Shown in pieces: positions 1 through 64,000 of a stretch of DNA of 64,000 nt (position 1 is the first letter of the stretch; each line of letters begins with the position of its first letter). The DNA comes from Candidatus Altimarinota bacterium (GTDB lineage Bacteria > Cyanobacteriota > Cyanobacteriia > Cyanobacteriales > Microcystaceae). Both the position numbers and the translations under genes were made by a program. The notes below the pieces were generated by a model. That model was not told the DNA's origin. It saw only the letters and a list, made by a program, of their open reading frames with translations, and did no database searches. The DNA is taken from assembly GCA_012031035.1 (NCBI GenBank), contig JAAUUT010000012.1, forward strand, positions 1-64,000, given 5' to 3'.

Positions 1-200
1 AGCATTACTAATTCTTTTCCCCACCAGATTACCATCGGAAAGCGGGAATGCAGGCAAATACTCACGGCCGTTCGCAAACTCTGCGCCCACGTCTGTACTG
101 CACCTATAGGAGTTTTTGACCAGTCGAGCGATCGCATCAATTGAGCCATTTCGCTGCTACCAACAAACAGACTCTTTTTTGCGGTCAGTTCGTCAGTCAT
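1..200 (-). CDS. PAS-type sensor histidine kinase, N-terminal fragment
   Basis: The ATG lies at 198-200 on the minus strand and the frame stays open to the window edge, so only the first 66 residues are present. The peptide contains SLDWSKTPIGAVQTWAQSLR and then SRFPMVIWWGKELVML. This is the characteristic start of cyanobacterial and proteobacterial hybrid PAS/GAF histidine kinases, where the stretch precedes the first PAS fold. No kinase core is visible, so the kinase assignment is by family resemblance of the N-terminus. The gene is transcribed leftward, away from obgE's downstream end. Its full domain set and partner regulator lie outside the window. Confidence 0.75.
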   Translation of the reverse strand, partial: MTDELTAKKSLFVGSSEMAQLMRSLDWSKTPIGAVQTWAQSLRTAVSICLHSRFPMVIWWGKELVM

Positions 201-384
201 AATTTTTACTCCTACATATTTACTCCGGCGACAGACAAATTGTTTCTAAAAATATTTGACGATCGCTACCTACCTATATATTTTCCCAAAAAAAATTCAT
301 GCAGACCCAATACTTCTGTTTGTTTTTTCTTTCTATCAAAGTAGTGTAGGATACCTGGTCTCAACAATATCTCTGTCAAAAGAG

Positions 385-1407
385 TTAATTGGTTACTTTC
401 ACCGATAACTGGTCATTAGTTGCCAATTCAGCATCCCAAACAGCTTGTAGCATTGAATTGAGTCCGATACGAGCCACGGCTGAAATAATAAAAATCGGAT
501 TGGCGCTCAACTCGCTCAGTTGAGTTGCGATCGCGTTGGCGGTTTCGTCGTCAACGGCATCGCATTTGTTGAGTGCAATAATTTGAGGGCGATTGGGCAA
601 GTCGCGTCCGTAGGCTTCTAATTCTTGTTGAATGGTTTGATAATCGGCGATCGCATCGGCAGAAGTCAAATCGACCAAATGCAAGAGTAAGCGCGTTCGT
701 TCGATGTGGCGCAAGAAATCGTGACCCAATCCCACCCCTGCATGAGCGCCAGCGATTAATCCCGGAATATCAGCAAAAACGGTTCCGTCCCCCGTCGGTT
801 TGCGCACTACCCCCAAATTAGGGACTAAGGTAGTAAAAGGATAATTGGCAATTTTTGGACGTGCGGAAGAAAGTGCCGCAATGAGGGTAGACTTTCCCGC
901 ATTGGGTAAGCCGATAATGCCGACTTGTGCTAATAACTTCAACTCTAAACGCAACTGCTTAACCTCTCCTAGTAATCCTGGTAAAGCGTATTCAGGAGCG
1001 CGGTTGTTATTGCTTAAAAAATGCTTGTTTCCTAAGCCGCCTTTACCCCCTTTGGCAACGCAGAGGGTTTGTCCGTCTTCGACTAAATCGCCAATCAGTT
1101 CGTCGGTATCGGCATCGTAAACGACTGTACCGCAGGGAATTTCCACAATGCGATCCTGCCCGTCTGCTCCGGTACAATTATTAGGGCCGCCACGCTTGCC
1201 GTTTTCGGCTTTGAAAGAACTGGCATATTTAAAATCTAGCAAGGTTTGCAGGCGATTGGCAGCTACGAAAATGACCGAGCCGCCTTTTCCGCCATTTCCC
1301 CCTGCCGGGCCGCCTGCGGGGACGTATTTTTCTCGGCGAAAGGCAACTATTCCATCGCCTCCTTTTCCTGCTTGTACTTCAACTTCTGCGAGATCGATAA
1401 ATTGCAT
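385..1407 (-). CDS. obgE: Obg family GTPase (ribosome assembly / stress GTPase)
   Basis: This protein of about 340 residues has the glycine-rich Obg fold at the N-terminus ([20 protein letters not shown] onward) followed by a G domain. The G domain shows P-loop [10 protein letters not shown], switch [22 protein letters not shown] and base-recognition NKCD. Obg proteins bind the large ribosomal subunit and couple GTP state to ribosome maturation and stress signalling. The frame stays open upstream to a TTG at 1476, but homologues begin at the MQFIDL methionine, so the ATG at 1407 is preferred. The TerB/Mo-nitrogenase-C gene ends 38 bp upstream on the same strand, so the two may be cotranscribed. 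The C-terminus is short, as in other cyanobacterial Obg proteins, with no long acidic tail. Confidence 0.95.
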
Positions 1408-1445
1408 ATTGTTTGGTTTATTTAAACGCGATCGCGTTTTGGGTT

Positions 1446-2135
1446 CTATATATATTTTGATATATCTTCTTTGCAATCATCTGCCAGATAAGACAAGGCA
1501 CGAAAGCGCATTCCTACTAATTGTTCGTACAGGGGATTGAGCTTGCAAAGCGGCGGAATGTGGATGATTTTACGACCAAATAAAACCACATCTCGCTCGA
1601 AGGGACATTGGGGTGGAACCATCTTGCAAATGAAGCGAGCTATGCGAGGATCTTGCATTTCCATACCATCGAGCCAATCTTTGAGGGGGTGTAAAAGATC
1701 GGGATGGGGAGTGGGAGGACTGACGATAGCCGTAGTCGCTTCTGCTCCTGGAGAAGTCGTTTTAACGGTTTTGCAAAGGGTGTGTTCTAAGGCTTGTAGG
1801 GCTTTGATTTTAAGTCCGAGAGCGTCGCTGAACCGATGCAGTAATTCTGCTTCGGGGGCTGAGTAGATTCCATCTGCGATCGCCGCTAGAACGGCAGTTC
1901 TCAAAAAGTTTTCGGCAATTTTTTTGTTGGGGCCCAATGCTGCGGCTAATTCTTCTGGTTCGATAGATTTAAATAAAACTTCAGTATCGCTTAGGGCTAA
2001 TTCTTTGGTAAGCTCGGCGATCAATGCTCTTTCTTCATCATCATAGTGTCCGTCTGCCCAGGCGATAGTCAGCAAGCCTCGCAGCCATGCAGTAATTTGT
2101 TCGTTGGTATGAGGAGATTGAGTAGTGTTAATCAT
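1446..2135 (-). CDS. TerB-like / Mo-dependent nitrogenase C-terminal domain protein
   Basis: This 229-residue protein has two recognisable parts. Residues of about 10-120 resemble TerB: helical, with [17 protein letters not shown] and a second [14 protein letters not shown] repeat, the acidic residues that bind metal in TerB. Residues of about 145-229 match the Mo-dependent nitrogenase C-terminal family, with [27 protein letters not shown] and [15 protein letters not shown]. That family is named from nif-region proteins but is also common in non-fixing cyanobacteria. Its biochemical role is unknown, and no nif gene is visible here. It sits immediately upstream of obgE on the same strand. The domain assignment is firm; the function is not. 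Confidence 0.8.
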
Positions 2136-2275
2136 AAACGCTTAATAATGACGATTCCGCTCTGATTGTATCCTCAGCTTTCAATGATGCGCACTAAGAA
2201 TTTGCGATCGCCCCCGGCGCTGCGCCTTGCGCAATCGCGCTATGATGTCGTTTCCATACAGGGTCGCTTGTTGAA

Positions 2276-2887
2276 TTAAGGCTGAACGACAACGGGCGTT
2301 CCCATTTGTACGAGATCGAATAAAGCTTTAATATCTTGATTTTTCATGCGGACGCAACCATGAGAAGCAGCCCGCCCGATGGTATTTTCTGATGGCGTAC
2401 CGTGAAATCCAATCGTATTTTTGCCATCCGACCAAAAGCCAATCCATCTTTCTCCTAATGGATTGTCCGGCCCAGGTGGAAAGATCGTTCCTTCCCAAGG
2501 ATGCTCCCAGGCTGGATTTCGTACCATTTAATTACCTGAAATTTACCAGTTGGCGTTTTCCCAGCCTTTTTTTCCGACTGCAACCGGATAACTAACAACC
2601 GCTTTTTCTCCTTCATAAAGATACACTCGACGTTCTCCTACTTTTAGAACTAAACGGTTATCTAGTTTGTTAAGAAATTCGAGCTTGTCAAAAACATTGA
2701 AAATATCTAGTGGCTTAGGAGAGGTTAAGGCATTTAGCGATCTATGTCTCCTGACAGATGTGTTACTCGATTGAGATGCGATTGCTTTTTGAGGTTCCTG
2801 TAATACTTGAATTACTGTACTCAAGCATAACAGCACTGAGATTTTACAAACAAGTTTTTTATAGCTCATTTTTGTTTTTATGCTCAA
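2276..2887 (-). CDS. L,D-transpeptidase (YkuD family), disrupted by paired frameshifts
   Basis: The N-terminal part (2543-2887) has a signal peptide and runs to YPVAVGKKGWE. The C-terminal part (2276-2527) carries NPAWEHPW, GFHGTPSENTIGRAASHGCV and the catalytic SHGCVRM motif with His, Cys and Arg. L,D-transpeptidases form 3-3 crosslinks or anchor proteins to peptidoglycan in the periplasm. Both parts share one frame, but the 26 nt between them read correctly only in another frame. Removing one A from the run at 2556-2559 (minus strand) and adding one to the run at 2527-2529 restores the family sequence WETPTGKFQVIKMV. Either two base-call errors or a genuine paired mutation would explain this. 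As written the product lacks its catalytic half. Confidence 0.8.
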
Positions 2888-3077
2888 TCTAATTAATTTT
2901 TTTTAGGGCGCGATCGCTCTTTAGAAATATTTATTTAACGGTCATATTACCCGATTTTTTACTATTTTGTCTTCCGTAATTTCCCTGAGAAAAATTAAGT
3001 TTCATACGAACGATAGAGGCACTATTAAAAACTCTCGCTGAAGATAAAACAATGGATTTAAAAAAGAGGACAAACTA

Positions 3078-3932
3078 ATGGCGATGAATATAAATTTAAA
3101 AATCTTGACTGGGACGCTAGTTTTCGGGCTGTCTGCAATAGCGATCGCACCAGCCCAAGCAGAATATAATATGCAACAGGGGCAAACATCCCCTCAATCG
3201 CAAGCCCAGCAAAGCCAAAAACGGCTCGGTCGAGTTGTTAGTATTTCTGGCTCTACGGCAACCGTTGAGATGAGCAATGGCATGACTAAGACGGTTGAAA
3301 TGTCATCGAGCGATATGGATGATATGACGATTTCTCAAGGGTCTTATGTCGTTATTAGCAATAATCAAATTATCGGCGCTGCTCAAGTCGGTACGATTAG
3401 AAGTATGACGGGATCTCTGGCCAATGTCGAGCTAGAAAATGGCGATAGCAAACGAATTCCCGTTTCTCGTGCCGAAATCGGCGCGATGAATTTAATAGAA
3501 GGAACTCAAGTCTTTGTCGCCGACGATAGAATTATAGCGGCTGCTAGATCTGCAAATACCGATACAACGACATCTCCGAGTAGTACGGATGGAACGATGC
3601 AATCGCAATCCGAAAGCATGGAATCCGATACTACTGATACTACTGGGGGAACGGGAACTCGCGTTCAACAAGGAAGCGGTAATACTGGCGGTGGGATGGG
3701 AACCGAGACTCAAACCCAAGAAGAAAGCGCGCCAACAAACAATCAATCTGGATATACTGGGCAAGAGCAAGAAGGAACCGAAACTCAAACCCAAGATGGG
3801 TCGGGAGGTGTATACAACACCCAACCCCAAACTGATACTCAAACCCAAGATGGGACAGGAACTTACGAAACTCAACCCCAAACTGATACTCAAACCGAAG
3901 AATCTGAAGAACCCGTAAGAGGAATGTGGTAA
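3078..3932 (+). CDS. secreted protein with duplicated SH3-like units and Gln/Thr-rich tail
   Basis: This 284-residue protein has a clear signal peptide (LTGTLVFGLSAIAIAPAQA, cleavage near residue 28). Two similar units of about 50 residues follow: RVVSISGSTATVEMSNG...SYVVISNNQIIGAA and GTIRSMTGSLANVELENG...TQVFVADDRIIAAA. They look like tandem small beta-barrel (SH3/KOW-like) repeats. From about residue 155 the chain is low complexity, with repeated TETQTQ, TDTQTQDG and TQPQTDTQT blocks that look disordered. The ATG follows an AGAGGA ribosome-binding site. It stands alone between divergent and convergent neighbours and has its own terminator. I recognise no named family; a periplasmic or cell-surface location is inferred. 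Confidence 0.75.
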   Translation: MAMNINLKILTGTLVFGLSAIAIAPAQAEYNMQQGQTSPQSQAQQSQKRLGRVVSISGSTATVEMSNGMTKTVEMSSSDMDDMTISQGSYVVISNNQIIGAAQVGTIRSMTGSLANVELENGDSKRIPVSRAEIGAMNLIEGTQVFVADDRIIAAARSANTDTTTSPSSTDGTMQSQSESMESDTTDTTGGTGTRVQQGSGNTGGGMGTETQTQEESAPTNNQSGYTGQEQEGTETQTQDGSGGVYNTQPQTDTQTQDGTGTYETQPQTDTQTEESEEPVRGMW

Positions 3933-3991
3933 CTATTGTAGCTTTAAGAATTTTTCCTCTTTCGGCACAATTTTGAGATAATTATCCAATT

Positions 3992-4024
3992 CTCCACAAA
4001 AAATGTGGAGGATTTTATTTTTTA
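3992..4024 (+). terminator. rho-independent terminator
   Basis: CTCCACA (3992-3998) pairs with TGTGGAG (4004-4010) around an A-rich loop and is followed by GATTTTATTTTTT. It ends the secreted repeat-protein gene, and its T tract overlaps the stop codon of the convergent comF gene. Confidence 0.8.
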
Positions 4025-4674
4025 GCGATTGCGATCGCGCCTACTCCTAATACTAAAATATTGTGCGATCGCAACAATTTAGCTGCCTCGTTTGTGGTAG
4101 TTCCCGTTGTATAAATATCGTCGATTAATAATACTGGCGAATCAGAACGAAATTTTTGTAACCCTTTTCCTAAAACAAAAGCATCCCGAAGGTTATTTTC
4201 TCGATCGTTTAATGAATTTAAACTAAACATTGCTTGCGTTTCTTTGATTCGTTCTAATCCTTTCGCTTGCAAGCTATAACCTGTTAAGTTACAAAAACTG
4301 CGAGCAATTAATTCAGCTTGATTAAATCCCCGTTCTTGCAATTTTTTTGGGTGTAAAGGAATGGGAATAACGGTTAATTTTTTCGTTTGTTTGTAATAAG
4401 AAGTGTTGAGCCAAGCTTCGGCTAACCAATCGCCCATCAATTCTGCTAGTTGAAGGTGTTTGTCATATTTTAAAGACGCGATCGCCTGTTTGAGTTTTCC
4501 TTGATATACTCCCCAGACGAACAATGGTAATTTACCTTGCCAAAACTGACAAGGATTATTCAACTGGCAATTTTTTAATTGATTTTGACAACTTACACAA
4601 ACTATCTCGCCAGTCGAACGTTGGCACAAAGGACAATTTGACTGAAGAAATAACGAGAGAAATTTGTCGAGCAT
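4015..4674 (-). CDS. comF: ComF family protein (phosphoribosyltransferase-like)
   Basis: This 219-residue protein starts with a zinc-ribbon of the ComF type (CPLCQR...CVSCQNQL, then another Cys pair region near residue 42). A phosphoribosyltransferase fold follows, with VIPIPLHPKKLQERGFNQAE and the PRPP-binding loop LLIDDIYTTGTTTNEA. ComF is needed for DNA uptake in naturally competent bacteria, and in cyanobacteria its loss abolishes transformation. No other competence gene is adjacent. It is followed upstream on the same strand by the DUF1816 gene 34 bp away, so the two may share a transcript. Confidence 0.9.
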   Translation of the reverse strand: MLDKFLSLFLQSNCPLCQRSTGEIVCVSCQNQLKNCQLNNPCQFWQGKLPLFVWGVYQGKLKQAIASLKYDKHLQLAELMGDWLAEAWLNTSYYKQTKKLTVIPIPLHPKKLQERGFNQAELIARSFCNLTGYSLQAKGLERIKETQAMFSLNSLNDRENNLRDAFVLGKGLQKFRSDSPVLLIDDIYTTGTTTNEAAKLLRSHNILVLGVGAIAIAKK

Positions 4675-4708
4675 TTGCTAAAAAATAACTTAGAAATAAT
4701 CGCTCTAT

Positions 4709-5005
4709 TTATCGTTTACTACTCGCTAGTTCTGTTTCTTCCTCAAAAATCGTTAATTCTTTAGGATGATAGCATCCAACTTTAACGCTAATTTCTCGCG
4801 CTCCTTCTGCTTGTAAATCTTCAAGATAATCGTTGCGATGATTTTCCGCTTCACGAAACGAATCAAAAGGCCCAAAATAATAAGTACATACTGGAAATTT
4901 AGTTTTTATTTCAATCCACCATTGTTGAGAATTGAAATTTTTAAAATAGTAAAAAACTAGAGAACCAACGATGAAGTAAAATCCAATCAAAATCATACCA
5001 AGCAT
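4709..5005 (-). CDS. DUF1816 domain protein with N-terminal membrane anchor
   Basis: This is a 98-residue protein. Residues 1-20 (MLGMILIGFYFIVGSLVFYY) form a hydrophobic segment. The remainder, WWIEIKTKFPVCTYYFGPF through EGAREISVKVGCYHPKELTI, matches the cyanobacterial DUF1816 family, which has similarity to small phycobilisome linker (CpcD-like) folds. The function is not established. The membrane anchor is evident in the sequence, while some family members are soluble. Its gene precedes comF on the same strand. Confidence 0.8.
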   Translation of the reverse strand: MLGMILIGFYFIVGSLVFYYFKNFNSQQWWIEIKTKFPVCTYYFGPFDSFREAENHRNDYLEDLQAEGAREISVKVGCYHPKELTIFEEETELASSKR

Positions 5006-5265
5006 TGAAAAGACTCCCGAACGCTCTTTAATATTTTTTCAAGATTTTTTCTAGCAAAACCACTCAACGACTCGATCTTAAGGGGGAATATTATTTTTCT
5101 CAAGAGCAAGCCATGCAGTTTTATCAAAAAATAATGACATTTTAGAGTTAAAGATTAAGGGGTAGAATAGCGATCGCGCGGCACTACTCAAGGCTATAAG
5201 CTCGCTTAAGTACGTGCGGATATAAGATAATATGTAAAAAAGTTTACCAATTACTTATCAGATTC

Positions 5266-5634
5266 ATGACTTCAGTAAATACCGATAAAACCGACAGCAA
5301 TAAAGTCCTCGATGCAATGAAACATTTTTCCGAACAGTATGCAAAGCGGACAGGAACGTATTTTTGTAGCGATCTCTCGGTGACAGCAGTCGTGATTGAA
5401 GGATTAGCCAAACACAAAGAAGAATTAGGTTCTCCTTTATGTCCCTGTCGTCATTACGAAGATAAAGAAGCTGAGGTAAAAAATAGTTATTGGAACTGTC
5501 CCTGCGTGCCAATGCGAGAGCGTAAGGACTGTCATTGTATGTTGTTTATTACGCCAGATAACGAATTCGCAGGCGACCAACAAGACATCGAACTAGACTA
5601 TATTTTAGAAGTACGCGAAAAAATGGGTTCATAA
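5266..5634 (+). CDS. ftrC: ferredoxin-thioredoxin reductase catalytic subunit
   Basis: This 122-residue protein contains the seven conserved cysteines of the family at positions 34, 59, 61, 78, 80, 89 and 91, including the CPC, CPC and CHC motifs that hold the 4Fe-4S cluster and the redox-active disulfide. It uses electrons from photoreduced ferredoxin to reduce thioredoxins, linking light to enzyme regulation. The variable subunit (ftrV) is not in this window. It starts a run of five same-strand genes; the DUF309 gene begins 4 bp after its stop. The ATG at 5266 fits the family length. Confidence 0.95.
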   Translation: MTSVNTDKTDSNKVLDAMKHFSEQYAKRTGTYFCSDLSVTAVVIEGLAKHKEELGSPLCPCRHYEDKEAEVKNSYWNCPCVPMRERKDCHCMLFITPDNEFAGDQQDIELDYILEVREKMGS

Positions 5635-5638
5635 AAAA

Positions 5639-6031
5639 ATGCTACCACAAGCATTTTGGCAAGGTGTAGAGGAGTTTAATCGACAAGAGTTTTATGCCTG
5701 TCACGATACTCTAGAAGCTTTGTGGATGGAATCCACAGAAATCGAAAAAAATTTTTATCAAGGAATTTTGCAAATTGCAGTTGGCTGCTATCACCTGGGA
5801 AACTATAACTGGCGTGGGGCAGTCATTTTATTAGGAGAAGGAATTAGACGCTTAAGAGCTTATTTACCCGTTCATCAAGGCATTGATGTAGAAACGTTAA
5901 TTAGCGAAAGCGATCGCCTCTTAAAAACGCTACAACAGATAGAACCCGAACAGATCTCTCAATTCGTCGATCGCCTAGAAACCTCGTCAGACCCCCAATT
6001 ATTGCCAAAAATCGTTAGGATTGATGATTAG
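5639..6031 (+). CDS. DUF309 domain protein
   Basis: This 130-residue helical protein has the DUF309 signature FNRQEFYACHDTLEALWME...FYQGILQIAVGCYHL. The conserved His-Asp and Glu residues suggest a metal- or ligand-binding bundle, but no activity is known. The start is 4 bp after the ftrC stop, so the two are almost certainly cotranscribed and possibly translationally coupled. Downstream lie direct repeats and then the Lpt genes. Confidence 0.85.
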   Translation: MLPQAFWQGVEEFNRQEFYACHDTLEALWMESTEIEKNFYQGILQIAVGCYHLGNYNWRGAVILLGEGIRRLRAYLPVHQGIDVETLISESDRLLKTLQQIEPEQISQFVDRLETSSDPQLLPKIVRIDD

Positions 6032-6054
6032 TTTGGAACTGGGAATTAGCGATC

Positions 6055-6090
6055 GGTGATTGGGGACTGGTGATTGGGGACTGGTGATTA
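6055..6090. repeat. 14-bp tandem repeat (about 2.5 copies)
   Basis: GGTGATTGGGGACT occurs at 6055-6068 and 6069-6082, and a partial third copy follows. Related GATTGGGGA/GACTGGG-rich strings occur near 8780-8816 and 63240-63285, so this is a member of a dispersed intergenic repeat family. Confidence 0.8.
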
Positions 6091-6140
6091 GGATCTTAAT
6101 AATTAGTGAAGGGAAGGGGAATATTGATGAACTTGCAATT

Positions 6141-6168
6141 CATAATTCATAATTCATAATTCATAATT
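6141..6168. repeat. heptanucleotide tandem repeat (CATAATT x4)
   Basis: Four exact copies of CATAATT precede the start codon at 6175 of the LptA-like gene. This resembles the short tandemly repeated repetitive (STRR) heptamers known from cyanobacteria. Copy number could affect spacing of upstream signals. Confidence 0.8.
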
Positions 6169-6174
6169 TTTATT

Positions 6175-6651
6175 ATGTTTACCAATAAAAAAAAATATTT
6201 ATTATTGTTGTGCGGATTGCCGATTATTATGGTTGGCGCGATCGCAACACCGACGAAAATTAGCCAGATCGTAGCACAAACGCCGCGAACGGGAGGCGCA
6301 ATGACCGTTCGTTCCGATATTCAAGAAGCTAACTCCCAAACAGGCGTGATTACGGCGCGAGGAAACGTACAAATCAATTATCCCGCGAGGAAAATTCAAG
6401 CAACTTCTGCCCAAGCACAGTATTTTAGCAGAGAACGTCGTTTGGTACTGAGTGGAAATGTTTATGTCTTGCAAGAAGGTAACAGTATGCGAGCAGAAAC
6501 AATGACCTATCTAGTAGACGAAGGGCGTTTTATTGCGACTCCACAAGCGAATCAACAGGTAGAATCGATTTACATCGTTTCCGACCCCGAATCCACCAAT
6601 CAAAATCCCGTATCGGTTCCGCCAGCGCCATCGTTGAATCGACAACCTTGA
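6175..6651 (+). CDS. LptA/OstA-like lipopolysaccharide transport protein
   Basis: This 158-residue protein has an N-terminal hydrophobic signal (YLLLLCGLPIIMVGAIATP) and one LptA/OstA beta-jellyroll module, with NSQTGVITARGNVQINYPAR and RRLVLSGNVYVLQEGNSMRA. LptA proteins form the periplasmic bridge that carries lipopolysaccharide from the inner-membrane LptBFG complex to the outer membrane. The family is assigned from the repeated G-N-V strands and from position: lptB and lptF/G follow on the same strand. No Shine-Dalgarno sequence is obvious, because the heptamer repeat occupies that space. Confidence 0.85.
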   Translation: MFTNKKKYLLLLCGLPIIMVGAIATPTKISQIVAQTPRTGGAMTVRSDIQEANSQTGVITARGNVQINYPARKIQATSAQAQYFSRERRLVLSGNVYVLQEGNSMRAETMTYLVDEGRFIATPQANQQVESIYIVSDPESTNQNPVSVPPAPSLNRQP

Positions 6652-6786
6652 AAAGTTCAAAACTCATAGTTCAAAATTCAAAAAGAAAAATCACAAAACC
6701 CCTTTCTGTATCGCTTCCCCATGTCTAAATTAATTTTGAACTTTGTAAAGACGCGATATATCGCTTTAAACTTTGAACTTTGAACT
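6652..6786. repeat. GTTCAAA / TTTGAAC repeat-rich spacer
   Basis: The spacer between the LptA-like gene and lptB contains AGTTCAAAA repeated on its left side and GAACTTTGAACTTTGAAC-like copies on its right side. The halves can pair into a large imperfect stem. The feature may be a dispersed repeat rather than a terminator. Confidence 0.55.
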
Positions 6787-6789
6787 ATT

Positions 6790-7518
6790 ATGACCCTTGT
6801 TTTAGAGAACATTCATAAATCCTATGGCAGAAGATTTGTCGTCAACCGAGTCAATATCAGAGTTGAGCCTGGAGAAATTGTAGGATTGCTCGGTCCTAAT
6901 GGTGCGGGAAAAACAACGACATTCTATATTGCGACGGGTTTAATTAAGCCTAATGAAGGAAGAGTATGGCTCGAACGACAAGATATTACTAATTTGCCAA
7001 TCGAGTATCGGGCGCGTTTGGGAATTGGCTATCTAACGCAGCAACCGAGCGTGTTTCGTCATCTGAGCGTCCAAGATAATATTAAATTAGCACTAGAACA
7101 AACTGGCGTGCCGTTTCGCCAGCAAGCAGCGCGTTTGTACGAATTGATGAAAGAGTTTCGTCTCGAAAGAATATCCCAGACAAAAGGCTTTCAGGTTTCT
7201 GGCGGAGAGCGACGACGAACCGAATTAGCGCGAGCGCTAGCAGTGGGATTAGAAGGACCCAAATTTTTGTTGCTAGACGAACCGTTTGCGGGAGTCGATC
7301 CCATCGCTGTTTCTGAAATCCAAACAATTATAGCTGGGTTGTGCGATCGCGAGATGGGTATTTTGATTACCGATCATAACGTTCGAGAAACCCTGGCAAT
7401 CGTCAATCGTGCTTATATTATGCGCGACGGTCAAATTCTTGCATCGGGTAGCGCAGAAGAACTCTACAATAACCCTCAAGTTCGGCAGTATTATTTAGGA
7501 GATAACTTTCAAATCTGA
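6790..7518 (+). CDS. lptB: LPS export ABC transporter ATP-binding protein LptB
   Basis: This 242-residue ABC ATPase has Walker A LLGPNGAGKTTTF, signature VSGGERRRTELARAL, Walker B FLLLDEPFAGVDP and the H-loop ITDHNVRETLAI. These are the forms typical of LptB rather than of a general importer. It powers extraction of lipopolysaccharide from the inner membrane together with the permease encoded next. The ATG at 6790 gives the usual family length. It lies between the LptA-like gene and the lptF/G permease on one strand. Confidence 0.93.
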   Translation: MTLVLENIHKSYGRRFVVNRVNIRVEPGEIVGLLGPNGAGKTTTFYIATGLIKPNEGRVWLERQDITNLPIEYRARLGIGYLTQQPSVFRHLSVQDNIKLALEQTGVPFRQQAARLYELMKEFRLERISQTKGFQVSGGERRRTELARALAVGLEGPKFLLLDEPFAGVDPIAVSEIQTIIAGLCDREMGILITDHNVRETLAIVNRAYIMRDGQILASGSAEELYNNPQVRQYYLGDNFQI

Positions 7519-7586
7519 GTGACGCATAGAATCGGCGACTAAATGCCAAGTTAAACTTGGATGGAATGACATAATGGCTACGAAAA

Positions 7587-8751
7587 ATGAAGATCGCTCA
7601 ATCTAGATTCTTTAAAGGAGGAATTCCAGGCGCATCCATCATGGATCGCTATTTACTCGGCGAACTATTCTTGCCTTTCCTCTTCGGCATGGGTTTGTTT
7701 ACCTCCTTGGGAATATCGATTGGAACGCTATTCGATCTCGTGCGCCGAGTCACGGAATCGGGTTTGCCGATGGATATTGCTATTCAAATCTTATTCCTCA
7801 AAACGCCTGCCTTCATTGTTTTAGCCTTTCCGATGGCGATGCTGTTGGCAACATTAATGGCATACAGTCGTCTGTCGAGCGATAGCGAACTCATTGCTTT
7901 ACGCAGCTTGGGAATAAGCGTCTATCGGCTAGTCATTCCTGCAATCATTCTAAGCTTACTGGTTTCGGGATTAACTTTTTTTATCAGCGATGTTGTTACG
8001 CCTGCGGCTAATTATCAAGCGACGGTGACTTTAAAAGAAGCTTTAGATCGACAAGAACCTGCTTTTAGAGATAGAAATATTGTTTACCCAGAATATAAAA
8101 CCGTCGAGATGCCAGATGGCAGCGAACGAACTATCCTCACGCGATTATTTTATGCCGAAGAATTTAATGGCGAACAAATGTTGAGGTTGACGATTCTCGA
8201 TCGCTCCCAAGAAGGAATGAATCAGATTGTTAACGCACAATCGGCAACTTGGAATTTTAAAGACAATACCTGGGACTTTTTTTAATGGAACGATTTATCT
8301 GATTGATTTTGATGGTTCCTATCGCAATATCGTCCGCTTCAAACATCAAAAATTAGCCCTGCCGAGGGCCCCGCTCGATTTAACCCAACGTCGCAATCAT
8401 GAAGAAATGAGCCTGGCTCAATCACAAGAATATCTAGAAATTGTCAAACTCAGCGGGAATGAAGAGAAAGTTCGCAAGCTAGAAATTCGCATTCAAGAAA
8501 AAATTGCCATTCCTTTTGCTTGCGTTGCCTTTGGATTGGTAGGATCGGCTTTAGGTCTTCGCCCTCAAAATTCTAGCAGAGCGACTAGTTTTGGGGTTTG
8601 TGTCGGGTTGATTTTTGCATATTATATGCTGTTGGTTTTTACGCGATCGATGGGGGCTGAAGGGATTTTATCGCCGTTTATGGCCGCTTGGTTGCCTAAT
8701 TTTTTAGGTCTGGGTGCAGGAGGCTATTTATTATTGCAATCGGCACGATAA
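7587..8751 (+). CDS. LptF/LptG family permease (one frameshift)
   Basis: The N-terminal part (7587-8285) has the YjgP/YjgQ fold start, MDRYLLGELFLPFLFGMGLF, and transmembrane segments. The C-terminal part (read to 8751) carries the last three membrane helices, ending WLPNFLGLGAGGYLLL. The parts join at a run of seven T residues (8277-8283); with six T the text reads through as WDFFNGTIYLIDFDGSYRN. LptF/G is the membrane component that works with LptB. The protein would be about 387 residues, normal for the family. The shift is probably a base-call error in the homopolymer, since this function is usually essential. Programmed slippage on T7 is possible but less likely. Confidence 0.85.
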
Positions 8752-8876
8752 GCTGTTAAACATTTAGGCGACCATAAAAGTTGGACGGGAGACTGGGGGA
8801 CGGGGAGACTGGGAGAGAGTTTTAAGAAGTCTTTCTTCACTCATCAATAGGAAATCTAGATGTGGAACAGCTTAGA

Positions 8877-8914
8877 AGTAGAGATGCGATCAATCGCATC
8901 TCTACTGTTTTTAT
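8877..8914 (+). terminator. strong rho-independent terminator
   Basis: A perfect 14-bp stem, AGTAGAGATGCGAT (8877-8890) with its complement (8893-8906), encloses a 2-nt loop and is followed by GTTTTTAT. It ends the lpt transcript. The amidase gene on the other strand ends at its edge. Confidence 0.85.
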
Positions 8915-10848
8915 CTCCTTTGTAAATAATTGACGATTCCGCGAGCGATCGCCTCTGCCATTTGACGCTGATAGCCTGCATCTCTTAATTTGGGGTTATC
9001 TTCAACGCCAGTAACATAACCAGTTTCCACCAAAGCTGCTGGCATACTTGTCTTTCTGAGGACATAAAATCTCGCGCGTCTGACTCCGCGATCGCGCACG
9101 TTCACAGTCTGCAAGATACTGCGGTGAATGGCATCGGCTAAACTGCGATTGCCATAATAATAGACTTCTAGACCGTTAACATGAGAGCGTCCCCCACCGA
9201 CTGCATTGGCGTGAATGCTGACAAAAACCGTCGCTCGCGCTCGATTAGCCATGGCGGCGCGTCCTTGCAAGCTGACGAAATAATCGCTGTTGCGGGTCAT
9301 CATAACGCGCACGCCTTGTTGCTGTAGAGATTGCGTAACACTTTGAGAAATTGATAGTACGACATCTTTTTCTCGCAAGCCACCAATCCCGATCGCGCCG
9401 GGGTCTTTGCCGCCGTGTCCGGGGTCGATCACAACTAGCGTATTCGAGCGAGGAGCGACCGAGGAAGGAGGCGTTGAGGGGTAAGGAGCCGGATAAGGGT
9501 CGGGAGAGGGGAAAGAAGCTTGAGGCGGCGGCGGAACGGGAATAGTGACAGAATTTGAGTTGGGGTAGTTAGGGTTTGAGGAAGGCAAAGGCGAATTTCT
9601 CGGCGGCAAGCTAGCGCTAGACGATCGCAGTGCAGATAATGAGAGTGCTAGGGTGCGATCGCTACTTTGTTCTAGTTCTCCAAATTTAACGCCTAACGCT
9701 GGTTTGACGATAATGACGACGGTGTTATCTTCTTCTTGGCGCAGGCGCAATTGATAAATGGGACTCAATCTATCCAACTGCGGCCCGACAAAAGATTCTG
9801 ATAGTTGAGCGTTGGGAATGCGAATTTCGTAGGTTCCTTCTAAACGATTCCAGTTGCCATTCCCCTTGATATCGCGATCCGAGCGAACGATTAGCTGATT
9901 GTTGCTATCCAAATCTGCCGATTCGATGGTTGCTAGTTCGGATTCGGCATCTTCGTCATCTGTGTCGATCGCGATTGGCGATTGCGCGCGATCTACGGAA
10001 CTCATCCCTCCTTTGGGTAAAAGAATCAATCCGCCGAACCTGCTGTAAAGTGCTTGCCAATCGGGGCTATCTTTGCCGACATTGAGGGTAATTTGAGCAT
10101 CAGATGATGAGATTTGAGCGAATTCAATATTTTTAATGCCGTAACTGTTGACGGGAAATTGTTGTGAAATCAGACTATCGGGAAGCGTCGCATCATTGAG
10201 AGCAACTTCTATTTTTTGGCGATCGCGACTGCGCTCAATTTTAATCTTATTATTGTCCCCATCGCTGTCGAGTCGAACGAATAACCCGTTGCGCGTCACC
10301 TGAAAATCGTTCGATTCGAGTTGTTTGGGAGCCGCAGAACTCGAAATTGGTCGATAAGCAGTTTGGGAAGTATCGGGAGGTGGGGTGTCGATACTTTGAG
10401 GTAATTCGCTTTCTTGGGGAAATTCGGGGCGGGTTGGTTGGCTGGGAGTTGTATAGGTTACTCGTTCGGGTTCGGGGAGTTCTACCGTCCACTGAGTCGG
10501 CGATAAACCTCGAACTCGCACCTGTTGGGGATCGACAGTATAGCCTGGAGCTAGTTCGATTACGATACGAGTCGTTCCTGCGTCGAACTGTCCGACTCGC
10601 ACGCTTCTGACATGACCGCCATAGGATTGCCTGACGCTAGGACGACCGAGAGTAATGCCTGGAAGGTCGATCGCGACGCGAGAGGGATTGAAGATCAGTT
10701 GCGCTCTTGGTTGGACTCGTTCGTCCGTGCTAAAGAGCAGTTTGCTTTGGTTAGTCTCAAACCGCCAGAATAATAATTTTCCTGCTTCGGCCGGAGAGGC
10801 AAATAGCAAAAGGCTTATTGTACTTAGTAGTAGCCAGTAAACTTTCAC
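8911..10848 (-). CDS. amiC: N-acetylmuramoyl-L-alanine amidase with AMIN domain
   Basis: This 645-residue protein has a signal peptide (WLLLSTISLLLFASPAEA). An N-terminal AMIN domain follows (about 30-130, with AQLIFNPSRVAIDLPGI) and a second AMIN-like segment lies near 170-290. A Pro/Ser-rich linker (about 415-465) leads to an Amidase_3 catalytic domain (about 470-643), with zinc-ligand motifs VVIDPGHGGKDPGA and FVSIHANAV and the catalytic Glu in VETGYV. It cleaves the peptide from N-acetylmuramic acid in the periplasm. AmiC-type enzymes in filamentous cyanobacteria also drill septal nanopores. Here it stands alone, upstream of the lpt terminator. Confidence 0.9.
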   Translation of the reverse strand: MKVYWLLLSTISLLLFASPAEAGKLLFWRFETNQSKLLFSTDERVQPRAQLIFNPSRVAIDLPGITLGRPSVRQSYGGHVRSVRVGQFDAGTTRIVIELAPGYTVDPQQVRVRGLSPTQWTVELPEPERVTYTTPSQPTRPEFPQESELPQSIDTPPPDTSQTAYRPISSSAAPKQLESNDFQVTRNGLFVRLDSDGDNNKIKIERSRDRQKIEVALNDATLPDSLISQQFPVNSYGIKNIEFAQISSSDAQITLNVGKDSPDWQALYSRFGGLILLPKGGMSSVDRAQSPIAIDTDDEDAESELATIESADLDSNNQLIVRSDRDIKGNGNWNRLEGTYEIRIPNAQLSESFVGPQLDRLSPIYQLRLRQEEDNTVVIIVKPALGVKFGELEQSSDRTLALSLSALRSSSASLPPRNSPLPSSNPNYPNSNSVTIPVPPPPQASFPSPDPYPAPYPSTPPSSVAPRSNTLVVIDPGHGGKDPGAIGIGGLREKDVVLSISQSVTQSLQQQGVRVMMTRNSDYFVSLQGRAAMANRARATVFVSIHANAVGGGRSHVNGLEVYYYGNRSLADAIHRSILQTVNVRDRGVRRARFYVLRKTSMPAALVETGYVTGVEDNPKLRDAGYQRQMAEAIARGIVNYLQRR

Positions 10849-11039
10849 GGTCGTTGCTCCTGTTAAACGGCTGCGGCTTCAATAAACAAAGCTTAACCCC
10901 AACGTTTTTACCTATCAAGTCGAAAGGACGTAGATAGAAATAGTCAAGTTTCAACTTTAGCAGGAGAACTGCGATCGAGACAAAAGAGTAACTTGTTTCT
11001 CAAAGGCAGTTTCCATTCAATTAACAAAATTTAATTTGA

Positions 11040-12470
11040 CTATGGTTTTGGAGATGTTTCTATGGCTTCTGTCACGCCCTCCACCGCCTGGGCAGCTTCT
11101 GAGGGCTTAAAGACTACTCGCAGCAAAGGTGGCGCTAGAAAGGTGGTTGTAATCACCATCATGACGATCGCGGCTTCGGTTGGCTTGGAGAGCGCGCCGC
11201 TTGCCGAACCAACGCCGAGGAAAACTAACCCCACTTCGCCCCGTGGAATCATGCCGATTCCAATTGCCAGACGGTTAATGTCAGGTTGACCGAATACTGA
11301 CCAGCCCGTTACCACTTTACCGATAATTGCTACGGCGATCAAAAAGGTTGCTAGAATTAAACCTTCGCGATTGCTGGGAATGGCTGGATTGAGAACGCTA
11401 ACATCGGTTTTTGCCCCCACGCAGACAAAGAAGATAGGTACGAAAATATCTGCTACGGGAAGTATTTGCTTTTCGAGTTCTTCGCGCTTTTCCGTCTCAG
11501 CCAGCACTAAACCTGCGGCAAACGCTCCTAAGATAGCTTCGAGTTGTATGACTTGGGCGATATAGGAGAGAATATAGGCAAAAATGAGCGAGGTTAATAA
11601 CAACTGACCGCGAGTTTTGAGGCTATTGACTAAGCCAATAAAAAAGGGAGTTAAAAAACGCCCCAAAAGAATCGCACCGATGAGAAAGACTCCCGCACTA
11701 ATAATTAGGTAAATAACGTTACCAATTTCGATTTCTCCCGTTTTGACCAAACTGGCAACCACAGCTAAGACGATAATTCCTAAAACATCATCGAGGACGG
11801 CCGCGCCAATAATGATTTGACCTTCCGTCGAATTAAGGCGATCGATTTCTGAGAGGACTTTGGCGGTAATCCCGATGCTGGTTGCCGTTAAAGCCGCTCC
11901 TGCAAAAACGGCAGGAATGACGGGAAGATGGAATAAGTAAACGAGTCCTCCCGTACCTAAAGCAAAGGGCATTACAACCCCGACTACGGCGACTACTGCG
12001 GCTTGCGGCCCAACTCGAATCAATTCTTTGAGGTCGGATTCTAAACCAATTTCAAATAAAAGAATAATGACTCCGAGTTCTGATAGGACAGAAATGACTT
12101 CGCTTTGAGCCATAAAGACCGATTGTGCCCCTTCGGGAGTCAAGGCTGAGGTTGCTGTCAAAAACTGCATTAACAGCGAGTCGCCAGCATCTGCACCGCC
12201 TTCAGGAAAGACTAATATCTTCAGGGCAGAAACTCCCACTGCTACCCCGCCTAGTAATTCTCCTAAAACGGGAGGCAAGTTGAATCGATAACAAATTTCG
12301 CCGCCTAGTTTACTTGTAAAGTAGATGGCAACTAAACTAAGGAGTACGCCAGCAAGCACTAAAGCGCTATCTGCGGATTCGGTTTCTGTCGCGGCTGCCA
12401 GAATTGGCAGGTTATCCCAAATATTTGTAGTTAGTATATTCATCCCAATTGTCCAACCATAAGTTGGCAA
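11040..12470 (-). CDS. CPA2 family cation/proton antiporter (NhaS3-like)
   Basis: This 476-residue polytopic protein has about 12 membrane helices with the CPA2 motifs FNLPPVLGELLGGVAVG, IILLFEIGLESDL and GAAVLDDVLGIIVLA. The acidic DD pair of the last motif is the ion-binding site of Na+/H+ antiporters. It resembles Synechocystis NhaS3, a thylakoid-associated antiporter, but I cannot confirm orthology without alignment. An internal ATG at residue 10 could be the real start, since the first nine residues are polar and atypical. It is monocistronic here. Confidence 0.85.
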   Translation of the reverse strand: MPTYGWTIGMNILTTNIWDNLPILAAATETESADSALVLAGVLLSLVAIYFTSKLGGEICYRFNLPPVLGELLGGVAVGVSALKILVFPEGGADAGDSLLMQFLTATSALTPEGAQSVFMAQSEVISVLSELGVIILLFEIGLESDLKELIRVGPQAAVVAVVGVVMPFALGTGGLVYLFHLPVIPAVFAGAALTATSIGITAKVLSEIDRLNSTEGQIIIGAAVLDDVLGIIVLAVVASLVKTGEIEIGNVIYLIISAGVFLIGAILLGRFLTPFFIGLVNSLKTRGQLLLTSLIFAYILSYIAQVIQLEAILGAFAAGLVLAETEKREELEKQILPVADIFVPIFFVCVGAKTDVSVLNPAIPSNREGLILATFLIAVAIIGKVVTGWSVFGQPDINRLAIGIGMIPRGEVGLVFLGVGSASGALSKPTEAAIVMMVITTTFLAPPLLRVVFKPSEAAQAVEGVTEAIETSPKP

Positions 12471-12523
12471 AATTCGCTTTATCTACTCTACAAGCTTCTT
12501 TATTTAATTAGGCGATCGCGTAG

Positions 12524-12562
12524 ACAAGATCCGCTATCTAGTGAGGGCAATGCGGATCTTGT
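12524..12562. repeat. 11-bp perfect inverted repeat
   Basis: ACAAGATCCGC (12524-12534) and GCGGATCTTGT (12552-12562) enclose 17 nt. They lie in the 314-bp spacer between the antiporter gene and the TonB gene, both minus strand. There is no T tract, so it is a hairpin or protein-binding palindrome in the antiporter's upstream region. The rest of this spacer contains only HIP1 sites and the tonB-proximal stem-loop. Confidence 0.7.
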
Positions 12563-12728
12563 ATAAGACGAGGAATTATTCTAATTATCGTTTAGCGATC
12601 GCACCTTCCTAAAAGCGATCGCTCTCCATCAAGCTAACCTGCGAAGCACAGTTGACCAATTCAACAGCATATCCATTGCATTAATCCCTTTTATTTCTAG
12701 AATTGCGATCGCCAATTGCTAATTTAAA

Positions 12729-12765
12729 ATTGGCGATGGGGAGCGAATCTCCCAATCGCCCAATT
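12729..12765 (-). terminator. stem-loop downstream of the TonB-domain gene
   Basis: A near-perfect 16-bp stem (one bulge, one mismatch; GGCGAT...ATCGCC core with GGGAG/CTCCC) lies about 20 bp beyond the stop codon at 12785. On the minus strand it is followed by TTTTAAATT. It is probably the transcription terminator of that gene. Confidence 0.6.
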
Positions 12766-12784
12766 GTCACTTAAAAAGTTTCTT

Positions 12785-14122
12785 TTACTCTTTGGGAGGT
12801 GTTGGAGCCGCTAGCTGGCGCTGTCGCCGCGAAACTCGTCTATTACTCGTTCCATTTAGCTCTCGCCGCCGACGAACTGTAGATTGTCTGGCAGTATTCT
12901 TCGATACGACTGGTTGTTGCCGTTGTCGTCGAGTTGTTGTTGCTGCTCGATTTCTCGTTGAATTTGTTGCTACGCTACTGCGCCGTACTCGACGAGGGGC
13001 GGATGATGACGATCTATTATTGGAATTTGTGGCTACACTAGAGCGACGCGCTGGCCGATTAGTGGTCGCCGTGTTAGACGTGGTAGTTTTTTTGGATGAA
13101 GTAGCTACCCTCGATTGTTGCCTGGTAGTTGAAGCGCTCGCGCTGCTTGTTGCCGTCTCCATCTGCCGCCTAGATCTACCCGGTTGCACCGCAGTTGTCT
13201 GTTGCCTTCTTTGTTGTGCTTGGCGTTGTTTTGCAATTTCTTGAAGTTGACGGTGGCGATTGGAGCCTTCTATTGCATATTCTGTGCCTATTGTTACTCC
13301 TTGTCGTCCGCGCTGAGAGGGTTTTAATTTCCATTCACGCGCTTGTCTTATGGTAGCCTCATCTAAATCGTTATTGCCACTGGAACGAACAACGCGCACG
13401 TTAGTGACATTTCCTTGTTCGTCTGTATCGACAGCAACTTCTACTCTACCTTCTACACCATTTCGTCTTGCTTGTTCTGGATAGGCAGCATCGCACTCGC
13501 GGCAGGAAGCACGACCATCCCCAGAACCGTTAGAATCCCTGCGGCTACGTCTAATTTCTGTTGGCGGATTGGGCGCGATTGATCGGGTTGCAAAGGTTTC
13601 GCGTTTTTTTCGTCCGACGGTTGCAGTATTATCAAAAGCAATACCAGTGTTAGCTTCGTTACCTGTTAGTACTTCTTCTCTAGAAGCTTCGCTAGTTTCT
13701 GGACTACTGGTAGAAGGTTGCTCTGAAACAGTATTGTTGGGTGCGGGAGTGGGGTTTGGGGACAACCGAGATACTGAGTTTTCAATTGGTTTATCGGCAA
13801 TAGTTGTTTTCCTTGGTTCTTCCCGGACTGGTTGTCGTGGAGAAATAACCTCTTGCTTTTCAATTTCTTTTTTAACTGGCTGAGTCTTTTCGATTTTTTC
13901 TTCGGGCAATTTTGGGGTTTCTTGCGTCTGAGGTTCGATAAAAGTAATTTCAATCGGTTTATCTTCTTCTATTTGTGGCGTTAAAAATAAAAGATTACTA
14001 AGCCCAAAAGCTAGCATTCCGATATGTACGGTCAGTGAACCAATGAGACTGACAGCCAAAAAAGACTTTACCGATTGGATTTCTTTCTCTCGCTGCTCTG
14101 TGGCGGTATTAGAAAAATTCAT
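12785..14122 (-). CDS. TonB-domain envelope protein with long basic C-terminal tail
   Basis: This 445-residue protein has one membrane helix near residues 22-47 (FLAVSLIGSLTVHIGMLAFG). A Pro/Glu/Lys-rich spacer (about 55-190) follows, then a TonB C-terminal-type fold (about 205-290, AAYPEQARRNGVEGRVEVAV...DLDEATIRQAREWKLKPS). An unusual tail of about 155 residues rich in Arg, Ser, Thr and Gln completes it. TonB proteins pass proton-motive energy to outer-membrane receptors, and the TonB fold normally ends the protein. Here it is internal. No exbB/exbD or receptor gene is adjacent, so the substrate is unknown. Confidence 0.8.
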   Translation of the reverse strand: MNFSNTATEQREKEIQSVKSFLAVSLIGSLTVHIGMLAFGLSNLLFLTPQIEEDKPIEITFIEPQTQETPKLPEEKIEKTQPVKKEIEKQEVISPRQPVREEPRKTTIADKPIENSVSRLSPNPTPAPNNTVSEQPSTSSPETSEASREEVLTGNEANTGIAFDNTATVGRKKRETFATRSIAPNPPTEIRRSRRDSNGSGDGRASCRECDAAYPEQARRNGVEGRVEVAVDTDEQGNVTNVRVVRSSGNNDLDEATIRQAREWKLKPSQRGRQGVTIGTEYAIEGSNRHRQLQEIAKQRQAQQRRQQTTAVQPGRSRRQMETATSSASASTTRQQSRVATSSKKTTTSNTATTNRPARRSSVATNSNNRSSSSAPRRVRRSSVATNSTRNRAATTTRRQRQQPVVSKNTARQSTVRRRRELNGTSNRRVSRRQRQLAAPTPPKE

Positions 14123-14297
14123 AGCTAGTTGCTATTAGTTAGCAGTAACTAGACCAGGCTAAAACGTTTAGATAAGAAAGTCAAGTTGAAAAAGTTACAA
14201 CTTGCTAGAGTAGCGCCTATCAAAAAAAACATAGTTTTCTGGGGGTTCGATTTCTGCATTACTAATTTTCGATAGCTAGATAAAGATTTACAAGCCT

Positions 14298-15487
14298 TAA
14301 GCTGTCGCGTATTTAAACGACGTTAACAGAATTACCTTTGTTTTTTAACTTACGAGGCCATTTAATTGTTAATTCTCCTTCATTTAACAGTCGATGCAAT
14401 AAGAATTCTAACTCTTCAATTGAAGTAAAAAGTCGATTAGCAATATACTCTTTGCTTGAATGCCATACTAATTCAATCAAGTTATAATCAGGACTATATT
14501 CAGGCAAAAACTCTAAGTGTATGTTCGGCATCTCTTCTTCTATCTTCTTGAAGATCTCTTCTTTTTTATGAAAGCTAGCATTGTCTAAAATGATTACTAT
14601 TTTAGCTCCCTTTTCTCTAAAGTCTTTGACCTCATTTCCCGCTTCTACCCATTCTTTAATGAGTTCTTGGTAAAAGCATTTCATGACCTGATAAAAATTC
14701 TCTGCGTCTCCTTTTTTAATAAATTCTACCCATCTCTTTTTATCTGAATATCTTAATCCACCCATCACATTTACTCAACATTTTCTTCTATCTCCTATAA
14801 CCTTTCTTCGGGTTCCCTTAAGACACCAGTTTTTTCTTCTAATCACTCTTAAACTGAATCCAGACTCATCCCAAAACCATACCTGTAAATGCTCTGGATT
14901 TTTTTGAGTAATCCTCAAATATTCTTTTAGTTTCTTTTTAAATGCTTTTCTTTTTTCGATATCCCATTTCTCCTCTAGGCTAGATTTAGCCCAGAGGTAG
15001 ACGTACTTTTTTCTTGATAATATCCTTCTTATTTGCGAACTACTCAAAGTAATTCCTGTTTCTTTCTCAAGGTAAGTTGCCAGTCTATTTGCTGTCCATC
15101 TACCGAACTCATATCCCATTTCTTCAGGATTTTTTTCGATTGTTTTCAATAGTATCTGGATATATTCTTCTGTGGCTTTTATGTGATTGCCTTTCATTCT
15201 TTTATCTTTCAGGGTTTCCAGATTTTCGGCATCTCCGTGAACGCACCAATAGGATACTTTTTTGGTGCCACACCCCAAAAAATTTGCTATCTCTGCTTGA
15301 GTTTTTCCATCATTCAACAATAATAATACTAAAATTCTTTCTCTGATTTCTGAGTTTTCTTCTTCTTTTAAAGCTTTTTGCAATTTTTCTTTCTGCTCTG
15401 GCTTGAGATAATTCTTAGCTGGCATCTTGATTTATAATCTTTTTATTTGGATTTACATTATACGTCATTTGAATGCTGAACAGCTTA
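14298..15487 (-). mobile_element. IS630-family insertion sequence
   Basis: A transposase of the IS630/Tc1-mariner type lies between imperfect 26-bp inverted repeats at 14298-14323 and 15462-15487 (20 of 26 positions match, outermost bases TAAGCTGT). The element is bounded by TA on both sides, the expected target duplication, so the element proper is 14300-15485. The transposase has an in-frame stop. The right end reaches into the start of the PAP2 phosphatase gene. Confidence 0.85.
14313..15425 (-). pseudogene. IS630-family transposase, interrupted by an in-frame TGA
   Basis: The N-terminal part (14775-15425) has a helix-turn-helix region (KTQAEIANFLGCGTKKVSYW) and the first catalytic Asp in VWFWDESGFS. 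The C-terminal part (14313-14768) has the second Asp in IILDNASFHK and the Glu in PDYNLIELVW. Both are in the same frame and are separated only by TGA (14775-14777) and two codons. Homologues have a basic residue at this place (GDRRxxRVNVMGG pattern), so a CGA to TGA transition is the simplest origin. Unless the stop is suppressed, the DDE site is split and the copy is inactive. Confidence 0.85.
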
Positions 15488-16111
15488 TTATTTGGAGTTT
15501 ATTTTCCTTTACTAATTTTTGTCGAACTTGCCATAGCAGTCTGGCAAAATGGAGGTAGCTTATCGTGGGATATTTCAATTCTTTTAGCCATTCACCAAAT
15601 AGCCCAAACGCGACTCGATAGTTTTGCTGCTATGCTGACTGAGTTGGGGACATCTTGGGGTGTAGTTCCAGTGACAGCAATTATCGCGTTAATACTATTG
15701 TTGTTGAGACAGTGGCTACAGAGTCTTTATTTGCTGACTACCGTACTAGGAGGCTACGCCATTAGCGTCACTGTTAAGACCTTACTGCATCGAGCGCGTC
15801 CTAGTTTGTGGGAATTATCTTATCCCCTACCTTCAGATTATGCCTTTCCGAGCGGTCATGCCATGTCGAGTATGACTTTAGTGGTAGCTTTAATTGTTCT
15901 CTCGTGGGGAAGCCGTTGGAGTGCTTCGATCTCAATCTTTGGGACAATATTTGCAGTGGCGATTGGTTGGACGCGGATGTATTTAGGCGTTCATTTTCCT
16001 AGCGATGTTTTAGGCGGATGGATGCTGGCGATCGCGTGGGGAATAGGAGTTAGCTTATTATTAGGAATGAATTTTAGCCAAAAGAATTTGGATACTACAA
16101 ACAAAATTTGA
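15473..16111 (+). CDS. PAP2 superfamily phosphatase (membrane)
   Basis: This 212-residue protein has about five to six membrane helices and the full PAP2 signature: KTLLHRARP, PSGHAMSS and RMYLGVHFPSD. The conserved Lys, Arg, Ser, His and Asp of the phosphatase site are all present. Such enzymes dephosphorylate lipid phosphates, such as phosphatidic acid or undecaprenyl pyrophosphate. Its only plausible start, ATG at 15473, lies inside the right inverted repeat of the IS630 element. The first five codons are therefore IS-derived and the native start and promoter have been displaced. No ribosome-binding site is obvious. It converges with glmS. Confidence 0.85.
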   Translation: MLNSLLFGVYFPLLIFVELAIAVWQNGGSLSWDISILLAIHQIAQTRLDSFAAMLTELGTSWGVVPVTAIIALILLLLRQWLQSLYLLTTVLGGYAISVTVKTLLHRARPSLWELSYPLPSDYAFPSGHAMSSMTLVVALIVLSWGSRWSASISIFGTIFAVAIGWTRMYLGVHFPSDVLGGWMLAIAWGIGVSLLLGMNFSQKNLDTTNKI

Positions 16112-16157
16112 ACAAAACAGTTTGCTTTAATTTTGTCCGGCTACTGTCAACGAGCGA

Positions 16158-18059
16158 TTATTCAACCGTAACACTTTTGGCGAGGTTGCGCGGTTGATCG
16201 ACATCTAAACCGCGTCGTGCAGCAATATGATAAGCCAATAGTTGTAAAGGAATTACAGCTAAGATTGGAGACAATAATTCATCGACTGCTGGGATAGCTA
16301 ATAAATCGTCAAAAACCGAGTTTGCTTGCAAGTCAGTCATTGCCGTTACCCCCATCAATCGGGCATCGCGAGCTTTAGCCTCTTGGGCATTGGAGAGAAC
16401 TTTTTCATAGACGCTGCCTGGAGTTGCGATCGCGACAACTGGTACTTTAGAATCTAGTAGCGCGATGGGGCCGTGTTTCATCTCTCCTGCTGGGTAGCCT
16501 TCTGCATGGATGTAACTGATTTCTTTGAGTTTAAGCGCCCCTTCTAAAGCAATGGGGAAGTTAATTCCTCGTCCGATAAAGATAAAGTCTTGCGTTTCGG
16601 CAAAGTCGTGGGCGAGTTCTTCAATTAAAGGATCTTGCTTCTCCAAAAGGGTTTCTATCTGTCCTGGTAATTGGCGCAATCCTTCAATAATCGACTCAAA
16701 TTTTTCTAGGGAGAGCGTTTGACGGTGATAGGCTAGATCGAGTGCCAGGAAATAGAATCCCATCAATTGCGCGACAAAGCTTTTGGTTGCCGCTACGCCG
16801 ATTTCTATGCCTGCTTGGGTGTTAATAATGCGATCGACCATTCTAGCGAGGGTACTTTCAGGACGATTGGTAATACCGAGAATTTTGGGGGCATATTTGG
16901 CATCTAACCCAGAGCGACGCTGTTTTTCGGCTTCTAGGGCAGCTAGGGTATCTGCGGTTTCTCCCGACTGGGTAACGCCGATGGTGAGGGTATTGGCTAT
17001 AATTGGAGTCGGTGCGTAGCGAAATTCTGAGGCATATTGTACGAAAGTAGGGATACCTGCTAGCTGTTCGATCAGGTATTTACCCACTAAACTAGCGTGC
17101 CAACTCGTACCGCAAGCCAGGATTTGGATGTGTTCGAGATTGTTATAAAATTCTGGGGGAATGCCTAAATTAATCGGACTGTAATCTGGATTGTTTTGTG
17201 CGTGCCACTCAGGATTGAGATAGGTTTCTAGACAAGTGCGAACCACCCCAGGTTGTTCGTGAATTTCCTTGAGCATGAAGTGGCGAAAGCCCTGTTTCTC
17301 TACCGTTGTGGAAGTCCAATCGAGAAGGTGGGGCATTTTTTTGAGGCGCTTGCCTGCAAAGTCATAGACTTCTATTCCCAAGGGTGTAAGTCGGGCGATT
17401 TCTCCATTATCGAGGGGTAATACAGCGCGGGTATGAGCGACTAAGGCAGTAGCATCGGAGGCACAGAAAAATTCTCCTTGCCCGAATCCTACTATTAAGG
17501 GGGCTTGTTGGCGAGCAACGATTAATTCGTCGGGATAATCCGAAGATAAAACCGCGATCGCAAATGCTCCTTCTAGTCGATTTACTGCTTGTTGAACGGC
17601 TTTTAAAAAGGGACTTGGATGGCTTAAATCTTCTTCTATTTTCTCTGGTAACAACTCGGCAATTAGATGGGGAATGACTTCGGTATCGGTTTGAGAAACA
17701 AATTCATGCCCTTTGCTTTTGAGTTCTTCGCGTAACTCTTGATAGTTTTCAACAATTCCATTTTGAACGACGGCAACTCGTCCATCTGTATCCATGTGCG
17801 GATGGGCATTGTGTTCTTCTGGTTTGCCATGAGTTGCCCAGCGAGTATGTCCGATACCGATGCGAGCGGGATTGACTTCTCTAGCTACTTTTTCGCGTAA
17901 ATTATAAAGTTTTCCCTTGGCACGAGTACAGTGAAGCTTTCCTTCTATTACTGTGGCGACTCCAGCAGAATCATAACCTCGATATTCGAGCCTTTCTAAC
18001 CCTTCTAATAAGATATCTACTGCAACTTGAGTGCCAATGTAACCAACAATACCGCACAT
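16158..18059 (-). CDS. glmS: glutamine-fructose-6-phosphate aminotransferase (isomerizing)
   Basis: This is a 633-residue enzyme. The N-terminal class II amidotransferase domain begins MCGIVGYIG, with the catalytic Cys2 and HTRWATHG. Two SIS domains follow (CGTSWHASLVGKYLIEQL and GRGINFPIALEGALKLKEIS), with the C-terminal PRNLAKSVTVE motif. It makes glucosamine-6-phosphate for peptidoglycan and lipopolysaccharide. The start is fixed because Cys2 must be exposed after removal of Met1. No glmS ribozyme-like structure was recognised in the 283-bp upstream spacer. Confidence 0.97.
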   Translation of the reverse strand: MCGIVGYIGTQVAVDILLEGLERLEYRGYDSAGVATVIEGKLHCTRAKGKLYNLREKVAREVNPARIGIGHTRWATHGKPEEHNAHPHMDTDGRVAVVQNGIVENYQELREELKSKGHEFVSQTDTEVIPHLIAELLPEKIEEDLSHPSPFLKAVQQAVNRLEGAFAIAVLSSDYPDELIVARQQAPLIVGFGQGEFFCASDATALVAHTRAVLPLDNGEIARLTPLGIEVYDFAGKRLKKMPHLLDWTSTTVEKQGFRHFMLKEIHEQPGVVRTCLETYLNPEWHAQNNPDYSPINLGIPPEFYNNLEHIQILACGTSWHASLVGKYLIEQLAGIPTFVQYASEFRYAPTPIIANTLTIGVTQSGETADTLAALEAEKQRRSGLDAKYAPKILGITNRPESTLARMVDRIINTQAGIEIGVAATKSFVAQLMGFYFLALDLAYHRQTLSLEKFESIIEGLRQLPGQIETLLEKQDPLIEELAHDFAETQDFIFIGRGINFPIALEGALKLKEISYIHAEGYPAGEMKHGPIALLDSKVPVVAIATPGSVYEKVLSNAQEAKARDARLMGVTAMTDLQANSVFDDLLAIPAVDELLSPILAVIPLQLLAYHIAARRGLDVDQPRNLAKSVTVE

Positions 18060-18342
18060 GAGTTTTATTTATTAATGTATGGATAATTAGTTGTTAGCTA
18101 CCAGTGTAGCTGTTTGCTTTTGGATGTCAACGACCGAAAAATTTACCTTTTAGTTTCCTCTCGCTAAACTTGGTAAAGGGAATTAGGAAATAGTACAAAA
18201 CAAGACAGCGATCGCATTAGCATCTCATTTACGAAGAAAAAAGCCTGCTAAAATCTATAAACTTTTATCGTCAGTGGCACTAAAGCTTACCTGCAAAAAA
18301 TATGAACACATTTCGATACTATAAACTTAACCTTTTAATTTC

Positions 18343-18909
18343 CTAGAAATTATTGGTTTCAGAAGGCGATCCTCCCGCACCAGGTTGATTGAGAAAAAGA
18401 TTTCCGGCAGAATCGTTTTGATAAATACAATCAATTTTGGGTCTGCTTTCAAGAACCCCTGTAAATCCAAAGGTATTCATCCGATTTTTACACTCGTTCA
18501 CTTGCTGGGAGGTAACTGCTTTTCGCTGTTCTAGGATAGCCCAGTTATTGCGGCGCAAAACGCATCCCGGTTGCATCGTGGGTTGAGTGACGTAGACGCT
18601 AAATGGACTTAAAGTGACGAAAACGCGCATATCTGTCACCATAGCGCTTGCCCCATATTGTACGCATAGTTCGGGGTTAGGGGCACTGCGATCGATAAAG
18701 TCGCGAGAAGCAACGTTTTCGGGATTAACCGTTGTTGTCGAACTCAACCCGATACCTACGCCGATTCCTAAAACAAAGATACCGCCGATCAGGGCTACTA
18801 AAGCATAGTTGAGCTTTTTTAAGAATCCACCAGATTCGGAGGCTTCTGAGGCTGAGTAACGAGAAGATGAAGAGCGTGAAGGCGGAGAATAGCGAGGTCT
18901 ACGTGCCAT
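18343..18909 (-). CDS. DUF3172 domain protein
   Basis: This 188-residue protein has a Ser/Arg-rich N-terminus, one membrane helix (about residues 34-56, ALVALIGGIFVLGIGVGIGL) and a conserved domain, NPELCVQYGASAMVTDMRVF through PGCVLRRNNWAILE. It matches the cyanobacterial DUF3172 family. Four Cys in the exported part could form disulfides. The function is unknown. It is transcribed divergently from the SLC13 permease gene. Confidence 0.8.
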   Translation of the reverse strand: MARRPRYSPPSRSSSSRYSASEASESGGFLKKLNYALVALIGGIFVLGIGVGIGLSSTTTVNPENVASRDFIDRSAPNPELCVQYGASAMVTDMRVFVTLSPFSVYVTQPTMQPGCVLRRNNWAILEQRKAVTSQQVNECKNRMNTFGFTGVLESRPKIDCIYQNDSAGNLFLNQPGAGGSPSETNNF

Positions 18910-19073
18910 AAATTTACAAGACTTGGTAACATTTCTATCCTAACAAGTCTCTCTCATTCAAAACCATCTTGAACTTGTCCGATCGCGCCGATCGCATATG
19001 ATATGATAGCCCCTAATGTTTGTCTTTATTCCCAACTTAAAAAGATTATTTTGCTCTTTTATTTTTAGATTTT

Positions 19074-20903
19074 ATGGAAGCAATAATAGGTTCTAAAATT
19101 TTTCTGACGCTCAGTGTTGTTGTTGCTGCTTTAATTGCTTTTATTTTTGAATGGTTTCCCGTTGATATTACTGCTCTGATTATTGCAGTTATTCTCATTG
19201 TTTTAGGGTTAGTTACCCCCGATGAGGGCATTTCTGGTTTTAGTAATTCTGCTACCGTTACGGTTATGGCAATGTTTATTCTTAGTGCCGGAATTACGCG
19301 GACGGGAATCGTTCAAACGGTTCGAGATTGGCTGATTAGGTGGGGCGGAAAAAATCCAACGCGACAAATCTTTGTTATGGGTTCGATTGTCGGCCCAATT
19401 ACTGCTTTTATTAATAATACGGCAGTCGTAGCAATTTTTCTTCCTATCGTAGAAGAGTGGTGCAAGCAAACTAAAACTTCGGTTTCTAAACTATTAATTC
19501 CTTTATCGTTTGCTACCGTTTTAGGGGGGATGATCACCGTTATTGGTACGTCTACTAATGTTTTAGCTAGCGGTCTTTCCAAGCAATTAGGATATGGAGA
19601 GTTTAGTTTATTTCAATTTACGGCTTTAGGAATTATTACTTTTGTAATTGGCTTAGCTTATTTAGCACTTTTTGGTCCAAAACTATTACCCGATCGCAGA
19701 CCTTCAACTGATAAGAACTCCGTTGGCGAAGATTACGGGCTTAAAGATTATGTCAGTGAAATTGTTATTCCCCCTAATTCTAGTCTCATCGGACAAACAT
19801 TAAGAAAAACAGGAATTCAGCGTAAATTTGATATATCTATTCTAGAAATTATTCATAATAGCAATCATTTTCCTCAACCTTTAGCTGATAAAACTTTATC
19901 GGCTGGAGATATTTTATTAGTAAGAGGAAGTCGAGAAGAGTTACTCAAACTTAGAGACGAAAAAGGGATTGAGATTTTAGCAGATGTAAAATTTGGCGCT
20001 CCTTCTTTAACTGAAGAATTGACGACAGGTGAAGAAAAAATTGCAGAAGTTTTAATTCTTTCTAATTCCCGATTAATTAGTTCTACTCTCAAAGATTTAC
20101 GGTTTAGACAGCGTTATAATGCTACCGTTATTGCTATTCGTCGTGGAGAAGAACTGATTCGAGAGAGATTGGGAAAAATTCCTTTAAAATTTGGCGATTT
20201 GCTATTAGTCCAAGGCCCTAAAGAAAGTTTTATTGGATTGCAAACTACGCGAGAACTTTTAGTATTAGAAGAACGAGAAGTTGAAAACCTCAGACAAAGC
20301 AAAGCTTGGATTGCTTTAGCCATTATTTTAGGCGTTATTGTTGTTGCGGCTTTTGATTGGTTGCCTATTTTAGTGACAGCTTTGGTTGGCGTTATTTTAA
20401 TGATAGTAACGGGTTGTCTCAAACCAGGCGAAATTTATGGGGCTGTTCGTTGGGATGTAATATTTTTATTAGCCGGTTTAATTCCTTTAGGAATTGCGAT
20501 GGATAACTCCGGTGCGACAGAGTGGTTAGCCGATCGCTTAGTTGGTTTGGGCGGACATTTGTCGGGTTATTGGATTCTTTTATTTTTCTATCTTACTACT
20601 TCGGTAGTAACAGAAATTCTCTCCAATAATGCCTCAGTTGTTCTCATGTTACCGATCGCGGTTAAAGTTGCAGAAGCACTCGATCTCAACGCGCTTGCTT
20701 TTATGTTCTGCGTCACCTTTGCTGCTTCTAATAGTTATATGACTCCCATTGGCTATCAAACTAATACGATGGTTTATGGCCCTGGCGGTTACAAATTTCT
20801 TGATTTTACCCGCATTGGAGCGCCTCTCAACATCATTTTATCGATTATTACGCCTTTGCTAATTATTTGGTTATATGGAATTCAAACTAGCACTTCTGGT
20901 TGA
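19074..20903 (+). CDS. SLC13 family permease with two TrkA-C (RCK_C) domains
   Basis: This 609-residue protein has N-terminal membrane helices to about residue 200, including FINNTAVVAIFLPIVEEW and a GTSTNVLASGL re-entrant motif. A cytoplasmic pair of TrkA-C domains follows (about 215-295 and 310-395), then a second membrane half with LSNNASVVLMLPIAV and SYMTPIGYQTN. This is the layout of the divalent-anion (sulfate/dicarboxylate) symporters of cyanobacteria, in which the TrkA-C insert senses a ligand. The substrate cannot be told from sequence. The last 22 bp overlap the convergent aminotransferase gene. Confidence 0.88.
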   Translation: MEAIIGSKIFLTLSVVVAALIAFIFEWFPVDITALIIAVILIVLGLVTPDEGISGFSNSATVTVMAMFILSAGITRTGIVQTVRDWLIRWGGKNPTRQIFVMGSIVGPITAFINNTAVVAIFLPIVEEWCKQTKTSVSKLLIPLSFATVLGGMITVIGTSTNVLASGLSKQLGYGEFSLFQFTALGIITFVIGLAYLALFGPKLLPDRRPSTDKNSVGEDYGLKDYVSEIVIPPNSSLIGQTLRKTGIQRKFDISILEIIHNSNHFPQPLADKTLSAGDILLVRGSREELLKLRDEKGIEILADVKFGAPSLTEELTTGEEKIAEVLILSNSRLISSTLKDLRFRQRYNATVIAIRRGEELIRERLGKIPLKFGDLLLVQGPKESFIGLQTTRELLVLEEREVENLRQSKAWIALAIILGVIVVAAFDWLPILVTALVGVILMIVTGCLKPGEIYGAVRWDVIFLLAGLIPLGIAMDNSGATEWLADRLVGLGGHLSGYWILLFFYLTTSVVTEILSNNASVVLMLPIAVKVAEALDLNALAFMFCVTFAASNSYMTPIGYQTNTMVYGPGGYKFLDFTRIGAPLNIILSIITPLLIIWLYGIQTSTSG

Positions 20904-22081
20904 TAGCGAATGCCAGCTTGTTTGAGACGGCGTAAAGCTTCTCCCAAGCGATCGCACTCGGCAATTAAACTAATCCTAACGTACCCTTCGCCGCCTTCTC
21001 CAAAGGCATTGCCAGGCGTGACGACTACCCCCGTTTTCTCTAAAACATCCAGCGCGAAATCAGTAGAATTACTCCCTACCGGACAAGGAATCCAAAGATA
21101 CATGGTGGCTTTTGAAGGGGGAATCTTCCAACCCAATTCGGCAAATCCTTGAATCAGAAAATCTCGGCGATCGCGATAGCGGTCTTGAACTTGTTTAATA
21201 TAAATATCCGGTAACTGCAACGCGGTTTCGGCGGCGCTTTGAATAGCGGCAAAAATCCCATAATCTAAGTTGGTTTTTAGGGTGCGCAATCCTTGGATAA
21301 TATCGGAATTCCCAACCACAAACCCCACTCGCCAGCCTGCCATATTATAAGTTTTTGACAGCGTGTGAAATTCAACGCCAATTTCTTTTGCACCAGAAAT
21401 TTCTAACAAACTCGTCGGTTGATAGCCATCAAAGGCTAATTCTGCATAACAAAGGTCGTGAACGAGCATAATCTCGTAATGACGAGCAAAAGCTACAATT
21501 TCCTCATAAAATTCCCTCGGAGCCGTTGCCGTAGTTGGATTGCTCGGATAATTAAAATACAAGATTTTTGCTTGTCGTGCGACTTCCTCTGGAATTGCAG
21601 ACAAATCGATCAACCAGTCTTGTTCGGCTTTGAGAATTAATGGATATATCTTACCGCCAGCAATTAGAGGGCCGCGAAAATGAGGCGGATAGGAAGGACT
21701 GGGAACGAGAACTACATCTCCTGGATTAATATAAGCAAGGGCAAGATGAGTCAATCCTTCCTTCGATCCTAATAATGGCAGTGCTTCGCTGTCGGAATTC
21801 AAATCGACGTTGTAGCAACGCTTATACCAATTGGTAATCGCGCGACGAAAACTCGCCGTTCCCTCAAAAGGAGGATAGCCGTGGTTTTGACTGACCGAAA
21901 GCGCTTCAACCGCAGCCTTAATGACTGGCTCAGGCGCAGATCCATCGGGATTTCCCATCCCTAAATCTATCAAATCGATTCCTTGTTCTCTCGCTCGCGC
22001 TTTGAGTTCGTCAAGACGAGCAAAAACGTAGGTGGGTAAAGCTTTTAAGCGTTCGGCACGGCTAATCCAATTTACACTCAT
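20882..22081 (-). CDS. class I/II aminotransferase (aspartate / LL-diaminopimelate type)
   Basis: This 399-residue PLP enzyme has [15 protein letters not shown] near the N-terminus and the PLP-lysine region [16 protein letters not shown]. It also has NYPSNPTTA and the C-terminal Arg in EGYVRISLI that binds the substrate carboxylate. Cyanobacterial homologues are annotated either as aspartate aminotransferase or as LL-diaminopimelate aminotransferase of lysine and peptidoglycan synthesis. The sequence alone does not decide between them. It overlaps the end of glyQ by 20 bp on the same strand, indicating a shared transcript with translational coupling. Confidence 0.85.
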
Positions 22082-23054
22082 TGCGACGGATTAATAGAAA
22101 CGGAAATGCACATAAACAATTATTGTCGCATTCAAACGTTCTTCTTAACCAGTCAATCTTATTTTTTACCACCATAGGCTGATGACTCAAAAGCGGAAAT
22201 CCTAATTTTTCTCGCTGTTGAACGTATAATTGGGCTACTTGTCTGGCCAATTGACGAATTCTGCCGATGTAGCGGGTTCTTTCTGCTACAGCGATTACAC
22301 CTCTGGCATCCAACAAATTAAAGGCGTGAGAGCATTTTAAAACAAAATCGAGACTCGGCATGACCAACTCGCGATCGATTAGTTGTTTTGCTTCTTGTTC
22401 GTAAAGATTAAACAAATTAAACAGCAAATCAGGATTTGATGCCTCAAAGTTATAGGTACACTGTTCTATTTCTGCTTGTAGAAAGATATCTCCATAACTA
22501 ATTTTGTCGTTCCAACGAATTTTAGTAATGGCATCTACATCCTGGAGATACATCGCCAATCTCTCCAAACCGTAAGTAATTTCAATCGAAACCGGACGAC
22601 AATCAATCCCGCCGCATTGCTGGAAATAGGTAAACTGGGTAATTTCCATGCCATCGAGCCAAACTTCCCAGCCAGTCCCCCAAGCGCCAACAGCTGCATC
22701 CTCCCAATTGTCCTCCACAAAACGAATATCGTGGTCTTCGGGATGAATGCCTAATGCTCTGAGGGAATCTAGATAAATTTCTTGGATATTATTGGGGGAA
22801 GGTTTGATCAGGACTTGGTACTGATAGTAATGCTGAAAGCGGTTAGGATTTTCGCCGTAACGTCCGTCTGTTGGTCTTCGACACGGTTCGATATAAGCGA
22901 CCGACCAAGGTTCGGGGCCTAATGCTCTTAAAAATGTATGGGGATTTTTAGTACCCGCTCCCTTTTCTATATCATAGGGTTGAACGATTAAACATCCGCG
23001 ATCGCTCCAGAACTGATTTAAGGTAACGACAATTGACTGAAAATTGATAGACAC
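22062..23054 (-). CDS. glyQ: glycine-tRNA ligase alpha subunit, with C-terminal extension
   Basis: This 330-residue protein starts at GTG. It has [20 protein letters not shown], the class II motif region ([20 protein letters not shown] type) and [21 protein letters not shown], all diagnostic of GlyQ. The usual protein ends near [10 protein letters not shown]. Here it continues about 37 residues with a Cys-rich stretch ([11 protein letters not shown]) and overlaps the aminotransferase start. The extension could follow loss of the original stop. The partner glyS is not in the window. Function: charging tRNA-Gly as an alpha2-beta2 enzyme. Confidence 0.93.
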
Positions 23055-23111
23055 TTTTTTTACTCGATTTTATTTATATTCGATCTTTTAGATCTTAATT
23101 CTTTATAACTC

Positions 23112-24425
23112 TCAAAAGATAAATACTAACTTAAGTTGCCAACTTTTAGGTTGAATACGAAGAATCTCGATTTGTCGGATAAACTCTCGAAAATAAAAAC
23201 GTCGTTCTGTTTCGGATAAATCCAACCAAAATTGAGGAAAAGAAACAGCTTGAGCAATAATTTTTAAATCTCCAGGCGGTAAGCGATCGCGTTGTTCGTT
23301 CAATCGAGCAATTTCGTTTTGTAGTTTATAACGTCGTAATTGTGCCGTCTCTTCATCCAAAATTCCTTGTTCTATTAATGTCGATAATTGTTCGATAATT
23401 GCTTGTTTATTTTCTAACTCCAACTTCAGATTTTCTTTTATTTTATTTAAGTCGGGTAAATTTAGTTGCGCGACTGTCCGGGGTAAATCTTCACAAATGC
23501 GATCGATTGTCTTTTCTAAAACATCTTGATAAGAAATCGCAGAACATTTAGGATTGAGAGGGCAAGACATCGGACGTAGATAAAGATATTGTTGTTTTTT
23601 CCCTCTGGTAGTGACGCGAGTAATTGTCATCGGAGATTGACATTGTTCGCAGATAACTAAACCTGCCAAAGAACGCGGGGCGCTGGCAGTACGAGAAGGT
23701 AAATTTCCGTTGCGACGTAGCAAGCGATCGATTTGAGCGGCTTCTTCTCTCGATAAAATGGGAATGTGAGTATCGGGAATAATCTCGTTGTTTTGATAGG
23801 CAAGATCGCCGCGATAAACGGGATTAGTTAACCAATTTTTTCCAGTAGAAACTGATATTTTTTTGCCATATCTTTTTTCTAAATAGCGAACCGCACCGCG
23901 CAAAGAACCAAATAGTAAAAAACGCTCGAAAAACTCTTTAACGACTGGCGCGGTACTGCGATCGACAATATAGCGATCTTTTCCGCGACGGTATCCATAG
24001 GGCGCTTTTCCAGGTGGCGGCAAAGCTTTGAGTCTATTGCGAGCGTGTCCTTGTTTTAGACGGCGACGGCGTTTAAAAGATTCTATTTCTTGGAATATTT
24101 TAGTTAAATTATCTCGAATATCTTTAGGATTATTAGCTTTGAATTGAGAAGATCGGTAATCTTGTTCGGTAGCGATAATTTCTATCTCCAGTAGTTCGAG
24201 TTGAGTCATGCGATCGCAAACTTCTTCAAGAGAATCTCCCAGTTCTTCTAAGCGACGAATTAATAAGCAATCTGGTTCAGAAGTTTGACAGTCTTTTAAT
24301 AATTGTAATAACTGTTGGCGCTTTCCTAAATCTTGATAAAATTTAGCGATTTCTTGTTGCCAAATCGATATATCTGGCGCAGATTCTAGAAGCGGATCGC
24401 TATAAGAATAAGCGATAATTTTCAT
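23112..24425 (-). CDS. serine-recombinase-like protein with altered catalytic residues
   Basis: This 437-residue protein has three parts: a resolvase-like N-terminal domain (1-105), a Recombinase domain (about 135-225, PPGKAPYGYRRGKDRYIVD...NWLTNPVYRGDLAYQNNEII) and a zinc ribbon with coiled coil (about 255-390, CEQCQSP...CPLNPKC). This is the layout of large serine recombinases such as XisF. The catalytic LDRLGR motif of resolvases is here LEELGD, with Glu61 and Asp64 in place of the two essential arginines. The N-terminal Y-x-R-V-S segment is YSYSD. Related cyanobacterial proteins look similar, suggesting a conserved non-recombinase role. No att site or element boundary was seen. Confidence 0.8.
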   Translation of the reverse strand: MKIIAYSYSDPLLESAPDISIWQQEIAKFYQDLGKRQQLLQLLKDCQTSEPDCLLIRRLEELGDSLEEVCDRMTQLELLEIEIIATEQDYRSSQFKANNPKDIRDNLTKIFQEIESFKRRRRLKQGHARNRLKALPPPGKAPYGYRRGKDRYIVDRSTAPVVKEFFERFLLFGSLRGAVRYLEKRYGKKISVSTGKNWLTNPVYRGDLAYQNNEIIPDTHIPILSREEAAQIDRLLRRNGNLPSRTASAPRSLAGLVICEQCQSPMTITRVTTRGKKQQYLYLRPMSCPLNPKCSAISYQDVLEKTIDRICEDLPRTVAQLNLPDLNKIKENLKLELENKQAIIEQLSTLIEQGILDEETAQLRRYKLQNEIARLNEQRDRLPPGDLKIIAQAVSFPQFWLDLSETERRFYFREFIRQIEILRIQPKSWQLKLVFIF

Positions 24426-24476
24426 TTAAATTAAATAGAAAAGTTGTATTATTATTACTATGCTAACGACAAAGCT

Positions 24477-25211
24477 ATGGGAAAGGAAGGTTCAAGTTTC
24501 TATGATAATGAGGTAGTTTTTGCTACCTATATGCGTCATCGTCAGCGTTTGGATACGCCTAATGATACTCTCGAAAAGCCAGTCATTTTAGATCTCGTTG
24601 GCGCGATCGCCGACAAACATATCCTCGATCTTGGCTGTGGCGATGCCGCAATTGGGCGAGAATTTCTTCGCAACGGGGCAGCAAGATATATTGGGATAGA
24701 AGGTTCGCAAAAGATGGTCGCTCTTGCTAACCAGACGCTTGTTGGCACATCAGGTCAAGTAATTTGGCAAAAAATTGATGATTGGAAATCTCAACCTAAC
24801 GCATTCGATCTGGTACTGGCACGGCTTTCGCTTCATTATATTGCCGACCTCGCACCAATTTTTCTTAACGTCTTCCAAACGCTCGTTTCTGGGGGACAAT
24901 TTGTCTTTTCAGTAGAGCATCCTATCATTACATCGTGCGATCGCGGTTGGAATGCCGGAACGCCTCGTCAGGATTGGGTTGTTGATGACTATTTCTCTAC
25001 TGGATTGCGGGTTACTAACTGGCTAGGCAGCACCGTACAAAAATATCATCGCACTCTGGAAGACTATTTTTATCTGCTCCAGGACGCAGGTTTTCAGGTT
25101 GAGGATTTGCGTGAAGCGCGTCCGCAACAGGACAACTTTAACGACGCGCAAACCTACGAAAGACGCAAGCGAATTCCACTCTTCCTTATCCTTGCTGCGC
25201 GCAAGGCCTAA
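24477..25211 (+). CDS. class I SAM-dependent methyltransferase
   Basis: A protein of about 244 residues has the Rossmann motif I ILDLGCGDAAIGREF, an acidic residue at the end of strand 2 (IGIEGSQKMV) and motif IV region FDLVLARLSLHYIADL, typical of UbiE/Methyltransf_11 enzymes. The substrate is unknown. The ATG at 24477 is chosen; the open frame extends upstream only through a run of Tyr codons unlike the family. It is divergent from the recombinase-like gene 51 bp away. Confidence 0.8.
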   Translation: MGKEGSSFYDNEVVFATYMRHRQRLDTPNDTLEKPVILDLVGAIADKHILDLGCGDAAIGREFLRNGAARYIGIEGSQKMVALANQTLVGTSGQVIWQKIDDWKSQPNAFDLVLARLSLHYIADLAPIFLNVFQTLVSGGQFVFSVEHPIITSCDRGWNAGTPRQDWVVDDYFSTGLRVTNWLGSTVQKYHRTLEDYFYLLQDAGFQVEDLREARPQQDNFNDAQTYERRKRIPLFLILAARKA

Positions 25212-25369
25212 ATAATAGCGTAATTACGCAGGCTCGATAAACGCGATCGCCCTTGTTCGAGAAGAGAACGAAAAGCAAGCGACTAAATTTTGTAGAATAA
25301 AAGTTTAAGCTCGTGTTAATCTGCTATACGATTAGACGTTAAATCTGAATTCCGAACGTAAATTTATTT

Positions 25370-26496
25370 ATGGAAACTCAACATCTCTCGCAAAAAACTA
25401 GCGCCGATCGCGCCTCGGAATTCAGACTCGATCGAACGGCATGTGGTTGGCCGGGTTTAATCGAAGCTTATCGTCCCTATCTTCCCGTAAGCGAAGCTAC
25501 CCCCGTTGTAACCTTGCTCGAAGGCAATACCCCGCTTATTCCCGCTCCCTATATTTCGCAACTGATCGGTCGCGGGGTCAAGGTTTACGTCAAATATGAT
25601 GGTTTAAACCCTACAGGAAGCTTCAAAGATAGGGGAATGACCATGGCAATTTCTAAAGCCAAGGAAGCTGGCGCACAAGCCGTTATTTGTGCTAGTACGG
25701 GCAATACTTCCGCCGCCGCCGCCGCCTATGCACGACGCGCGGGGATGCGAGCCTTTGTGATAATTCCCGATGGCTATGTGGCGATGGGAAAATTGGCGCA
25801 AGCCTTGGTATATGGGGCAGAAGTCATTGCTATTAACGGTAATTTTGACGATGCTTTAAAAATTGTCCGAGAATTATCAGAAACTTATCCGGTTACGCTA
25901 GTCAATTCGGTCAATCCTTATCGCTTAGAAGGGCAGAAAACAGCCGCATTTGAAATAGTAGACGTGTTGGGAAATGCCCCTGATTGGCTGTGCATTCCGG
26001 TAGGGAATGCAGGTAATATTAGCGCCTATTGGATGGGATTTTGTCAGTATCGCCAAGAGGAAAAATGCGATCGCTGCCAAAAATGATGGGATTCCAAGCA
26101 GCAGGCGCAGCACCTTTTATTAAGGGACAACCTATCTTGCATCCAGAAACCATCGCGACTGCTATTCGTATCGGCAATCCGGCGAATTGGGAAAAAGCGT
26201 TAGGCGCTAAAGATGCGAGTCAAGGAGAATTTAATGCCGTTACCGATGATGAGATTCTAGAGGCATATCGGATCTTAGGCGCTCATGAAGGCGTTTTCTG
26301 CGAGCCTGCTTCGGCGGCTTCTGTGGCGGGTTTGTTGCAAGTGCGCGATCGCGTTCCTTCTGGTGCAACAGTGGTTTGCGTCCTAACGGGAAATGGACTC
26401 AAAGACCCCGATTGTGCGATTAAAAATAGCAATAACGCCCTCAAAGCAGGAATTGCGCCCGATTTTATTGAAGTTGCTAAAGTAATGGGGTTTTAA
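25370..26496 (+). CDS. thrC: threonine synthase (one frameshift)
   Basis: The N-terminal part (25370-26086) contains the PLP lysine motif [36 protein letters not shown] and the phosphate-binding loop region [12 protein letters not shown]. The C-terminal part (read to 26496) begins [15 protein letters not shown] and ends with [13 protein letters not shown]. The junction is at the HIP1 site 26067-26074; adding one C after GCGATCGC restores [15 protein letters not shown]. The enzyme converts O-phosphohomoserine to threonine. The total length of about 375 residues is normal. As the enzyme is needed for prototrophy, a base-call error is more likely than gene loss. Confidence 0.9.
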
Positions 26497-26671
26497 CAGT
26501 TTGATTTTGTAGAGACGTGTGGCGTGCTTTCCACCTGTGATTCAACTGAAAATTGCTATTAATTGAGGCATTGGTGAATTAAAGTAGGATTTTGCTAGCG
26601 ATTGCGATCGCTAAGAACAACAGATTTTTCTACATAAGGAAATCGTTACTATTAAAACATGAGTCTGAATC

Positions 26672-27937
26672 TCAAACCGCTACAGAAGAGATCGCAAACC
26701 CTAACAAAAACCCTGCAATAGTAGAATAAGAAACCGAACTGCCTCCTAAATCATAAGCTTCGGGCATCATGGTACTCGATAGCATCGCTAAAATTGCACC
26801 GCCAGCTAATGCCTCGGCAATTGCGATAACAACATCAGAAACGTTATTTTGTAAAAGATACCCCGCGATCGCAGTAAATCCGCTCAAAGCCACTACACCT
26901 ATCCAAAGCGCAAGTATCTGAAACTTAGAAGTGCCCGCCTGTCGCATTCCCGCCGCACTAGAAAGCGCTTCGGGAAAGTTGGAAATAAACACCGCTATCA
27001 AAAACGACCAACCAATTTGATTATTTCCTGCATTCATGCCTATAGTAGTCGCTTCGGGGATATTATCGAGTAACGTCCCGACAAGGATGGCAACTGGGGC
27101 AGACTTTTTCACTAATCCTTCAATCGTAATCGGATCTTGCAAGGCGCGATCGAGTTCTACCTGTTCCATCAATTGTTTGCGCCAGCGTTCTAAATTGCGT
27201 TCGGCTGCTACTTGCAACTCGACGGAGTTACGCAGACGACGGGCGAGAGTGCGGCTAAGCGCCCAAGCAAGATGGGGAGAATGCGTTAATATTTCCCCAA
27301 AATTGTCGCGATCGAGCTTATATAACTCCATTGGCGTAATAGCAATCACGGTTGCAGATCGCGGCTCTCCTGTCAAGAGAGACATTTCTCCAAAAATTTC
27401 GCCTGCTCCTAACGTTGTTAAAACCGTTCGTCCTTTGCGGACTTCTGCCTCTCCTGATACGATCGCATAAAAGAAATCCCCAGGATCGCCTTCTTGACAT
27501 AATATATCGCCTGGTTTAGCGCGAGTAGGTTTGAGCAGGGTAGCTAAGGCTTCTTTTTCCGATTCAGGGAGATACTGCATTATCTCGACGTGAGAAATGC
27601 GCCTCAAAACATCGGTTTCTTCTGCATGATGTTCGAGGAGATAGCGACGACTAGAAGCTGGATTGCGCAAAAAACCGCCATGTTCGTCAATATAATGGCT
27701 TAAATAGGTAAATAAAACGCCTCCCAAAGCAAATCCAATTGCTAAGGGGAGAAATCCTTCTTTTTCATAAACTTTGGGCGTAATTTCAAATGCGATCGCA
27801 GCAATTAACGTTCCACTACCAAACGCCATAATCGCCGCTGAAAATGCCTGCTTGGGTTGCCAAACGACTCCGACATAGGCTCCAATTGCCAGACTAGAAG
27901 CCCCTAATACGCCTTGTACGAATGCCGCGATCGCCAT
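26672..27937 (-). CDS. ZIP-like transporter interrupted by a cyclic-nucleotide-binding domain
   Basis: This is a 421-residue protein. Three membrane helices (about 5-82) are followed by a cyclic-nucleotide-binding domain (about 110-235, with PGDILCQEGDPGDFFYAI and the phosphate-binding cassette GEIFGEMSLLTGEPRSATV), a helical linker and five more helices (about 270-421). The second membrane half has LLDNIPEATTIGM and FISNFPEALSSAAGM, at the positions where ZIP metal transporters have their metal-binding helices, but with Asn/Asp instead of His. The cassette keeps the Glu and Arg used to bind cAMP or cGMP. Nucleotide-gated metal transport is inferred, not shown. It is monocistronic. Confidence 0.75.
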   Translation of the reverse strand: MAIAAFVQGVLGASSLAIGAYVGVVWQPKQAFSAAIMAFGSGTLIAAIAFEITPKVYEKEGFLPLAIGFALGGVLFTYLSHYIDEHGGFLRNPASSRRYLLEHHAEETDVLRRISHVEIMQYLPESEKEALATLLKPTRAKPGDILCQEGDPGDFFYAIVSGEAEVRKGRTVLTTLGAGEIFGEMSLLTGEPRSATVIAITPMELYKLDRDNFGEILTHSPHLAWALSRTLARRLRNSVELQVAAERNLERWRKQLMEQVELDRALQDPITIEGLVKKSAPVAILVGTLLDNIPEATTIGMNAGNNQIGWSFLIAVFISNFPEALSSAAGMRQAGTSKFQILALWIGVVALSGFTAIAGYLLQNNVSDVVIAIAEALAGGAILAMLSSTMMPEAYDLGGSSVSYSTIAGFLLGFAISSVAV

Positions 27938-28172
27938 AGGATTACTAAAGCCGAGATCGAACGCTTGCAGGCACGTTCATAATACAAAGATATATCAAAA
28001 AATGATGACAATAAATCTTTTATCTTTGTAACGGTTATTATAGTTGTGCGATCGCGATTTTATAGTTGGATTAAGCAAATTTTGTTCCCCAAACTTAAAG
28101 AGATTTAGGAAACAAATTTGTAACGTCTGTTTTATTTAAAATTGCTAGGTTGAAGGAAGTCTACTTATCAAG

Positions 28173-28409
28173 TTAGCGCATAGTAGGAAGATCGCTAGCG
28201 TGAGGCGAGGAGTTACTGGGAACGTGTTCTTCTGCCGTACTAGGAGCCTCTCCTCCAGCAGCATTTGGCCCTTTTCCTTCTGCTGCATTACGAGCTTCTT
28301 CTAATCCTATCGAGGGGTCGGAATCAATTTCTGCTGCTCTTGCTCCAGCATTTTGAGAAACGTCTTGTTCTTCACTTTGTTGAGGGGAATTGCTTTTTTC
28401 TTGGGTCAT
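28173..28409 (-). CDS. small acidic, low-complexity protein
   Basis: A 78-residue protein rich in Ala, Glu, Ser, Pro and Gly, with no hydrophobic segment and predicted disorder. It is preceded by AGAGGA 8 nt before the ATG, a convincing ribosome-binding site, which is the main support for it being real. I recognise no family. The distribution of Glu and Ala resembles small stress-type proteins of cyanobacteria, but that is only an impression. Confidence 0.5.
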   Translation of the reverse strand: MTQEKSNSPQQSEEQDVSQNAGARAAEIDSDPSIGLEEARNAAEGKGPNAAGGEAPSTAEEHVPSNSSPHASDLPTMR

Positions 28410-28799
28410 TTTTCTATCCTCTTTAACTACAATTTTTTGTCATTGCTATTTGCCGACAAGACTTGCATACAGATCGTTTTTTTAAATAATCTTCAGTTGT
28501 CTGAAATGAAACTAAATGTATTGCAGTGTCGGAAAGCCAATTAACTTTTTATTTATGCTAAAAGGCAAGCAGTTCTTTGTCTTCTGCCTAATAGAAGAGA
28601 TATAAGCAATCCTAAACGATTTGCGATCGGTATAATAAAATGGGTTATTTAAGGCTAGACTTTAAACTAGGCAAGCAATAAAGTGTTTCTACTCTCCATT
28701 AGGAGAAAATAATTAAATAGAAGCCGTTAGCTAGCGCTAACGCATCATACAAAAATTAGCCGTTAAGCGAAACGAATGAAACGGTAAAAGGAGGTTTTT
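28410..28799. other. 390-bp intergenic region
   Basis: This divergent spacer carries a TATAAT at 28631-28636 that could be a -10 element for the rightward NTF2-like gene, without a good -35. A 7-bp palindrome lies at 28725-28742, and a strong AAAGGAGG ribosome-binding site precedes the ATG at 28800. No RNA gene was recognised. Confidence 0.4.
28725..28742. repeat. perfect 7-bp palindrome (CGTTAGC / GCTAACG)
   Basis: CGTTAGC, loop TAGC, GCTAACG, 58 bp before the NTF2-like start. It could be an operator or leader hairpin. Confidence 0.5.
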
Positions 28800-29185
28800 A
28801 TGTCCCCAGAGCATATCCAAACAATGATTTCTGCTTATTTCAATGCTCTGTCCGCTATGAATTCTAAAGGTTGGGTAGAAAATTTTACGAAGATGCGGTG
28901 ATTGACGACCCGGTGGGCAATCCACCTAATAAGGCACTCGAAACAGCCGACCAGTTTTTTGGTCTACTCAAAATGGCTTTTGAGCGGCTGGAACTAACTC
29001 AAGACCATGTGTTTATCGCAGGCAACAATGCAGCGGTGAAATGGACGATGCGGGATTGGGGCAAAAAAGGCAAACAGGCGATTGGAGAAGGCATTAGCAC
29101 TTTTGAGTTGGATGAGTCGGGTAAAATTCAACAGGTGTCGTCTTACTGGGATGATGCTGCAATGATGCGGCAACTTCGCGATTAA
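28800..29185 (+). CDS. NTF2/SnoaL-like small protein (one frameshift)
   Basis: Translation from the ATG at 28800, 7-8 nt after AAAGGAGG, gives MSPEHIQTMISAYFNALSAM and then stops early. A one-base gain in GAAAATTTTACG (28878-28889) restores WVENFYEDAVIDDPVG. The rest of an NTF2-like fold follows (QDHVFIAGNNAAVKWTMRDW, SYWDDAAMM) to 29185, about 128 residues. Members of this superfamily are small alpha/beta barrels used as enzymes (ketosteroid isomerase-like) or ligand-binding proteins. The ligand here is unknown. The shift falls in adjacent A and T runs and fits the base-call pattern seen elsewhere in the window. Confidence 0.75.
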
Positions 29186-29239
29186 CCTCGCTATTAATTG
29201 GAGATACTAAACGTTGTTTGAATTATGTCATTAACAAAT

Positions 29240-29557
29240 TTAATTATCATCCACAATCCATTCCGAACTGCGATCGCCCAAATCTAGAGGAATGCTTACT
29301 GCTTTACCAAGTCGAGGACGTTCGCGAGTTTTGTGAATATAGGCTACAACTTGCTCCACACCGCCCCAAGCATTGAGATATCCAGCCACTGCGTTAAGAT
29401 GTTCTAGATATTCTTGCTCTGATAGGGGAAAAGATGCCTGTTCTAAATACTTCCACATAACTTGGACAAAAATTCTGCCCTTAATCCGTCGTAGTTGGAT
29501 GTCGTAAGAATATCCCCACTTATCGATCAATAGTTGCTGGAGTTCTTTTCCTATCAT
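29240..29557 (-). CDS. DUF3067 family protein
   Basis: This 105-residue soluble protein with LLIDKWGYSYDIQLRRIKGRIFVQVMW and LNAWGGVEQVVAYI matches the DUF3067 family, found in cyanobacteria and plastid-bearing eukaryotes. The function is unknown. It converges with the NTF2-like gene. Confidence 0.85.
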   Translation of the reverse strand: MIGKELQQLLIDKWGYSYDIQLRRIKGRIFVQVMWKYLEQASFPLSEQEYLEHLNAVAGYLNAWGGVEQVVAYIHKTRERPRLGKAVSIPLDLGDRSSEWIVDDN

Positions 29558-29650
29558 CGTTCATCGCACTGTTCGATCGCGCCCTTTTTCTTTAGCTCTC
29601 TTCAATCTTAAGGTAGCGCGAGTAATTTTTGCTACCAAAGTTTTTTCCAA

Positions 29651-29677
29651 TAAAAAATTCAGCACAAAATGCTGAAT
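29651..29677 (-). terminator. rho-independent terminator (minus strand)
   Basis: ATTCAGCA (29657-29664) pairs with TGCTGAAT (29670-29677). On the minus strand the stem is followed by TTTTTTA. It lies about 100 bp beyond the stop of the short membrane-protein gene at 29774 and would define its transcript end. Confidence 0.75.
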
Positions 29678-29773
29678 TGATTAGTAAGAGGAAACCTTGT
29701 TAAGTTTTTCTTGGTGATGTGAAATTTCACAACTGCATTTACTTATTTTGTATTGGCGATGCTTGATTACTTA

Positions 29774-29944
29774 TTAAAGTCTACAGCAATTGATAAAAGG
29801 AAAATATTTATTCAATTGTTTTTGTTCGTAATTTTGATTGAATTGATAATGCAGATTAGATAATTCAATACTGATAAGTGCAGTCAAGACGATCGCAATA
29901 ATATAGTTACCAATTAATAAAGTATTTTCACGTTTTGATAACAT
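29774..29944 (-). CDS. short predicted membrane protein (56 aa)
   Basis: The ATG at 29944 follows AGGGGA by 8 nt on the minus strand and opens a 56-codon frame. The product is MLSKRENT, then one hydrophobic segment LLIGNYIIAIVLTALISIEL, then a polar Asn/Gln-rich tail ending FPFINCCRL. The gene has its own terminator at 29651-29677 and is separated from dnaK by the dnaK terminator, so it would be an independent unit. No family is recognised. One-helix proteins of this size are common photosystem or stress accessories in cyanobacteria, but no such motif is present. Confidence 0.5.
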   Translation of the reverse strand: MLSKRENTLLIGNYIIAIVLTALISIELSNLHYQFNQNYEQKQLNKYFPFINCCRL

Positions 29945-30130
29945 TATCAAATCCCCTAGCTTTCCTCTAACTTCAGATTAATCGCGTGACGATTGAATGT
30001 CAGTCCTATCAAAAAGGGAATTGAAAAAGTACAAAAGTGGAAAATAGTAGAAATTAATAGAAGCTAGCTCATCAATTATTAGTTAACAGTATTTTCAAAA
30101 TGTTATAACCATTACTTCTATTGCTATATT

Positions 30131-30167
30131 TCCAAACAAAAACGATCGCTAAATTTAGCGATCGTTT
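30131..30167 (-). terminator. dnaK terminator
   Basis: A perfect 14-bp inverted repeat, AAACGATCGCTAAA (30140-30153) with its complement (30154-30167), carries a GCGATCG core. It lies 40 bp past the dnaK stop and on the minus strand is followed by TTGTTTGG. Confidence 0.7.
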
Positions 30168-30206
30168 GCTTAACCAAGAAATACTTAGTTAGTTGCTAGT
30201 TTGGCG

Positions 30207-32143
30207 TTACTTTGTTTCCGAGAACTCAGCATCGATAACATCATCGCCGCTGCTGCCAGTCGAAGAACCAGCACTAGAACCGCCGCCTGTACTACCGTCA
30301 CCGCCGTAGCCGCCACCATCAGCACCAGGTGCGCCGCCACCAGCTTGCTGATAAACGCTCGTACCGATGCTATAAAGAACTTGCTGTAGTTCGGGCATCA
30401 CAGTTTTGATCTTGTCGTCGTTGTCTTGCTCGACTGCTTCTCTGAGATCCTTGATTAAACCTTCTGCTTTGCTCTTATCTGCCGCAGAGATTTTATCTTC
30501 GAGTTCTTTGATTTGCTTGTCAGCTTGGTAAACCAACGAGTCTGCTTGGTTCTTGCGATCGATTTTCTCTCTTCGCTCCTTATCTGCTGCCGCATTTGCT
30601 TCGGCTTCTTTAACCATGCGATCGACTTCGTTATCGGGTAGGGTAGAAGCACCCGTAATGCTGATTGATTGTTCTTTACCCGTTCCGCGATCCTTAGCCA
30701 TGACGTTTAGAATACCGTTGGCATCGATATCAAAGGTTACTTCGATTTGAGGAATGCCTCTGGGTGCGGGAGGAATGCCGTCGAGACGGAAAGTTCCCAA
30801 ACTCTTGTTATCTCTTGACATTTCACGTTCCCCTTGGAGAACGTGAATTTCTACGTTAGTTTGTCCGTCAACCGCAGTCGAGAAAACTTCTGACTTCTTG
30901 GTAGGAATGGTAGTGTTGCGAGGAATGATTTTGGTCATTACGCCGCCCAAGGTTTCCACGCCCAAAGATAGGGGAGTTACGTCTAGCAGTAGAATATCTT
31001 TGACTTCGCCGATGAGAACGCCACCTTGAATTGCTGCACCGACAGCAACGACTTCATCTGGGTTAACGCCTTGGTTGGGGTCTTTTCCTAATACTTTTTT
31101 CACCAGTTCTTGAACCGCAGGAATGCGAGTAGAACCGCCGACCATAACGACTTCATCGATATTTTCTTTGTTAACTTTAGCATCCCGTACAGCATTTTCT
31201 ACAGGAATGCGACAGCGATCGATAAGATCGGCACAGAGTTCTTCAAATTTAGCTCTGGTTAAGGTCGTGTCTAAGTGTTTGGGACCGTCTTGAGTTGCCG
31301 TGATAAAGGGCAAGTTAATTTCAGCTTGAGTAACGCTAGACAGTTCGATTTTGGCTTTCTCTGCCGCTTCAGTCAAACGTTGCAAGGCTTGCTTGTCTTG
31401 ACGCAAGTCGATTCCTTCGACTTTCTTAAACTCTGCTGCTAAGTAATCAACAATTTTCTTATCGAAATCGTCACCGCCGAGGTGGGTATCGCCAGAAGTT
31501 GCTAGAACTTCAAAAACGCCGTCGCCGACTTCTAGAATGGAAACGTCAAACGTACCGCCGCCCAAGTCAAAGACCAAAATGGTTTCGTTACTTTTCTTAT
31601 CTAACCCATAGGCCAGAGACGCTGCTGTTGGTTCGTTGATAATCCGTAGTACTTCTAGACCAGCAATTTTTCCAGCATCTTTAGTTGCCTGACGCTGAGA
31701 GTCGTTAAAGTATGCAGGCACAGTAATGACAGCTTGAGTAACGGTTTCGCCCAAGTATTTACTAGCATCTTCTACCAGTTGCGCAATACCTGCGCAGCGA
31801 TTTCTTCAGGAGAAAATTGCTTGCCCTGCGCCGGACAATCTAATTTGACGTTGCCCGTGCCATCTCGTAAGACTTTGTAAGAAACTTCGGTAGATTCGTT
31901 GGTTACTTCGTCAAATTTCCGTCCGATGAAGCGCTTGACGGAGTAAAAAGTATTTTGAGGATTCATGACTGCTTGACGCTTGGCGATTTGACCCACTAAG
32001 CGATCGCCATTTTTTGCATAAGCAACTACAGACGGCGTTGTCCGAAATCCTTCAGCATTAGCGATAACAGTCGGTTTACCTCCTTCCATTACTGCGATAC
32101 AAGAATTTGTTGTTCCTAAGTCAATTCCAACTACTTTTCCCAT
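30207..32143 (-). CDS. dnaK: molecular chaperone DnaK (DnaK2-like; one frameshift)
   Basis: The ATPase domain begins [20 protein letters not shown] (31772-32143) and continues in the other part (30207-31754) with [20 protein letters not shown] and [13 protein letters not shown]. The peptide-binding domain and a Gly/Ser-rich tail ending [12 protein letters not shown] follow. The parts join at 31779-31780; adding one A (minus strand) turns LRNW-stop into [16 protein letters not shown], the family sequence. Hsp70 chaperones fold and disaggregate proteins with DnaJ and GrpE, which are not nearby. Total about 645 residues. The tail and acidic end resemble the main cyanobacterial DnaK2. An intact gene is expected in the cell. 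Confidence 0.92.
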
Positions 32144-32358
32144 AATTGAGTGCTACTCCGGTCTAACTACTATAAGGATTATTTAGAGTCTGAACTGTAT
32201 GCTTATTCGACTTTCTATATCGATTTATGTTGCACTCACCTCAGTTCAGTATCTCGCGCTCGTTCATTTTCTATGGTGACGGAGCCAGTATATTTACGGT
32301 AGTGTAGTTTTCCGAACCTTATGGGGGGATAACAAGGCAGAAACTAAGATTTTTCTTG

Positions 32359-33003
32359 TTAGCAACTAAGAACCTTTTGTCGCAAAGCGAGTGCGGACTC
32401 TAAAGTCAGGTTATCGCCAAAGGAAAAAGGGCCTGGAATTTCCATCAAGCGAGCATTGTGCAGCGAACCCAGATCGAAAGGTTGGCCGCCGCTATCTTGT
32501 GCTAGTTTGGAGACAATTGCCTTGGCTTCTTCATCATCGCTGGCGATCGCTACTGCTAAACGCTGTTCGGGAAGTCGTTCTGTCAATCTTTGCAAAGCAC
32601 TCGGCTGAAAACTACTAAAAGCTTTAACCAATCGTGCCGCAGGCAAGAGTTTGAGAATTTCCTCCGCAGCAGAAGCATTCTCATCAACCATGCGAACCAG
32701 TTCGTTGTTTTCGTCCAATCGGTAAGGATTGGTCGTATCGATGACTATCTTCCCCGCCAGCGAACCCGCTTGGCTAATCGCTTCGGGTGCTAAAGAGAAA
32801 TTGGGAGCTAGTAATATAACCTCTCCAAATTGTACGGCTTCTGCTGGAGTTCCATGTTGTGCGTTTGAACCTATTTGTTCGGCTAAAGCTTTAAGTCGTT
32901 CTGGATTTCTCGAAAAGCTAAACATAACTTGATGTCCGGCCTTTACCCAAAGCTCGCCTAGCTTGCTACCCACCTTTCCCGAACCAATAATGCCAATCTT
33001 CAT
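32359..33003 (-). CDS. NADPH-dependent F420 reductase-like oxidoreductase
   Basis: A protein of about 214 residues starts at the ATG 33003 with the nucleotide-binding motif MKIGIIGSGKVGSKLGELW. Further family residues are VILLAPNFSLAP and IDTTNPY, and a short helical C-terminus follows. It belongs to the NADP oxidoreductase, coenzyme F420-dependent family. In cyanobacteria, which lack F420 as a general cofactor, members probably use NADP with another substrate. The frame is open 84 bp further upstream but that part lacks similarity. It is divergent from the response regulator. Confidence 0.78.
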   Translation of the reverse strand: MKIGIIGSGKVGSKLGELWVKAGHQVMFSFSRNPERLKALAEQIGSNAQHGTPAEAVQFGEVILLAPNFSLAPEAISQAGSLAGKIVIDTTNPYRLDENNELVRMVDENASAAEEILKLLPAARLVKAFSSFQPSALQRLTERLPEQRLAVAIASDDEEAKAIVSKLAQDSGGQPFDLGSLHNARLMEIPGPFSFGDNLTLESALALRQKVLSC

Positions 33004-33362
33004 GATTTTGATTCCGCATTTGCTGACTTTATACTTATAAATCGAGAAAGCCGAAAAGGATATTGAGTTGTTTACGAATCTTCTCAATATTGGTCAACAA
33101 TTTTTCACATTATCTGAGAGGACATAATGATATGTCGAGTCAGCTTTCTAACTTCTTGACAAGACAATCCCAGATTCTTGAGAAATTTTAGTTTTTATCT
33201 GCTCCACATCACTCAGGAAAAACTTAAGTTTTGAAAATAAAAATTTCCACCAACGGCTTGATTGTAAAAAACTATCCTAGTGAGTCAGGATCTGACTGGA
33301 GAAAGACGCTACGATCGCCTTTTCTTGTTTACCCTAAACAGAAGAGGAGGTGAAAACCTTGA
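33004..33362. other. 359-bp divergent intergenic region
   Basis: This spacer separates the oxidoreductase from the response regulator. AGTCAG-gat-CTGACT at 33283-33297 is a perfect 6-bp palindrome about 65 bp before the regulator start and could be an operator. AGAGGAGG at 33343-33350 is a strong ribosome-binding site. Nothing else was recognised. Confidence 0.45.
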
Positions 33363-34042
33363 ATGCGTATTTTATTGGTTGAAGACGATCTAGAACAACT
33401 CGAACCACTCCACGAAGCTTTATCGGAAGTCGGACATATTGTAGATGGCGCGCAGAATGGAGAAACGGCTCAATGGCTTTTAGGGGAAAAAGACTACGAC
33501 CTGCTGATTTTAGATTGGATGTTACCCGATTTTAGCGGCTTAAATTTATGTCAGCAGTATCGACACTCTGGGAAAACAGCACCCGTACTAATTTTGACGG
33601 CTAAAGACACGATTTTGGATAAAGTTAGTGGATTAGATGCTGGTGCTGATGACTACATCGTTAAACCCGTCGATCTCCTCGAACTACTAGCACGAGTGCG
33701 AGCTTGGGAAGGCGATCGCCTTTATGGCAGGGGGATATACTAAAAATTGCCGATTTACGACTGTATCCAACCAGCCTAACAGTAGAACGCGGTCAGGTAT
33801 CGGTGCAACTATCACCTCGCGAATTTCAGTTACTCGAATATTTTGTTCGTCATCCCCGTCAAGTGTTAAGCCGCAATCAAATCGAACAAGCGTTGTGGGA
33901 ATGGGGAACAGAACCAGAAAGCAATGCTGTATCGGCTTCTGTAAAGCGATTGCGGCAGCGATTGCAGTTACTCAAAGCAGCCGACTCGATTAAAACTATC
34001 TACGGAATGGGTTATCGTTTCGATCCCTGTAATAAGCAGTAA
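33363..34042 (+). CDS. OmpR-family response regulator, RppA-like (one frameshift)
   Basis: The receiver domain (33363-33743) has the acidic pair VEDD, phosphoacceptor Asp51 in LLILDWMLPD and the Lys in DDYIVKPVD. The winged-helix DNA-binding domain (read to 34042) has LSPREFQLLEYFVRHPRQVL and ends KTIYGMGYRFDP. They join at 33704-33705, where one more T restores LARVRALGRRSPLWQGD. The receiver closely resembles RppA-type regulators, which control photosynthesis and metal or redox genes. A strong AGGAGG ribosome-binding site precedes it. The downstream kinase gene survives only as a relic (34052-34144). Length about 226 residues, normal. Confidence 0.85.
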
Positions 34043-34051
34043 GTAGATTTA

Positions 34052-34144
34052 ATGTTTAATCGTAGCCGTCGAAATTTAGCTTGTTAGCTTACCCTTTCAA
34101 TGGGCAGTATTTTAACCATCTGTTTTAATCAGTTAATTCAATAA
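34052..34144 (+). pseudogene. relic of a sensor histidine kinase N-terminus
   Basis: Nine bp after the regulator stop, the frame reads MFNRSRRNLAC, a TAG, then LTLSMGSILTICFNQ. RppB-type kinases that pair with RppA-type regulators commonly start MFNRSRRNLA followed by a membrane helix containing LTLSMGSIL. Only about 25 residues of similarity remain, with a nonsense codon, before an unrelated sequence and the next gene. I infer that the cognate kinase was deleted. Confidence 0.6.
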
Positions 34145-34184
34145 TACGTTCTAAAAAAACCGCGTTTTTAGCAGGGATAAAATA

Positions 34185-35216
34185 GTGAGTTTAAGTAAAG
34201 CGATTGGTTTAATTGCCTTAATTATTTCTTGTTACATTCTGTGGCAAATTCGGCAACTGCTACTACTATTTTTTACAGCTATCGTTTTAGCAACTGCTAT
34301 CGATCGACTCGTGCAATTACTTCAGCAATGGGTTAAGCAGCGCGTTTGGGCGATTTTATTAAGTTTTGCTATTTTACTTTTTCTTTTGACTCTCATTTTC
34401 TGGTTAATTGTGCCAGCTTTTGCCGATCAATTACAACAATTAATAGAGTTATTACCCCAAGTTTTTTCACAAATTCAAACAGGATTGAATTGGGTAGAAA
34501 ATCGCATAGATGAGCTAGATTTTATAAATATTCCCCATATAGATGCACTCTTGCAACAGCTTCAACCTTACATTTCTCAACTTTTTGCTCATACTTTTAA
34601 CTTTTTTTCTGCTTATATAGAGGCTATCTTACAGCTAGTGCTAGTTCTCGTTTTAAGCTTAATGTTATTAGTAAATCCACAACCTTATAAGCTTTTATTT
34701 ATTCGACTTTTTCCTTCATTTTATCGTCGGCGAGCCAGCGAAATTATCTCTCATTGCGAAGTAGCTTTAGGAAATTGGACGACTGGAGTGTTAATTCAAA
34801 TGAGTTTTGTGGCGCTTTTAAGCGGGATTGGTTTGTGGATTTTACAAGTACCCTTGGCGCTCGCACATGCGATTTTAGCAGGATTGCTCGATTTGATTCC
34901 TAATATCGGCCCGACTTTAGCCGCTGTGTTTCCCATCGCGATCGCGTTGCTTGATGCGCCTTGGAAAGCGGTTGCAGTTTTGATTTTTTATGTTGTCATC
35001 CAACAAGTTGAAAGCTATTGGCTAACGCCTACTATTATGGCAAAACAAGTGTCGCTCCTACCTGCCATAACCTTAATTGCTCAAATTGTATTTGCTAGCT
35101 TTTTTGGCGCTTTGGGACTGTTGATAGCATTACCACTAACAGTGGTGGCTAAGACTTGGATAGAAGAAGTATTGTTTAAAGATTTTCTGGATAAGTGGCA
35201 ACAAGCTCCTTCTTAA
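34185..35216 (+). CDS. AI-2E family transporter (intact copy)
   Basis: This 343-residue protein starts at GTG after AGGGATAAAATA. It has about eight membrane helices and the family's central coiled region (LLPQVFSQIQTGLNWVENRI) and conserved GLLDLIPNIGPTLAAVFPIAIALL. AI-2E (PF01594) proteins export or exchange diverse small solutes, and some act as Na+/H+ antiporters. Naming after autoinducer-2 is historical. It lies in a same-strand run with the TrkA-like and DUF3124 genes, suggesting an operon. A broken paralogue lies at 43681. Confidence 0.88.
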   Translation: MSLSKAIGLIALIISCYILWQIRQLLLLFFTAIVLATAIDRLVQLLQQWVKQRVWAILLSFAILLFLLTLIFWLIVPAFADQLQQLIELLPQVFSQIQTGLNWVENRIDELDFINIPHIDALLQQLQPYISQLFAHTFNFFSAYIEAILQLVLVLVLSLMLLVNPQPYKLLFIRLFPSFYRRRASEIISHCEVALGNWTTGVLIQMSFVALLSGIGLWILQVPLALAHAILAGLLDLIPNIGPTLAAVFPIAIALLDAPWKAVAVLIFYVVIQQVESYWLTPTIMAKQVSLLPAITLIAQIVFASFFGALGLLIALPLTVVAKTWIEEVLFKDFLDKWQQAPS

Positions 35217-35259
35217 CTTATAAAGTAAAAGAAGAAATCGAAAAGCCATTGAAAGATTT

Positions 35260-35937
35260 ATGTACGTACTTATTGGGGGAGCAGGCTTAGTGGGACTAAG
35301 TTTAGCCCACAAACTTGTGGAACTTGGGCATACGGTCGCCGTTATTGACGTTGACTCTAATGCTTGTCGCTATGCCCGCGAACAAGTGGGAGTAATGGCT
35401 TTTGAAGGCAGTGCAGTAAATACTGAAGTATTGTTAGAAGCAGGAATTCGTAAAGCTGATGCTGTAGCAGCCGTTCTCCGAAATGATGCGATGAACTTGG
35501 CACTAGTTGCTCTAGCTAAAAATTACGGCGTTCCCCAGATTCTCTCTCGAATGCGCCATCGCGATTTTGCCGATCCCTTACGCTTAACAGGAGCAACGCA
35601 TATCGTCAGTACCGTCGATCTAGCAGTTTCAACGATGGTCAATGCGATCGAGTATCCGCAAGTAGAATCGATGATGCACTTCGAGCAAGGACAGATAGAA
35701 GTGCTAAAACTTGCCATCCCCAACAATTGCTACGTGGTTGGTCGCAGTGTCGCCCAAATTGCCCAAGATCCGAGGTTTCCTACGGGTTCTCTCATCATTG
35801 GCTATCAAGCTCATCCCCATGAGGATTTGACTATCCCTAACGGCAGTACAGTTCTTGAGTCCGGTTCGACCATATTGATTGTGACCAAACCCGGACTACT
35901 ACATCAAGTCATTGATTTTATTGAAGGCTGTAAATAA
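35260..35937 (+). CDS. TrkA/KtrA-type NAD-binding regulatory subunit
   Basis: This 225-residue cytoplasmic protein has a Rossmann TrkA-N domain (YVLIGGAGLVGLSLAHKL with acidic VIDVD at strand 2; GVMAFEGSAVN; RNDAMNLALV). A C-terminal TrkA-C domain follows, from about residue 145, with LTIPNGSTVLESGSTILIV. Such proteins gate potassium channels or transporters in response to nucleotide. No Trk/Ktr membrane subunit is adjacent, so the partner could be the neighbouring AI-2E or antiporter protein or a distant gene. It is 43 bp downstream of the AI-2E gene. Confidence 0.85.
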   Translation: MYVLIGGAGLVGLSLAHKLVELGHTVAVIDVDSNACRYAREQVGVMAFEGSAVNTEVLLEAGIRKADAVAAVLRNDAMNLALVALAKNYGVPQILSRMRHRDFADPLRLTGATHIVSTVDLAVSTMVNAIEYPQVESMMHFEQGQIEVLKLAIPNNCYVVGRSVAQIAQDPRFPTGSLIIGYQAHPHEDLTIPNGSTVLESGSTILIVTKPGLLHQVIDFIEGCK

Positions 35938-35946
35938 CTAACTTGA

Positions 35947-36513
35947 ATGAAGCTATATCGATTTTTTTATTGGGCAGTTGCTGTTATTGTACTTACGTCT
36001 TGCACCTCACGAGAAAACCAATCGCACTCACAAGCCGATCGCACAAAGCAATCTCAAAAATTGGTAACTTTGGATAAAAATTTTAAGATGGTAATGGGTC
36101 AAACTATCTATGTTCCTGTCTACTCCCACATCTATCATCAGGATAAAAAACAAACTTTCGATTTAGCAGCTACTCTTAGTATTCGCAATATAGACCTGGG
36201 CAATCCGATCGTTATTACTTCTGTACGATATTACGATTCGGATGGAAAGTTAGTTAAAAAGTATATAGAACATCCTATTGAGATTGCTGCTCTAGCTTCT
36301 GTCGATTTTGTTGTCGATACTAACGATACAAGTGGAGGTTCGGGGGCAAAATTTATTGTCGAGTGGGTTGCTCAAACAGAAGTGTCTGAACCTGCGATCG
36401 AGGCAATTATGATTGGTAGTAGTTTTCAACAAGGAATTTCGTTTATCAGTCCTGGTAGAGTCATTAAAAGTTCCAACGATCGCAAGCCCTCAGCTTCTGT
36501 ACCAAGTCCTTGA
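35947..36513 (+). CDS. DUF3124 domain lipoprotein
   Basis: This 188-residue protein has a short signal and lipobox (VIVLTSC, Cys near residue 19). The DUF3124 fold follows, with GQTIYVPVYSHIYHQDKKQTFDLAATLSI-type sequence and VRYYDSDGKLVKKY. It is probably anchored in a membrane facing the periplasm. The function is unknown. It is 9 bp after the TrkA-like gene, so likely the last gene of that operon, and it converges with the CPA1 antiporter gene 8 bp away. Confidence 0.83.
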   Translation: MKLYRFFYWAVAVIVLTSCTSRENQSHSQADRTKQSQKLVTLDKNFKMVMGQTIYVPVYSHIYHQDKKQTFDLAATLSIRNIDLGNPIVITSVRYYDSDGKLVKKYIEHPIEIAALASVDFVVDTNDTSGGSGAKFIVEWVAQTEVSEPAIEAIMIGSSFQQGISFISPGRVIKSSNDRKPSASVPSP

Positions 36514-36521
36514 AAAAGCTA

Positions 36522-38072
36522 CTAATCATCCTCTAACCGTAGCAGTTGTTCGTCGATAATTTGTATGCGCGATCGCACGATGGTTTCTGAAAGGATGCGC
36601 TTGCGCATCGCCTCGTTGAGCGCTCCTTTCTCTGCCAACAGTAAGCGACAGCGAATGGCATCAAGTTTAGTCAATTCGTTACTTCCACCAAACGCATCCG
36701 AACGGCGATTATAAATCTCTCGCAATCCCTTTTCTGCGCCTGCTACTCGCACCTGATAAGCCGATCGCATTTCTTCATAAACAGCTTTGGGCAATACGCC
36801 TGACTTTAGGAGACTGTCTAATTCATCCTGGGCTGCTTTTGCTGCCATCAACTGGGCTTGCCATTCTTCAATTTGCTGGCGAGATTCTGAAAATTTAGAT
36901 AATTTCAATTGCTTTACCAGCCAAGGCAAGCTTAACCCTTGTCCTACTAAAGAGAAAAGCACTGCACCAAAAACCAGCATAACGATCTCTTCTCGTCCTG
37001 GTAGGGCAAGCGGCACGCTGAGTGCCAATGCCATCGAAAGAGAACCTTTAATGTTACCGAGAAACAAAACGTGCTGCCAGCGTAGGGGAATTGGGCGATC
37101 GAACCAGCGCAGACCCGCTAATAGCAGATAGACTGAAAGAACTCGTCCCAGTTGATAAGCAAGAATTACAAACAGAATCGACGGTAAAATCTGCCAAAGC
37201 GTCATTGGGATAATTTCTATGCCAATTAGCAGAAAAATAAAGGTATTGACCCCAAAACTAGCATATTCCCAGAAACTCAACAAAGTAATTCGCTCGGAAG
37301 CAGAAGGAGTGCGAGCAAGTCCAAGATTCCCAAAAATCAAACCAGCCACGACGACTGCCACCGCACCCGATACGCCGAGAAATTGCCCGACTTGAAAGGT
37401 TCCTAATGAAACTGCGATCGTTAGTAAGAGACTGCTGAGAGGATCGTCTAAACGATTGAATATCGGCAGGCTCAAGTAACCCAAAACTAAACCTACAATA
37501 CTGCCTCCGAGAGCGACATATAGCAGTTCTCGAACTCCCTCTACAAAGTTTAGCGAACCTGTTCGATAGACTGTCAATATTAGATTGAACGAAACCAAAG
37601 CAGCAGCATCGTTAAATAAAGTTTCTCCCTCAACAATAGTAGAAAGCCGAGAGGGGACGCGGATATCTTTAAAAACGGCAATCATTGAAACCGTATCTGT
37701 GTTTGCCAAAATTACGCCGACGAGCAATGCGGGTATCCAAGTTAGTCCAAGTCCATATTTCACAAGAACGGCAACAATTGCAGATGAAAATACAGACCCA
37801 GGGCCGGCCAGTAGTGCAATGGGTTTAAACGTGCTTCGCAGACGGCTGATATCTGTATTGATGGCAGCTTCAAAGATTAGAATCGGCAAAAAAAGATTCA
37901 AAACCAGGGAAGGCTCTAAACCAATACGACGAGACCATACCTCAGTAATCGGCAAACCTGCCAAAACTAACCCAGTAACGTAAGGAATTCGCAGCCATCG
38001 CGTTAAAAGACCTACGCCAGTAGCAACGAGCAAGAGAATGACGAGAATTTGGACTAAAGAAGAGACATCCAT
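36522..38072 (-). CDS. CPA1 family cation/proton antiporter
   Basis: This 516-residue protein has about 12 membrane helices with NhaP/SOS1-type motifs: VTGLVLAGLPI, GVILANTDTVSMIAVFKDI, EGETLFNDAAALV (the Asp essential for exchange) and FLLIGIEIIPM. A cytoplasmic helical C-terminal region of about 110 residues follows. It exchanges Na+ (or K+) for H+. The gene starts in the 225-bp divergent region shared with the P-type ATPase gene, which contains a TCA-box (38203-38225). Coordinated control with the ATPase is possible. Confidence 0.88.
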   Translation of the reverse strand: MDVSSLVQILVILLLVATGVGLLTRWLRIPYVTGLVLAGLPITEVWSRRIGLEPSLVLNLFLPILIFEAAINTDISRLRSTFKPIALLAGPGSVFSSAIVAVLVKYGLGLTWIPALLVGVILANTDTVSMIAVFKDIRVPSRLSTIVEGETLFNDAAALVSFNLILTVYRTGSLNFVEGVRELLYVALGGSIVGLVLGYLSLPIFNRLDDPLSSLLLTIAVSLGTFQVGQFLGVSGAVAVVVAGLIFGNLGLARTPSASERITLLSFWEYASFGVNTFIFLLIGIEIIPMTLWQILPSILFVILAYQLGRVLSVYLLLAGLRWFDRPIPLRWQHVLFLGNIKGSLSMALALSVPLALPGREEIVMLVFGAVLFSLVGQGLSLPWLVKQLKLSKFSESRQQIEEWQAQLMAAKAAQDELDSLLKSGVLPKAVYEEMRSAYQVRVAGAEKGLREIYNRRSDAFGGSNELTKLDAIRCRLLLAEKGALNEAMRKRILSETIVRSRIQIIDEQLLRLEDD

Positions 38073-38202
38073 TTAGATTTCAACAATGACGAGTTGATGA
38101 TGGGAAGCAAGTCTCAACTTGGCCATCATTAAGATCGGCATCTCTATTTTTCAATTGAAATGCGGGGAAAATACCATTTGAAAAAACTATTATGGCATAG
38201 TC

Positions 38203-38225
38203 GTCATTTTTTCATCACATTTGCT
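38203..38225. promoter_or_regulatory. TCA-box: direct repeat with 11-bp period
   Basis: GTCATTTTTTCATCAC lies here. TCA arms begin at 38204 and 38215, exactly 11 bp apart. The site lies about 75 bp before the P-type ATPase ATG and in the same spacer as the antiporter start. The 16-mer recurs exactly at 41968. Confidence 0.55.
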
Positions 38226-38297
38226 GAGTAGGTTAGCAGTAACAAAACTCGAACGATCGCTTAACAATCTGCCAGGATAGATCTTGGAGTTCAAAAT

Positions 38298-41033
38298 ATG
38301 ACAGCAACCACCCAAAAACCCTTGCCATCGCAACAGTGGCATCATTTGCCAGTAGGGGAAGTTACTCGACATTTAGACAGTAACCCAGAAGCGGGTTTAA
38401 CATCGGCTGAGGTTGCCAAGCGACGAGCGCGTTTTGGTGCTAACGAACTGGTAGGCAAACCGGGTCAAAGTCCTATAGTGCGCTTTCTCCTGCAATTTAA
38501 CCAACCATTGCTGTATATTTTGCTAATTGCAGGGATAATTAAAGCAATCCTGGGAGAATGGGTCAATGCTTGGGTTATTTGGGGCGTAACTTTAATTAAC
38601 GCCATTGTGGGATTCGTGCAAGAATCCAAAGCCGAAAGCGCGATCGCAGCTTTAGCCTCTTCAGTCATAACCGAAGCAACAGCCATTCGAGACGGACAAA
38701 AAGTAAGAATCCCTTCATCGGAAATTGTGCCGGGAGATTTGGTATTACTGACTTCTGGGGACAAAGTACCAGCCGATTTGCGACTCATTAAGGCACGCAA
38801 TCTGCAAATTAATGAATCTGCTCTCACTGGCGAATCCGTTGCTGTGGAAAAAAGCCTGCAAACCCTTGAGGCCGATGCACCGTTGGCTGAGCGAACCAAT
38901 ATGGCTTATGCAGGCAGTTTCGTCACTTTTGGGCAAGGAAAGGGAATTGTCGTCGCGATCGCACAGGAAACTGAAACGGGGCGAATCTCCCAGTTAATGG
39001 AGCAGCAAACTCACCTGAAAACGCCCTTAACTCGCAAATTTGATAAATTCAGCCGTACTTTGCTCTATATCATTCTGGGTGTTGCTGCTCTGACGTTTGC
39101 TGTTGGTTTGGGATACGGTTATTCCTGGATAGAAATGTTCGAGGCTGCTGTCGCTTTAGCAGTGAGTGCGATTCCCGAAGGCTTACCCGCAGTGGTGACA
39201 ATTACTCTTGCGATCGGGGTTTCGCGGATGGCTCGCCGTCATGCCATTATCCGCAAGTTACCCGCCGTGGAAACCCTCGGTAGTGCCACAGTCATTTGTT
39301 CGGATAAAACGGGTACGCTGACTGAAAATCAGATGACCGTGCAAGCGATCTACGCAGGAGGGCAACAGTATCGCGTTAGCGGTGAAGGTTATACTCCAGA
39401 AGGAGAAATCTTTCTCGATGAAACGCCAGTGGAACTCGATGAGTCTCCCGTCCTTCAGGAGTGTTTAATCGCTGGATTGTTATGTAATGACTCTCACCTA
39501 GAAGTCAAAGACGGTCAGTGGAATGTTGTTGGCGATCCCACTGAAGGGGCGTTAATTGTCGTTGCGGATAAAGCAGGATGCAATCGCGACGACTTAGCAC
39601 AAAAGCTACCCAGAATCGATGCGATCCCGTTTGAGTCTGAGTTTCAGTATATGGCGACTTTGCAGGAAAACAGAGAACTAAGCAGCACACAATCCCAAAT
39701 CATCTATGTTAAAGGTTCAGTAGAGTCAATTCTCTCTCGCTCCCAGCAGCAGCTTGATACCCAAAGCAATTTAACGTCCCTCGCTCCAAATATTATCCAT
39801 CGAGAAGCCGAGGCAATGGCAGCGCTGGGTTTACGGGTGCTGGCGTTTGCTAAAAAACTCGTTCCTAACGAGCAAGACTCTGTAGATCATGCAGATATCG
39901 AAGAAGGTCTAATTTTTATCGGTTTGCAGGGGATGATCGATCCGCCGAGACAGGAGGCAATTAGAGCGGTGGCAGCCTGTAAAGCAGCAGGCATCCAAGT
40001 GAAAATGATTACTGGGGATCATGCCGTTACTGCGAGGGCGATCGCGGCTCGTATGGGATTAGAAAAACATGGGGAAGTCCTCGCCTTCACCGGACAGGAA
40101 CTGACGCGCATGGATAACCAAGCACTAGCAGATGCAATCGAAGAAGGGGTAGTGTTTGCTCGCGTCGCACCCGAACAGAAACTACGGCTAGTAGAAGCTT
40201 TGCAGTCAAAAGGTGAAGTCGTTGCCATGACGGGGGATGGCGTTAATGATGCCCCCGCGCTCAAGCAAGCCGATATTGGCATCGCGATGGGAGGTGCTGG
40301 CACAGAAGTTGCAAAGGAAGCAGCAGACGCGATTTTGACCGACGATAACTTTGCTTCGATTGAAGCAGCAGTAGAAGAAGGAAGAACCGTTTATCGAAAT
40401 TTACTCAAAGCGATCGCTTTTATCCTACCCGTCAACGGCGGAGAATCGATGACGATCTTGATTAGCGTGTTGCTTGCCAGAGAGTTACCAATTTTAGCGC
40501 TACAAGTTCTATGGTTAAATATGGTTAATTCCATCGCCATGACGGTTCCTCTCGCTTTCGAGCCAAAGTCAAAACGGGCTATGCAACAACCTCCACGCAA
40601 CCCGAAAGAACCTTTACTTTCTAGTAGTTTATTAAAACGCATCTTAGCCATTTCTGTATTTAATTGGATTCTCATTTTTGGCATATTTGAATGGATACGA
40701 TCCACAACGGGAAATCTTGACTTAGCCCGCACGATGGCAATTCAATCGTTAGTGGCAGGGAGAATTTTTTATCTATTAAGTATTAGTCAATTAGGAACTG
40801 CAATTATTAAAAAGTTTCTAGACAGAAACGAACGAATAACTGATTCCTCTGCTATTATTATTGGGATCGTTGGTGCGGTAATTTTGCAGGTAATTTTTAG
40901 TCAATGGAGCCTGATGAATAATTTATTTTCTACTGCACCATTGAACTTAACTCAGTGGCTAATTTGTTTGTTAGTAGGTTTACCAATGATTTTAGTTGCA
41001 GCTTTGGTTAATCGTTTCGATCCCCTCGATTGA
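38298..41033 (+). CDS. P-type cation-transporting ATPase (P2-type)
   Basis: This 911-residue pump has the N-terminal cation-ATPase domain (LTSAEVAKRRARFGANEL), actuator loop LTGESVAVEK, phosphorylation site CSDKTGTLTENQM, hinge motif TGDGVNDAPAL and about 10 membrane helices. This is the class of PMA1/PacL-like pumps in cyanobacteria, moving Ca2+, Mn2+, Na+ or H+; ion choice cannot be read from sequence here. It converges with the TauE gene 25 bp away. A TCA-box lies in its promoter region. Confidence 0.9.
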   Translation: MTATTQKPLPSQQWHHLPVGEVTRHLDSNPEAGLTSAEVAKRRARFGANELVGKPGQSPIVRFLLQFNQPLLYILLIAGIIKAILGEWVNAWVIWGVTLINAIVGFVQESKAESAIAALASSVITEATAIRDGQKVRIPSSEIVPGDLVLLTSGDKVPADLRLIKARNLQINESALTGESVAVEKSLQTLEADAPLAERTNMAYAGSFVTFGQGKGIVVAIAQETETGRISQLMEQQTHLKTPLTRKFDKFSRTLLYIILGVAALTFAVGLGYGYSWIEMFEAAVALAVSAIPEGLPAVVTITLAIGVSRMARRHAIIRKLPAVETLGSATVICSDKTGTLTENQMTVQAIYAGGQQYRVSGEGYTPEGEIFLDETPVELDESPVLQECLIAGLLCNDSHLEVKDGQWNVVGDPTEGALIVVADKAGCNRDDLAQKLPRIDAIPFESEFQYMATLQENRELSSTQSQIIYVKGSVESILSRSQQQLDTQSNLTSLAPNIIHREAEAMAALGLRVLAFAKKLVPNEQDSVDHADIEEGLIFIGLQGMIDPPRQEAIRAVAACKAAGIQVKMITGDHAVTARAIAARMGLEKHGEVLAFTGQELTRMDNQALADAIEEGVVFARVAPEQKLRLVEALQSKGEVVAMTGDGVNDAPALKQADIGIAMGGAGTEVAKEAADAILTDDNFASIEAAVEEGRTVYRNLLKAIAFILPVNGGESMTILISVLLARELPILALQVLWLNMVNSIAMTVPLAFEPKSKRAMQQPPRNPKEPLLSSSLLKRILAISVFNWILIFGIFEWIRSTTGNLDLARTMAIQSLVAGRIFYLLSISQLGTAIIKKFLDRNERITDSSAIIIGIVGAVILQVIFSQWSLMNNLFSTAPLNLTQWLICLLVGLPMILVAALVNRFDPLD

Positions 41034-41058
41034 TTCCATTGCAAATTAACAATCAAAA

Positions 41059-41844
41059 CTAGGTTGCTGGCTTATGTGATAACTTTAGGGCTGACAACAA
41101 GAGAATTATACCCAGAATAATATACAATAAAGAACTTGATACATATTTTAGAAGATTGGTGCCAATTAATGCTCCAAAAATAGAACCAGATGCCATCGAA
41201 ACGATAAACTCTTGCTCTAATTTAATCTCCTTAAATCTTTGCTGATTTTTATATTTAAATAACCCCATCATAATAGTAGGAATGCTAATAGCAAGACTTA
41301 AACTTCCCGCTAATTTGATATCAATTGCAAATAACAGAACAATTGTTGGGATAATCAACTCTCCTCCTGCTACACCGAGCATACTGCTGAATATCCCGAT
41401 CGCAATTCCTGCAACAAAACCTACAATGATTCTTAATAAGTCTGGAAGTTGCCAACTCCCCACGCTGAAGAGAACATTATGTCCAAGCAGTATGATACTT
41501 ATAAAAACTAGAAAAATGACAACAATTTGAGTTAATTGTCGTTCGTTAATCCGAGTTGCATAACCAACACCAACGTAGGAACCGATAAGAGAACCTGCCA
41601 GAATGTTGAGGATTATCGCTAGATGAGCAATAACATTTTCAAAACCCACAACACCGCCGCGAAAAATCAAGGAAAAAGTGACAGTAACGAGGCTAACAAT
41701 GAGATTAATGATAATCGCTTGTAGGGTATGATACTTAAAAAAGCTAACTAGAACTGGTAAGCGAAACTCAGCACCGCCTAAACCAATAAGACCTCCGAGA
41801 ATTCCCACTAAACCACCCCAAGCAAAGGCCCAAATATTCCGCAT
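41059..41844 (-). CDS. sulfite exporter TauE/SafE family protein
   Basis: This 261-residue protein has about eight hydrophobic helices and the duplicated TauE motif: GILGGLIGLGGAEFRLPVLV in the first half and SSMLGVAGGELIIPTIVLLF in the second. Members export sulfite, sulfoacetate or related organic anions; some act in sulfur assimilation. It starts in the divergent spacer with the beta-barrel gene, which holds a TCA-box at 41968. Confidence 0.85.
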   Translation of the reverse strand: MRNIWAFAWGGLVGILGGLIGLGGAEFRLPVLVSFFKYHTLQAIIINLIVSLVTVTFSLIFRGGVVGFENVIAHLAIILNILAGSLIGSYVGVGYATRINERQLTQIVVIFLVFISIILLGHNVLFSVGSWQLPDLLRIIVGFVAGIAIGIFSSMLGVAGGELIIPTIVLLFAIDIKLAGSLSLAISIPTIMMGLFKYKNQQRFKEIKLEQEFIVSMASGSIFGALIGTNLLKYVSSSLLYIILGIILLLSALKLSHKPAT

Positions 41845-41967
41845 CCTGCTTTAACATTGCTATAAATAGACTGTTTATTATATCTAACTTTAGATAGATG
41901 TTTTCAATTGAGAACCTAAGAAAATTTAGACAAATCTAACTATAGATTTATCCGAATATTAATCATT

Positions 41968-41990
41968 GTCATTTTTTCATCACTTTTCTT
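41968..41990. promoter_or_regulatory. TCA-box: direct repeat with 11-bp period
   Basis: GTCATTTTTTCATCAC repeats the 38203 site exactly. TCA arms begin at 41969 and 41980. It sits in the 335-bp divergent spacer (41845-42179) between the TauE and beta-barrel genes. The motif TTAGATAGATGT is 79 bp upstream (41890-41901). The spacer also holds two copies of ATCTAACTnTAGAT (near 41882 and 41937). Confidence 0.55.
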
Positions 41991-42179
41991 TTTAACACTA
42001 AAAATATCTAAACAAAAACATTAACCGATCGCAAAAAAGTTAAGCATCACAAATATAAAGCTACATCATCTTAATTTTGATGGCTATAGCTAGCGATCGG
42101 TGTTGGTATTTTCTCAACAGGCTAACTAGGAAAAATTGTCTAGCCCGCATTTTGATGTCTTTAGTACAAGGAGAAAACG

Positions 42180-42806
42180 ATGAATTCAAGAGTTTTTTTT
42201 GGTAGTTTTACTACCTTAAGCATGGCGATTTTAACTTTTGGTTTTGGCGGACAAGCCGCTCAAGCTCAAAGTCAAGAATTTTCCTACGAACCATTAGAAG
42301 TTGGGATTCAACAAGCCACACCTAGCCCAGCAACCGATGTTGGAGAAACAGAATTAGCTCAAACAGAAACAAACGTTGAGCCAGGAAGATCGACTCGTGG
42401 TGGTTCTAGCTATATCGGGATTGGTGGCAACATTGGCATTGGTGGCGGTTCGTCAATTGGTGAAGGTAGCTTTACCGTCTTCAGTAAAATCGGATTGACA
42501 GAAAGTATCTCTCTGCGGCCATTGGGAGCGATTACCGATGACCCGACCATCCTCATTCCCGTCACCTATGACTTTAATCCGCGAACTGTAGATCCCGTCG
42601 AACAGGTAGATGCTTTTTCTATTTCTCCCTATGTAGGCGCTGGCGTTGGAATTGCGACGGGCGATGATGCAGACGTTGGTTTTTTACTGACGGGTGGTGT
42701 TGATATTCCTATCAATCCTAAATTTACGGGAGTGGCAGGAGTTAACGTGCTTTTCGCTGATAGTACCGATGTCGGAATAAATCTTGGAATTGGTTACAAC
42801 TTCTAG
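42180..42806 (+). CDS. outer-membrane beta-barrel protein
   Basis: This 208-residue protein has a signal peptide (about 1-28, ending QAAQAQ). A linker and about eight short alternating beta-strands follow (SSYIGIGGNIGIGGGSSIGEG, FTVFSKIGLTESISLRPLGA, ISPYVGAGVGIATG, FTGVAGVNVLFADSTDVGIN), ending in an aromatic residue (LGIGYNF), the usual signal for outer-membrane insertion. No enzyme motif is present. A good AGGAG ribosome-binding site precedes the ATG. The function is unknown, but an envelope role is likely. Confidence 0.7.
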   Translation: MNSRVFFGSFTTLSMAILTFGFGGQAAQAQSQEFSYEPLEVGIQQATPSPATDVGETELAQTETNVEPGRSTRGGSSYIGIGGNIGIGGGSSIGEGSFTVFSKIGLTESISLRPLGAITDDPTILIPVTYDFNPRTVDPVEQVDAFSISPYVGAGVGIATGDDADVGFLLTGGVDIPINPKFTGVAGVNVLFADSTDVGINLGIGYNF

Positions 42807-42996
42807 GAAGGTTGAGGTTGGATAACTTCTTTGCTAAAGATGCGATTGCGCTACGCTAACGCAAATGGCTTTGCTACTGCCCTGTTAAGTATTGCCTAAG
42901 TTTCCTATAAGGGTAGGAGTTCTCGCTTTTCGCAGCTTGTCATCAGGCATAGCGTAAAGCGATCGCATCATCAAAAGTTTTACACGCTGACGATTG

Positions 42997-43018
42997 TCAC
43001 TGTTCGGTCATTTTTGCC
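42997..43018. promoter_or_regulatory. TCA-box: direct repeat with 11-bp period
   Basis: TCACTGTTCGG begins at 42997 and TCATTTTTGCC at 43008, 11 bp apart. The box lies about 40 bp before the start of the secreted OB-fold gene at 43059. It is the weakest of the four boxes. Confidence 0.45.
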
Positions 43019-43058
43019 TCTCAAACTAAAAAATAACAAGTTTTAAAGGTTATTGCCA

Positions 43059-43465
43059 ATGAATCAGCGAATATTTACTTTTTCAATCTTAGCTGTGTCA
43101 ATCTCTGCATTAACAATCCCCGTCTTCGTACAAGCACAAACCACCCGAATCGAACAGCTACAGCAACGTTCTCGCGGTACTACTATATCGGGCGAAATTG
43201 TATCCGTTGTTGGTAACGATTTTATTCTTAGCGACGGAAGCGGAGAAATAATTGTCGATGCGGGACCGACTTGGTGGCATAACATCGATGTCAAACCAGG
43301 GGAACAGGTAACAGTGATAGCGAAGTCAGCAAAAAAAGCAACGAGTTTGATGCGTTTTCAATTACCCGTGGCGACGGTTCTACTATCGACATTCGTCCGG
43401 CGGACGGTCCGCGCCTTGGCAAGGGGTCATCATCGAGGTCGCGATCGCATGCGTCAGGAGAGTAG
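43059..43465 (+). CDS. secreted OB-fold (BOF-like) protein (one frameshift)
   Basis: The signal peptide (about 1-27, ending VQAQT) is followed by TISGEIVSVVGNDFILSDGSGEIIVD, a single beta-barrel OB-fold of the YgiW/BOF type. As written the frame goes out after VIAKSAKK. Adding one A to the seven at 43331-43337 gives SNEFDAFSITRGDGSTIDI and then RPADGPRLGKG, ending at the TAG 43463-43465. Total about 136 residues. Members in enterobacteria respond to envelope stress and bind cationic or nucleotide-like ligands. The ATG at 43059 follows AAAGGTTATT. Confidence 0.7.
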
Positions 43466-43553
43466 ATAATTGAATCATCCCAAACCGAGATGATAAAACT
43501 TATTGAGGAATAAATAGACGAACAAAACAAAAATAAAGTTAAAATCTGTGCAG

Positions 43554-43614
43554 GGTAGATAATGCCTAAGATAACTTATGGATAAGATCTATGAGATTTT
43601 TGGCATTGCCTACC
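43554..43614. repeat. 61-bp palindromic element with 13-bp inverted ends
   Basis: GGTAGATAATGCC (43554-43566) pairs with GGCATTGCCTACC (43602-43614) at 11 of 13 positions, and the interior has a further short CTTAT/ATAAG pairing. It could be a terminator-like or mobile (MITE-type) palindrome between the OB-fold gene and the broken AI-2E gene. Confidence 0.5.
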
Positions 43615-43680
43615 ATTTTGCATTTAATTACATTTTATCATTGTTAACAATAACCAATTAATTATTAATTTAAAGCGATT

Positions 43681-44189
43681 GTGAATGAACCAACGGTTAA
43701 AACTTTTTGGAATGATTTTTGGAAGCATTTGAGTAATTCCAAGCTAATTCGCTATTTATTACTGTTTGCCCTTGGCTGGGCAATTCTTCAAGTTTTAGCT
43801 TATTTTGAAACGGTTATTGTTACTTTTATTTTTGCTGCTATTGTCGCTTTTTTACTCAATTATCCCGTACAGTGGATTTCTCGTTTTTTACCGCGCACCC
43901 TGGCATTGGAGCTACTATCGGAATTAGTTTAGTTTGTTTAATTGCATTGCCTCAAGGAGTTTTGCTTGCTTTTAAAGTATTAATTGGTTGCATTCTGCTA
44001 CAGCAAGTCGAAGAAAACTTGCTCATGCCTCGCATTATGCAAGGTTCAATTAATATGAATCCCGTGATTATGTTTTTTGCTTTATTAGTTGGGGTTAAAG
44101 TTGCTGGGTTAGTTGGAGTATTTCTATCGATTCCAGTAGCAGGAGTGTTGATTAGTTTGTTTGATATTAAAGAAATGCAAGGAAGTTAA
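43681..44189 (+). pseudogene. AI-2E family transporter, internally deleted
   Basis: The first 70 or so codons (from GTG 43681) encode the N-terminal helices of an AI-2E protein, up to YPVQWISRFLP. The text then jumps, out of frame, at about 43895-43905 to HPGIGATIGISLVCLIALPQG and the last helices. A family member has about 200 residues between these points, including the central loop. Around 169 codons of an expected 340-370 remain, so this is a deletion pseudogene rather than a base-call artefact. The intact relative at 34185 is only partly similar. Confidence 0.8.
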
Positions 44190-44235
44190 ATTATTAAAAA
44201 TAATAAATCTTTGCTAATGATGGAGTAAGATAATT

Positions 44236-45252
44236 TTGCGCAATTTAAATGATATTCGCGATCGCTTTAAAAACTTTAGAAATAAAACGATTACTCCACA
44301 GCAACTCGAACAAATTAGAAACGGACTAGTAGAAGAGTCTACAGCCGATCTGAATTATCTAACTTTAATTGTTGGTTCTTGTATTATTGCCACCTTGGGA
44401 TTGCTTTCTAATAGTGCTGCTGTAATTATTGGTGCGATGATTATTGCACCCTTAATATTACCCATTCGAGGGCTAGCATTTGCTTCTTTGGAAAGCAATA
44501 TTATTCTTTTTCGTAAATCGCTAAATGCTATATCGATCGGAACAATTCTAGCAATTATTTTAGCTTTATTCATTGGTTATTTAGTCAGATTGCCAGAATT
44601 TGGTAGCGAAATTAATAGCCGTTCTCGACCGACTTTACTTGACTTAGGAATTGCTGTTGCTGCTGGAGGAATTAGCGGTTTTGCAAAAGTCAAACCCAAA
44701 ATTTCTGGTAGTTTAGCAGGAACCGCGATCGCAGTTGCTTTAATGCCACCAGTTTGCGTTATTGGTTTAGGTTTATCCCACGGAAATTGGTCGCTTAGTA
44801 TCGGTGCAACCTTGCTTTATTTGACTAATTTACTAGGAATTATTCTTTCTTGTATGCTGGCTTTTTTAATAGTCGGTTGTACGTCCTTCAAGCGTGCGAG
44901 TAAAGCGCTTGGTTTTACGATAGCTGTTACAGGCTTACTTTTAATTCCATTAGGAATGAGCTTTTTTCAGTTGCTCAGACAAACTAGATTAGAAGCAAGT
45001 TTAAGACAAGTATTACAAAATCGAACCATTACCTTTCAGCGAATCATCATTCTTAATAGCGATGTTAATTGGTTAACTAATCCCCCCGAAGTTCGTCTTA
45101 ATGTTCGCACGACAGAACCAATAACGCCAAGACAAGTCATGTTTCTAGAAGACTTTTTAAAAAAAGAAATGGGTCAACCATTTACCTTAATTTTTGAAGT
45201 GGGGAGAATTGAGGAAGTTAGACGAGAAGAGTTAAATAATTCTAACCATTAG
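44236..45252 (+). CDS. DUF389 family membrane protein
   Basis: This 338-residue protein starts at TTG after GGAGTAAGATAATT. It contains the DUF389 core with LLSNSAAVIIGAMIIAPLILPI, AKVKPKISGSLAGTAIAVAL and MPPVCVIGLGL, five to six helices, and a soluble C-terminal region. The family is widespread and uncharacterised, and is often near stress or ion-transport genes. It follows the deleted AI-2E gene by 46 bp on the same strand. Confidence 0.82.
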   Translation: MRNLNDIRDRFKNFRNKTITPQQLEQIRNGLVEESTADLNYLTLIVGSCIIATLGLLSNSAAVIIGAMIIAPLILPIRGLAFASLESNIILFRKSLNAISIGTILAIILALFIGYLVRLPEFGSEINSRSRPTLLDLGIAVAAGGISGFAKVKPKISGSLAGTAIAVALMPPVCVIGLGLSHGNWSLSIGATLLYLTNLLGIILSCMLAFLIVGCTSFKRASKALGFTIAVTGLLLIPLGMSFFQLLRQTRLEASLRQVLQNRTITFQRIIILNSDVNWLTNPPEVRLNVRTTEPITPRQVMFLEDFLKKEMGQPFTLIFEVGRIEEVRREELNNSNH

Positions 45253-45254
45253 CA

Positions 45255-45274
45255 ATTGCGATCCAGATCGCAAT
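45255..45274 (+). terminator. inverted repeat after the DUF389 gene
   Basis: ATTGCGATC (45255-45263) and GATCGCAAT (45266-45274) form a 9-bp stem 3 bp after the stop. The downstream sequence is AT-rich but has no T run, so terminator function is tentative. Confidence 0.5.
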
Positions 45275-45516
45275 AAATTATAGGTAAGCTTTTCTTGTCC
45301 TAACTCAACAGCAATAAGTTTTTTTGAGTTTCACTTTTATTCATTCCAACCTACTACTATTAGGACGAGCGCTAGGCGATTAAAGTACCTCTAAAAAGAA
45401 AATACAAAAACTAATAGCCTTCTGCATCAATCATTAGATAGATGTAATTGTTTTTACAAAAAATTAGTCTAAATATCAAAAATTGCGTTTATAAAATTTT
45501 GCGTTAAGTATTGCTG

Positions 45517-45538
45517 TCATTTTTCGTTCATTTTTTCT
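45517..45538. promoter_or_regulatory. TCA-box: direct repeat with 11-bp period
   Basis: TCATTTTTCGT begins at 45517 and TCATTTTTTCT at 45528, 11 bp apart, about 80 bp before the ferric-reductase-like start. TTAGATAGATGT (45434-45445) is 83 bp upstream, repeating the arrangement at 41890/41969. The rest of the 366-bp spacer 45253-45618 shows no gene. Confidence 0.55.
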
Positions 45539-45618
45539 ATCAAGAATTAAATTCTTAAGTTGCGATCGCAACGGTGACTCTTTAAGGTTTGTTGAGAGAC
45601 GTTTGGAGGTGAGCTACT

Positions 45619-46962
45619 ATGAGAAGTCTATTGATGAAAAACCCTTTGATAATTGGTTTGTTGTGGATAGGTGCGTATCTAATAATCGTTCTTTTCCCCC
45701 TACTCATTCTACTTTTCTATCCGCCGACATCCAATGAAGGGCGAAGTTTTTGGCTAGAATTTTCTGTTGCTCTCGGTTTCATTGGTTTAGCAATGATGGC
45801 AATGCAGTTTGCGCTAACTGCTCGCATTAACAACATTGAAGCTTCTTATGGAATCGATTTAATTCTTCAATTTCACCGTTACACTTCCATCGTTGCATTT
45901 ATCTTCATCCTCGCTCATCCCATTATTCTATTTATCGATAATCCACAAACGCTGCAACTGCTGAACTTCCTACAAGCTCCCTGGCGAGCGAGGTTGGCGG
46001 TTATTGCGACTTTAGCACTCATCGCGATCGTCGTCACTTCTATCTGGCGAAAACGGCTTAATATTCCATACGAACCTTGGCGCATCCTACATGGAATCTT
46101 AGCAGTCATTGCCGTTGGCTTTGGTTTGGGACACGCTTTAGGTGTGAGTAACTACTTGGGGTTGTTTTGGAAGGCTGTTCTATGGATTGGCATTGCTTTA
46201 GTTGCCTTGTGGCTGTTAATTTACGTCCGCTTGGTTAAACCCTGGTTCATGCTCAAAAAACCGTATTTAGTAGAAGCAGTTATTCCTCAACGGGGAAATG
46301 TTTGGAATTTAGTCTTGCGTCCCTTTGGACACGAAGGAATGAACTTTCAACCCGGTCAATTTGCATGGCTGACTTTGGAAATCTCGCCATTTAGAATGCG
46401 AGAACATCCCTTTTCAATGGCTTCGAGTGCCGAAAACCGCGATCGCATTGAATTTGGCATTAAAGCAGTGGGTGACTTCACTAATACTATTAAAGACGTG
46501 AAACCGGGGACAAAAGCTTACCTCGACGGCGCTTATGGGGTTTTTACGAGCGATCGCTATGAAGATACGGCAGGATTTGTCTTTATTGCTGGAGGAATTG
46601 GCATTACGCCGATTTTTAGTATCATTCTTACCTTAGCCGAACGCCAAGACGAACGACCTCTGTTGTTAATTTATGCGAGTAAAACCTGGGAAGACATTAC
46701 TTATCGCGAAGAACTTGAGGAGTTGAAGCAGAAATTAGACCTTACTATCGTCCACGTTCTCAGAGAACCTCCCGATGATTGGTCGCAAGAAACGGGATAC
46801 GTCGATAAAGAACTGCTCAAACGCTATATTCCCAAGCGTCCTGCCACTCGTAATTACTTCATCTGTGCCAATCCAAAAATGATGGATGCGGTGGAAGTCG
46901 CTTTGTACGAGTTGGAAGTCCCCGTTACCAACGTCCATCTGGAACATTACAACATTGTTTGA
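45619..46962 (+). CDS. ferric-reductase-like transmembrane oxidoreductase
   Basis: This is a 447-residue protein. The N-terminal six-helix ferric reductase domain (about 1-215) has His residues in LQFHRYTSIVAF, LAHPII, RILHGILAV and FGLGHALG, the heme-ligand pattern of the FRD/NOX superfamily. An FAD domain (REHPFSMASSAE) and an NAD(P) domain (IAGGIGITPIFSII, FICANPKMM) follow. It would carry electrons from NAD(P)H through FAD and heme across the membrane to iron or oxygen. A GGAGGTGAG ribosome-binding site precedes the ATG, and a TCA-box is in its promoter. Confidence 0.88.
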   Translation: MRSLLMKNPLIIGLLWIGAYLIIVLFPLLILLFYPPTSNEGRSFWLEFSVALGFIGLAMMAMQFALTARINNIEASYGIDLILQFHRYTSIVAFIFILAHPIILFIDNPQTLQLLNFLQAPWRARLAVIATLALIAIVVTSIWRKRLNIPYEPWRILHGILAVIAVGFGLGHALGVSNYLGLFWKAVLWIGIALVALWLLIYVRLVKPWFMLKKPYLVEAVIPQRGNVWNLVLRPFGHEGMNFQPGQFAWLTLEISPFRMREHPFSMASSAENRDRIEFGIKAVGDFTNTIKDVKPGTKAYLDGAYGVFTSDRYEDTAGFVFIAGGIGITPIFSIILTLAERQDERPLLLIYASKTWEDITYREELEELKQKLDLTIVHVLREPPDDWSQETGYVDKELLKRYIPKRPATRNYFICANPKMMDAVEVALYELEVPVTNVHLEHYNIV

Positions 46963-46972
46963 GGAATTAATT

Positions 46973-47140
46973 ATGCGTTACAGTCTCATGCTACAACTGG
47001 TAGCCGCGATCGCCGTCATTTTTCTCGGTAATGCGGCTTTATTTGCTTGGTTGCAATACCGTCCAACACCTGAAGAACAGACTAGGCAAAGCAATGTTTT
47101 AAGTACCTCAACAAAACAATTAATTTCAAAATCATTGTAG
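46973..47140 (+). CDS. short membrane protein (55 aa) downstream of the oxidoreductase
   Basis: This 55-residue frame (MRYSLMLQLVAAIAVIFLGNAAL...) has one hydrophobic helix and a polar C-terminus. It starts 10 bp after the oxidoreductase stop behind GAGGAATTAATT, so it is probably translated from the same mRNA. No family is recognised. Position suggests an accessory subunit. Confidence 0.55.
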   Translation: MRYSLMLQLVAAIAVIFLGNAALFAWLQYRPTPEEQTRQSNVLSTSTKQLISKSL

Positions 47141-47141
47141 A

Positions 47142-47158
47142 GCGAGCATCTTGCTCGC
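47142..47158. repeat. dispersed palindrome GCGAGCA / TGCTCGC
   Basis: A perfect 7-bp stem with loop TCT sits between the 55-aa gene and the invertase gene. A related palindrome with GCGAGCT/AGCTCGC lies at 59373-59399. Confidence 0.6.
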
Positions 47159-47202
47159 GAAAGCGAGGCTTATCTATTAAACAATAAGAGAGCAAACGAT
47201 TA

Positions 47203-48569
47203 ATGGCAACAGAAAACGATTTAATCAAAGAAGCTTGGGAAAGATTGGAAAATCGATTATTTATTACCAAGGTCAGCCAGTAGGAACCTTTGCAGCGAAC
47301 GATCCGAATATGGATGCACTTAATTACGACCAATGTTTTATTCGCGATTTTGTTCCATCGGCGCTGGCTTTTTTAATGAAAGGACAATCGGAGATTGTTC
47401 GCAATTTTTTGAAAATAACTCTCGCCTTACAAAGTCACGAACCGCAAATGGATGCTTTTAAACCAGGGCCGGGATTGATGCCAGCGAGTTTTAAAATTGA
47501 ATCAAAAGATGGCAAAGAGTATTTAACGGCTGACTTTGGCGAACACGCGATCGCAAGGGTTCCACCCGTTGATTCATGTTTGTGGTGGATTATCTTATTA
47601 CGAGCTTACACCAAAGCGACAGGCGATCTTTCTCTATCTCATCAAACCGAGTTTCAAGAAGGTATTAAGCTCATTTTAGATATGTGTCTCGCTCATCGGT
47701 TTGCCATGTATCCAACGATGTTGGTTCCTGATGGAGCATTTACAATAGATCGCCGCATGGGAGTATACGAACATCCGCTCGAAATTCAAGTGTTATTTTA
47801 TGCAGCTTTACGTGCTGCTAGAGAATTGCTTTTGCCAAATAATGATAACTGTACCTGCCTCGAAGATGTCAACCAACGTCTGGGCACTCTGACTTACCAT
47901 CTGCGGGAATATTACTGGATCGATCTCAAACGTTTAAATGAAATTTATCGTTTTGAAGGCGATGAATTTGGTGCAGAAGTTGCCAATCGATTTAATATTT
48001 ATGCCGAGTCAATTCCAGGTTGGTTAATGGAATGGTTGCCAGGAAAAGGAGGATATTTAGCAGGAAATCTCGGCCCCGGACGGATGGATTTTCGTTTTTT
48101 TGCTTTGGGAAATTTAATGGCAATTATTACTTCTCTTGCCAGCGAACAAGAATCTCAAATGATGATAAATTTAATCGAGCAACGCTGGCGCGATTTAATT
48201 GGAGAAATGCCCATGAAAATCTGTTTTCCGGCACTTGAGGGTATGGAGTGGAAAATTATTACGGGTTGCGATCGCAAAAATTTGCCTTGGTCATATCACA
48301 ATGGTGGTAATTGGCCAATGTTACTTTGGTTTTTGGTGGGGGCTGCTCTTAAAACCAATCGAATTGAGGTTGTTTATCGTGCGATCGATATCGCAGAAAC
48401 TCATATAAGTGAGGATAAATGGGCAGAATATTATGATGGAAAAAACGGTCGATTAATTGGCAGACAAGCTAGAAAATATCAAACTTGGACGATCGCGAGT
48501 TATTTAATGGCAAAAGAACTCATGTCTAATCCCGATCGTTTAGAATTACTCACTTTCGAGCGCGAATAA
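47203..48569 (+). CDS. GH100 alkaline/neutral invertase (one frameshift)
   Basis: Translation from the ATG 47203 gives [17 protein letters not shown]. One added A in the run 47249-47252 joins this to [19 protein letters not shown] and the rest of a glycoside hydrolase family 100 enzyme, with [31 protein letters not shown] and [17 protein letters not shown]. It hydrolyses sucrose to glucose and fructose in the cytosol. About 455 residues as corrected, the usual length. As written, the first 17 codons are out of frame with the rest. The gene stands in the envelope-stress region rather than next to sucrose synthesis genes. Confidence 0.85.
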
Positions 48570-49118
48570 ACTAATTTTAGTAATGAGCTAGGTTTTGCCG
48601 CGATCGCGCTTGGTTCTTCAAATGTTCTAGGATTTGAGGATGTATTGACATCAATAGGCTTTACTTCGTAACCGACTATCAATCAAAGCAACAAGAATAT
48701 TCTTACTTTTGGATGAAACAATTCTACACAAAACGTCCCAAACACTTTTCCTCCTGAACTTCTTTATTATTTTTTTAGACTAGGTAAGCTTATAGAGAAT
48801 TCCTGATTTTTGTTGTATCCGGTAAAAATTGATACAAAAACTTGGGATTTCTATTCTTATCATGGTATGGATTTGTTGCACAAAAACCATAGCACCGTCT
48901 AGATTTTGCCTACACTTACATCTAACCTTGTTTTCTACTACATCTGTCGAGCAAATTTTTTAAAGATAAAAAACTTTGTCGAACGCCGATCGCGATTACA
49001 TCTGTCCTGTTATCGAGCATGAAGATCGAGCGCAATTAAAGCATTATCATTATCGTTGCATCTATACTAACGCTTGCATCGATTTAGAGAACGTTCAGAA
49101 CTTGAAAAGGCTGAGATT
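48570..49118. other. 549-bp intergenic region with NtcA-type promoter
   Basis: Apart from the NtcA-type promoter described next, the region contains no recognisable gene, RNA or long repeat. The putative start site lies about 250 nt before ppk2, implying a long AT-rich leader. Confidence 0.5.
48822..48863 (+). promoter_or_regulatory. NtcA-activated promoter (GTAN8TAC - N22 - TATCAT)
   Basis: GTA-AAAATTGA-TAC at 48822-48835 is a perfect NtcA consensus. A -10 element TATCAT (TAN3T) begins at 48858, 22 nt after the box, which is the canonical spacing of class II NtcA promoters. It points rightward to ppk2-glnN. NtcA activates nitrogen-starvation genes in cyanobacteria, and glnN is a known target. 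Confidence 0.75.
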
Positions 49119-50006
49119 ATGGAACTTCAACAGCCAAATGGCACCAGTGGATTATTGGAACAGGAATCCAAGAAACACAAAAAGCACAAAATCTACCTTC
49201 ATGGTGAAAGCGAACAGCCCAAACTAAAAAAGATAGATAAGAAGGGATACGAAGAAGAACTAATAAAACTACAGACCGAACTTGTCAAGATGCAGTATTG
49301 GATCAAGCATACTGGTTATCGCTTGGTCATACTTTTTGAAGGACGCGATGCGGCTGGAAAAGGAGGCACGATCAAACGAATTGTCGAGCCGCTCAATCCT
49401 CGTGGTTGCAGGGTAGTAGCTTTGGGAACGCCTTCGGATCGCGAAAAAACCCAGTGGTATTTTCAACGCTATGTCGAACACTTGCCTGCTGCTGGGGAGA
49501 TCGCAATATTCGATCGCAGTTGGTACAACCGCGCTGGCGTAGAACACGTGATGGGTTTTTGCACCGACGAACAATACAACGAGTTTATGCAATCGTGTCC
49601 CGAATTCGAGCGAATGTTGGTGCGATCGGGCATAATGTTGCTCAAATACTGGTTCTCAGTCAGTGACGAGGAACAAGAACGTCGCTTTCAATCGCGGACA
49701 ATAGACCCCGCACGTCGCTGGAAACTGAGTCCAATGGATTTAGAATCGCGCGATCGCTGGGTAGAATATTCCAAAGCAAAAGACAAGATGTTGGCTCATA
49801 CCAATATCCCAGAAGCGCCTTGGTTTACCGTGGAAGCGAACGACAAAAAACGCGCTCGTCTCAACTGTCTGAATCACATTTTGAGCAAAGTTCCCTATTC
49901 TGATATGACTCCCGAACCGATGGAATTACCGCCCCGTCGCGATGCTCCCCAAGATTACGTTCGTCCCCCTCTCAACGAACAGTTTTTTGTACCCTCAGTC
50001 TACTAA
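49119..50006 (+). CDS. ppk2: polyphosphate kinase 2
   Basis: This is a PPK2 of about 295 residues with Walker A-like LFEGRDAAGKGGTIKRI, a second motif IAIFDRSWYNRAGVEHVMGF and the lid region. It transfers phosphate between polyphosphate and nucleotides (ADP or GDP, or AMP depending on class). The start is taken at ATG 49119, because the open frame upstream runs only to a TTG and lacks similarity. It is separated from glnN by 21 bp, so the two form an operon. Together with the NtcA-type promoter, this ties polyphosphate use to nitrogen shortage. Confidence 0.9.
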   Translation: MELQQPNGTSGLLEQESKKHKKHKIYLHGESEQPKLKKIDKKGYEEELIKLQTELVKMQYWIKHTGYRLVILFEGRDAAGKGGTIKRIVEPLNPRGCRVVALGTPSDREKTQWYFQRYVEHLPAAGEIAIFDRSWYNRAGVEHVMGFCTDEQYNEFMQSCPEFERMLVRSGIMLLKYWFSVSDEEQERRFQSRTIDPARRWKLSPMDLESRDRWVEYSKAKDKMLAHTNIPEAPWFTVEANDKKRARLNCLNHILSKVPYSDMTPEPMELPPRRDAPQDYVRPPLNEQFFVPSVY

Positions 50007-50027
50007 AGTAACCATAGGAAAATCATC

Positions 50028-52199
50028 ATGAGTTATGAATTGCGCTCTCAGGCAATCTCCCAAGTTATCGATCGCCAACCAATGCCGTCCAAAATTCCCT
50101 CGCGGCTAGAAGCCTTATGGACAGCGGATGTATTCACGCTCGGTAAGATGCAGGCAAGTCTTCCCAAGGACGTGTTTAAATCCCTCAAAAACACCATCCA
50201 AAATGGCGGAAAACTGGATGTATCAGTAGCTGGTATCGTGGCAGCAGCAATGAAAGACTGGGCGATCTCCAAAGGCGCACTGTACTACGCTCACGTATTT
50301 TATCCCCTCACCAACGCAACCGCCGAAAAACACGATGGCTTCATTTCCGTACAAAGTGATGGAAGTGTCATCTCAGAATTTACCGGAAAAGTTCTAGTAC
50401 AAGGCGAACCCGATGGTTCGTCGTTTCCTAATGGCGGACTTCGCTCTACCTTTGAAGCGCGAGGATATACGGCATGGGATGTCACCAGTCCCGCCTACGT
50501 GATGGAAACTGATAACGGCTTGACGCTGTGCATCCCTACGGTTTTTATCTCTTGGACGGGTGTAGCACTAGACAAGAAAACGCCGCTTTTACGTTCTAAT
50601 GCAGCAATGAACAAAGCTGCAACCCGCGTACTCAAGCTGTTAGGACATAATGACGTTGCGACGGTTAATTCGAGTTGCGGCCCGGAACAGGAATACTTTT
50701 TAGTCGATGCTCATTTTGCTCACAGCCGCCCCGATTTATTGCTGACAGGACGCACGCTATTCGGAAAATCTGCTGCTAAAGGTCAACAATTTGACGATCA
50801 TTACTTCGGTGCTATTCCAGAGCGCGTTCAGGTTTTCATGCAGGATGTAGAAGAGAAAATGTATCGACTGGGAATTCCTGCCAAAACCAGACATAACGAA
50901 GTCGCCCCCGGTCAGTTTGAGATTGCGCCATTTTTTGAGGCGGCAAACGTGGCAAGCGACCACCAACAGCTAACCATGACCATCCTCAAATGTACGGCAA
51001 AGAAACACGGTTTCGTTTGCTTGCTACACGAAAAACCCTTTGCAGGAATTAATGGTTCTGGCAAGCACGTCAATTGGTCGGTTGGCAATGCAACCCAAGG
51101 AAACTTGTTAGATCCAGGAAGTACGCCCCATGAGAATATGCAATTTTTGCTATTCTGTGGTGCTGTGATTCGTGGCGTTCACAAATATGGCCCGCTTTTG
51201 AGAGCGGTAGTAGCAACTGCTAGTAACGACCACAGATTAGGGGCTAATGAAGCTCCACCTGCAATTATCTCTGTCTATTTAGGAACGCAGCTAGAAGAGG
51301 TATTCGAGCAAATTGCTACAGGAGAAGTTAAAGATTCCGCACAGGTTGGGATGATGAACTTAGGGGTGGATACTCTACCTGTCTTCCCCAAAGATCCAGG
51401 CGATCGCAATCGTACATCTCCCTTTGCCTTCACCGGAAACCGCTTTGAGTTCCGGGCAGTTGGGTCTAATCAGTCAGTTTCTGGCCCGTTAGTGGCAATG
51501 AATACGATCTTAGCGGATTCTTTAACCTGGGTTGCCGATAAGCTAGAGGAAGAACTCGCCAAAGGACCTGAATTAAATGACGCGGTTCGCGCCATCCTCA
51601 AAGAGATAATGGACAACCACAGCGCTGTCATCTTTGGTGGCGACGGCTATTCTGAAGAATGGCACAAAATGGCGGTTGAGGAGCGAGGTTTATTAAATTT
51701 ACGCACGAGTGCCGATGCGTTACCCGTTATCAAAGAGAAGCACATCGAAGAACTGTTTGAAAAATTGGGCGTTCTTACCCCTGTTGAGTTAGAAAGTCGT
51801 TTTGATGTTTATGCCGAGCAATACATCAAGACAATTGAGGTAGAGGCAAAACTAGTGATAAGTATGGCAAAAACGATGATTTACCCGGCAGCAGTCCGAT
51901 ATTTATCGCAGCTTAGTAACGCGATCGCTAGTGTAACTTCAATTGGTCTGAGTCTGGACAAAGAAATCGCCGAAAAAGTGGCGACGCTCGTACAATCGAT
52001 GATGGATATGGTAAGCAAACTCAGCGTCGCTATGGATAAGCACGACTTTGCTACAACTGATGAACATATGCAGTATTTTGCTCAAACTATTCGTCCTCTA
52101 ATGGATAAAGTACGCCAATACGCAGATGCCCTTGAAGGGGAAGTCGCTGACGATTTGTGGCCGTTACCTACTTATCAGGAAATGCTATTTATTAAGTAG
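50028..52199 (+). CDS. glnN: glutamine synthetase type III
   Basis: This 723-residue enzyme has the type III N-terminal domain ([20 protein letters not shown]) and catalytic motifs [29 protein letters not shown] and the ATP-binding region. The GSIII C-terminal helical part continues to the end ([20 protein letters not shown]). It makes glutamine from glutamate and ammonium with ATP and forms dodecamers unlike the smaller type I enzyme. In some cyanobacteria it is induced by nitrogen starvation through NtcA. It follows ppk2 with AGGAAAA as ribosome-binding site. Confidence 0.95.
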
Positions 52200-52239
52200 A
52201 TCTTTTCACGCAAGAACAACTCAATCGGTTTAACTTTAT

Positions 52240-52287
52240 AATGACGAAGAAGAAAGAGAAAAATAGCTCTTTTGATTCTTCGTCATT
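52240..52287 (+). terminator. stem-loop after glnN
   Basis: AATGACGAAGAA (52240-52251) pairs perfectly with TTCTTCGTCATT (52276-52287), and the loop adds AGAG/CTCT pairing. It lies 40 bp after glnN and has no clear T tract. It is probably the 3' end of the ppk2-glnN mRNA. Confidence 0.6.
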
Positions 52288-52396
52288 TCATGCGATCGCC
52301 CAGATTTTAGATTATTTGACTTAAATTCTGGTGCGATAAATTCAAAAAAAATTTCTGGGATCGGTCAAACTAGAAATAGAAATTAAGGAGAGTTTC

Positions 52397-53050
52397 ATGA
52401 CACAATCAATCGAAGCACGCGATCTATTCCGCACCGCCTACGAAAACCGCTACACTTGGGATAAGAATTTTTCTGGTTATACCGCCGAGATTACCTTCAA
52501 GCGAGCGGATGAGGTTTTTAAGGGGAAAGTTTGCGTCAATCGAGATCTAAGTGCTGAAGTATTCGATGTAGCAGACGAACAAGCACAAAAAGAAATTCAC
52601 TCCCAATTATGGGAAACCGCCATCCATCGCATCCGCAGAAGCTTTGAAGAAACGCACAGCAAAAATAGCTTTAGCTACGGCGCAACCGATGAAACAGGTG
52701 CAGTAGAAATTTTGGTGGGTGGAAAATCCGATGGCGATCGCTATAAACTTCGCAATAATGAAGTTTGTCATGTCCATCGTCAAATTCACGGTGTCGTAGT
52801 TACTATCGATACTTTCAGCAGTCACCAGACAGGCGAAGGTTATCTTTCTCATCGCTACGATTCTATCTATCGCGATCCTAAAACAGGCGAACTCAAAGGC
52901 GGACGCAGCGAGTTTGAAGACAATTACGAAAAAATTGACGGGTATTACATTTTAACTAGTCGAGTCATTACCACCGAAGAAAACGGTCAAAAAATAACTA
53001 GAGAATATGGTTTTTCTAATGTTAAGTTGCTCGAACCGGCTGTAGTCTAA
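52397..53050 (+). CDS. DUF3386 family protein
   Basis: This 217-residue soluble protein starts after AAGGAGAG. It has ARDLFRTAYENRYTWDKNF, TAEITFKRADEVFKGKV and SRVITTEENGQKITREYGFSN, matching the DUF3386 family, which occurs in cyanobacteria and photosynthetic eukaryotes. It has no signal peptide or membrane helix. The function is unknown. It is monocistronic. Confidence 0.85.
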   Translation: MTQSIEARDLFRTAYENRYTWDKNFSGYTAEITFKRADEVFKGKVCVNRDLSAEVFDVADEQAQKEIHSQLWETAIHRIRRSFEETHSKNSFSYGATDETGAVEILVGGKSDGDRYKLRNNEVCHVHRQIHGVVVTIDTFSSHQTGEGYLSHRYDSIYRDPKTGELKGGRSEFEDNYEKIDGYYILTSRVITTEENGQKITREYGFSNVKLLEPAVV

Positions 53051-53206
53051 GTAGGTGAAGGGGATTTTTTTGGTAAAGGGTGAAGGGTAAAAGGGAAAAC
53101 CCTTATCTATATTTTCTCCATTCTCCCTTAACCTTTCCTCCTAACATTCTATTATCATGATTCCATTGTTGATGTGAACAGAAATTAACCAATTCCCTAA
53201 TTTTAA

Positions 53207-54558
53207 TTATTGCAATTGCAAGCATAATTGCCGGAAAGATTCGCCTCGATGTTCAAAACTTTGATATTGGTCAAAACTAGCGCAGGCGGGCGACAATAAG
53301 ACAACTTGGGCGGCTTTTTCTTTGGCAAGTTCTAACCCTCGTTTGACTGCATTATCCATCGTTTCGACAATTTCGTAAGATTCGTAACCCGACACTTGCA
53401 ACCGTCGTGCAAAAGCGGGTGCAGCATCTCCAATTAATAATACTGCTGCTGCTTTGCTGCGAATGACTTCAATCCATTTTGTATCGTCACCTTCTTTGGC
53501 TTCTCCTCCTGCAATCAGAATAGCAGCGATCGCACTGAAGCTAAACCAACTTCTGCGGCATCGTAGTTAGTCGCTTTACTGTCGTTGATAAAATCGATCC
53601 CCGCGACGGTACAGATATATTCAAGACGATGGGGAACGCCTGGGAAAGTCGCGATCGCGTGGGAAATTGCATTTTTATCAATTCGGGCCAATCGCGCCGC
53701 CGCTACTGCGACAAGCAAGTTTTGTAGATTGTGCGTCCCTACCATTTTAAACAGGTTTACGGGCATAATTAGTTCTCCAAAAGCCGTTATCCAACTGTCT
53801 TCGAGATAAACGCCTTTTGCCGGGTCGCACAACAGCTTATCTTTACCATAAATGCTAGTCCAATAAGCATTTTGCCACTGTTGCAAGCCAATGTTACGCA
53901 AATAAGGATCGTCCCCATTAAAAATTTGATAATTGCAGCGTTTAATTAGGGACGCTTTAATGTTGTAATAGTTTTCTAGGGTTTTGTGACGATTGAGGTG
54001 ATCGGGTGTAAACGTCGTCCAAATTCCAATTTTAGGCGCTAGTTCAAAAGAAGATTCGATTTGATAGCTGCTAATTTCTCCGATAATCCAATCATAGGAT
54101 TGTCTCAATAAGGCGAGTTCGCAAGCTGCATAACCGATATTCCCGCACGAAGGCGCATTTAATTGGGCCGCTTGAAAGATAGCTGCAATGAGAGAGGTTG
54201 TAGTCGTTTTGCCATTCGTTCCCGTAACGCCTACCCAGGGAAAAGACTTGAGATAGCGCCAAGCAAGTTCGAGTTCTCCAATTGTATCGATTCCCCGATC
54301 TCTCGCTTCGACTAAGATGGGAATGTCCCACGGAACGCCAGGACTGACAACGATGAGATTGGGTAAATTGTTTGAGTCAAGGGATAAATTATGACCTAGT
54401 TTAACGATAAGACCTTCTTTTTCTAAATCTTTCTGGGTTTTTTGTAGAGATTCGCTGTTGGCGCGATCGCTGAGAATCACTTCCCAACCCTCTCTTTTCA
54501 ATAATTTTGTCGCAGCAATTCCAGATCTTCCAAGTCCGATCGCGTAAGCTTTGGGCAT
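53207..54558 (-). CDS. murD: UDP-N-acetylmuramoylalanine-D-glutamate ligase (one frameshift)
   Basis: The main part (53515-54558) has [21 protein letters not shown]-loop [15 protein letters not shown] and catalytic sequence [13 protein letters not shown]. The C-terminal part (to 53207) has [18 protein letters not shown] and [12 protein letters not shown]. They join at 53525-53533; adding one C (minus strand) beside the HIP1 site restores [20 protein letters not shown]. MurD adds D-glutamate to the peptidoglycan precursor and is essential, so the shift is probably a base-call error. The start is taken at MPKAY (54558). About 450 residues, normal. Confidence 0.92.
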
Positions 54559-54701
54559 AATTTCCGTATAACTGTAGGCAACCTTATATCGTACCTTCAA
54601 TTGACGGTGAGTTAGCCTCGATTGTGGCAATTTATCCGATAATGTAAGTTGCTAGTTAAAAAACACAAGCTATTTTTAACTAGCAACTTACGTTTTTAGT
54701 T

Positions 54702-56628
54702 TTATTGGTTTTTAAAGTAAGCTTCCAACGCTTGAGCAACGATTTGATTCATTGATTTGCCTTCTTGAGTTGCTGCTTCTTTGAGACGAGCAAACATTTC
54801 ATCGTGGACGCTGACTCGATTTTGGTGCTTGCGATTTCTGCGAGATTTACTCGACTTGCTGTAGCTTCCGAGTTCGTAAGAAGCGGAAAACTCTCTTAAA
54901 ACATCAAAACCAACGCGATGGCAAAATTCGCCAAAACTTTCGTTTTTATGTTTATTTCGTTTGAAACAAACAAAAATAGGCTCAAAAAAGCTTTCTAAGT
55001 TAGAGATATTCAATTTATCTTCATAAGCTTGAGCTAGTTCCGTTTGATTGGGCGTTCCTCCCAGCCAAACTTGATAGGTTTCGGGAAAACGTCCGACAAA
55101 CCCTAATTCTGCCATATAAGGTCTAGCGCATCCATTGGGGCAACCCGTCATCCGAATAACGAAATGTTCTTTTTCTAGTCCCACTTTATCGAGTAGCGCC
55201 CGAATGCGGTCTATAATTCCAGGAAGCGCTCGTTCTGATTCGGTAATAGCAAGTCCGCAGGTTGGAAAGGCGGGACAAGCCATCGAATAGCGGATTAAAG
55301 GTTCAATTTCTCTCGGATCGGTGATAATGCCGTGCTGGTGTAGAATATCTTCAATGACGGGTTTCTGGGATGGTTCTATGTCGTAGAGAATGGCATTATG
55401 ATTGGGAGTCAGTCGCATCGGTAAATTAAACTGCTCGATAATTTTACGCAGGGCAGTTTTTAACTGAAAGCTACCTTCATCTTTGACGCGACCGTTTTCG
55501 ATGGAAATTCCTAAGAAAAGTTTACCGTCTCCTTGTTCGTTCCATCCGAGATAGTCTTCGTATTTCCAATCGGGTAAAGGTTTGAAAGGATCTACTTTTT
55601 TGCCAAAATACTCTTCTACTTTGGCGCGGAATTTTTCTACTCCCCAATCTTCGAGGAGATATTTCATTCTGGCATGACGGCGGTTAGCGCGATCGCCATA
55701 ATCTCTCTGAGTCGCTAAAATGGCTTTTACTAAGTCGTAGACATCTTCTTTTACTACATAACCAATCGCATCTGCCATGCGTGGGAAGGTTTCTTCTTTA
55801 TTGTGAGTGCGTCCTAATCCACCCCCTGCCAGGACGTTAAACCCCTCAAGTTCTCCTTTATCATTGGTCATGACGACCAAGGTAACATCGTTGGTGTAGA
55901 GATCGACAGAATTATCTCCAGGTACGGTGACGGTACATTTAAATTTGCGGGGCATATAATGTTCCCCATAAAGTGGCTCTTCTTTATCGGGTAAATTAAC
56001 GCCGTTAGCATTGCGCATTCTTGCTGCTTTTACGTCTGGGGACTCTTCAGCGCTGATTGCCTTTTCTCCATCTAACCAAATTTCGTAATAAGCACCCGTT
56101 TGGGGAGCGAGTAAATCGGCGACATTATTGGCATATTCCCAAGCATACTGATATTCTGGACGATTTTTATAAGGGGCGGGCGGAGCCATAACGTTGCGAT
56201 TGATGTCGCCGCAAGCGCCCAAGGTCGATCCCATATTCCGTATAATGGTGCTTAGGGTTGCTTTGAGGTTCTTTTTTGAGAATGCCATGCAGTTGAAATC
56301 CCTGACGAGTAGTAACGCGCATTGTCTGATTGCCATACTCGTCTGAGAGGCGATCTAGCGTAAGATAGAGTTGCGCTGGTATAAAACCGCCTGGGCTTCT
56401 AGTACGCAACATGAATTGATAGTCTTTTTCGTGTCCTTGGACTCGGTTATCGCGATTATCTTGTTGATAAGAACCGTGAAATTTGAGAATTTGAATAGCA
56501 TCTTCGCTAAAGTGAGTCGTATCTTCTAATAGTTGAGTTGCTAAAGGTTCCCGTAAATGATTGCTGCGCTCTTTAATTCCTTCTACTTTAGAAACTTTTG
56601 GCGTTGAGGATATAGGAGTTTTTACCAT
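54702..56628 (-). CDS. sir: ferredoxin-sulfite reductase with ribbon-helix-helix tail (one frameshift)
   Basis: The N-terminal part (56167-56628) holds [20 protein letters not shown]. The remainder (54702 onward) has [18 protein letters not shown] and [18 protein letters not shown], the Cys pairs that bind the 4Fe-4S/siroheme. They join at the six-T run 56272-56277; five restore [17 protein letters not shown]. The enzyme reduces sulfite to sulfide with ferredoxin. The last 45 or so residues, [20 protein letters not shown] then [15 protein letters not shown], look like a ribbon-helix-helix DNA-binding domain appended to the enzyme. About 641 residues. It is divergent from the FHA-ABC gene. Confidence 0.9.
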
Positions 56629-56831
56629 CGGAATAAATTATTGAATAATCGATACTAACAGGTCGAAATTGTTTGGACAGTTAACCGAGCGGATTTTGGT
56701 CACTCCTTCCATTTTAGCGTTTACGGGTCGCAACAAGTCTTTAAAAATTATGACGTTGAAGCTTGCGATCGCGATTACAATCAGCTATTAAGGGAAGATT
56801 TTTTGAGTTTTTATAGTTCTATCTTTTTCAG

Positions 56832-59222
56832 ATGACCGAGCGCTCTACTAAAGCTACAGTAATAAGTAAAAACCCCTATATTCTTTTAGATAAGCAAGGC
56901 GATCGGATTTCGCGAGATTTAATCGGACGTTTTCACAAATTAGGACGAGATCCAGAACAAGTCGATCTTATTGTTCCTGAAGATTGGGCTGTTATCAGTC
57001 GAGTACAAGCCTGTTTTCGTAAAGTTAATAATGACTATTATATTTACGATGGCGACGGTAATAATCCGAGTACCAATCGATTATTTATCAATAATAGTAT
57101 TATTACTCCTCAAGAAGGTTATCGCTTGCAACACGGCGATGAAATTAGAGTCGGTCAAAACCCTAAAAGTTGGGTTATTGTTACTTATTTTAATGCTAAT
57201 AGTCCTCAAATAGTTAATCAACCGAATCAGCGCTTTATTTCTCTCAAAAATCGCTCGGTAACGTTAGGAAGAGATCCGAGTGCTAATCTCTGTTTGGATG
57301 CGCCTACAATATCTCGCCGTCACGCCGCGATCGATACCGATAACCAAGGTCGTTATATCTTAACCGATTACAGTACGAATGGGATTTTTGTTAACGGACA
57401 AAAAGTAACGGGTTCTGCCGTTTTATCTCCTGGTGCAACGATTCGCATTGGGCCTTATACTTTAACTTTACAAGGAGATGAATTAGTTTTAGTCGATCGC
57501 GGGGAAAATATTCGTCTCGATGCTGAAAATTTAGTAAGAATTGTCAAGGGAAAGGATCGACAAGATATTAAAATCTTAAATCAAATTTCTCTACCAATCG
57601 AACCCGGACAATTTGTTGCTTTAGTTGGCGGAAGCGGAACGGGAAAATCAACGTTGTTAAAAACATTAATAGGAATCGAACAGACAACCGAAGGAATGGT
57701 TTATTTAAATGGGGAAAATCTGCATCAGAACTTTAATATCTATCGCAATCTCATCGGTTATGTTCCCCAAGAAGATATCATTCATAAGGATTTAAAAGTC
57801 GAAGAGGTTTTAATTTATGCTGCTAAATTAAGACTCCCTGGCGATATTAACGTGCGAGAAGTCGTACAAAAAACCTTAGAACAAATTGAATTATTAGATC
57901 GACGAGATACCTTAGTCAAAAATCTCAGCGGTGGACAGATTAAACGAGTTAGTATTGGCGTAGAATTATTAGCCGATCCTAAATTATTCTTCTTAGACGA
58001 ACCCACATCGGGACTCGATCCAGGATTGGATAAAAAGATGATGCAACTGTTGCGAAACTTAGCAAATGAAGGACGGACAATTATTTTAGTCACTCATGCG
58101 ACGACTAATATTACATTATGCGATCGCGTTGTTTTTCTAGGAATTGGTGGCAACCTTTGTTACTTTGGTTTGCCCAAAGAAGCAATTGACTTTTTTTCAA
58201 TTTCAAGCGGGGATTTCGCCGATATTTACATCAAGTTAGAAAAACCCGAAGTCGTCGTCCAGGAAGCCGATAAGTTTCGTCAATCTAGTTACTACAAAAC
58301 CTATCTCGAAAATCATTTGAGTAACCTTGCTCAAGATAATGATTTTTTACCTCAAAAAGTAAAGCGATCGCTCTTACAACAAATCTCAATTTTAACTCAA
58401 CGCTATCTAAAAATTTTACTCAGAGATCCGATTAATTTAAGCTTGTCTTTATTAACTGCACCTATTGGAATTAGTTTAATTACGCTTGCTATTCGAGACA
58501 AACATCCATTAGTTCTTAGTTCGAGTAGCGACCCTAGTTTAGCACCTTTAGCATTACGAGTATTATTTGTTTTTACCTGTGCAGCCATTTGGGTGGGATT
58601 AGCAAGTTCGCTACAAGAAATTGTCAAAGAATCTGCTATTTATATACGAGAAAGATTAGTTAACTTAAAACTTTCTGCTTACTTAGGATCTAAAATATCA
58701 GTTCTGGGTGGATTAGCCTTCTTACAAACATTATTAATCTCACTCGTTATTTTAATTGGTTTTAAATCCCCCTCAACTAACTTAACTCCTTGGTTGATTG
58801 GGCTAGGAATTACAAACTTTCTTACCTCGATCGCGTCTATTAGCTTAGGTTTAATGGTATCAGCAAGTGTCAGAAATATTACCCAAGCAAATAGCGCATT
58901 GCCAATTTTATTACTCCCTCAAATTATTTTTTCTGGGGTATTATTTAACATGGAAGGAATTGGTAAATATATATCCTGGCTAATGTTAAGTCGCTGGTCG
59001 ATAGGAGCCTACGGAATCCTAGTTAATGTCAATAAAATGGTTCCCGAACCGATTATTTTATTCGATGGAACCAAAATTACACAACCTTTTGAAGGATCGC
59101 CAGTTTACGAAGCAACTTGGGCAAATCTTTTCTTGAATTGGGGAGTTTTGCTACTGCATTCAATTATCTATTTGGCAATAGCCTTTTTGATTCAAAAACG
59201 AAAAGATATAAAAGTTAAATAA
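56832..59222 (+). CDS. ABC-2 type transporter with two N-terminal FHA domains
   Basis: This is a 796-residue protein. Two FHA domains (about 25-105 and 135-215; the second with VTLGRDPSANLCLDAPTISR and a following RRHAAID) precede an ABC ATPase domain (about 240-470, Walker A GGSGTGKSTLLK, signature LSGGQIKRVSIG, Walker B LFFLDEPTSGLDPG). A six-helix ABC-2 permease ends it (about 540-790). FHA domains bind phosphothreonine, so activity may depend on Ser/Thr kinase signalling. Such ABCG-like fusions are known from cyanobacteria; the substrate is unknown. Confidence 0.88.
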   Translation: MTERSTKATVISKNPYILLDKQGDRISRDLIGRFHKLGRDPEQVDLIVPEDWAVISRVQACFRKVNNDYYIYDGDGNNPSTNRLFINNSIITPQEGYRLQHGDEIRVGQNPKSWVIVTYFNANSPQIVNQPNQRFISLKNRSVTLGRDPSANLCLDAPTISRRHAAIDTDNQGRYILTDYSTNGIFVNGQKVTGSAVLSPGATIRIGPYTLTLQGDELVLVDRGENIRLDAENLVRIVKGKDRQDIKILNQISLPIEPGQFVALVGGSGTGKSTLLKTLIGIEQTTEGMVYLNGENLHQNFNIYRNLIGYVPQEDIIHKDLKVEEVLIYAAKLRLPGDINVREVVQKTLEQIELLDRRDTLVKNLSGGQIKRVSIGVELLADPKLFFLDEPTSGLDPGLDKKMMQLLRNLANEGRTIILVTHATTNITLCDRVVFLGIGGNLCYFGLPKEAIDFFSISSGDFADIYIKLEKPEVVVQEADKFRQSSYYKTYLENHLSNLAQDNDFLPQKVKRSLLQQISILTQRYLKILLRDPINLSLSLLTAPIGISLITLAIRDKHPLVLSSSSDPSLAPLALRVLFVFTCAAIWVGLASSLQEIVKESAIYIRERLVNLKLSAYLGSKISVLGGLAFLQTLLISLVILIGFKSPSTNLTPWLIGLGITNFLTSIASISLGLMVSASVRNITQANSALPILLLPQIIFSGVLFNMEGIGKYISWLMLSRWSIGAYGILVNVNKMVPEPIILFDGTKITQPFEGSPVYEATWANLFLNWGVLLLHSIIYLAIAFLIQKRKDIKVK

Positions 59223-59372
59223 TCCCTGAAATAATAAGATAAACGAGCAAAATTAAATTTCTAGATGAGGGCAGGCAATAGGCAACAATAAGATTAAAGA
59301 GTATAATTAATTTGATGGAAGTAGTTACTAATCTTATATTGATATAGCGACTCTAAATAAATCATGAATATT

Positions 59373-59399
59373 TTAGTGCGAGCTAGAAGCTCGCACTAA
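59373..59399. repeat. perfect 12-bp palindrome TTAGTGCGAGCT / AGCTCGCACTAA
   Basis: A perfect 12-bp stem with loop AGA lies between the FHA-ABC and cryptochrome genes. It shares the GCGAGC core with the hairpin at 47142, indicating a dispersed palindrome family. There is no T tract. Confidence 0.65.
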
Positions 59400-59517
59400 C
59401 AAAGAATTTACGTTCATAAATCAAATAGACTCGCTATATTAGAACGATCGCTATAAAGAATAAATAAAAAAACTTAAATAATAGGCTAGTCTTTATAAAT
59501 AACTCATTTCTAAAAAC

Positions 59518-60984
59518 ATGAATAACAAAAGAATTTTAATCTGGCATCGCAACGACTTACGCCTACACGATCGCAAACCCATAGATCGAGCCTTAAAAGA
59601 AAAAGCACAAATAATTCCCTTTTATTGTTTCGACGAGCGACAATTTAAGCAAACTTCTTACGGGTTTCCAAAAACCGGAAAATATCGCGCTAAATTCTTG
59701 CTAGAAAGCATTACCGATTTACGAAACTCTCTAAAAAAACTTGGCAGTAACTTAATTATACGAAAAGGATTACCCGAAAAAATTATCCCCGCGATCGCAC
59801 AACAATTAAATATCGATGAAGTTTACTATCAAGAAGAAGTTACCTCAGAAGAAATTGCCATTGAAAAATCTCTCAAACAAGCTCTATCACAAATCGAGAT
59901 AAAAGTAAAAACTTTTTGGGGAATCACGCTTTATCATCCCGATAACTTACCTTTTGAAATCAATCGTCTTCCCGAACTTTTTACTAACTTTCGCAAAGAA
60001 GTCGAAAAAAAATCGATAGTTGACCCTACTTTTCCAACTCCACAAAAATTACCGCCGCTACCAGATATAGAAATCGGCGAAATTCCCCAACTAGCAGATT
60101 TTGGTCTTGAAGAACCCGTATTCGATCTTAGATCGGTCTTACAATTTAAAGGAGGAGAGAACGAAGGAATTGCTAGATTAAACGATTATTTTTGGGAAAA
60201 AGATAACCTCAAAATCTATAAAGAAACTCGTAATGGAATGTTAGGAAGCGATTATTCTTCTAAATTCTCTGCGTGGTTAGCTTTAGGATGTTTATCGCCT
60301 CGTTTTATTTACGAACAAGTTCAGAAATACGAAACAGAACGATTCAAAAATGATTCTACCTATTGGTTAATTTTTGAATTGCTTTGGCGAGATTTCTTTA
60401 GATTTATTGGAGCCAAACACGGCAATAAAATTTTTTATTTATCGGGATTGCAAGGATTAGATATTCTTTGGAAAGAAGACTGGAAAAGATTTCAACTTTG
60501 GCAAGAAGGAATGACGGGTTATCCGTTAGTTGATGCCAATATGCGAGAAATAGCAGCCACCGGATTTATGTCAAATCGAGGCAGACAAAATGTAGCCAGT
60601 TTCTTGACCAAAAATTTAGGCATTAATTGGATAATGGGTGCAGAATGGTTTGAATCTCTTTTAATCGATTATGATGTTTGTAGTAATTATGGAAATTGGA
60701 ATTATACGGCTGGTGTCGGAAATGATGCTCGCGGTTTTCGCTATTTTAATATTGCCAAACAATCCAGAGATTACGATCGCCATGGAGATTATTTAAGACA
60801 TTGGTTGCCCGAACTCGCTTCAGTTCCAGGCGACAAAATTCACGAACCTTGGAAATTATCCCAAGAAGAACAAAAGCGCTTTGGCGTTATAATTGGAGTC
60901 GATTATCCGCGTCCGGTTGTAGATTTTTTCAAATCAGTTCAAGATAACGAAAAAATTTATAATGCTGCTACATCTTCCGTTTAG
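59518..60984 (+). CDS. DASH-type cryptochrome / photolyase
   Basis: This 488-residue protein has an N-terminal photolyase alpha/beta domain (RILIWHRNDLRLHDRKPID) and a helical FAD domain. The DASH signature is present: WLIFELLWRDFFRF, NMREIAATGFMSNRGRQNVA and YDVCSNYGNWNYTAGVGNDA followed by RGFRYFNI. DASH proteins bind FAD and a pterin and repair cyclobutane dimers in single-stranded DNA, or act in blue-light sensing. The gene has no close same-strand neighbour. Confidence 0.9.
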   Translation: MNNKRILIWHRNDLRLHDRKPIDRALKEKAQIIPFYCFDERQFKQTSYGFPKTGKYRAKFLLESITDLRNSLKKLGSNLIIRKGLPEKIIPAIAQQLNIDEVYYQEEVTSEEIAIEKSLKQALSQIEIKVKTFWGITLYHPDNLPFEINRLPELFTNFRKEVEKKSIVDPTFPTPQKLPPLPDIEIGEIPQLADFGLEEPVFDLRSVLQFKGGENEGIARLNDYFWEKDNLKIYKETRNGMLGSDYSSKFSAWLALGCLSPRFIYEQVQKYETERFKNDSTYWLIFELLWRDFFRFIGAKHGNKIFYLSGLQGLDILWKEDWKRFQLWQEGMTGYPLVDANMREIAATGFMSNRGRQNVASFLTKNLGINWIMGAEWFESLLIDYDVCSNYGNWNYTAGVGNDARGFRYFNIAKQSRDYDRHGDYLRHWLPELASVPGDKIHEPWKLSQEEQKRFGVIIGVDYPRPVVDFFKSVQDNEKIYNAATSSV

Positions 60985-61103
60985 CTCTAGCCTACTTTCT
61001 GAGCAAATAATTACTAATTTGTAATGGGCAACGAATTATTTTGACTAGCTTTTATCTCAATAGATTGAGTAGCAATTGTTAGGGAAGAGAGAATTGTTTA
61101 GGC

Positions 61104-61145
61104 GGGGAAAAGGAAAAAATATAGATAAAAGTTTTCCTTTTTACC
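61104..61145. terminator. bidirectional stem-loop between cryptochrome and hopene cyclase genes
   Basis: GGGGAAAAGGAAAA (about 61104-61117) pairs with TTTTCCTTTTTACCC (about 61132-61145) with one bulge. A-rich and T-rich arms suit termination of both convergent genes. Confidence 0.5.
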
Positions 61146-61160
61146 CAGTTTCCAATCTTA

Positions 61161-63098
61161 TTACATCAAATGTTTGAGACGTTGATAGCGACTCAAAGCA
61201 AGAAGGGGAAAATATTGCTGATAGAAATGATATTTCAGATAAAAATGACCTGGAAAACCCGTTCCGGTGAATTCTGATTCGTTCCAAGTTCCATTAGATG
61301 TTTGAGTAACCAGTAAATAGGATACGCCGCAATCGATCGCGTCTTTATAAAATTTTCCGGTAGCTTTAGCGGTTTCCAACAAACCAATTAATGCCCAAGC
61401 CGTTTGAGAAGCCGTACTGACTCCCTTTCCTTTGAGTGTCAGATCGTTATAGCTAAGCGGGGTTTCTCCCCAACCACCATCGGGATTTTGACAACTCACT
61501 AACCAAGTTGCGCCGCGTTCGATCTGACGTTGATGGGTTTGGGGCGCGATCGCCGCTAAAGCAGACAGCGCCCCGCTAGTACCATAGATGTAGTTAACGC
61601 CCCAACGACCAAACCAACTGCCATCGGCTTCTTGTTGTCGATCTAAATATGCGATCGCGCGATCGACTCGATTCTCGTCCATATCTAGATTACAAACGCC
61701 GAGCATCTCTAACACCCGTGCGGTTACGTCTGCGATGTTAGGATCTATCATGGCTTTGAGGTCGGCATAGGGAAGAGCATTAATCCAATTTTGGTTGTTA
61801 TTGAGATCGAAAGCCGCCCATCCGCCTGCTTTGCACTGCATCGTTGCCATCCATTCGACAGCACGGGCGATCGCAGCGTCTTTAAGTTTTTCGTAGGGCA
61901 ATCTCAAGGCGTTTAATGCCATGACGACGACAGCAGAATCGTCTAAATCGGGATAAAAGCGATTTTCAAACTCAAACGCCCATCCGCCTGGTTGACCTTG
62001 CTTATTTTTCACCGCCCAATCTCCATAAGCGAGGATTTGCTTGTCAAGCAACCACTCTCCAGCGCGAACCAAAGCAGGCTCGTCAGGCGCGATGCCCGAC
62101 TCTACCAAGGCGCGTAAAACCCAAGCCGTATCCCAAACTGGAGAAACGCAGGGTTGAGTGCGATAGGTTTGTTCGGTTTCGATACTAAAGTTGTCGATCG
62201 CCCTAAGTCCTCGTTCGACAATCGGATCGGCAACATCATAGTTTAAGACTCGCAATGCCAACATAGAATTGAGCATAGCAGGAATGATTCCCCCCCAGTC
62301 TCCAGTCGCTTCTTGTCTATCTAAGATCCACTTTTCGGCGGCTTTGATTCCCTCTTGGCGAAAGGGAACTAAATTAAAATTTTCTGCAAATTTAAAAACG
62401 CGATCGAGCCAGACAAACATATCCGCCCAGTTTCCGCACAGGGAAAACTCGTAGTTAACATTCTCGATACCTTCGGCATACAATTCGTCGAGGGCGATGG
62501 CTGAATCGGTCACAAAAACGGGTTTTTTATCGAAAACGATTAGTAGGGGAACGGTGCTACTTCTCGCCCAACTGGACATCTCATAAATAGTGAAGGGAAA
62601 ATTATCGGGAAACAACATTATCCAGGGAGGAATCGAGGGAATGCCTCGCCAGTCGTAACAGCCGATTAATGCCAGGTGAAACTTAGTAAAAACTCGCGTT
62701 TTGCTGATTCCGCCTCGTTCGAGAATAAAATCTTTGGCACGAACTAAAGCGCGATCGCTTTGGGGAACGCCTAACAATCTCAATGCCATATACGCTTCTA
62801 CTGAAGTGCTGAGATCGCCGCCATCTCCCCAGAAGAGTTCCCAACCGCCATGTTCTCTTTGTTGAGAACGCAAATAGGCTTCAACTTTATACAAAGGACG
62901 GGCGCGATCGGTTCCCCAGATTTTATGCAACAATACGACTTCTGAGGTTATCGTCACGTTAGATTCTAGCTCTGCCCACCAGTATCCTTCTGGATATTGT
63001 CTTGAAAATAAGTAATTTTGATTAGCTTCAATCGCTTTGCCAACTCGATCTGAAGGTTCTGCTCTCCCACTCTGAGAAACCCTGTCCTGCGCTTGCAT
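61161..63098 (-). CDS. shc: squalene-hopene cyclase
   Basis: This 645-residue enzyme has repeated QW motifs (RQYPEGYWWAELESN, RQQEADGSWFGRWGVNYIYG, CQNPDGGWGET, TQTSNGTWNESEFTG) and the catalytic acidic motif YPDLDDSAVVVMAL, the DxDD that protonates squalene. It makes hopanoid lipids. No phytoene/squalene synthase (hpn) gene adjoins. The N-terminus begins with a hydrophilic segment before the first QW repeat. Confidence 0.95.
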   Translation of the reverse strand: MQAQDRVSQSGRAEPSDRVGKAIEANQNYLFSRQYPEGYWWAELESNVTITSEVVLLHKIWGTDRARPLYKVEAYLRSQQREHGGWELFWGDGGDLSTSVEAYMALRLLGVPQSDRALVRAKDFILERGGISKTRVFTKFHLALIGCYDWRGIPSIPPWIMLFPDNFPFTIYEMSSWARSSTVPLLIVFDKKPVFVTDSAIALDELYAEGIENVNYEFSLCGNWADMFVWLDRVFKFAENFNLVPFRQEGIKAAEKWILDRQEATGDWGGIIPAMLNSMLALRVLNYDVADPIVERGLRAIDNFSIETEQTYRTQPCVSPVWDTAWVLRALVESGIAPDEPALVRAGEWLLDKQILAYGDWAVKNKQGQPGGWAFEFENRFYPDLDDSAVVVMALNALRLPYEKLKDAAIARAVEWMATMQCKAGGWAAFDLNNNQNWINALPYADLKAMIDPNIADVTARVLEMLGVCNLDMDENRVDRAIAYLDRQQEADGSWFGRWGVNYIYGTSGALSALAAIAPQTHQRQIERGATWLVSCQNPDGGWGETPLSYNDLTLKGKGVSTASQTAWALIGLLETAKATGKFYKDAIDCGVSYLLVTQTSNGTWNESEFTGTGFPGHFYLKYHFYQQYFPLLALSRYQRLKHLM

Positions 63099-63239
63099 AT
63101 ATTCCCGTAAAAGTTCGTTATTCGTATAAAGTAGCAGGTTAAACCTGATTTGTTTCCGCAGAAATTTGAAGTTTTGACGAAGATATTAACCCACCCTTAT
63201 ATAAGCTTTATAGTTCTCTTAGGATGGATTTATGCAAGG

Positions 63240-63285
63240 GGAGCGATTGGGGATTGGTGATTGGCGATTAGTGACTGGGGATCGA
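63240..63285. repeat. GGGGATTGGTGATTGG-type intergenic repeat
   Basis: GATTGGGGATTGGTGATTGG and GACTGGGGATC copies match the repeat unit at 6055-6090 in degenerate form. Confidence 0.55.
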
Positions 63286-63371
63286 TCCTTAAGGGCTAAT
63301 AAATCGAGCGAATTTCCAAGTTTCCCAGTCCTCAGCGTCCCGATCTCCGTTCGCCTTCTTTATGGGTAAAA

Positions 63372-64000
63372 TTATTGAATCAGAATTATTGCCTCTTGTA
63401 CCTTGGTAGAAAGCGCTTGTTGAAGCGATCGCGCTACTTTCTCAACCAGTGCGTCAAAAGCCTCCTGATTAGCATTTAGCTGCTCTTGAAGCGCCTTTTC
63501 TAATTCAGGTTTAATTTGCTCGGCAACGCGATCGATCTTCGAGTCGTCTAAAAGATTAGAGCGAACCCACCCAGGCACATTGACATTTGCTTTAATCGCC
63601 TCTTTGACCCCTTGGCGATTTAATTCCATCCCTGCTGCGATCGCAGAAGCGCCATAAATCAAGACAATTGGCCAAGTTAAATGTCCGGTAACGATCAAGG
63701 TAATGATACTAGCTAGCGTTCCTCCACCGATAACAACATTCACAAATAAACCTACCGTATCTGCCAGGATAGCATCGCCAACGGGAAGTTCTGGATTAAC
63801 TAAAACGGGATCGATGCCTTCTTCAAAGCGCAAGCTACTTCTCGGAATTTGGTACTTTCGACAAATTGGATCGGTTTTAGCAGCTAAGTCGGGTTGTATT
63901 TTTTCGTTAAACCAACCGATACATTGCTGGTTAATTATCTGCTGGGCGCGATCGCTCGTCAACCACTGTTCCGCTTGTCGCTTCATCGAGTCTTCTAAAT
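63372..64000 (-). CDS. C-terminal part of a membrane protein (gene continues past the window)
   Basis: The frame remains open to the window end (preceding residues L-E-D-S before MKRQAEQW), so this is probably the last 200 or so residues of a larger protein. The visible part has two hydrophobic segments (about ADTVGLFVNVVIGGGTLASI and TWPIVLIYGASAIAAGMEL) between long charged helices. Such a helix-membrane-hairpin-helix layout occurs at the C-terminus of bacterial dynamin-like GTPases, but no GTPase motif is in view. I therefore leave the function open. Confidence 0.5.
   Translation of the reverse strand, partial: LEDSMKRQAEQWLTSDRAQQIINQQCIGWFNEKIQPDLAAKTDPICRKYQIPRSSLRFEEGIDPVLVNPELPVGDAILADTVGLFVNVVIGGGTLASIITLIVTGHLTWPIVLIYGASAIAAGMELNRQGVKEAIKANVNVPGWVRSNLLDDSKIDRVAEQIKPELEKALQEQLNANQEAFDALVEKVARSLQQALSTKVQEAIILIQ

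Follow-up and report, generated by a model that had tools for sequence, protein, structure and literature searches.

On the minus strand of the window, the 64,000-nucleotide stretch of DNA analysed here, an intact open reading frame at 26672–27937 encodes a 421-residue protein in which Pfam recognizes only two domains. These are cNMP_binding (PF00027; residues 139–218, E 3.3e-24, 85.1 bits against a cut-off of 27.5) and, in the same chain, Zip (PF02535; best stretch residues 284–418, E 3.2e-13, 50.1 bits against a cut-off of 35.1), while no Na+/H+ exchanger domain and no voltage sensor are found by Pfam in the 421 residues. The host is a 6.05-Mb draft genome. Features of the gene are as follows, with structural assignments taken from the alignments and models described below.

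26672..27937, minus strand: whole gene, predicted ZIP transporter with an inserted cyclic-nucleotide-binding domain (CNBD), 421 aa (intact ORF with ATG start; Pfam)
27689..27937, minus strand: TM1–TM3 of the ZIP fold, residues 1–83 (AlphaFold2 helices; VIA alignment to BbZIP spanning model 1..420)
27785..27787, minus strand: Glu51, at the place of BbZIP Ser106, the pathway entrance (acidic in 62/63 family proteins)
27617..27694, minus strand: TM3-to-CNBD linker, residues 82–107, with the motif G[GS]F[LI]R at 87–91 (motif counts, conservation)
27212..27616, minus strand: CNBD, residues about 108–242 (PF00027; VIA alignment to GlxR–cAMP, 3r6s; pLDDT mostly 80–96)
27347..27394, minus strand: phosphate-binding cassette, residues 182–197, with Glu184 and Arg193 (conserved in 40/40 single-CNBD proteins)
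27104..27211, minus strand: CNBD-to-TM4 linker, residues 243–278, variable and of low confidence (conservation; pLDDT)
26675..27103, minus strand: TM4–TM8 of the ZIP fold, residues 279–421 (Pfam Zip; TM4–8 profile A3 against the PDB, BbZIP at E 3e-11)
27053..27067, minus strand: TM4 metal-site motif D291-N-I-P-E295, at the BbZIP H177 and E181 positions (Asp 63/63, Glu 63/63)
26969..26983, minus strand: TM5 metal-site motif S319-N-F-P-E323, at the BbZIP Q207 and E211 positions (Asn320 63/63, Glu323 63/63)

Two AlphaFold2 models were compared, the first built from an 11-row alignment (mean pLDDT 71.6) and the second with 19 further CNBD rows (mean pLDDT 81.6, pTM 0.57). Both place helices at 2–25, 30–60 and 62–87, a CNBD at about 108–242 and further helices from 269 to 420. 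BbZIP is ranked first by VIA-align for both models, with each match spanning model residues 1..420 and thus both halves around the insert (225 residues in each case; Z 26.4 and rmsd 2.2 Å for the first model, Z 25.5 and rmsd 2.3 Å for the second). Foldseek on the model returns CNBD-bearing structures only among its best 50 rows, and the ZIP relationship emerges in the second look with VIA-align. The insert itself superimposes on cAMP-bound GlxR (3r6s) over 135 residues in the first model (Z 20.1, rmsd 2.0 Å) and 139 in the second (Z 20.5, rmsd 1.9 Å), and the HCN, PKA and MlotiK1 domains also match it structurally. By sequence, the best PDB matches of the CNBD are the PKG and PKA regulatory domains, with MlotiK1-type bacterial cyclic-nucleotide-gated channels and CRP-type regulators further down. 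The original prediction had located a complete CRP-type cassette between helix 3 and helix 4 of a ZIP-like membrane domain and had named structure prediction as a check; Pfam, both AlphaFold2 models and the structural alignments concur with it, and the predicted fold is ZIP-like at the BbZIP Z-scores given above. As modelled, then, the product of 26672–27937 is an eight-helix ZIP fold (TM1–3, TM4–8) that a complete CNBD interrupts between TM3 and TM4. In the second model, the linkers at 88–106 and 245–269 fall below a pLDDT of 50, so that the models leave the relative pose of the CNBD and the membrane domain unfixed.

The protein belongs to a family conserved in many cyanobacteria. We compared 64 proteins: 40 different full-length proteins with the single-CNBD build, all from cyanobacterial genomes; 8 proteins of a sister family with two CNBDs each at the same insertion place (L096, L097, L152–L157); 15 CNBD-less relatives; and, as outgroup, one ordinary ZIP of the window’s own genome (L119). 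These remained of 81 ORFs with a TM4–8 match after removal of 12 copies (L120, L122–L127, L133, L138, L140, L145, L149), two pieces of the broken L017, two ORFs lacking TM1–3 (L101, L139) and one short extra ORF of L155. That broken locus, the copy of Nodosilinea sp. BSH.14 (L017, 4729–6002), is spread over three broken frames on a contig named with a coverage of 3.6, likely a sequencing error.

When 386 genomes of the window’s phylum were searched with the protein, 8 gave full-length matches, and profile A3 (TM4–8) matched in 113 of 388 genomes of its class at 1e-8. Strong A3 matches (E 4.2e-51 or better) within an open frame of 339–536 aa occur in 51 of these 388 genomes; 37 of the 51 were read and shown to carry a CNBD, and 14 were assigned by length alone. 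Frames of 611–644 aa are found in 7 of the 388, which together with one genome from the phylum search (G368) yields the eight double-CNBD proteins, all of them read. In the window’s taxonomic family (f1) the distribution is patchy, with a full-length protein in 6 of the 18 genomes listed with any match. A pattern-based genome scan, covering the best 80 of 144 relatives, found the full build in cyanobacteria only (L009–L016 and the broken L017) and two CNBD-less proteins (L018, L019); the other 69 loci of that scan, which by its nature would miss distant fusions, have no TM1–3 or TM4–8 match. Among 37 matching plasmid records none covers 80% of the query, and one of the two best, a Haladaptatus plasmid, has an ORF of 259 aa, which leaves no room for an inserted CNBD. 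We note that not every relative reaches the Pfam Zip cut-off (L100 scores 33.6 bits, and L089 has no Zip match at E 0.001).

Recurrence of this kind bears on whether the gene is a chance ORF, a chimeric assembly or a mis-joining of separate genes. The window’s assembly does have apparent frameshifts in the neighbouring thrC and dnaK genes; against this, 40 different full-length proteins share this build, and the window gene differs from the closest named copy, that of the cyanobacterium Hydrococcus sp. Prado102 (L009, 95% identical), with a dN/dS of 0.079, which indicates a protein under purifying selection. A chimera or chance ORF is rejected on the strength of those 40 relatives, and we regard an artefact as scarcely credible.

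We then consider the metal site. Profile alignment to BbZIP pairs His177 with Asp291, Asn178 with Asn292 and Glu181 with Glu295 in TM4, and Gln207 with Ser319, Asp208 with Asn320, Glu211 with Glu323 and Glu240 with Ser352 beyond it, while alignment to the genome’s ordinary ZIP pairs BbZIP Met99 with Leu44 and Ser106 with Glu51. Asp291, Glu295, Asn320, Glu323 and Leu44, as well as Pro294 and Pro322 of the TM4 and TM5 motifs, are each present in all 63 family proteins (40 single, 8 double, 15 CNBD-less); position 319 is Ser, Ala or Thr in 63/63, position 51 is acidic in 62/63, and the position of BbZIP Glu276 is Met in 59/63. The zinc-type site of BbZIP (His, Met, Gln, Glu) is consequently absent, with D291, L44, S319 and S352 standing in its place, and the NCBIfam ZupT equivalog scores 29 bits, far under its cut-off of 252. 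The claim that Asn or Asp replaces His in the metal-site helices thus holds in part: the TM4 His is indeed replaced, by Asp291, but Asn292 aligns with a residue that is Asn in BbZIP too, and in TM5 the residue at the Gln207 place is Ser319 rather than Asn. Since Asp291 is found in all 15 CNBD-less relatives, the His-to-Asp exchange characterizes a broader ZIP subfamily, independently of the CNBD, and is uninformative on gating.

According to PMC10372143, the position of ZIP8 Glu343, equivalent to Gln207, is occupied by His in most ZIP subfamilies, and its residue forms a selectivity filter together with the one at the Ser106 position; in nearly all family proteins the two are Ser and an acidic residue (Asp or Glu). 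For a site without His, Met or Cys, zinc is not a safe guess, and a metal harder than zinc (Mn, Fe or Mg) is likely, given that Asp, Glu, Asn and Ser are its sole constituents and would offer oxygen ligands throughout. The Asp-for-His ZIP subfamily without a CNBD (L018, L019, L098–L101, L104, L109, L158–L165) extends to Bacillota and Actinomycetota. Plasmids of Deinococcus, Rhizobium and Pantoea encode similar proteins that are annotated as zinc transporters, for which the metal site gives no obvious support.

With BbZIP His177, Met99, Gln207 and Glu240 all replaced, transport itself is not assured. The protein might instead be a sensor or receptor that is no longer a transporter, its ZIP part binding metal without moving it and its CNBD reporting or receiving a signal. 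The loss of the canonical BbZIP His, Met and Gln and of the second-site Glu would fit such a role, whereas the invariance of Asp291, Glu295, Asn320, Glu323 and both motif prolines extends to CNBD-less proteins that have no attached signalling domain, and we consider a pure sensor distinctly unlikely.

The best-kept part of the single-family CNBD is the cassette, FGEMSLLTGEPRSATV (residues 182–197 of the 421-aa protein). F182, G183, E184, M185, L188, R193 and A195 are each present in 40/40 single-CNBD proteins, and a FGE...PR pattern is common to the window CNBD and PKG in sequence alignment. In CNBDs, the residue at the Glu184 position contacts the ribose and that at the Arg193 position the cyclic phosphate. 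This conservation supports an intact cyclic-nucleotide pocket in the single-CNBD family. In the double-CNBD family the cassette Arg193 is His in 16/16 domains, and Glu184 is kept in 0/8 first and 6/8 second domains. These proteins appear to be a pocket-less sister family, perhaps sensing another ligand.

That the double family keeps both CNBDs despite loss of the arginine in all 16 domains shows that a CNBD can be retained here without a normal pocket, and raises the question of whether the domain in the single family is a structural or protein-interaction module, serving dimer assembly or partner binding and unresponsive to cyclic nucleotides. Family 2B encapsulin shells carry an inserted CNBD, and the corresponding NCBIfam shell model matches the window CNBD, below its cut-off. 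Moreover, BbZIP dimerizes via TM3, TM7 and TM8, according to PMC10256678, and two CNBDs would then sit together. A mere scaffold, however, need not keep Glu184, Arg193 and Ala195 in 40/40 single-CNBD proteins, and we judge a nucleotide-blind module improbable, while taking it more seriously than a pure sensor.

When a tree is built from the ZIP portion only, all 40 single-CNBD proteins fall into one clade (100/99) and the double-CNBD proteins into another (100/100), and the two join at 97/87; the program gave a long-branch warning. Downstream of TM3, 40/40 single and 8/8 double proteins carry the linker motif G[GS]F[LI]R, against 0/15 CNBD-less relatives. A CNBD tree, which includes 16 of the 40 single CNBDs, groups both double-form domains together (SH-aLRT 97) and does not resolve the link between double-form and single-form CNBDs, so that a single origin rests on the ZIP tree and the linker motif. 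The simplest reading of these sequences is one insertion, followed by duplication in one branch. The N-linker (residues 82–100) has a conservation of 0.80, on a par with that of TM4–5 (0.81), whereas the C-linker (residues 241–277) has a mean majority frequency of 0.58 and no invariant residue. This suggests a CNBD fixed to the scaffold and acting more loosely on TM4; the variable C-linker and its low model confidence argue against gating by a stiff lever.

The place of the insertion gives these observations a mechanical context. BbZIP is described in PMC9873690 as an elevator in which α1/4/5/6 move and the other four helices serve as scaffold, with the cytoplasmic side of α4 swinging away from α3 and α7 upon metal release. 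The BbZIP TM3–TM4 loop is a proposed zinc sensor using Asp144, His149, His151 and Glu276 (PMC10256678). Since TM3 lies in the static scaffold and TM4 in the moving transport domain of BbZIP, the CNBD would bridge both halves, and since the insert occupies that regulatory loop, it would connect the stationary with the moving half at a place known to regulate a relative.

Our preferred reading, to which we assign a probability of about 0.58, is therefore a ZIP-fold elevator carrier of a divalent metal, controlled by cAMP or cGMP through the CNBD that replaces the cytoplasmic TM3–TM4 loop. Its observed base is the architecture, the predicted fold, the conservation of pocket and metal carboxylates, and the genome’s class III cyclase. 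We infer within it ligand binding, metal transport, their coupling and the choice between activation and inhibition, in three steps: (I) cAMP, or cGMP, would bind the cassette, with Glu184 to the ribose and Arg193 to the cyclic phosphate, (II) the C-helix and linker would then alter how freely TM4, and hence the moving transport domain (TM1/4/5/6), can shift against the scaffold (TM2/3/7/8), and (III) the second messenger would thereby switch metal uptake, either activating or inhibiting it. Direct gating by cAMP or cGMP, as originally proposed, is a reasonable inference, and the ligand is likely to be cAMP.

All 57 fusion-bearing genomes queried for it, six of which showed the double form only, have at least one class III cyclase (PF00211). 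Cyclases are common in such cyanobacteria, and their co-occurrence with the fusion is thus weak evidence. The only PF00211 cyclase found in the window’s genome (L118, 1438–2466) is a 342-aa FHA and cyclase protein, near an ORF that looks aquaporin-like by eye. In Synechocystis, most of the cAMP is reported to come from the adenylate cyclase Cya1, which CO2 or bicarbonate stimulates (PMC10117731); connecting bicarbonate with metal uptake is speculative. A fuller scenario would combine these elements: a carrier gated directly by cyclic nucleotide, in which the CNBD links TM3 of the static scaffold with TM4 of the moving elevator and cAMP, whose production in cyanobacteria responds to CO2/bicarbonate, sets uptake of a hard divalent metal (e.g., Mn or Mg), the insertion having occurred once in cyanobacteria in place of the BbZIP zinc-sensor loop and one branch having duplicated the CNBD and lost the pocket. 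Taken as a whole we hold this scenario tentatively, as somewhat less probable than its negation.

Among known systems, BbZIP of Bordetella bronchiseptica (PDB 5tsa, 7z6m, 8ght) shares the 8-TM elevator fold (Z about 25–26), the Pro-Glu motifs in TM4 and TM5, and a TM3–TM4 loop that is a proposed intracellular regulator there and the CNBD site here. It differs in having a short His loop (H149, H151) rather than a whole CNBD, and His177/Met99/Gln207/Glu240 where the window protein has Asp/Leu/Ser/Ser. The nearest relatives of the ZIP part are CNBD-less D-x-I-P-E ZIPs such as those of Priestia endophytica (L018) and Cellulomonas (L019), which have the same metal site and fold family but are about 240–300 aa long, with a short TM3–TM4 loop and no CNBD. 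Double-CNBD cyanobacterial ZIPs share the insertion place and the G[GS]F[LI]R linker, and differ in having two CNBDs and the cassette Arg-to-His exchange throughout. In the cyclic-nucleotide-gated channels MlotiK1 and SthK, both among the PDB matches, the CNBD shares its fold with that of the window protein and is close to it in sequence, but sits C-terminally on a tetrameric channel. The sperm Na+/H+ exchanger SLC9C1 is likewise a solute carrier joined to a CNBD, and cAMP shifts its gating (PMC6052114). It has another transporter fold and a voltage sensor, whereas the window protein has no voltage sensor and its CNBD lies inside the carrier domain; at most, it would work like SLC9C1.

Both parts, ZIP and CNBD, are well known; in the open-licence literature searched, we found no description of their combination, a CNBD inside a ZIP carrier. 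If our preferred reading is true, the family would offer a prokaryotic, simpler case with natural controls in its CNBD-less and pocket-less relatives, a transcription-independent link between second messenger and metal supply in photosynthetic bacteria, and a handle on elevator gating from the loop between its two domains.

Gene neighbourhoods were compared across 22 stretches, with no neighbour common to the whole clade and none supporting a pathway; an upstream ORF of about 190 aa occurs in 9/22 and a large ORF in 6/22, mostly within one group. In the window, a threonine-synthase-like gene (thrC, PALP domain; 25370–26496, plus strand) is split into two overlapping ORFs, 25370–26086 and 26029–26496, in different frames, a frameshift that is probably the assembly’s. 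dnaK (HSP70; 30207–32143, minus strand) is also frameshifted, its parts at 31772–32143 and 30207–31754 lying in different frames and covering HSP70 profile positions 1–119 and 130–599. At 23112–24425 on the minus strand, a large serine recombinase (Resolvase, Recombinase, zinc ribbon) lies beside a small methyltransferase gene, a possible sign of a mobile element or an excision locus.

Follow-up and report, generated by a model that had tools for sequence, protein, structure and literature searches.

A conserved 11-bp direct repeat as the predicted operator of a cyanobacterial OmpR/PhoB-type regulator clade close to RppA/NrsR

Introduction

CpxAR is an envelope-stress system with an OmpR-type regulator, and CopR of Synechocystis binds TTCAT repeats. 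The PHO box is made up of two direct repeat units of 11 nt, with CTGTCAT as the motif (PMC4415409), and the OmpR/PhoB sites known to the authors of another study were all direct repeats, to which the regulators bind as tandem dimers (PMC4832192). Together, these reports document the PHO box and tandem dimers on direct repeats for PhoB and PhoP (PMC4415409, PMC4832192). For the RppA/NrsR regulator of Synechocystis, which pairs with the RppB/NrsS kinase (sll0797/sll0798), nickel export and pigment genes have been reported as targets and AAMAWCTCYYWCCCC as the motif (PMC13421787). RppA/NrsR is also the nearest named relative of the regulator described here, and the geometry of the two predicted operators is alike.

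We decided to follow up a direct repeat noticed in front of several cyanobacterial genes. Its motif, the fixed spacing to a -10 box, the conservation, the tie to one regulator clade, and the target genes were all obtained by computation.

Four predicted operators in the window

The window, the whole stretch of 64,000 nucleotides analysed here, comes from the genome of a cyanobacterium whose nearest named relative found was Hydrococcus sp. Prado102. A preliminary description of this DNA had proposed four sites carrying a direct repeat with an 11-bp period, and all of them were found in place, all on the + strand. The element can be written as (T)GTCAYTTTYNRTCAYWTTT, in which two half-sites with an 11-bp period are followed after 6 bp by a -10 box (xAnnnT). 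Operator 1, GTCATTTTTTCATCACATTT (38203..38222, +), lies 5' of the P-type ATPase gene, matches the motif exactly, scores 29.5 with the position weight matrix (PWM), and has orthologous sites in the loci L061, L108, L109, and L145; its predicted -10 box TAGGTT (38229..38234, +), with A at +27 and T at +31, would place the transcription start at about 38241. Operator 2, GTCATTTTTTCATCACTTTT (41968..41987, +; PWM 28.0), lies 5' of the beta-barrel gene, with an orthologous site at 9662 of L061, and the predicted -10 box AACACT (41994..41999, +) points to a start at about 42006. The preliminary description had also noticed an exact 16-mer common to these two sites, which we confirmed as GTCATTTTTTCATCAC. 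Operator 3, GTCACTGTTCGGTCATTTTT (42996..43015, +; PWM 22.6; orthologous site L061/L102), precedes the BOF/OB-fold gene, with the predicted -10 box CAAACT (43022..43027, +) and a predicted start at about 43034, and operator 4, GTCATTTTTCGTTCATTTTT (45516..45535, +; PWM 23.8; orthologous site L113), precedes the ferric-reductase-like gene, with the predicted -10 box AAGAAT (45542..45547, +) and a predicted start at about 45554.

The question raised with the preliminary description, namely whether such boxes occur at background frequency, has a different answer for the loose and the strict form of the motif. The loose TCA-box (up to three mismatches) was observed 58 times in the window against 62 expected, which is background, and thus only the strict form is meaningful. 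The window (64 kb) contains four occurrences of GTCAY-N7-TCAY, which are the four promoters. Likewise, an exact search of the genome (6.05 Mb, 253 contigs) with the strict pattern GTCAYTNTTNNNTCAYNTTT yields five matches, four of which are the window promoters, although this rarity alone is no proof because the pattern was derived from the four sites themselves; the proof has to come from other genomes. The fifth match (C12:80737) lies in a T-run 5' of a gene for a 179-aa membrane protein, which is RDD-like by eye. A weak candidate site at 28405 was rejected with a matrix score of 12.1. OmpR/PhoB-type operators have two direct half-sites with a centre-to-centre distance of about 10-11 bp, and the 11-bp period is exact in all four window sites and in 106 aligned sites. 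CopR of Synechocystis was our first lead and was dropped on account of its different half-site.

Promoter architecture and assignment of target genes

The -10-like box at a fixed distance from each site had been absent from the preliminary description. In the alignment of 106 sites, A stands at +27 in 91%, T at +31 in 88%, and C at +30 in 59%. The A27/T31 pair is present in all four window sites and in 121 of the 130 sites from genomes that bear the regulator described below, as opposed to 2 of the 15 sites from genomes without it (p = 4e-11). With the -10 box 6 bp past the second half-site, the repeat covers the -35 region. From this fixed distance, one could take the element for the -35 and -10 boxes of a promoter read by an alternative sigma factor and not for an operator. 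We regard this as extremely unlikely, since sigma factors do not need a tandem repeat with an 11-bp period, the element clusters around a response-regulator/kinase pair, and the -10 box is of the ordinary sigma-70 kind.

A same-strand open frame of at least 120 aa starts within 420 bp for 135 of 148 sites, compared with 52 on the opposite reading. Strand and the fixed-distance -10 box thus assign the window sites to the rightward genes, so that the targets named in the preliminary description stand for the ATPase and beta-barrel genes and have to be given up for the divergent antiporter and TauE. The predicted target of operator 1 is a P-type cation ATPase of the PMR1/SERCA-like group (38298..41033, +), as assigned with Pfam, the best NCBIfam model being TIGR01522 with a score under its cut-off. 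Operator 2 is assigned to a secreted outer-membrane beta-barrel-like protein of 208 aa (42180..42806, +), which has no Pfam family and belongs to a cluster whose genes are preceded by ten independent sites. The gene behind operator 3 encodes a secreted BOF (OB-fold) protein (43059..43469, +; weak match to Pfam PF04076), the frame of which is lost toward the 3' end relative to orthologues, including the one in L184. Operator 4 precedes a gene for a ferric-reductase-like membrane flavocytochrome (45619..46962, +; Pfam Ferric_reduct, FAD_binding_8, and NAD_binding_1).

Conservation and the wider target set

Conservation upstream of orthologues had been set beforehand as a test of the motif, and sites were indeed found in relatives. 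A 14/15 match on the coding strand lies upstream of the orthologues of the 42180 gene in Hydrococcus (L061), Myxosarcina (L065), and Scytonema (L088), and the 700 bp upstream of the gene lack such a match in the other 31 loci of the same orthologue search. Hydrococcus has a site at each of four genes, namely those for the ATPase, MgtE, the beta-barrel protein, and the BOF protein. Within this family, only the genus of the window has the motif at high frequency.

The target list was built from clusters of the genes downstream of sites, with Pfam and other checks. The beta-barrel cluster and the cluster of Anabaena-type sensory rhodopsins have ten sites each, followed by the amino-acid permease (9), BOF (8), ferric-reductase-like (7), MgtE (5), P-type ATPase (5), glucose-dehydrogenase-like SDR (4), holin-4 protein (4), alpha-amylase-type enzyme (4), rhomboid (3), and fasciclin (3) clusters. 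The rhodopsin sites lie 54-142 bp before the genes, and the one member that we checked (L158) belongs to Bac_rhodopsin, with 1xio as the best PDB match (E 4e-136). The sensory rhodopsin is a predicted target in many genomes, but the window contains no rhodopsin gene with a site. Among the single targets, the one in L223 resembles a PstS-type protein by eye. The alpha-amylase genes prompted us to consider OrrA of Anabaena as the regulator; no OrrA motif was given in the OrrA literature covered by our search, and the regulator may be identical with OrrA.

The target set fits ion balance and envelope stress, and ion imbalance or envelope damage would be our guess for the inducing signal. In L197, a site precedes a gene for a Spy/CpxP-type protein (LTXXQ), behind which a DegP-like protease is encoded; together with the OmpR-type regulator, this arrangement resembles CpxAR. 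However, the regulator clade, the sensor domain of the kinase, and the targets are different, and the system described here is no member of CpxAR. The regulon is far wider than the window, spans many cyanobacterial families, and includes the sensory rhodopsin. The preliminary description had suggested an undescribed regulon for ion, metal, and envelope stress, and the targets and the tie to one regulator clade support it on this larger scale.

The motif is tied to one clade of response regulators

In distant genomes, the site clusters are repeatedly adjoined by genes for a response regulator beginning with MRILLVEDDxEQLEPL and a kinase with MFNRSRRNLARWFTLSMGSIL. This two-component regulator has been little studied. 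We searched a profile of the regulator (A1) in the same 388 cyanobacterial genomes as the motif and used the reversed pattern as the control. The genomes with the regulator contain 111 sites versus 12 reversed ones, and those without it contain 27 versus 36. Two or more sites were found in 24 of the 53 genomes with a strong regulator match and in 3 of the 335 others (p = 1.7e-20, p-values of this kind being too good because related genomes were counted as independent), and the reversed pattern had no link to the presence of the regulator in the 388 genomes (p = 0.35). Moreover, of the 138 sites, 40 are no more than 10 kb away from a regulator gene, where 0.65 would be expected.

As a held-out test, we took 20 regulator loci, picked without reference to the motif, from genomes without an exact match. 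These loci gave 11 matrix hits with scores of at least 18; the reversed matrix gave none, and permuted matrices averaged 0.07. One could also suppose that the boxes arise by chance in AT-rich promoters, and the background frequency of the loose TCA-box in the window would agree with this reading. Genome-wide rarity, conservation, the held-out test, and the controls oppose it, and with the reversed and permuted controls refuting it, its probability is practically negligible. Some regulators of the clade have no site within reach, for example those in L204, L207, L209, and L213. The regulator gene itself usually has no site in front, so the loop may be without autoregulation or may use a variant. 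The claim that the 11-bp direct repeat is an OmpR/PhoB-type operator, already made in the preliminary description, is upheld as a prediction by the conservation at orthologues, the co-occurrence with the clade, and the clustering at the regulator gene.

The half-site is similar to CTGTCAT of the E. coli PHO box, which has an equal 11-nt unit (PMC4415409), and one might therefore think of a phosphate regulon, with the elements as Pho boxes bound by the cyanobacterial PhoB, SphR. Indeed, the E. coli Pho box and the element here share the direct repeat, the GTCA core, the short fixed distance to the -10 box, the position over the -35, and a regulator of the OmpR/PhoB family. They differ in the spacer and outer bases and in the regulator clade, and the targets here are ion and envelope genes instead of phosphate genes: a cation ATPase, MgtE, the rhodopsin, the permease, and envelope proteins. 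Phosphate genes are absent from the recurrent target clusters. Because the presence and position of the motif also track the RppA-like clade, a SphR regulon is highly unlikely.

A proposed activation mechanism

The sites are very probably operators, as predicted, of a two-component regulon under the OmpR/PhoB-type regulator of this clade, which would recruit polymerase and activate genes for cation transport and envelope repair. The partner membrane kinase would phosphorylate the response regulator, and the phosphorylated regulator would then form a head-to-tail (tandem) dimer on the TGTCAY/RTCAYWTTT half-sites, 11 bp apart. The predicted operator would take the -35 position, with the -10 box 6 bp on, so the bound dimer, like PhoB at Pho boxes, would recruit RNA polymerase directly. 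Such class-II-like activation would turn on the genes for cation transport and cell-envelope repair. Binding, phosphorylation, and activation rather than repression are inferences.

The literature searched offered nothing relevant on the motif, on mgtE regulators, or on sensory-rhodopsin regulators, with subscription journals thinly covered. The stress regulon is very probably real and, as far as that literature goes, apparently undescribed. As a kind it is nothing unusual, being an OmpR/PhoB-type regulon whose operator resembles a Pho box, and what is new is the assignment, the breadth, and the targets. The analysis links conserved transporters, envelope proteins, and the sensory rhodopsin to one regulator and predicts transcription starts with a precision of a few bases.

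The clade is close to RppA/NrsR but separate

The intact regulators of the clade score 250-268 bits with the NCBIfam RppA model (NF041734), just above the cut-off of 250, and the NCBI pipeline would name them RppA; the split gene in the window gave 137 and 97 bits. This would suggest that RppA/NrsR itself is the regulator and that the sites make up the known RppA regulon. We give this only a very slim chance. Bona fide RppA from other members of the family reaches 365-401 bits with the same model, and the partner kinases, with 256-299 bits, fail the RppB model (NF041735; cut-off 400). In a tree of 91 regulators, 71 clade members stand behind one branch (support 100/99) and 12 RppA sequences on another. 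Judged from these sequence comparisons, the clade is a sister group of RppA/NrsR, close but separate.

The operators lead to the same distinction. The RppA loci contain no GTCAY box, with 6.7 as the best matrix score. Instead, 10 of the 12 contain TTTCAT-N5-TTTCAT, with the same 11-bp geometry and a -10-like box at the same offset, and this repeat does not occur once in 278 kb of loci of the motif-associated clade, where the half-site is TGTCAY. The recognition helices differ as well, being roughly SNA(I/V)(T/S)xxVR(R/K)LRQ in the clade and SNVVAAQVRLLR in RppA. A shared geometry with an unlike half-site and an unlike helix is expected if the two regulator groups read these boxes. The motif reported for Synechocystis RppA, AAMAWCTCYYWCCCC, bears no resemblance to GTCAYTTTYNRTCAYWTTT (PMC13421787).

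We see about an even chance that the regulators of this whole clade, which currently go under the name RppA, form a distinct envelope and ion stress system that has an operator code to itself, in which the half-sites of the sister clades (GTCAY and TTTCAT) split together with the recognition helices while one promoter geometry was kept, and in which the Anabaena-type sensory rhodopsin came under stress control. The analysis supplies a widespread cyanobacterial two-component group, which databases would file as RppA but which stands outside the RppA branch, with a predicted operator, the architecture of its promoters, and a list of targets, and the comparison of the sister clades offers a clean case for a change in the DNA specificity of response regulators.

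The regulator genes in this genome

The preliminary description had connected the sites to an OmpR-type regulator gene at 33363, next to the cluster. This OmpR/PhoB-type response regulator (33363..34042, +) belongs to the motif-associated clade, with intact orthologues in L165, L166, and L177. However, the gene is frameshifted near 33706 into the frames 33363-33743 and 33704-34042, and the partner histidine kinase is a remnant of 31 codons with two in-frame stops (34052..34144, +). The relative G022 has an intact kinase at the corresponding place (L165), and the relatives G020 and G021 have the regulator without an adjoining kinase, each with a second complete pair elsewhere. Frames are also lost in other window genes, dnaK and BOF. 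With several genes out of frame, the frameshift at 33363 may be a sequence error, but the loss of the kinase is not. With the frameshift and the kinase remnant, a paralogue may be the regulator at work in this genome. The genome contains two paralogous regulators, C72, whose kinase is split by a frameshift, and C100, which is intact and has a CHASE3-type kinase, and these intact regulators may serve the sites in the window.

Repeats and gene order at related regulator loci

The exact repeat TTTCAT-N5-TTTCAT was found in 10 of the 12 loci of bona fide RppA/NrsR (L235–L246), where a -10-like box follows it, its offset matching that of the box in the window motif. This repeat may be the RppA/NrsR operator. 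The window motif can be extended within a single promoter: three exact matches at 11-bp steps at positions 4122–4163 of G306:C332, a cyanobacterial contig, imply at least four half-sites in a row.

Gene order is kept among three further loci (L198, L199, and L205), in which the P-type ATPase and rhodopsin genes are divergent and are followed by the regulator-kinase pair, with a motif site preceding the rhodopsin gene. The sensory rhodopsin gene at these loci adjoins the gene of its putative regulator.

Paralogous pairs and possible gene decay in the window genome

The window genome carries two paralogous regulator-kinase pairs. The first (L175, G000:C72, 772–2762), in which the kinase is split over two frames, has no motif site near it. 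The second, a regulator with a CHASE3 kinase (L180, G000:C100, 4104–7111), likewise lacks the motif nearby and is adjoined by a gene for a BOF (OB-fold) protein.

In the window itself, dnaK reads as two pieces on the minus strand (30207–31754 and 31772–32143), a hint that this assembly contains sequence errors or decayed genes. The BOF gene (43059–43469) loses its frame in the last third compared with its orthologue, with the rest of the sequence open in a different frame. Whereas the Hydrococcus relative L061 (6731–10001) retains MgtE, a small gene, and the motif site of MgtE, both genes are gone between TauE and the beta-barrel gene in the window (41059–42180), and the site was lost together with MgtE.
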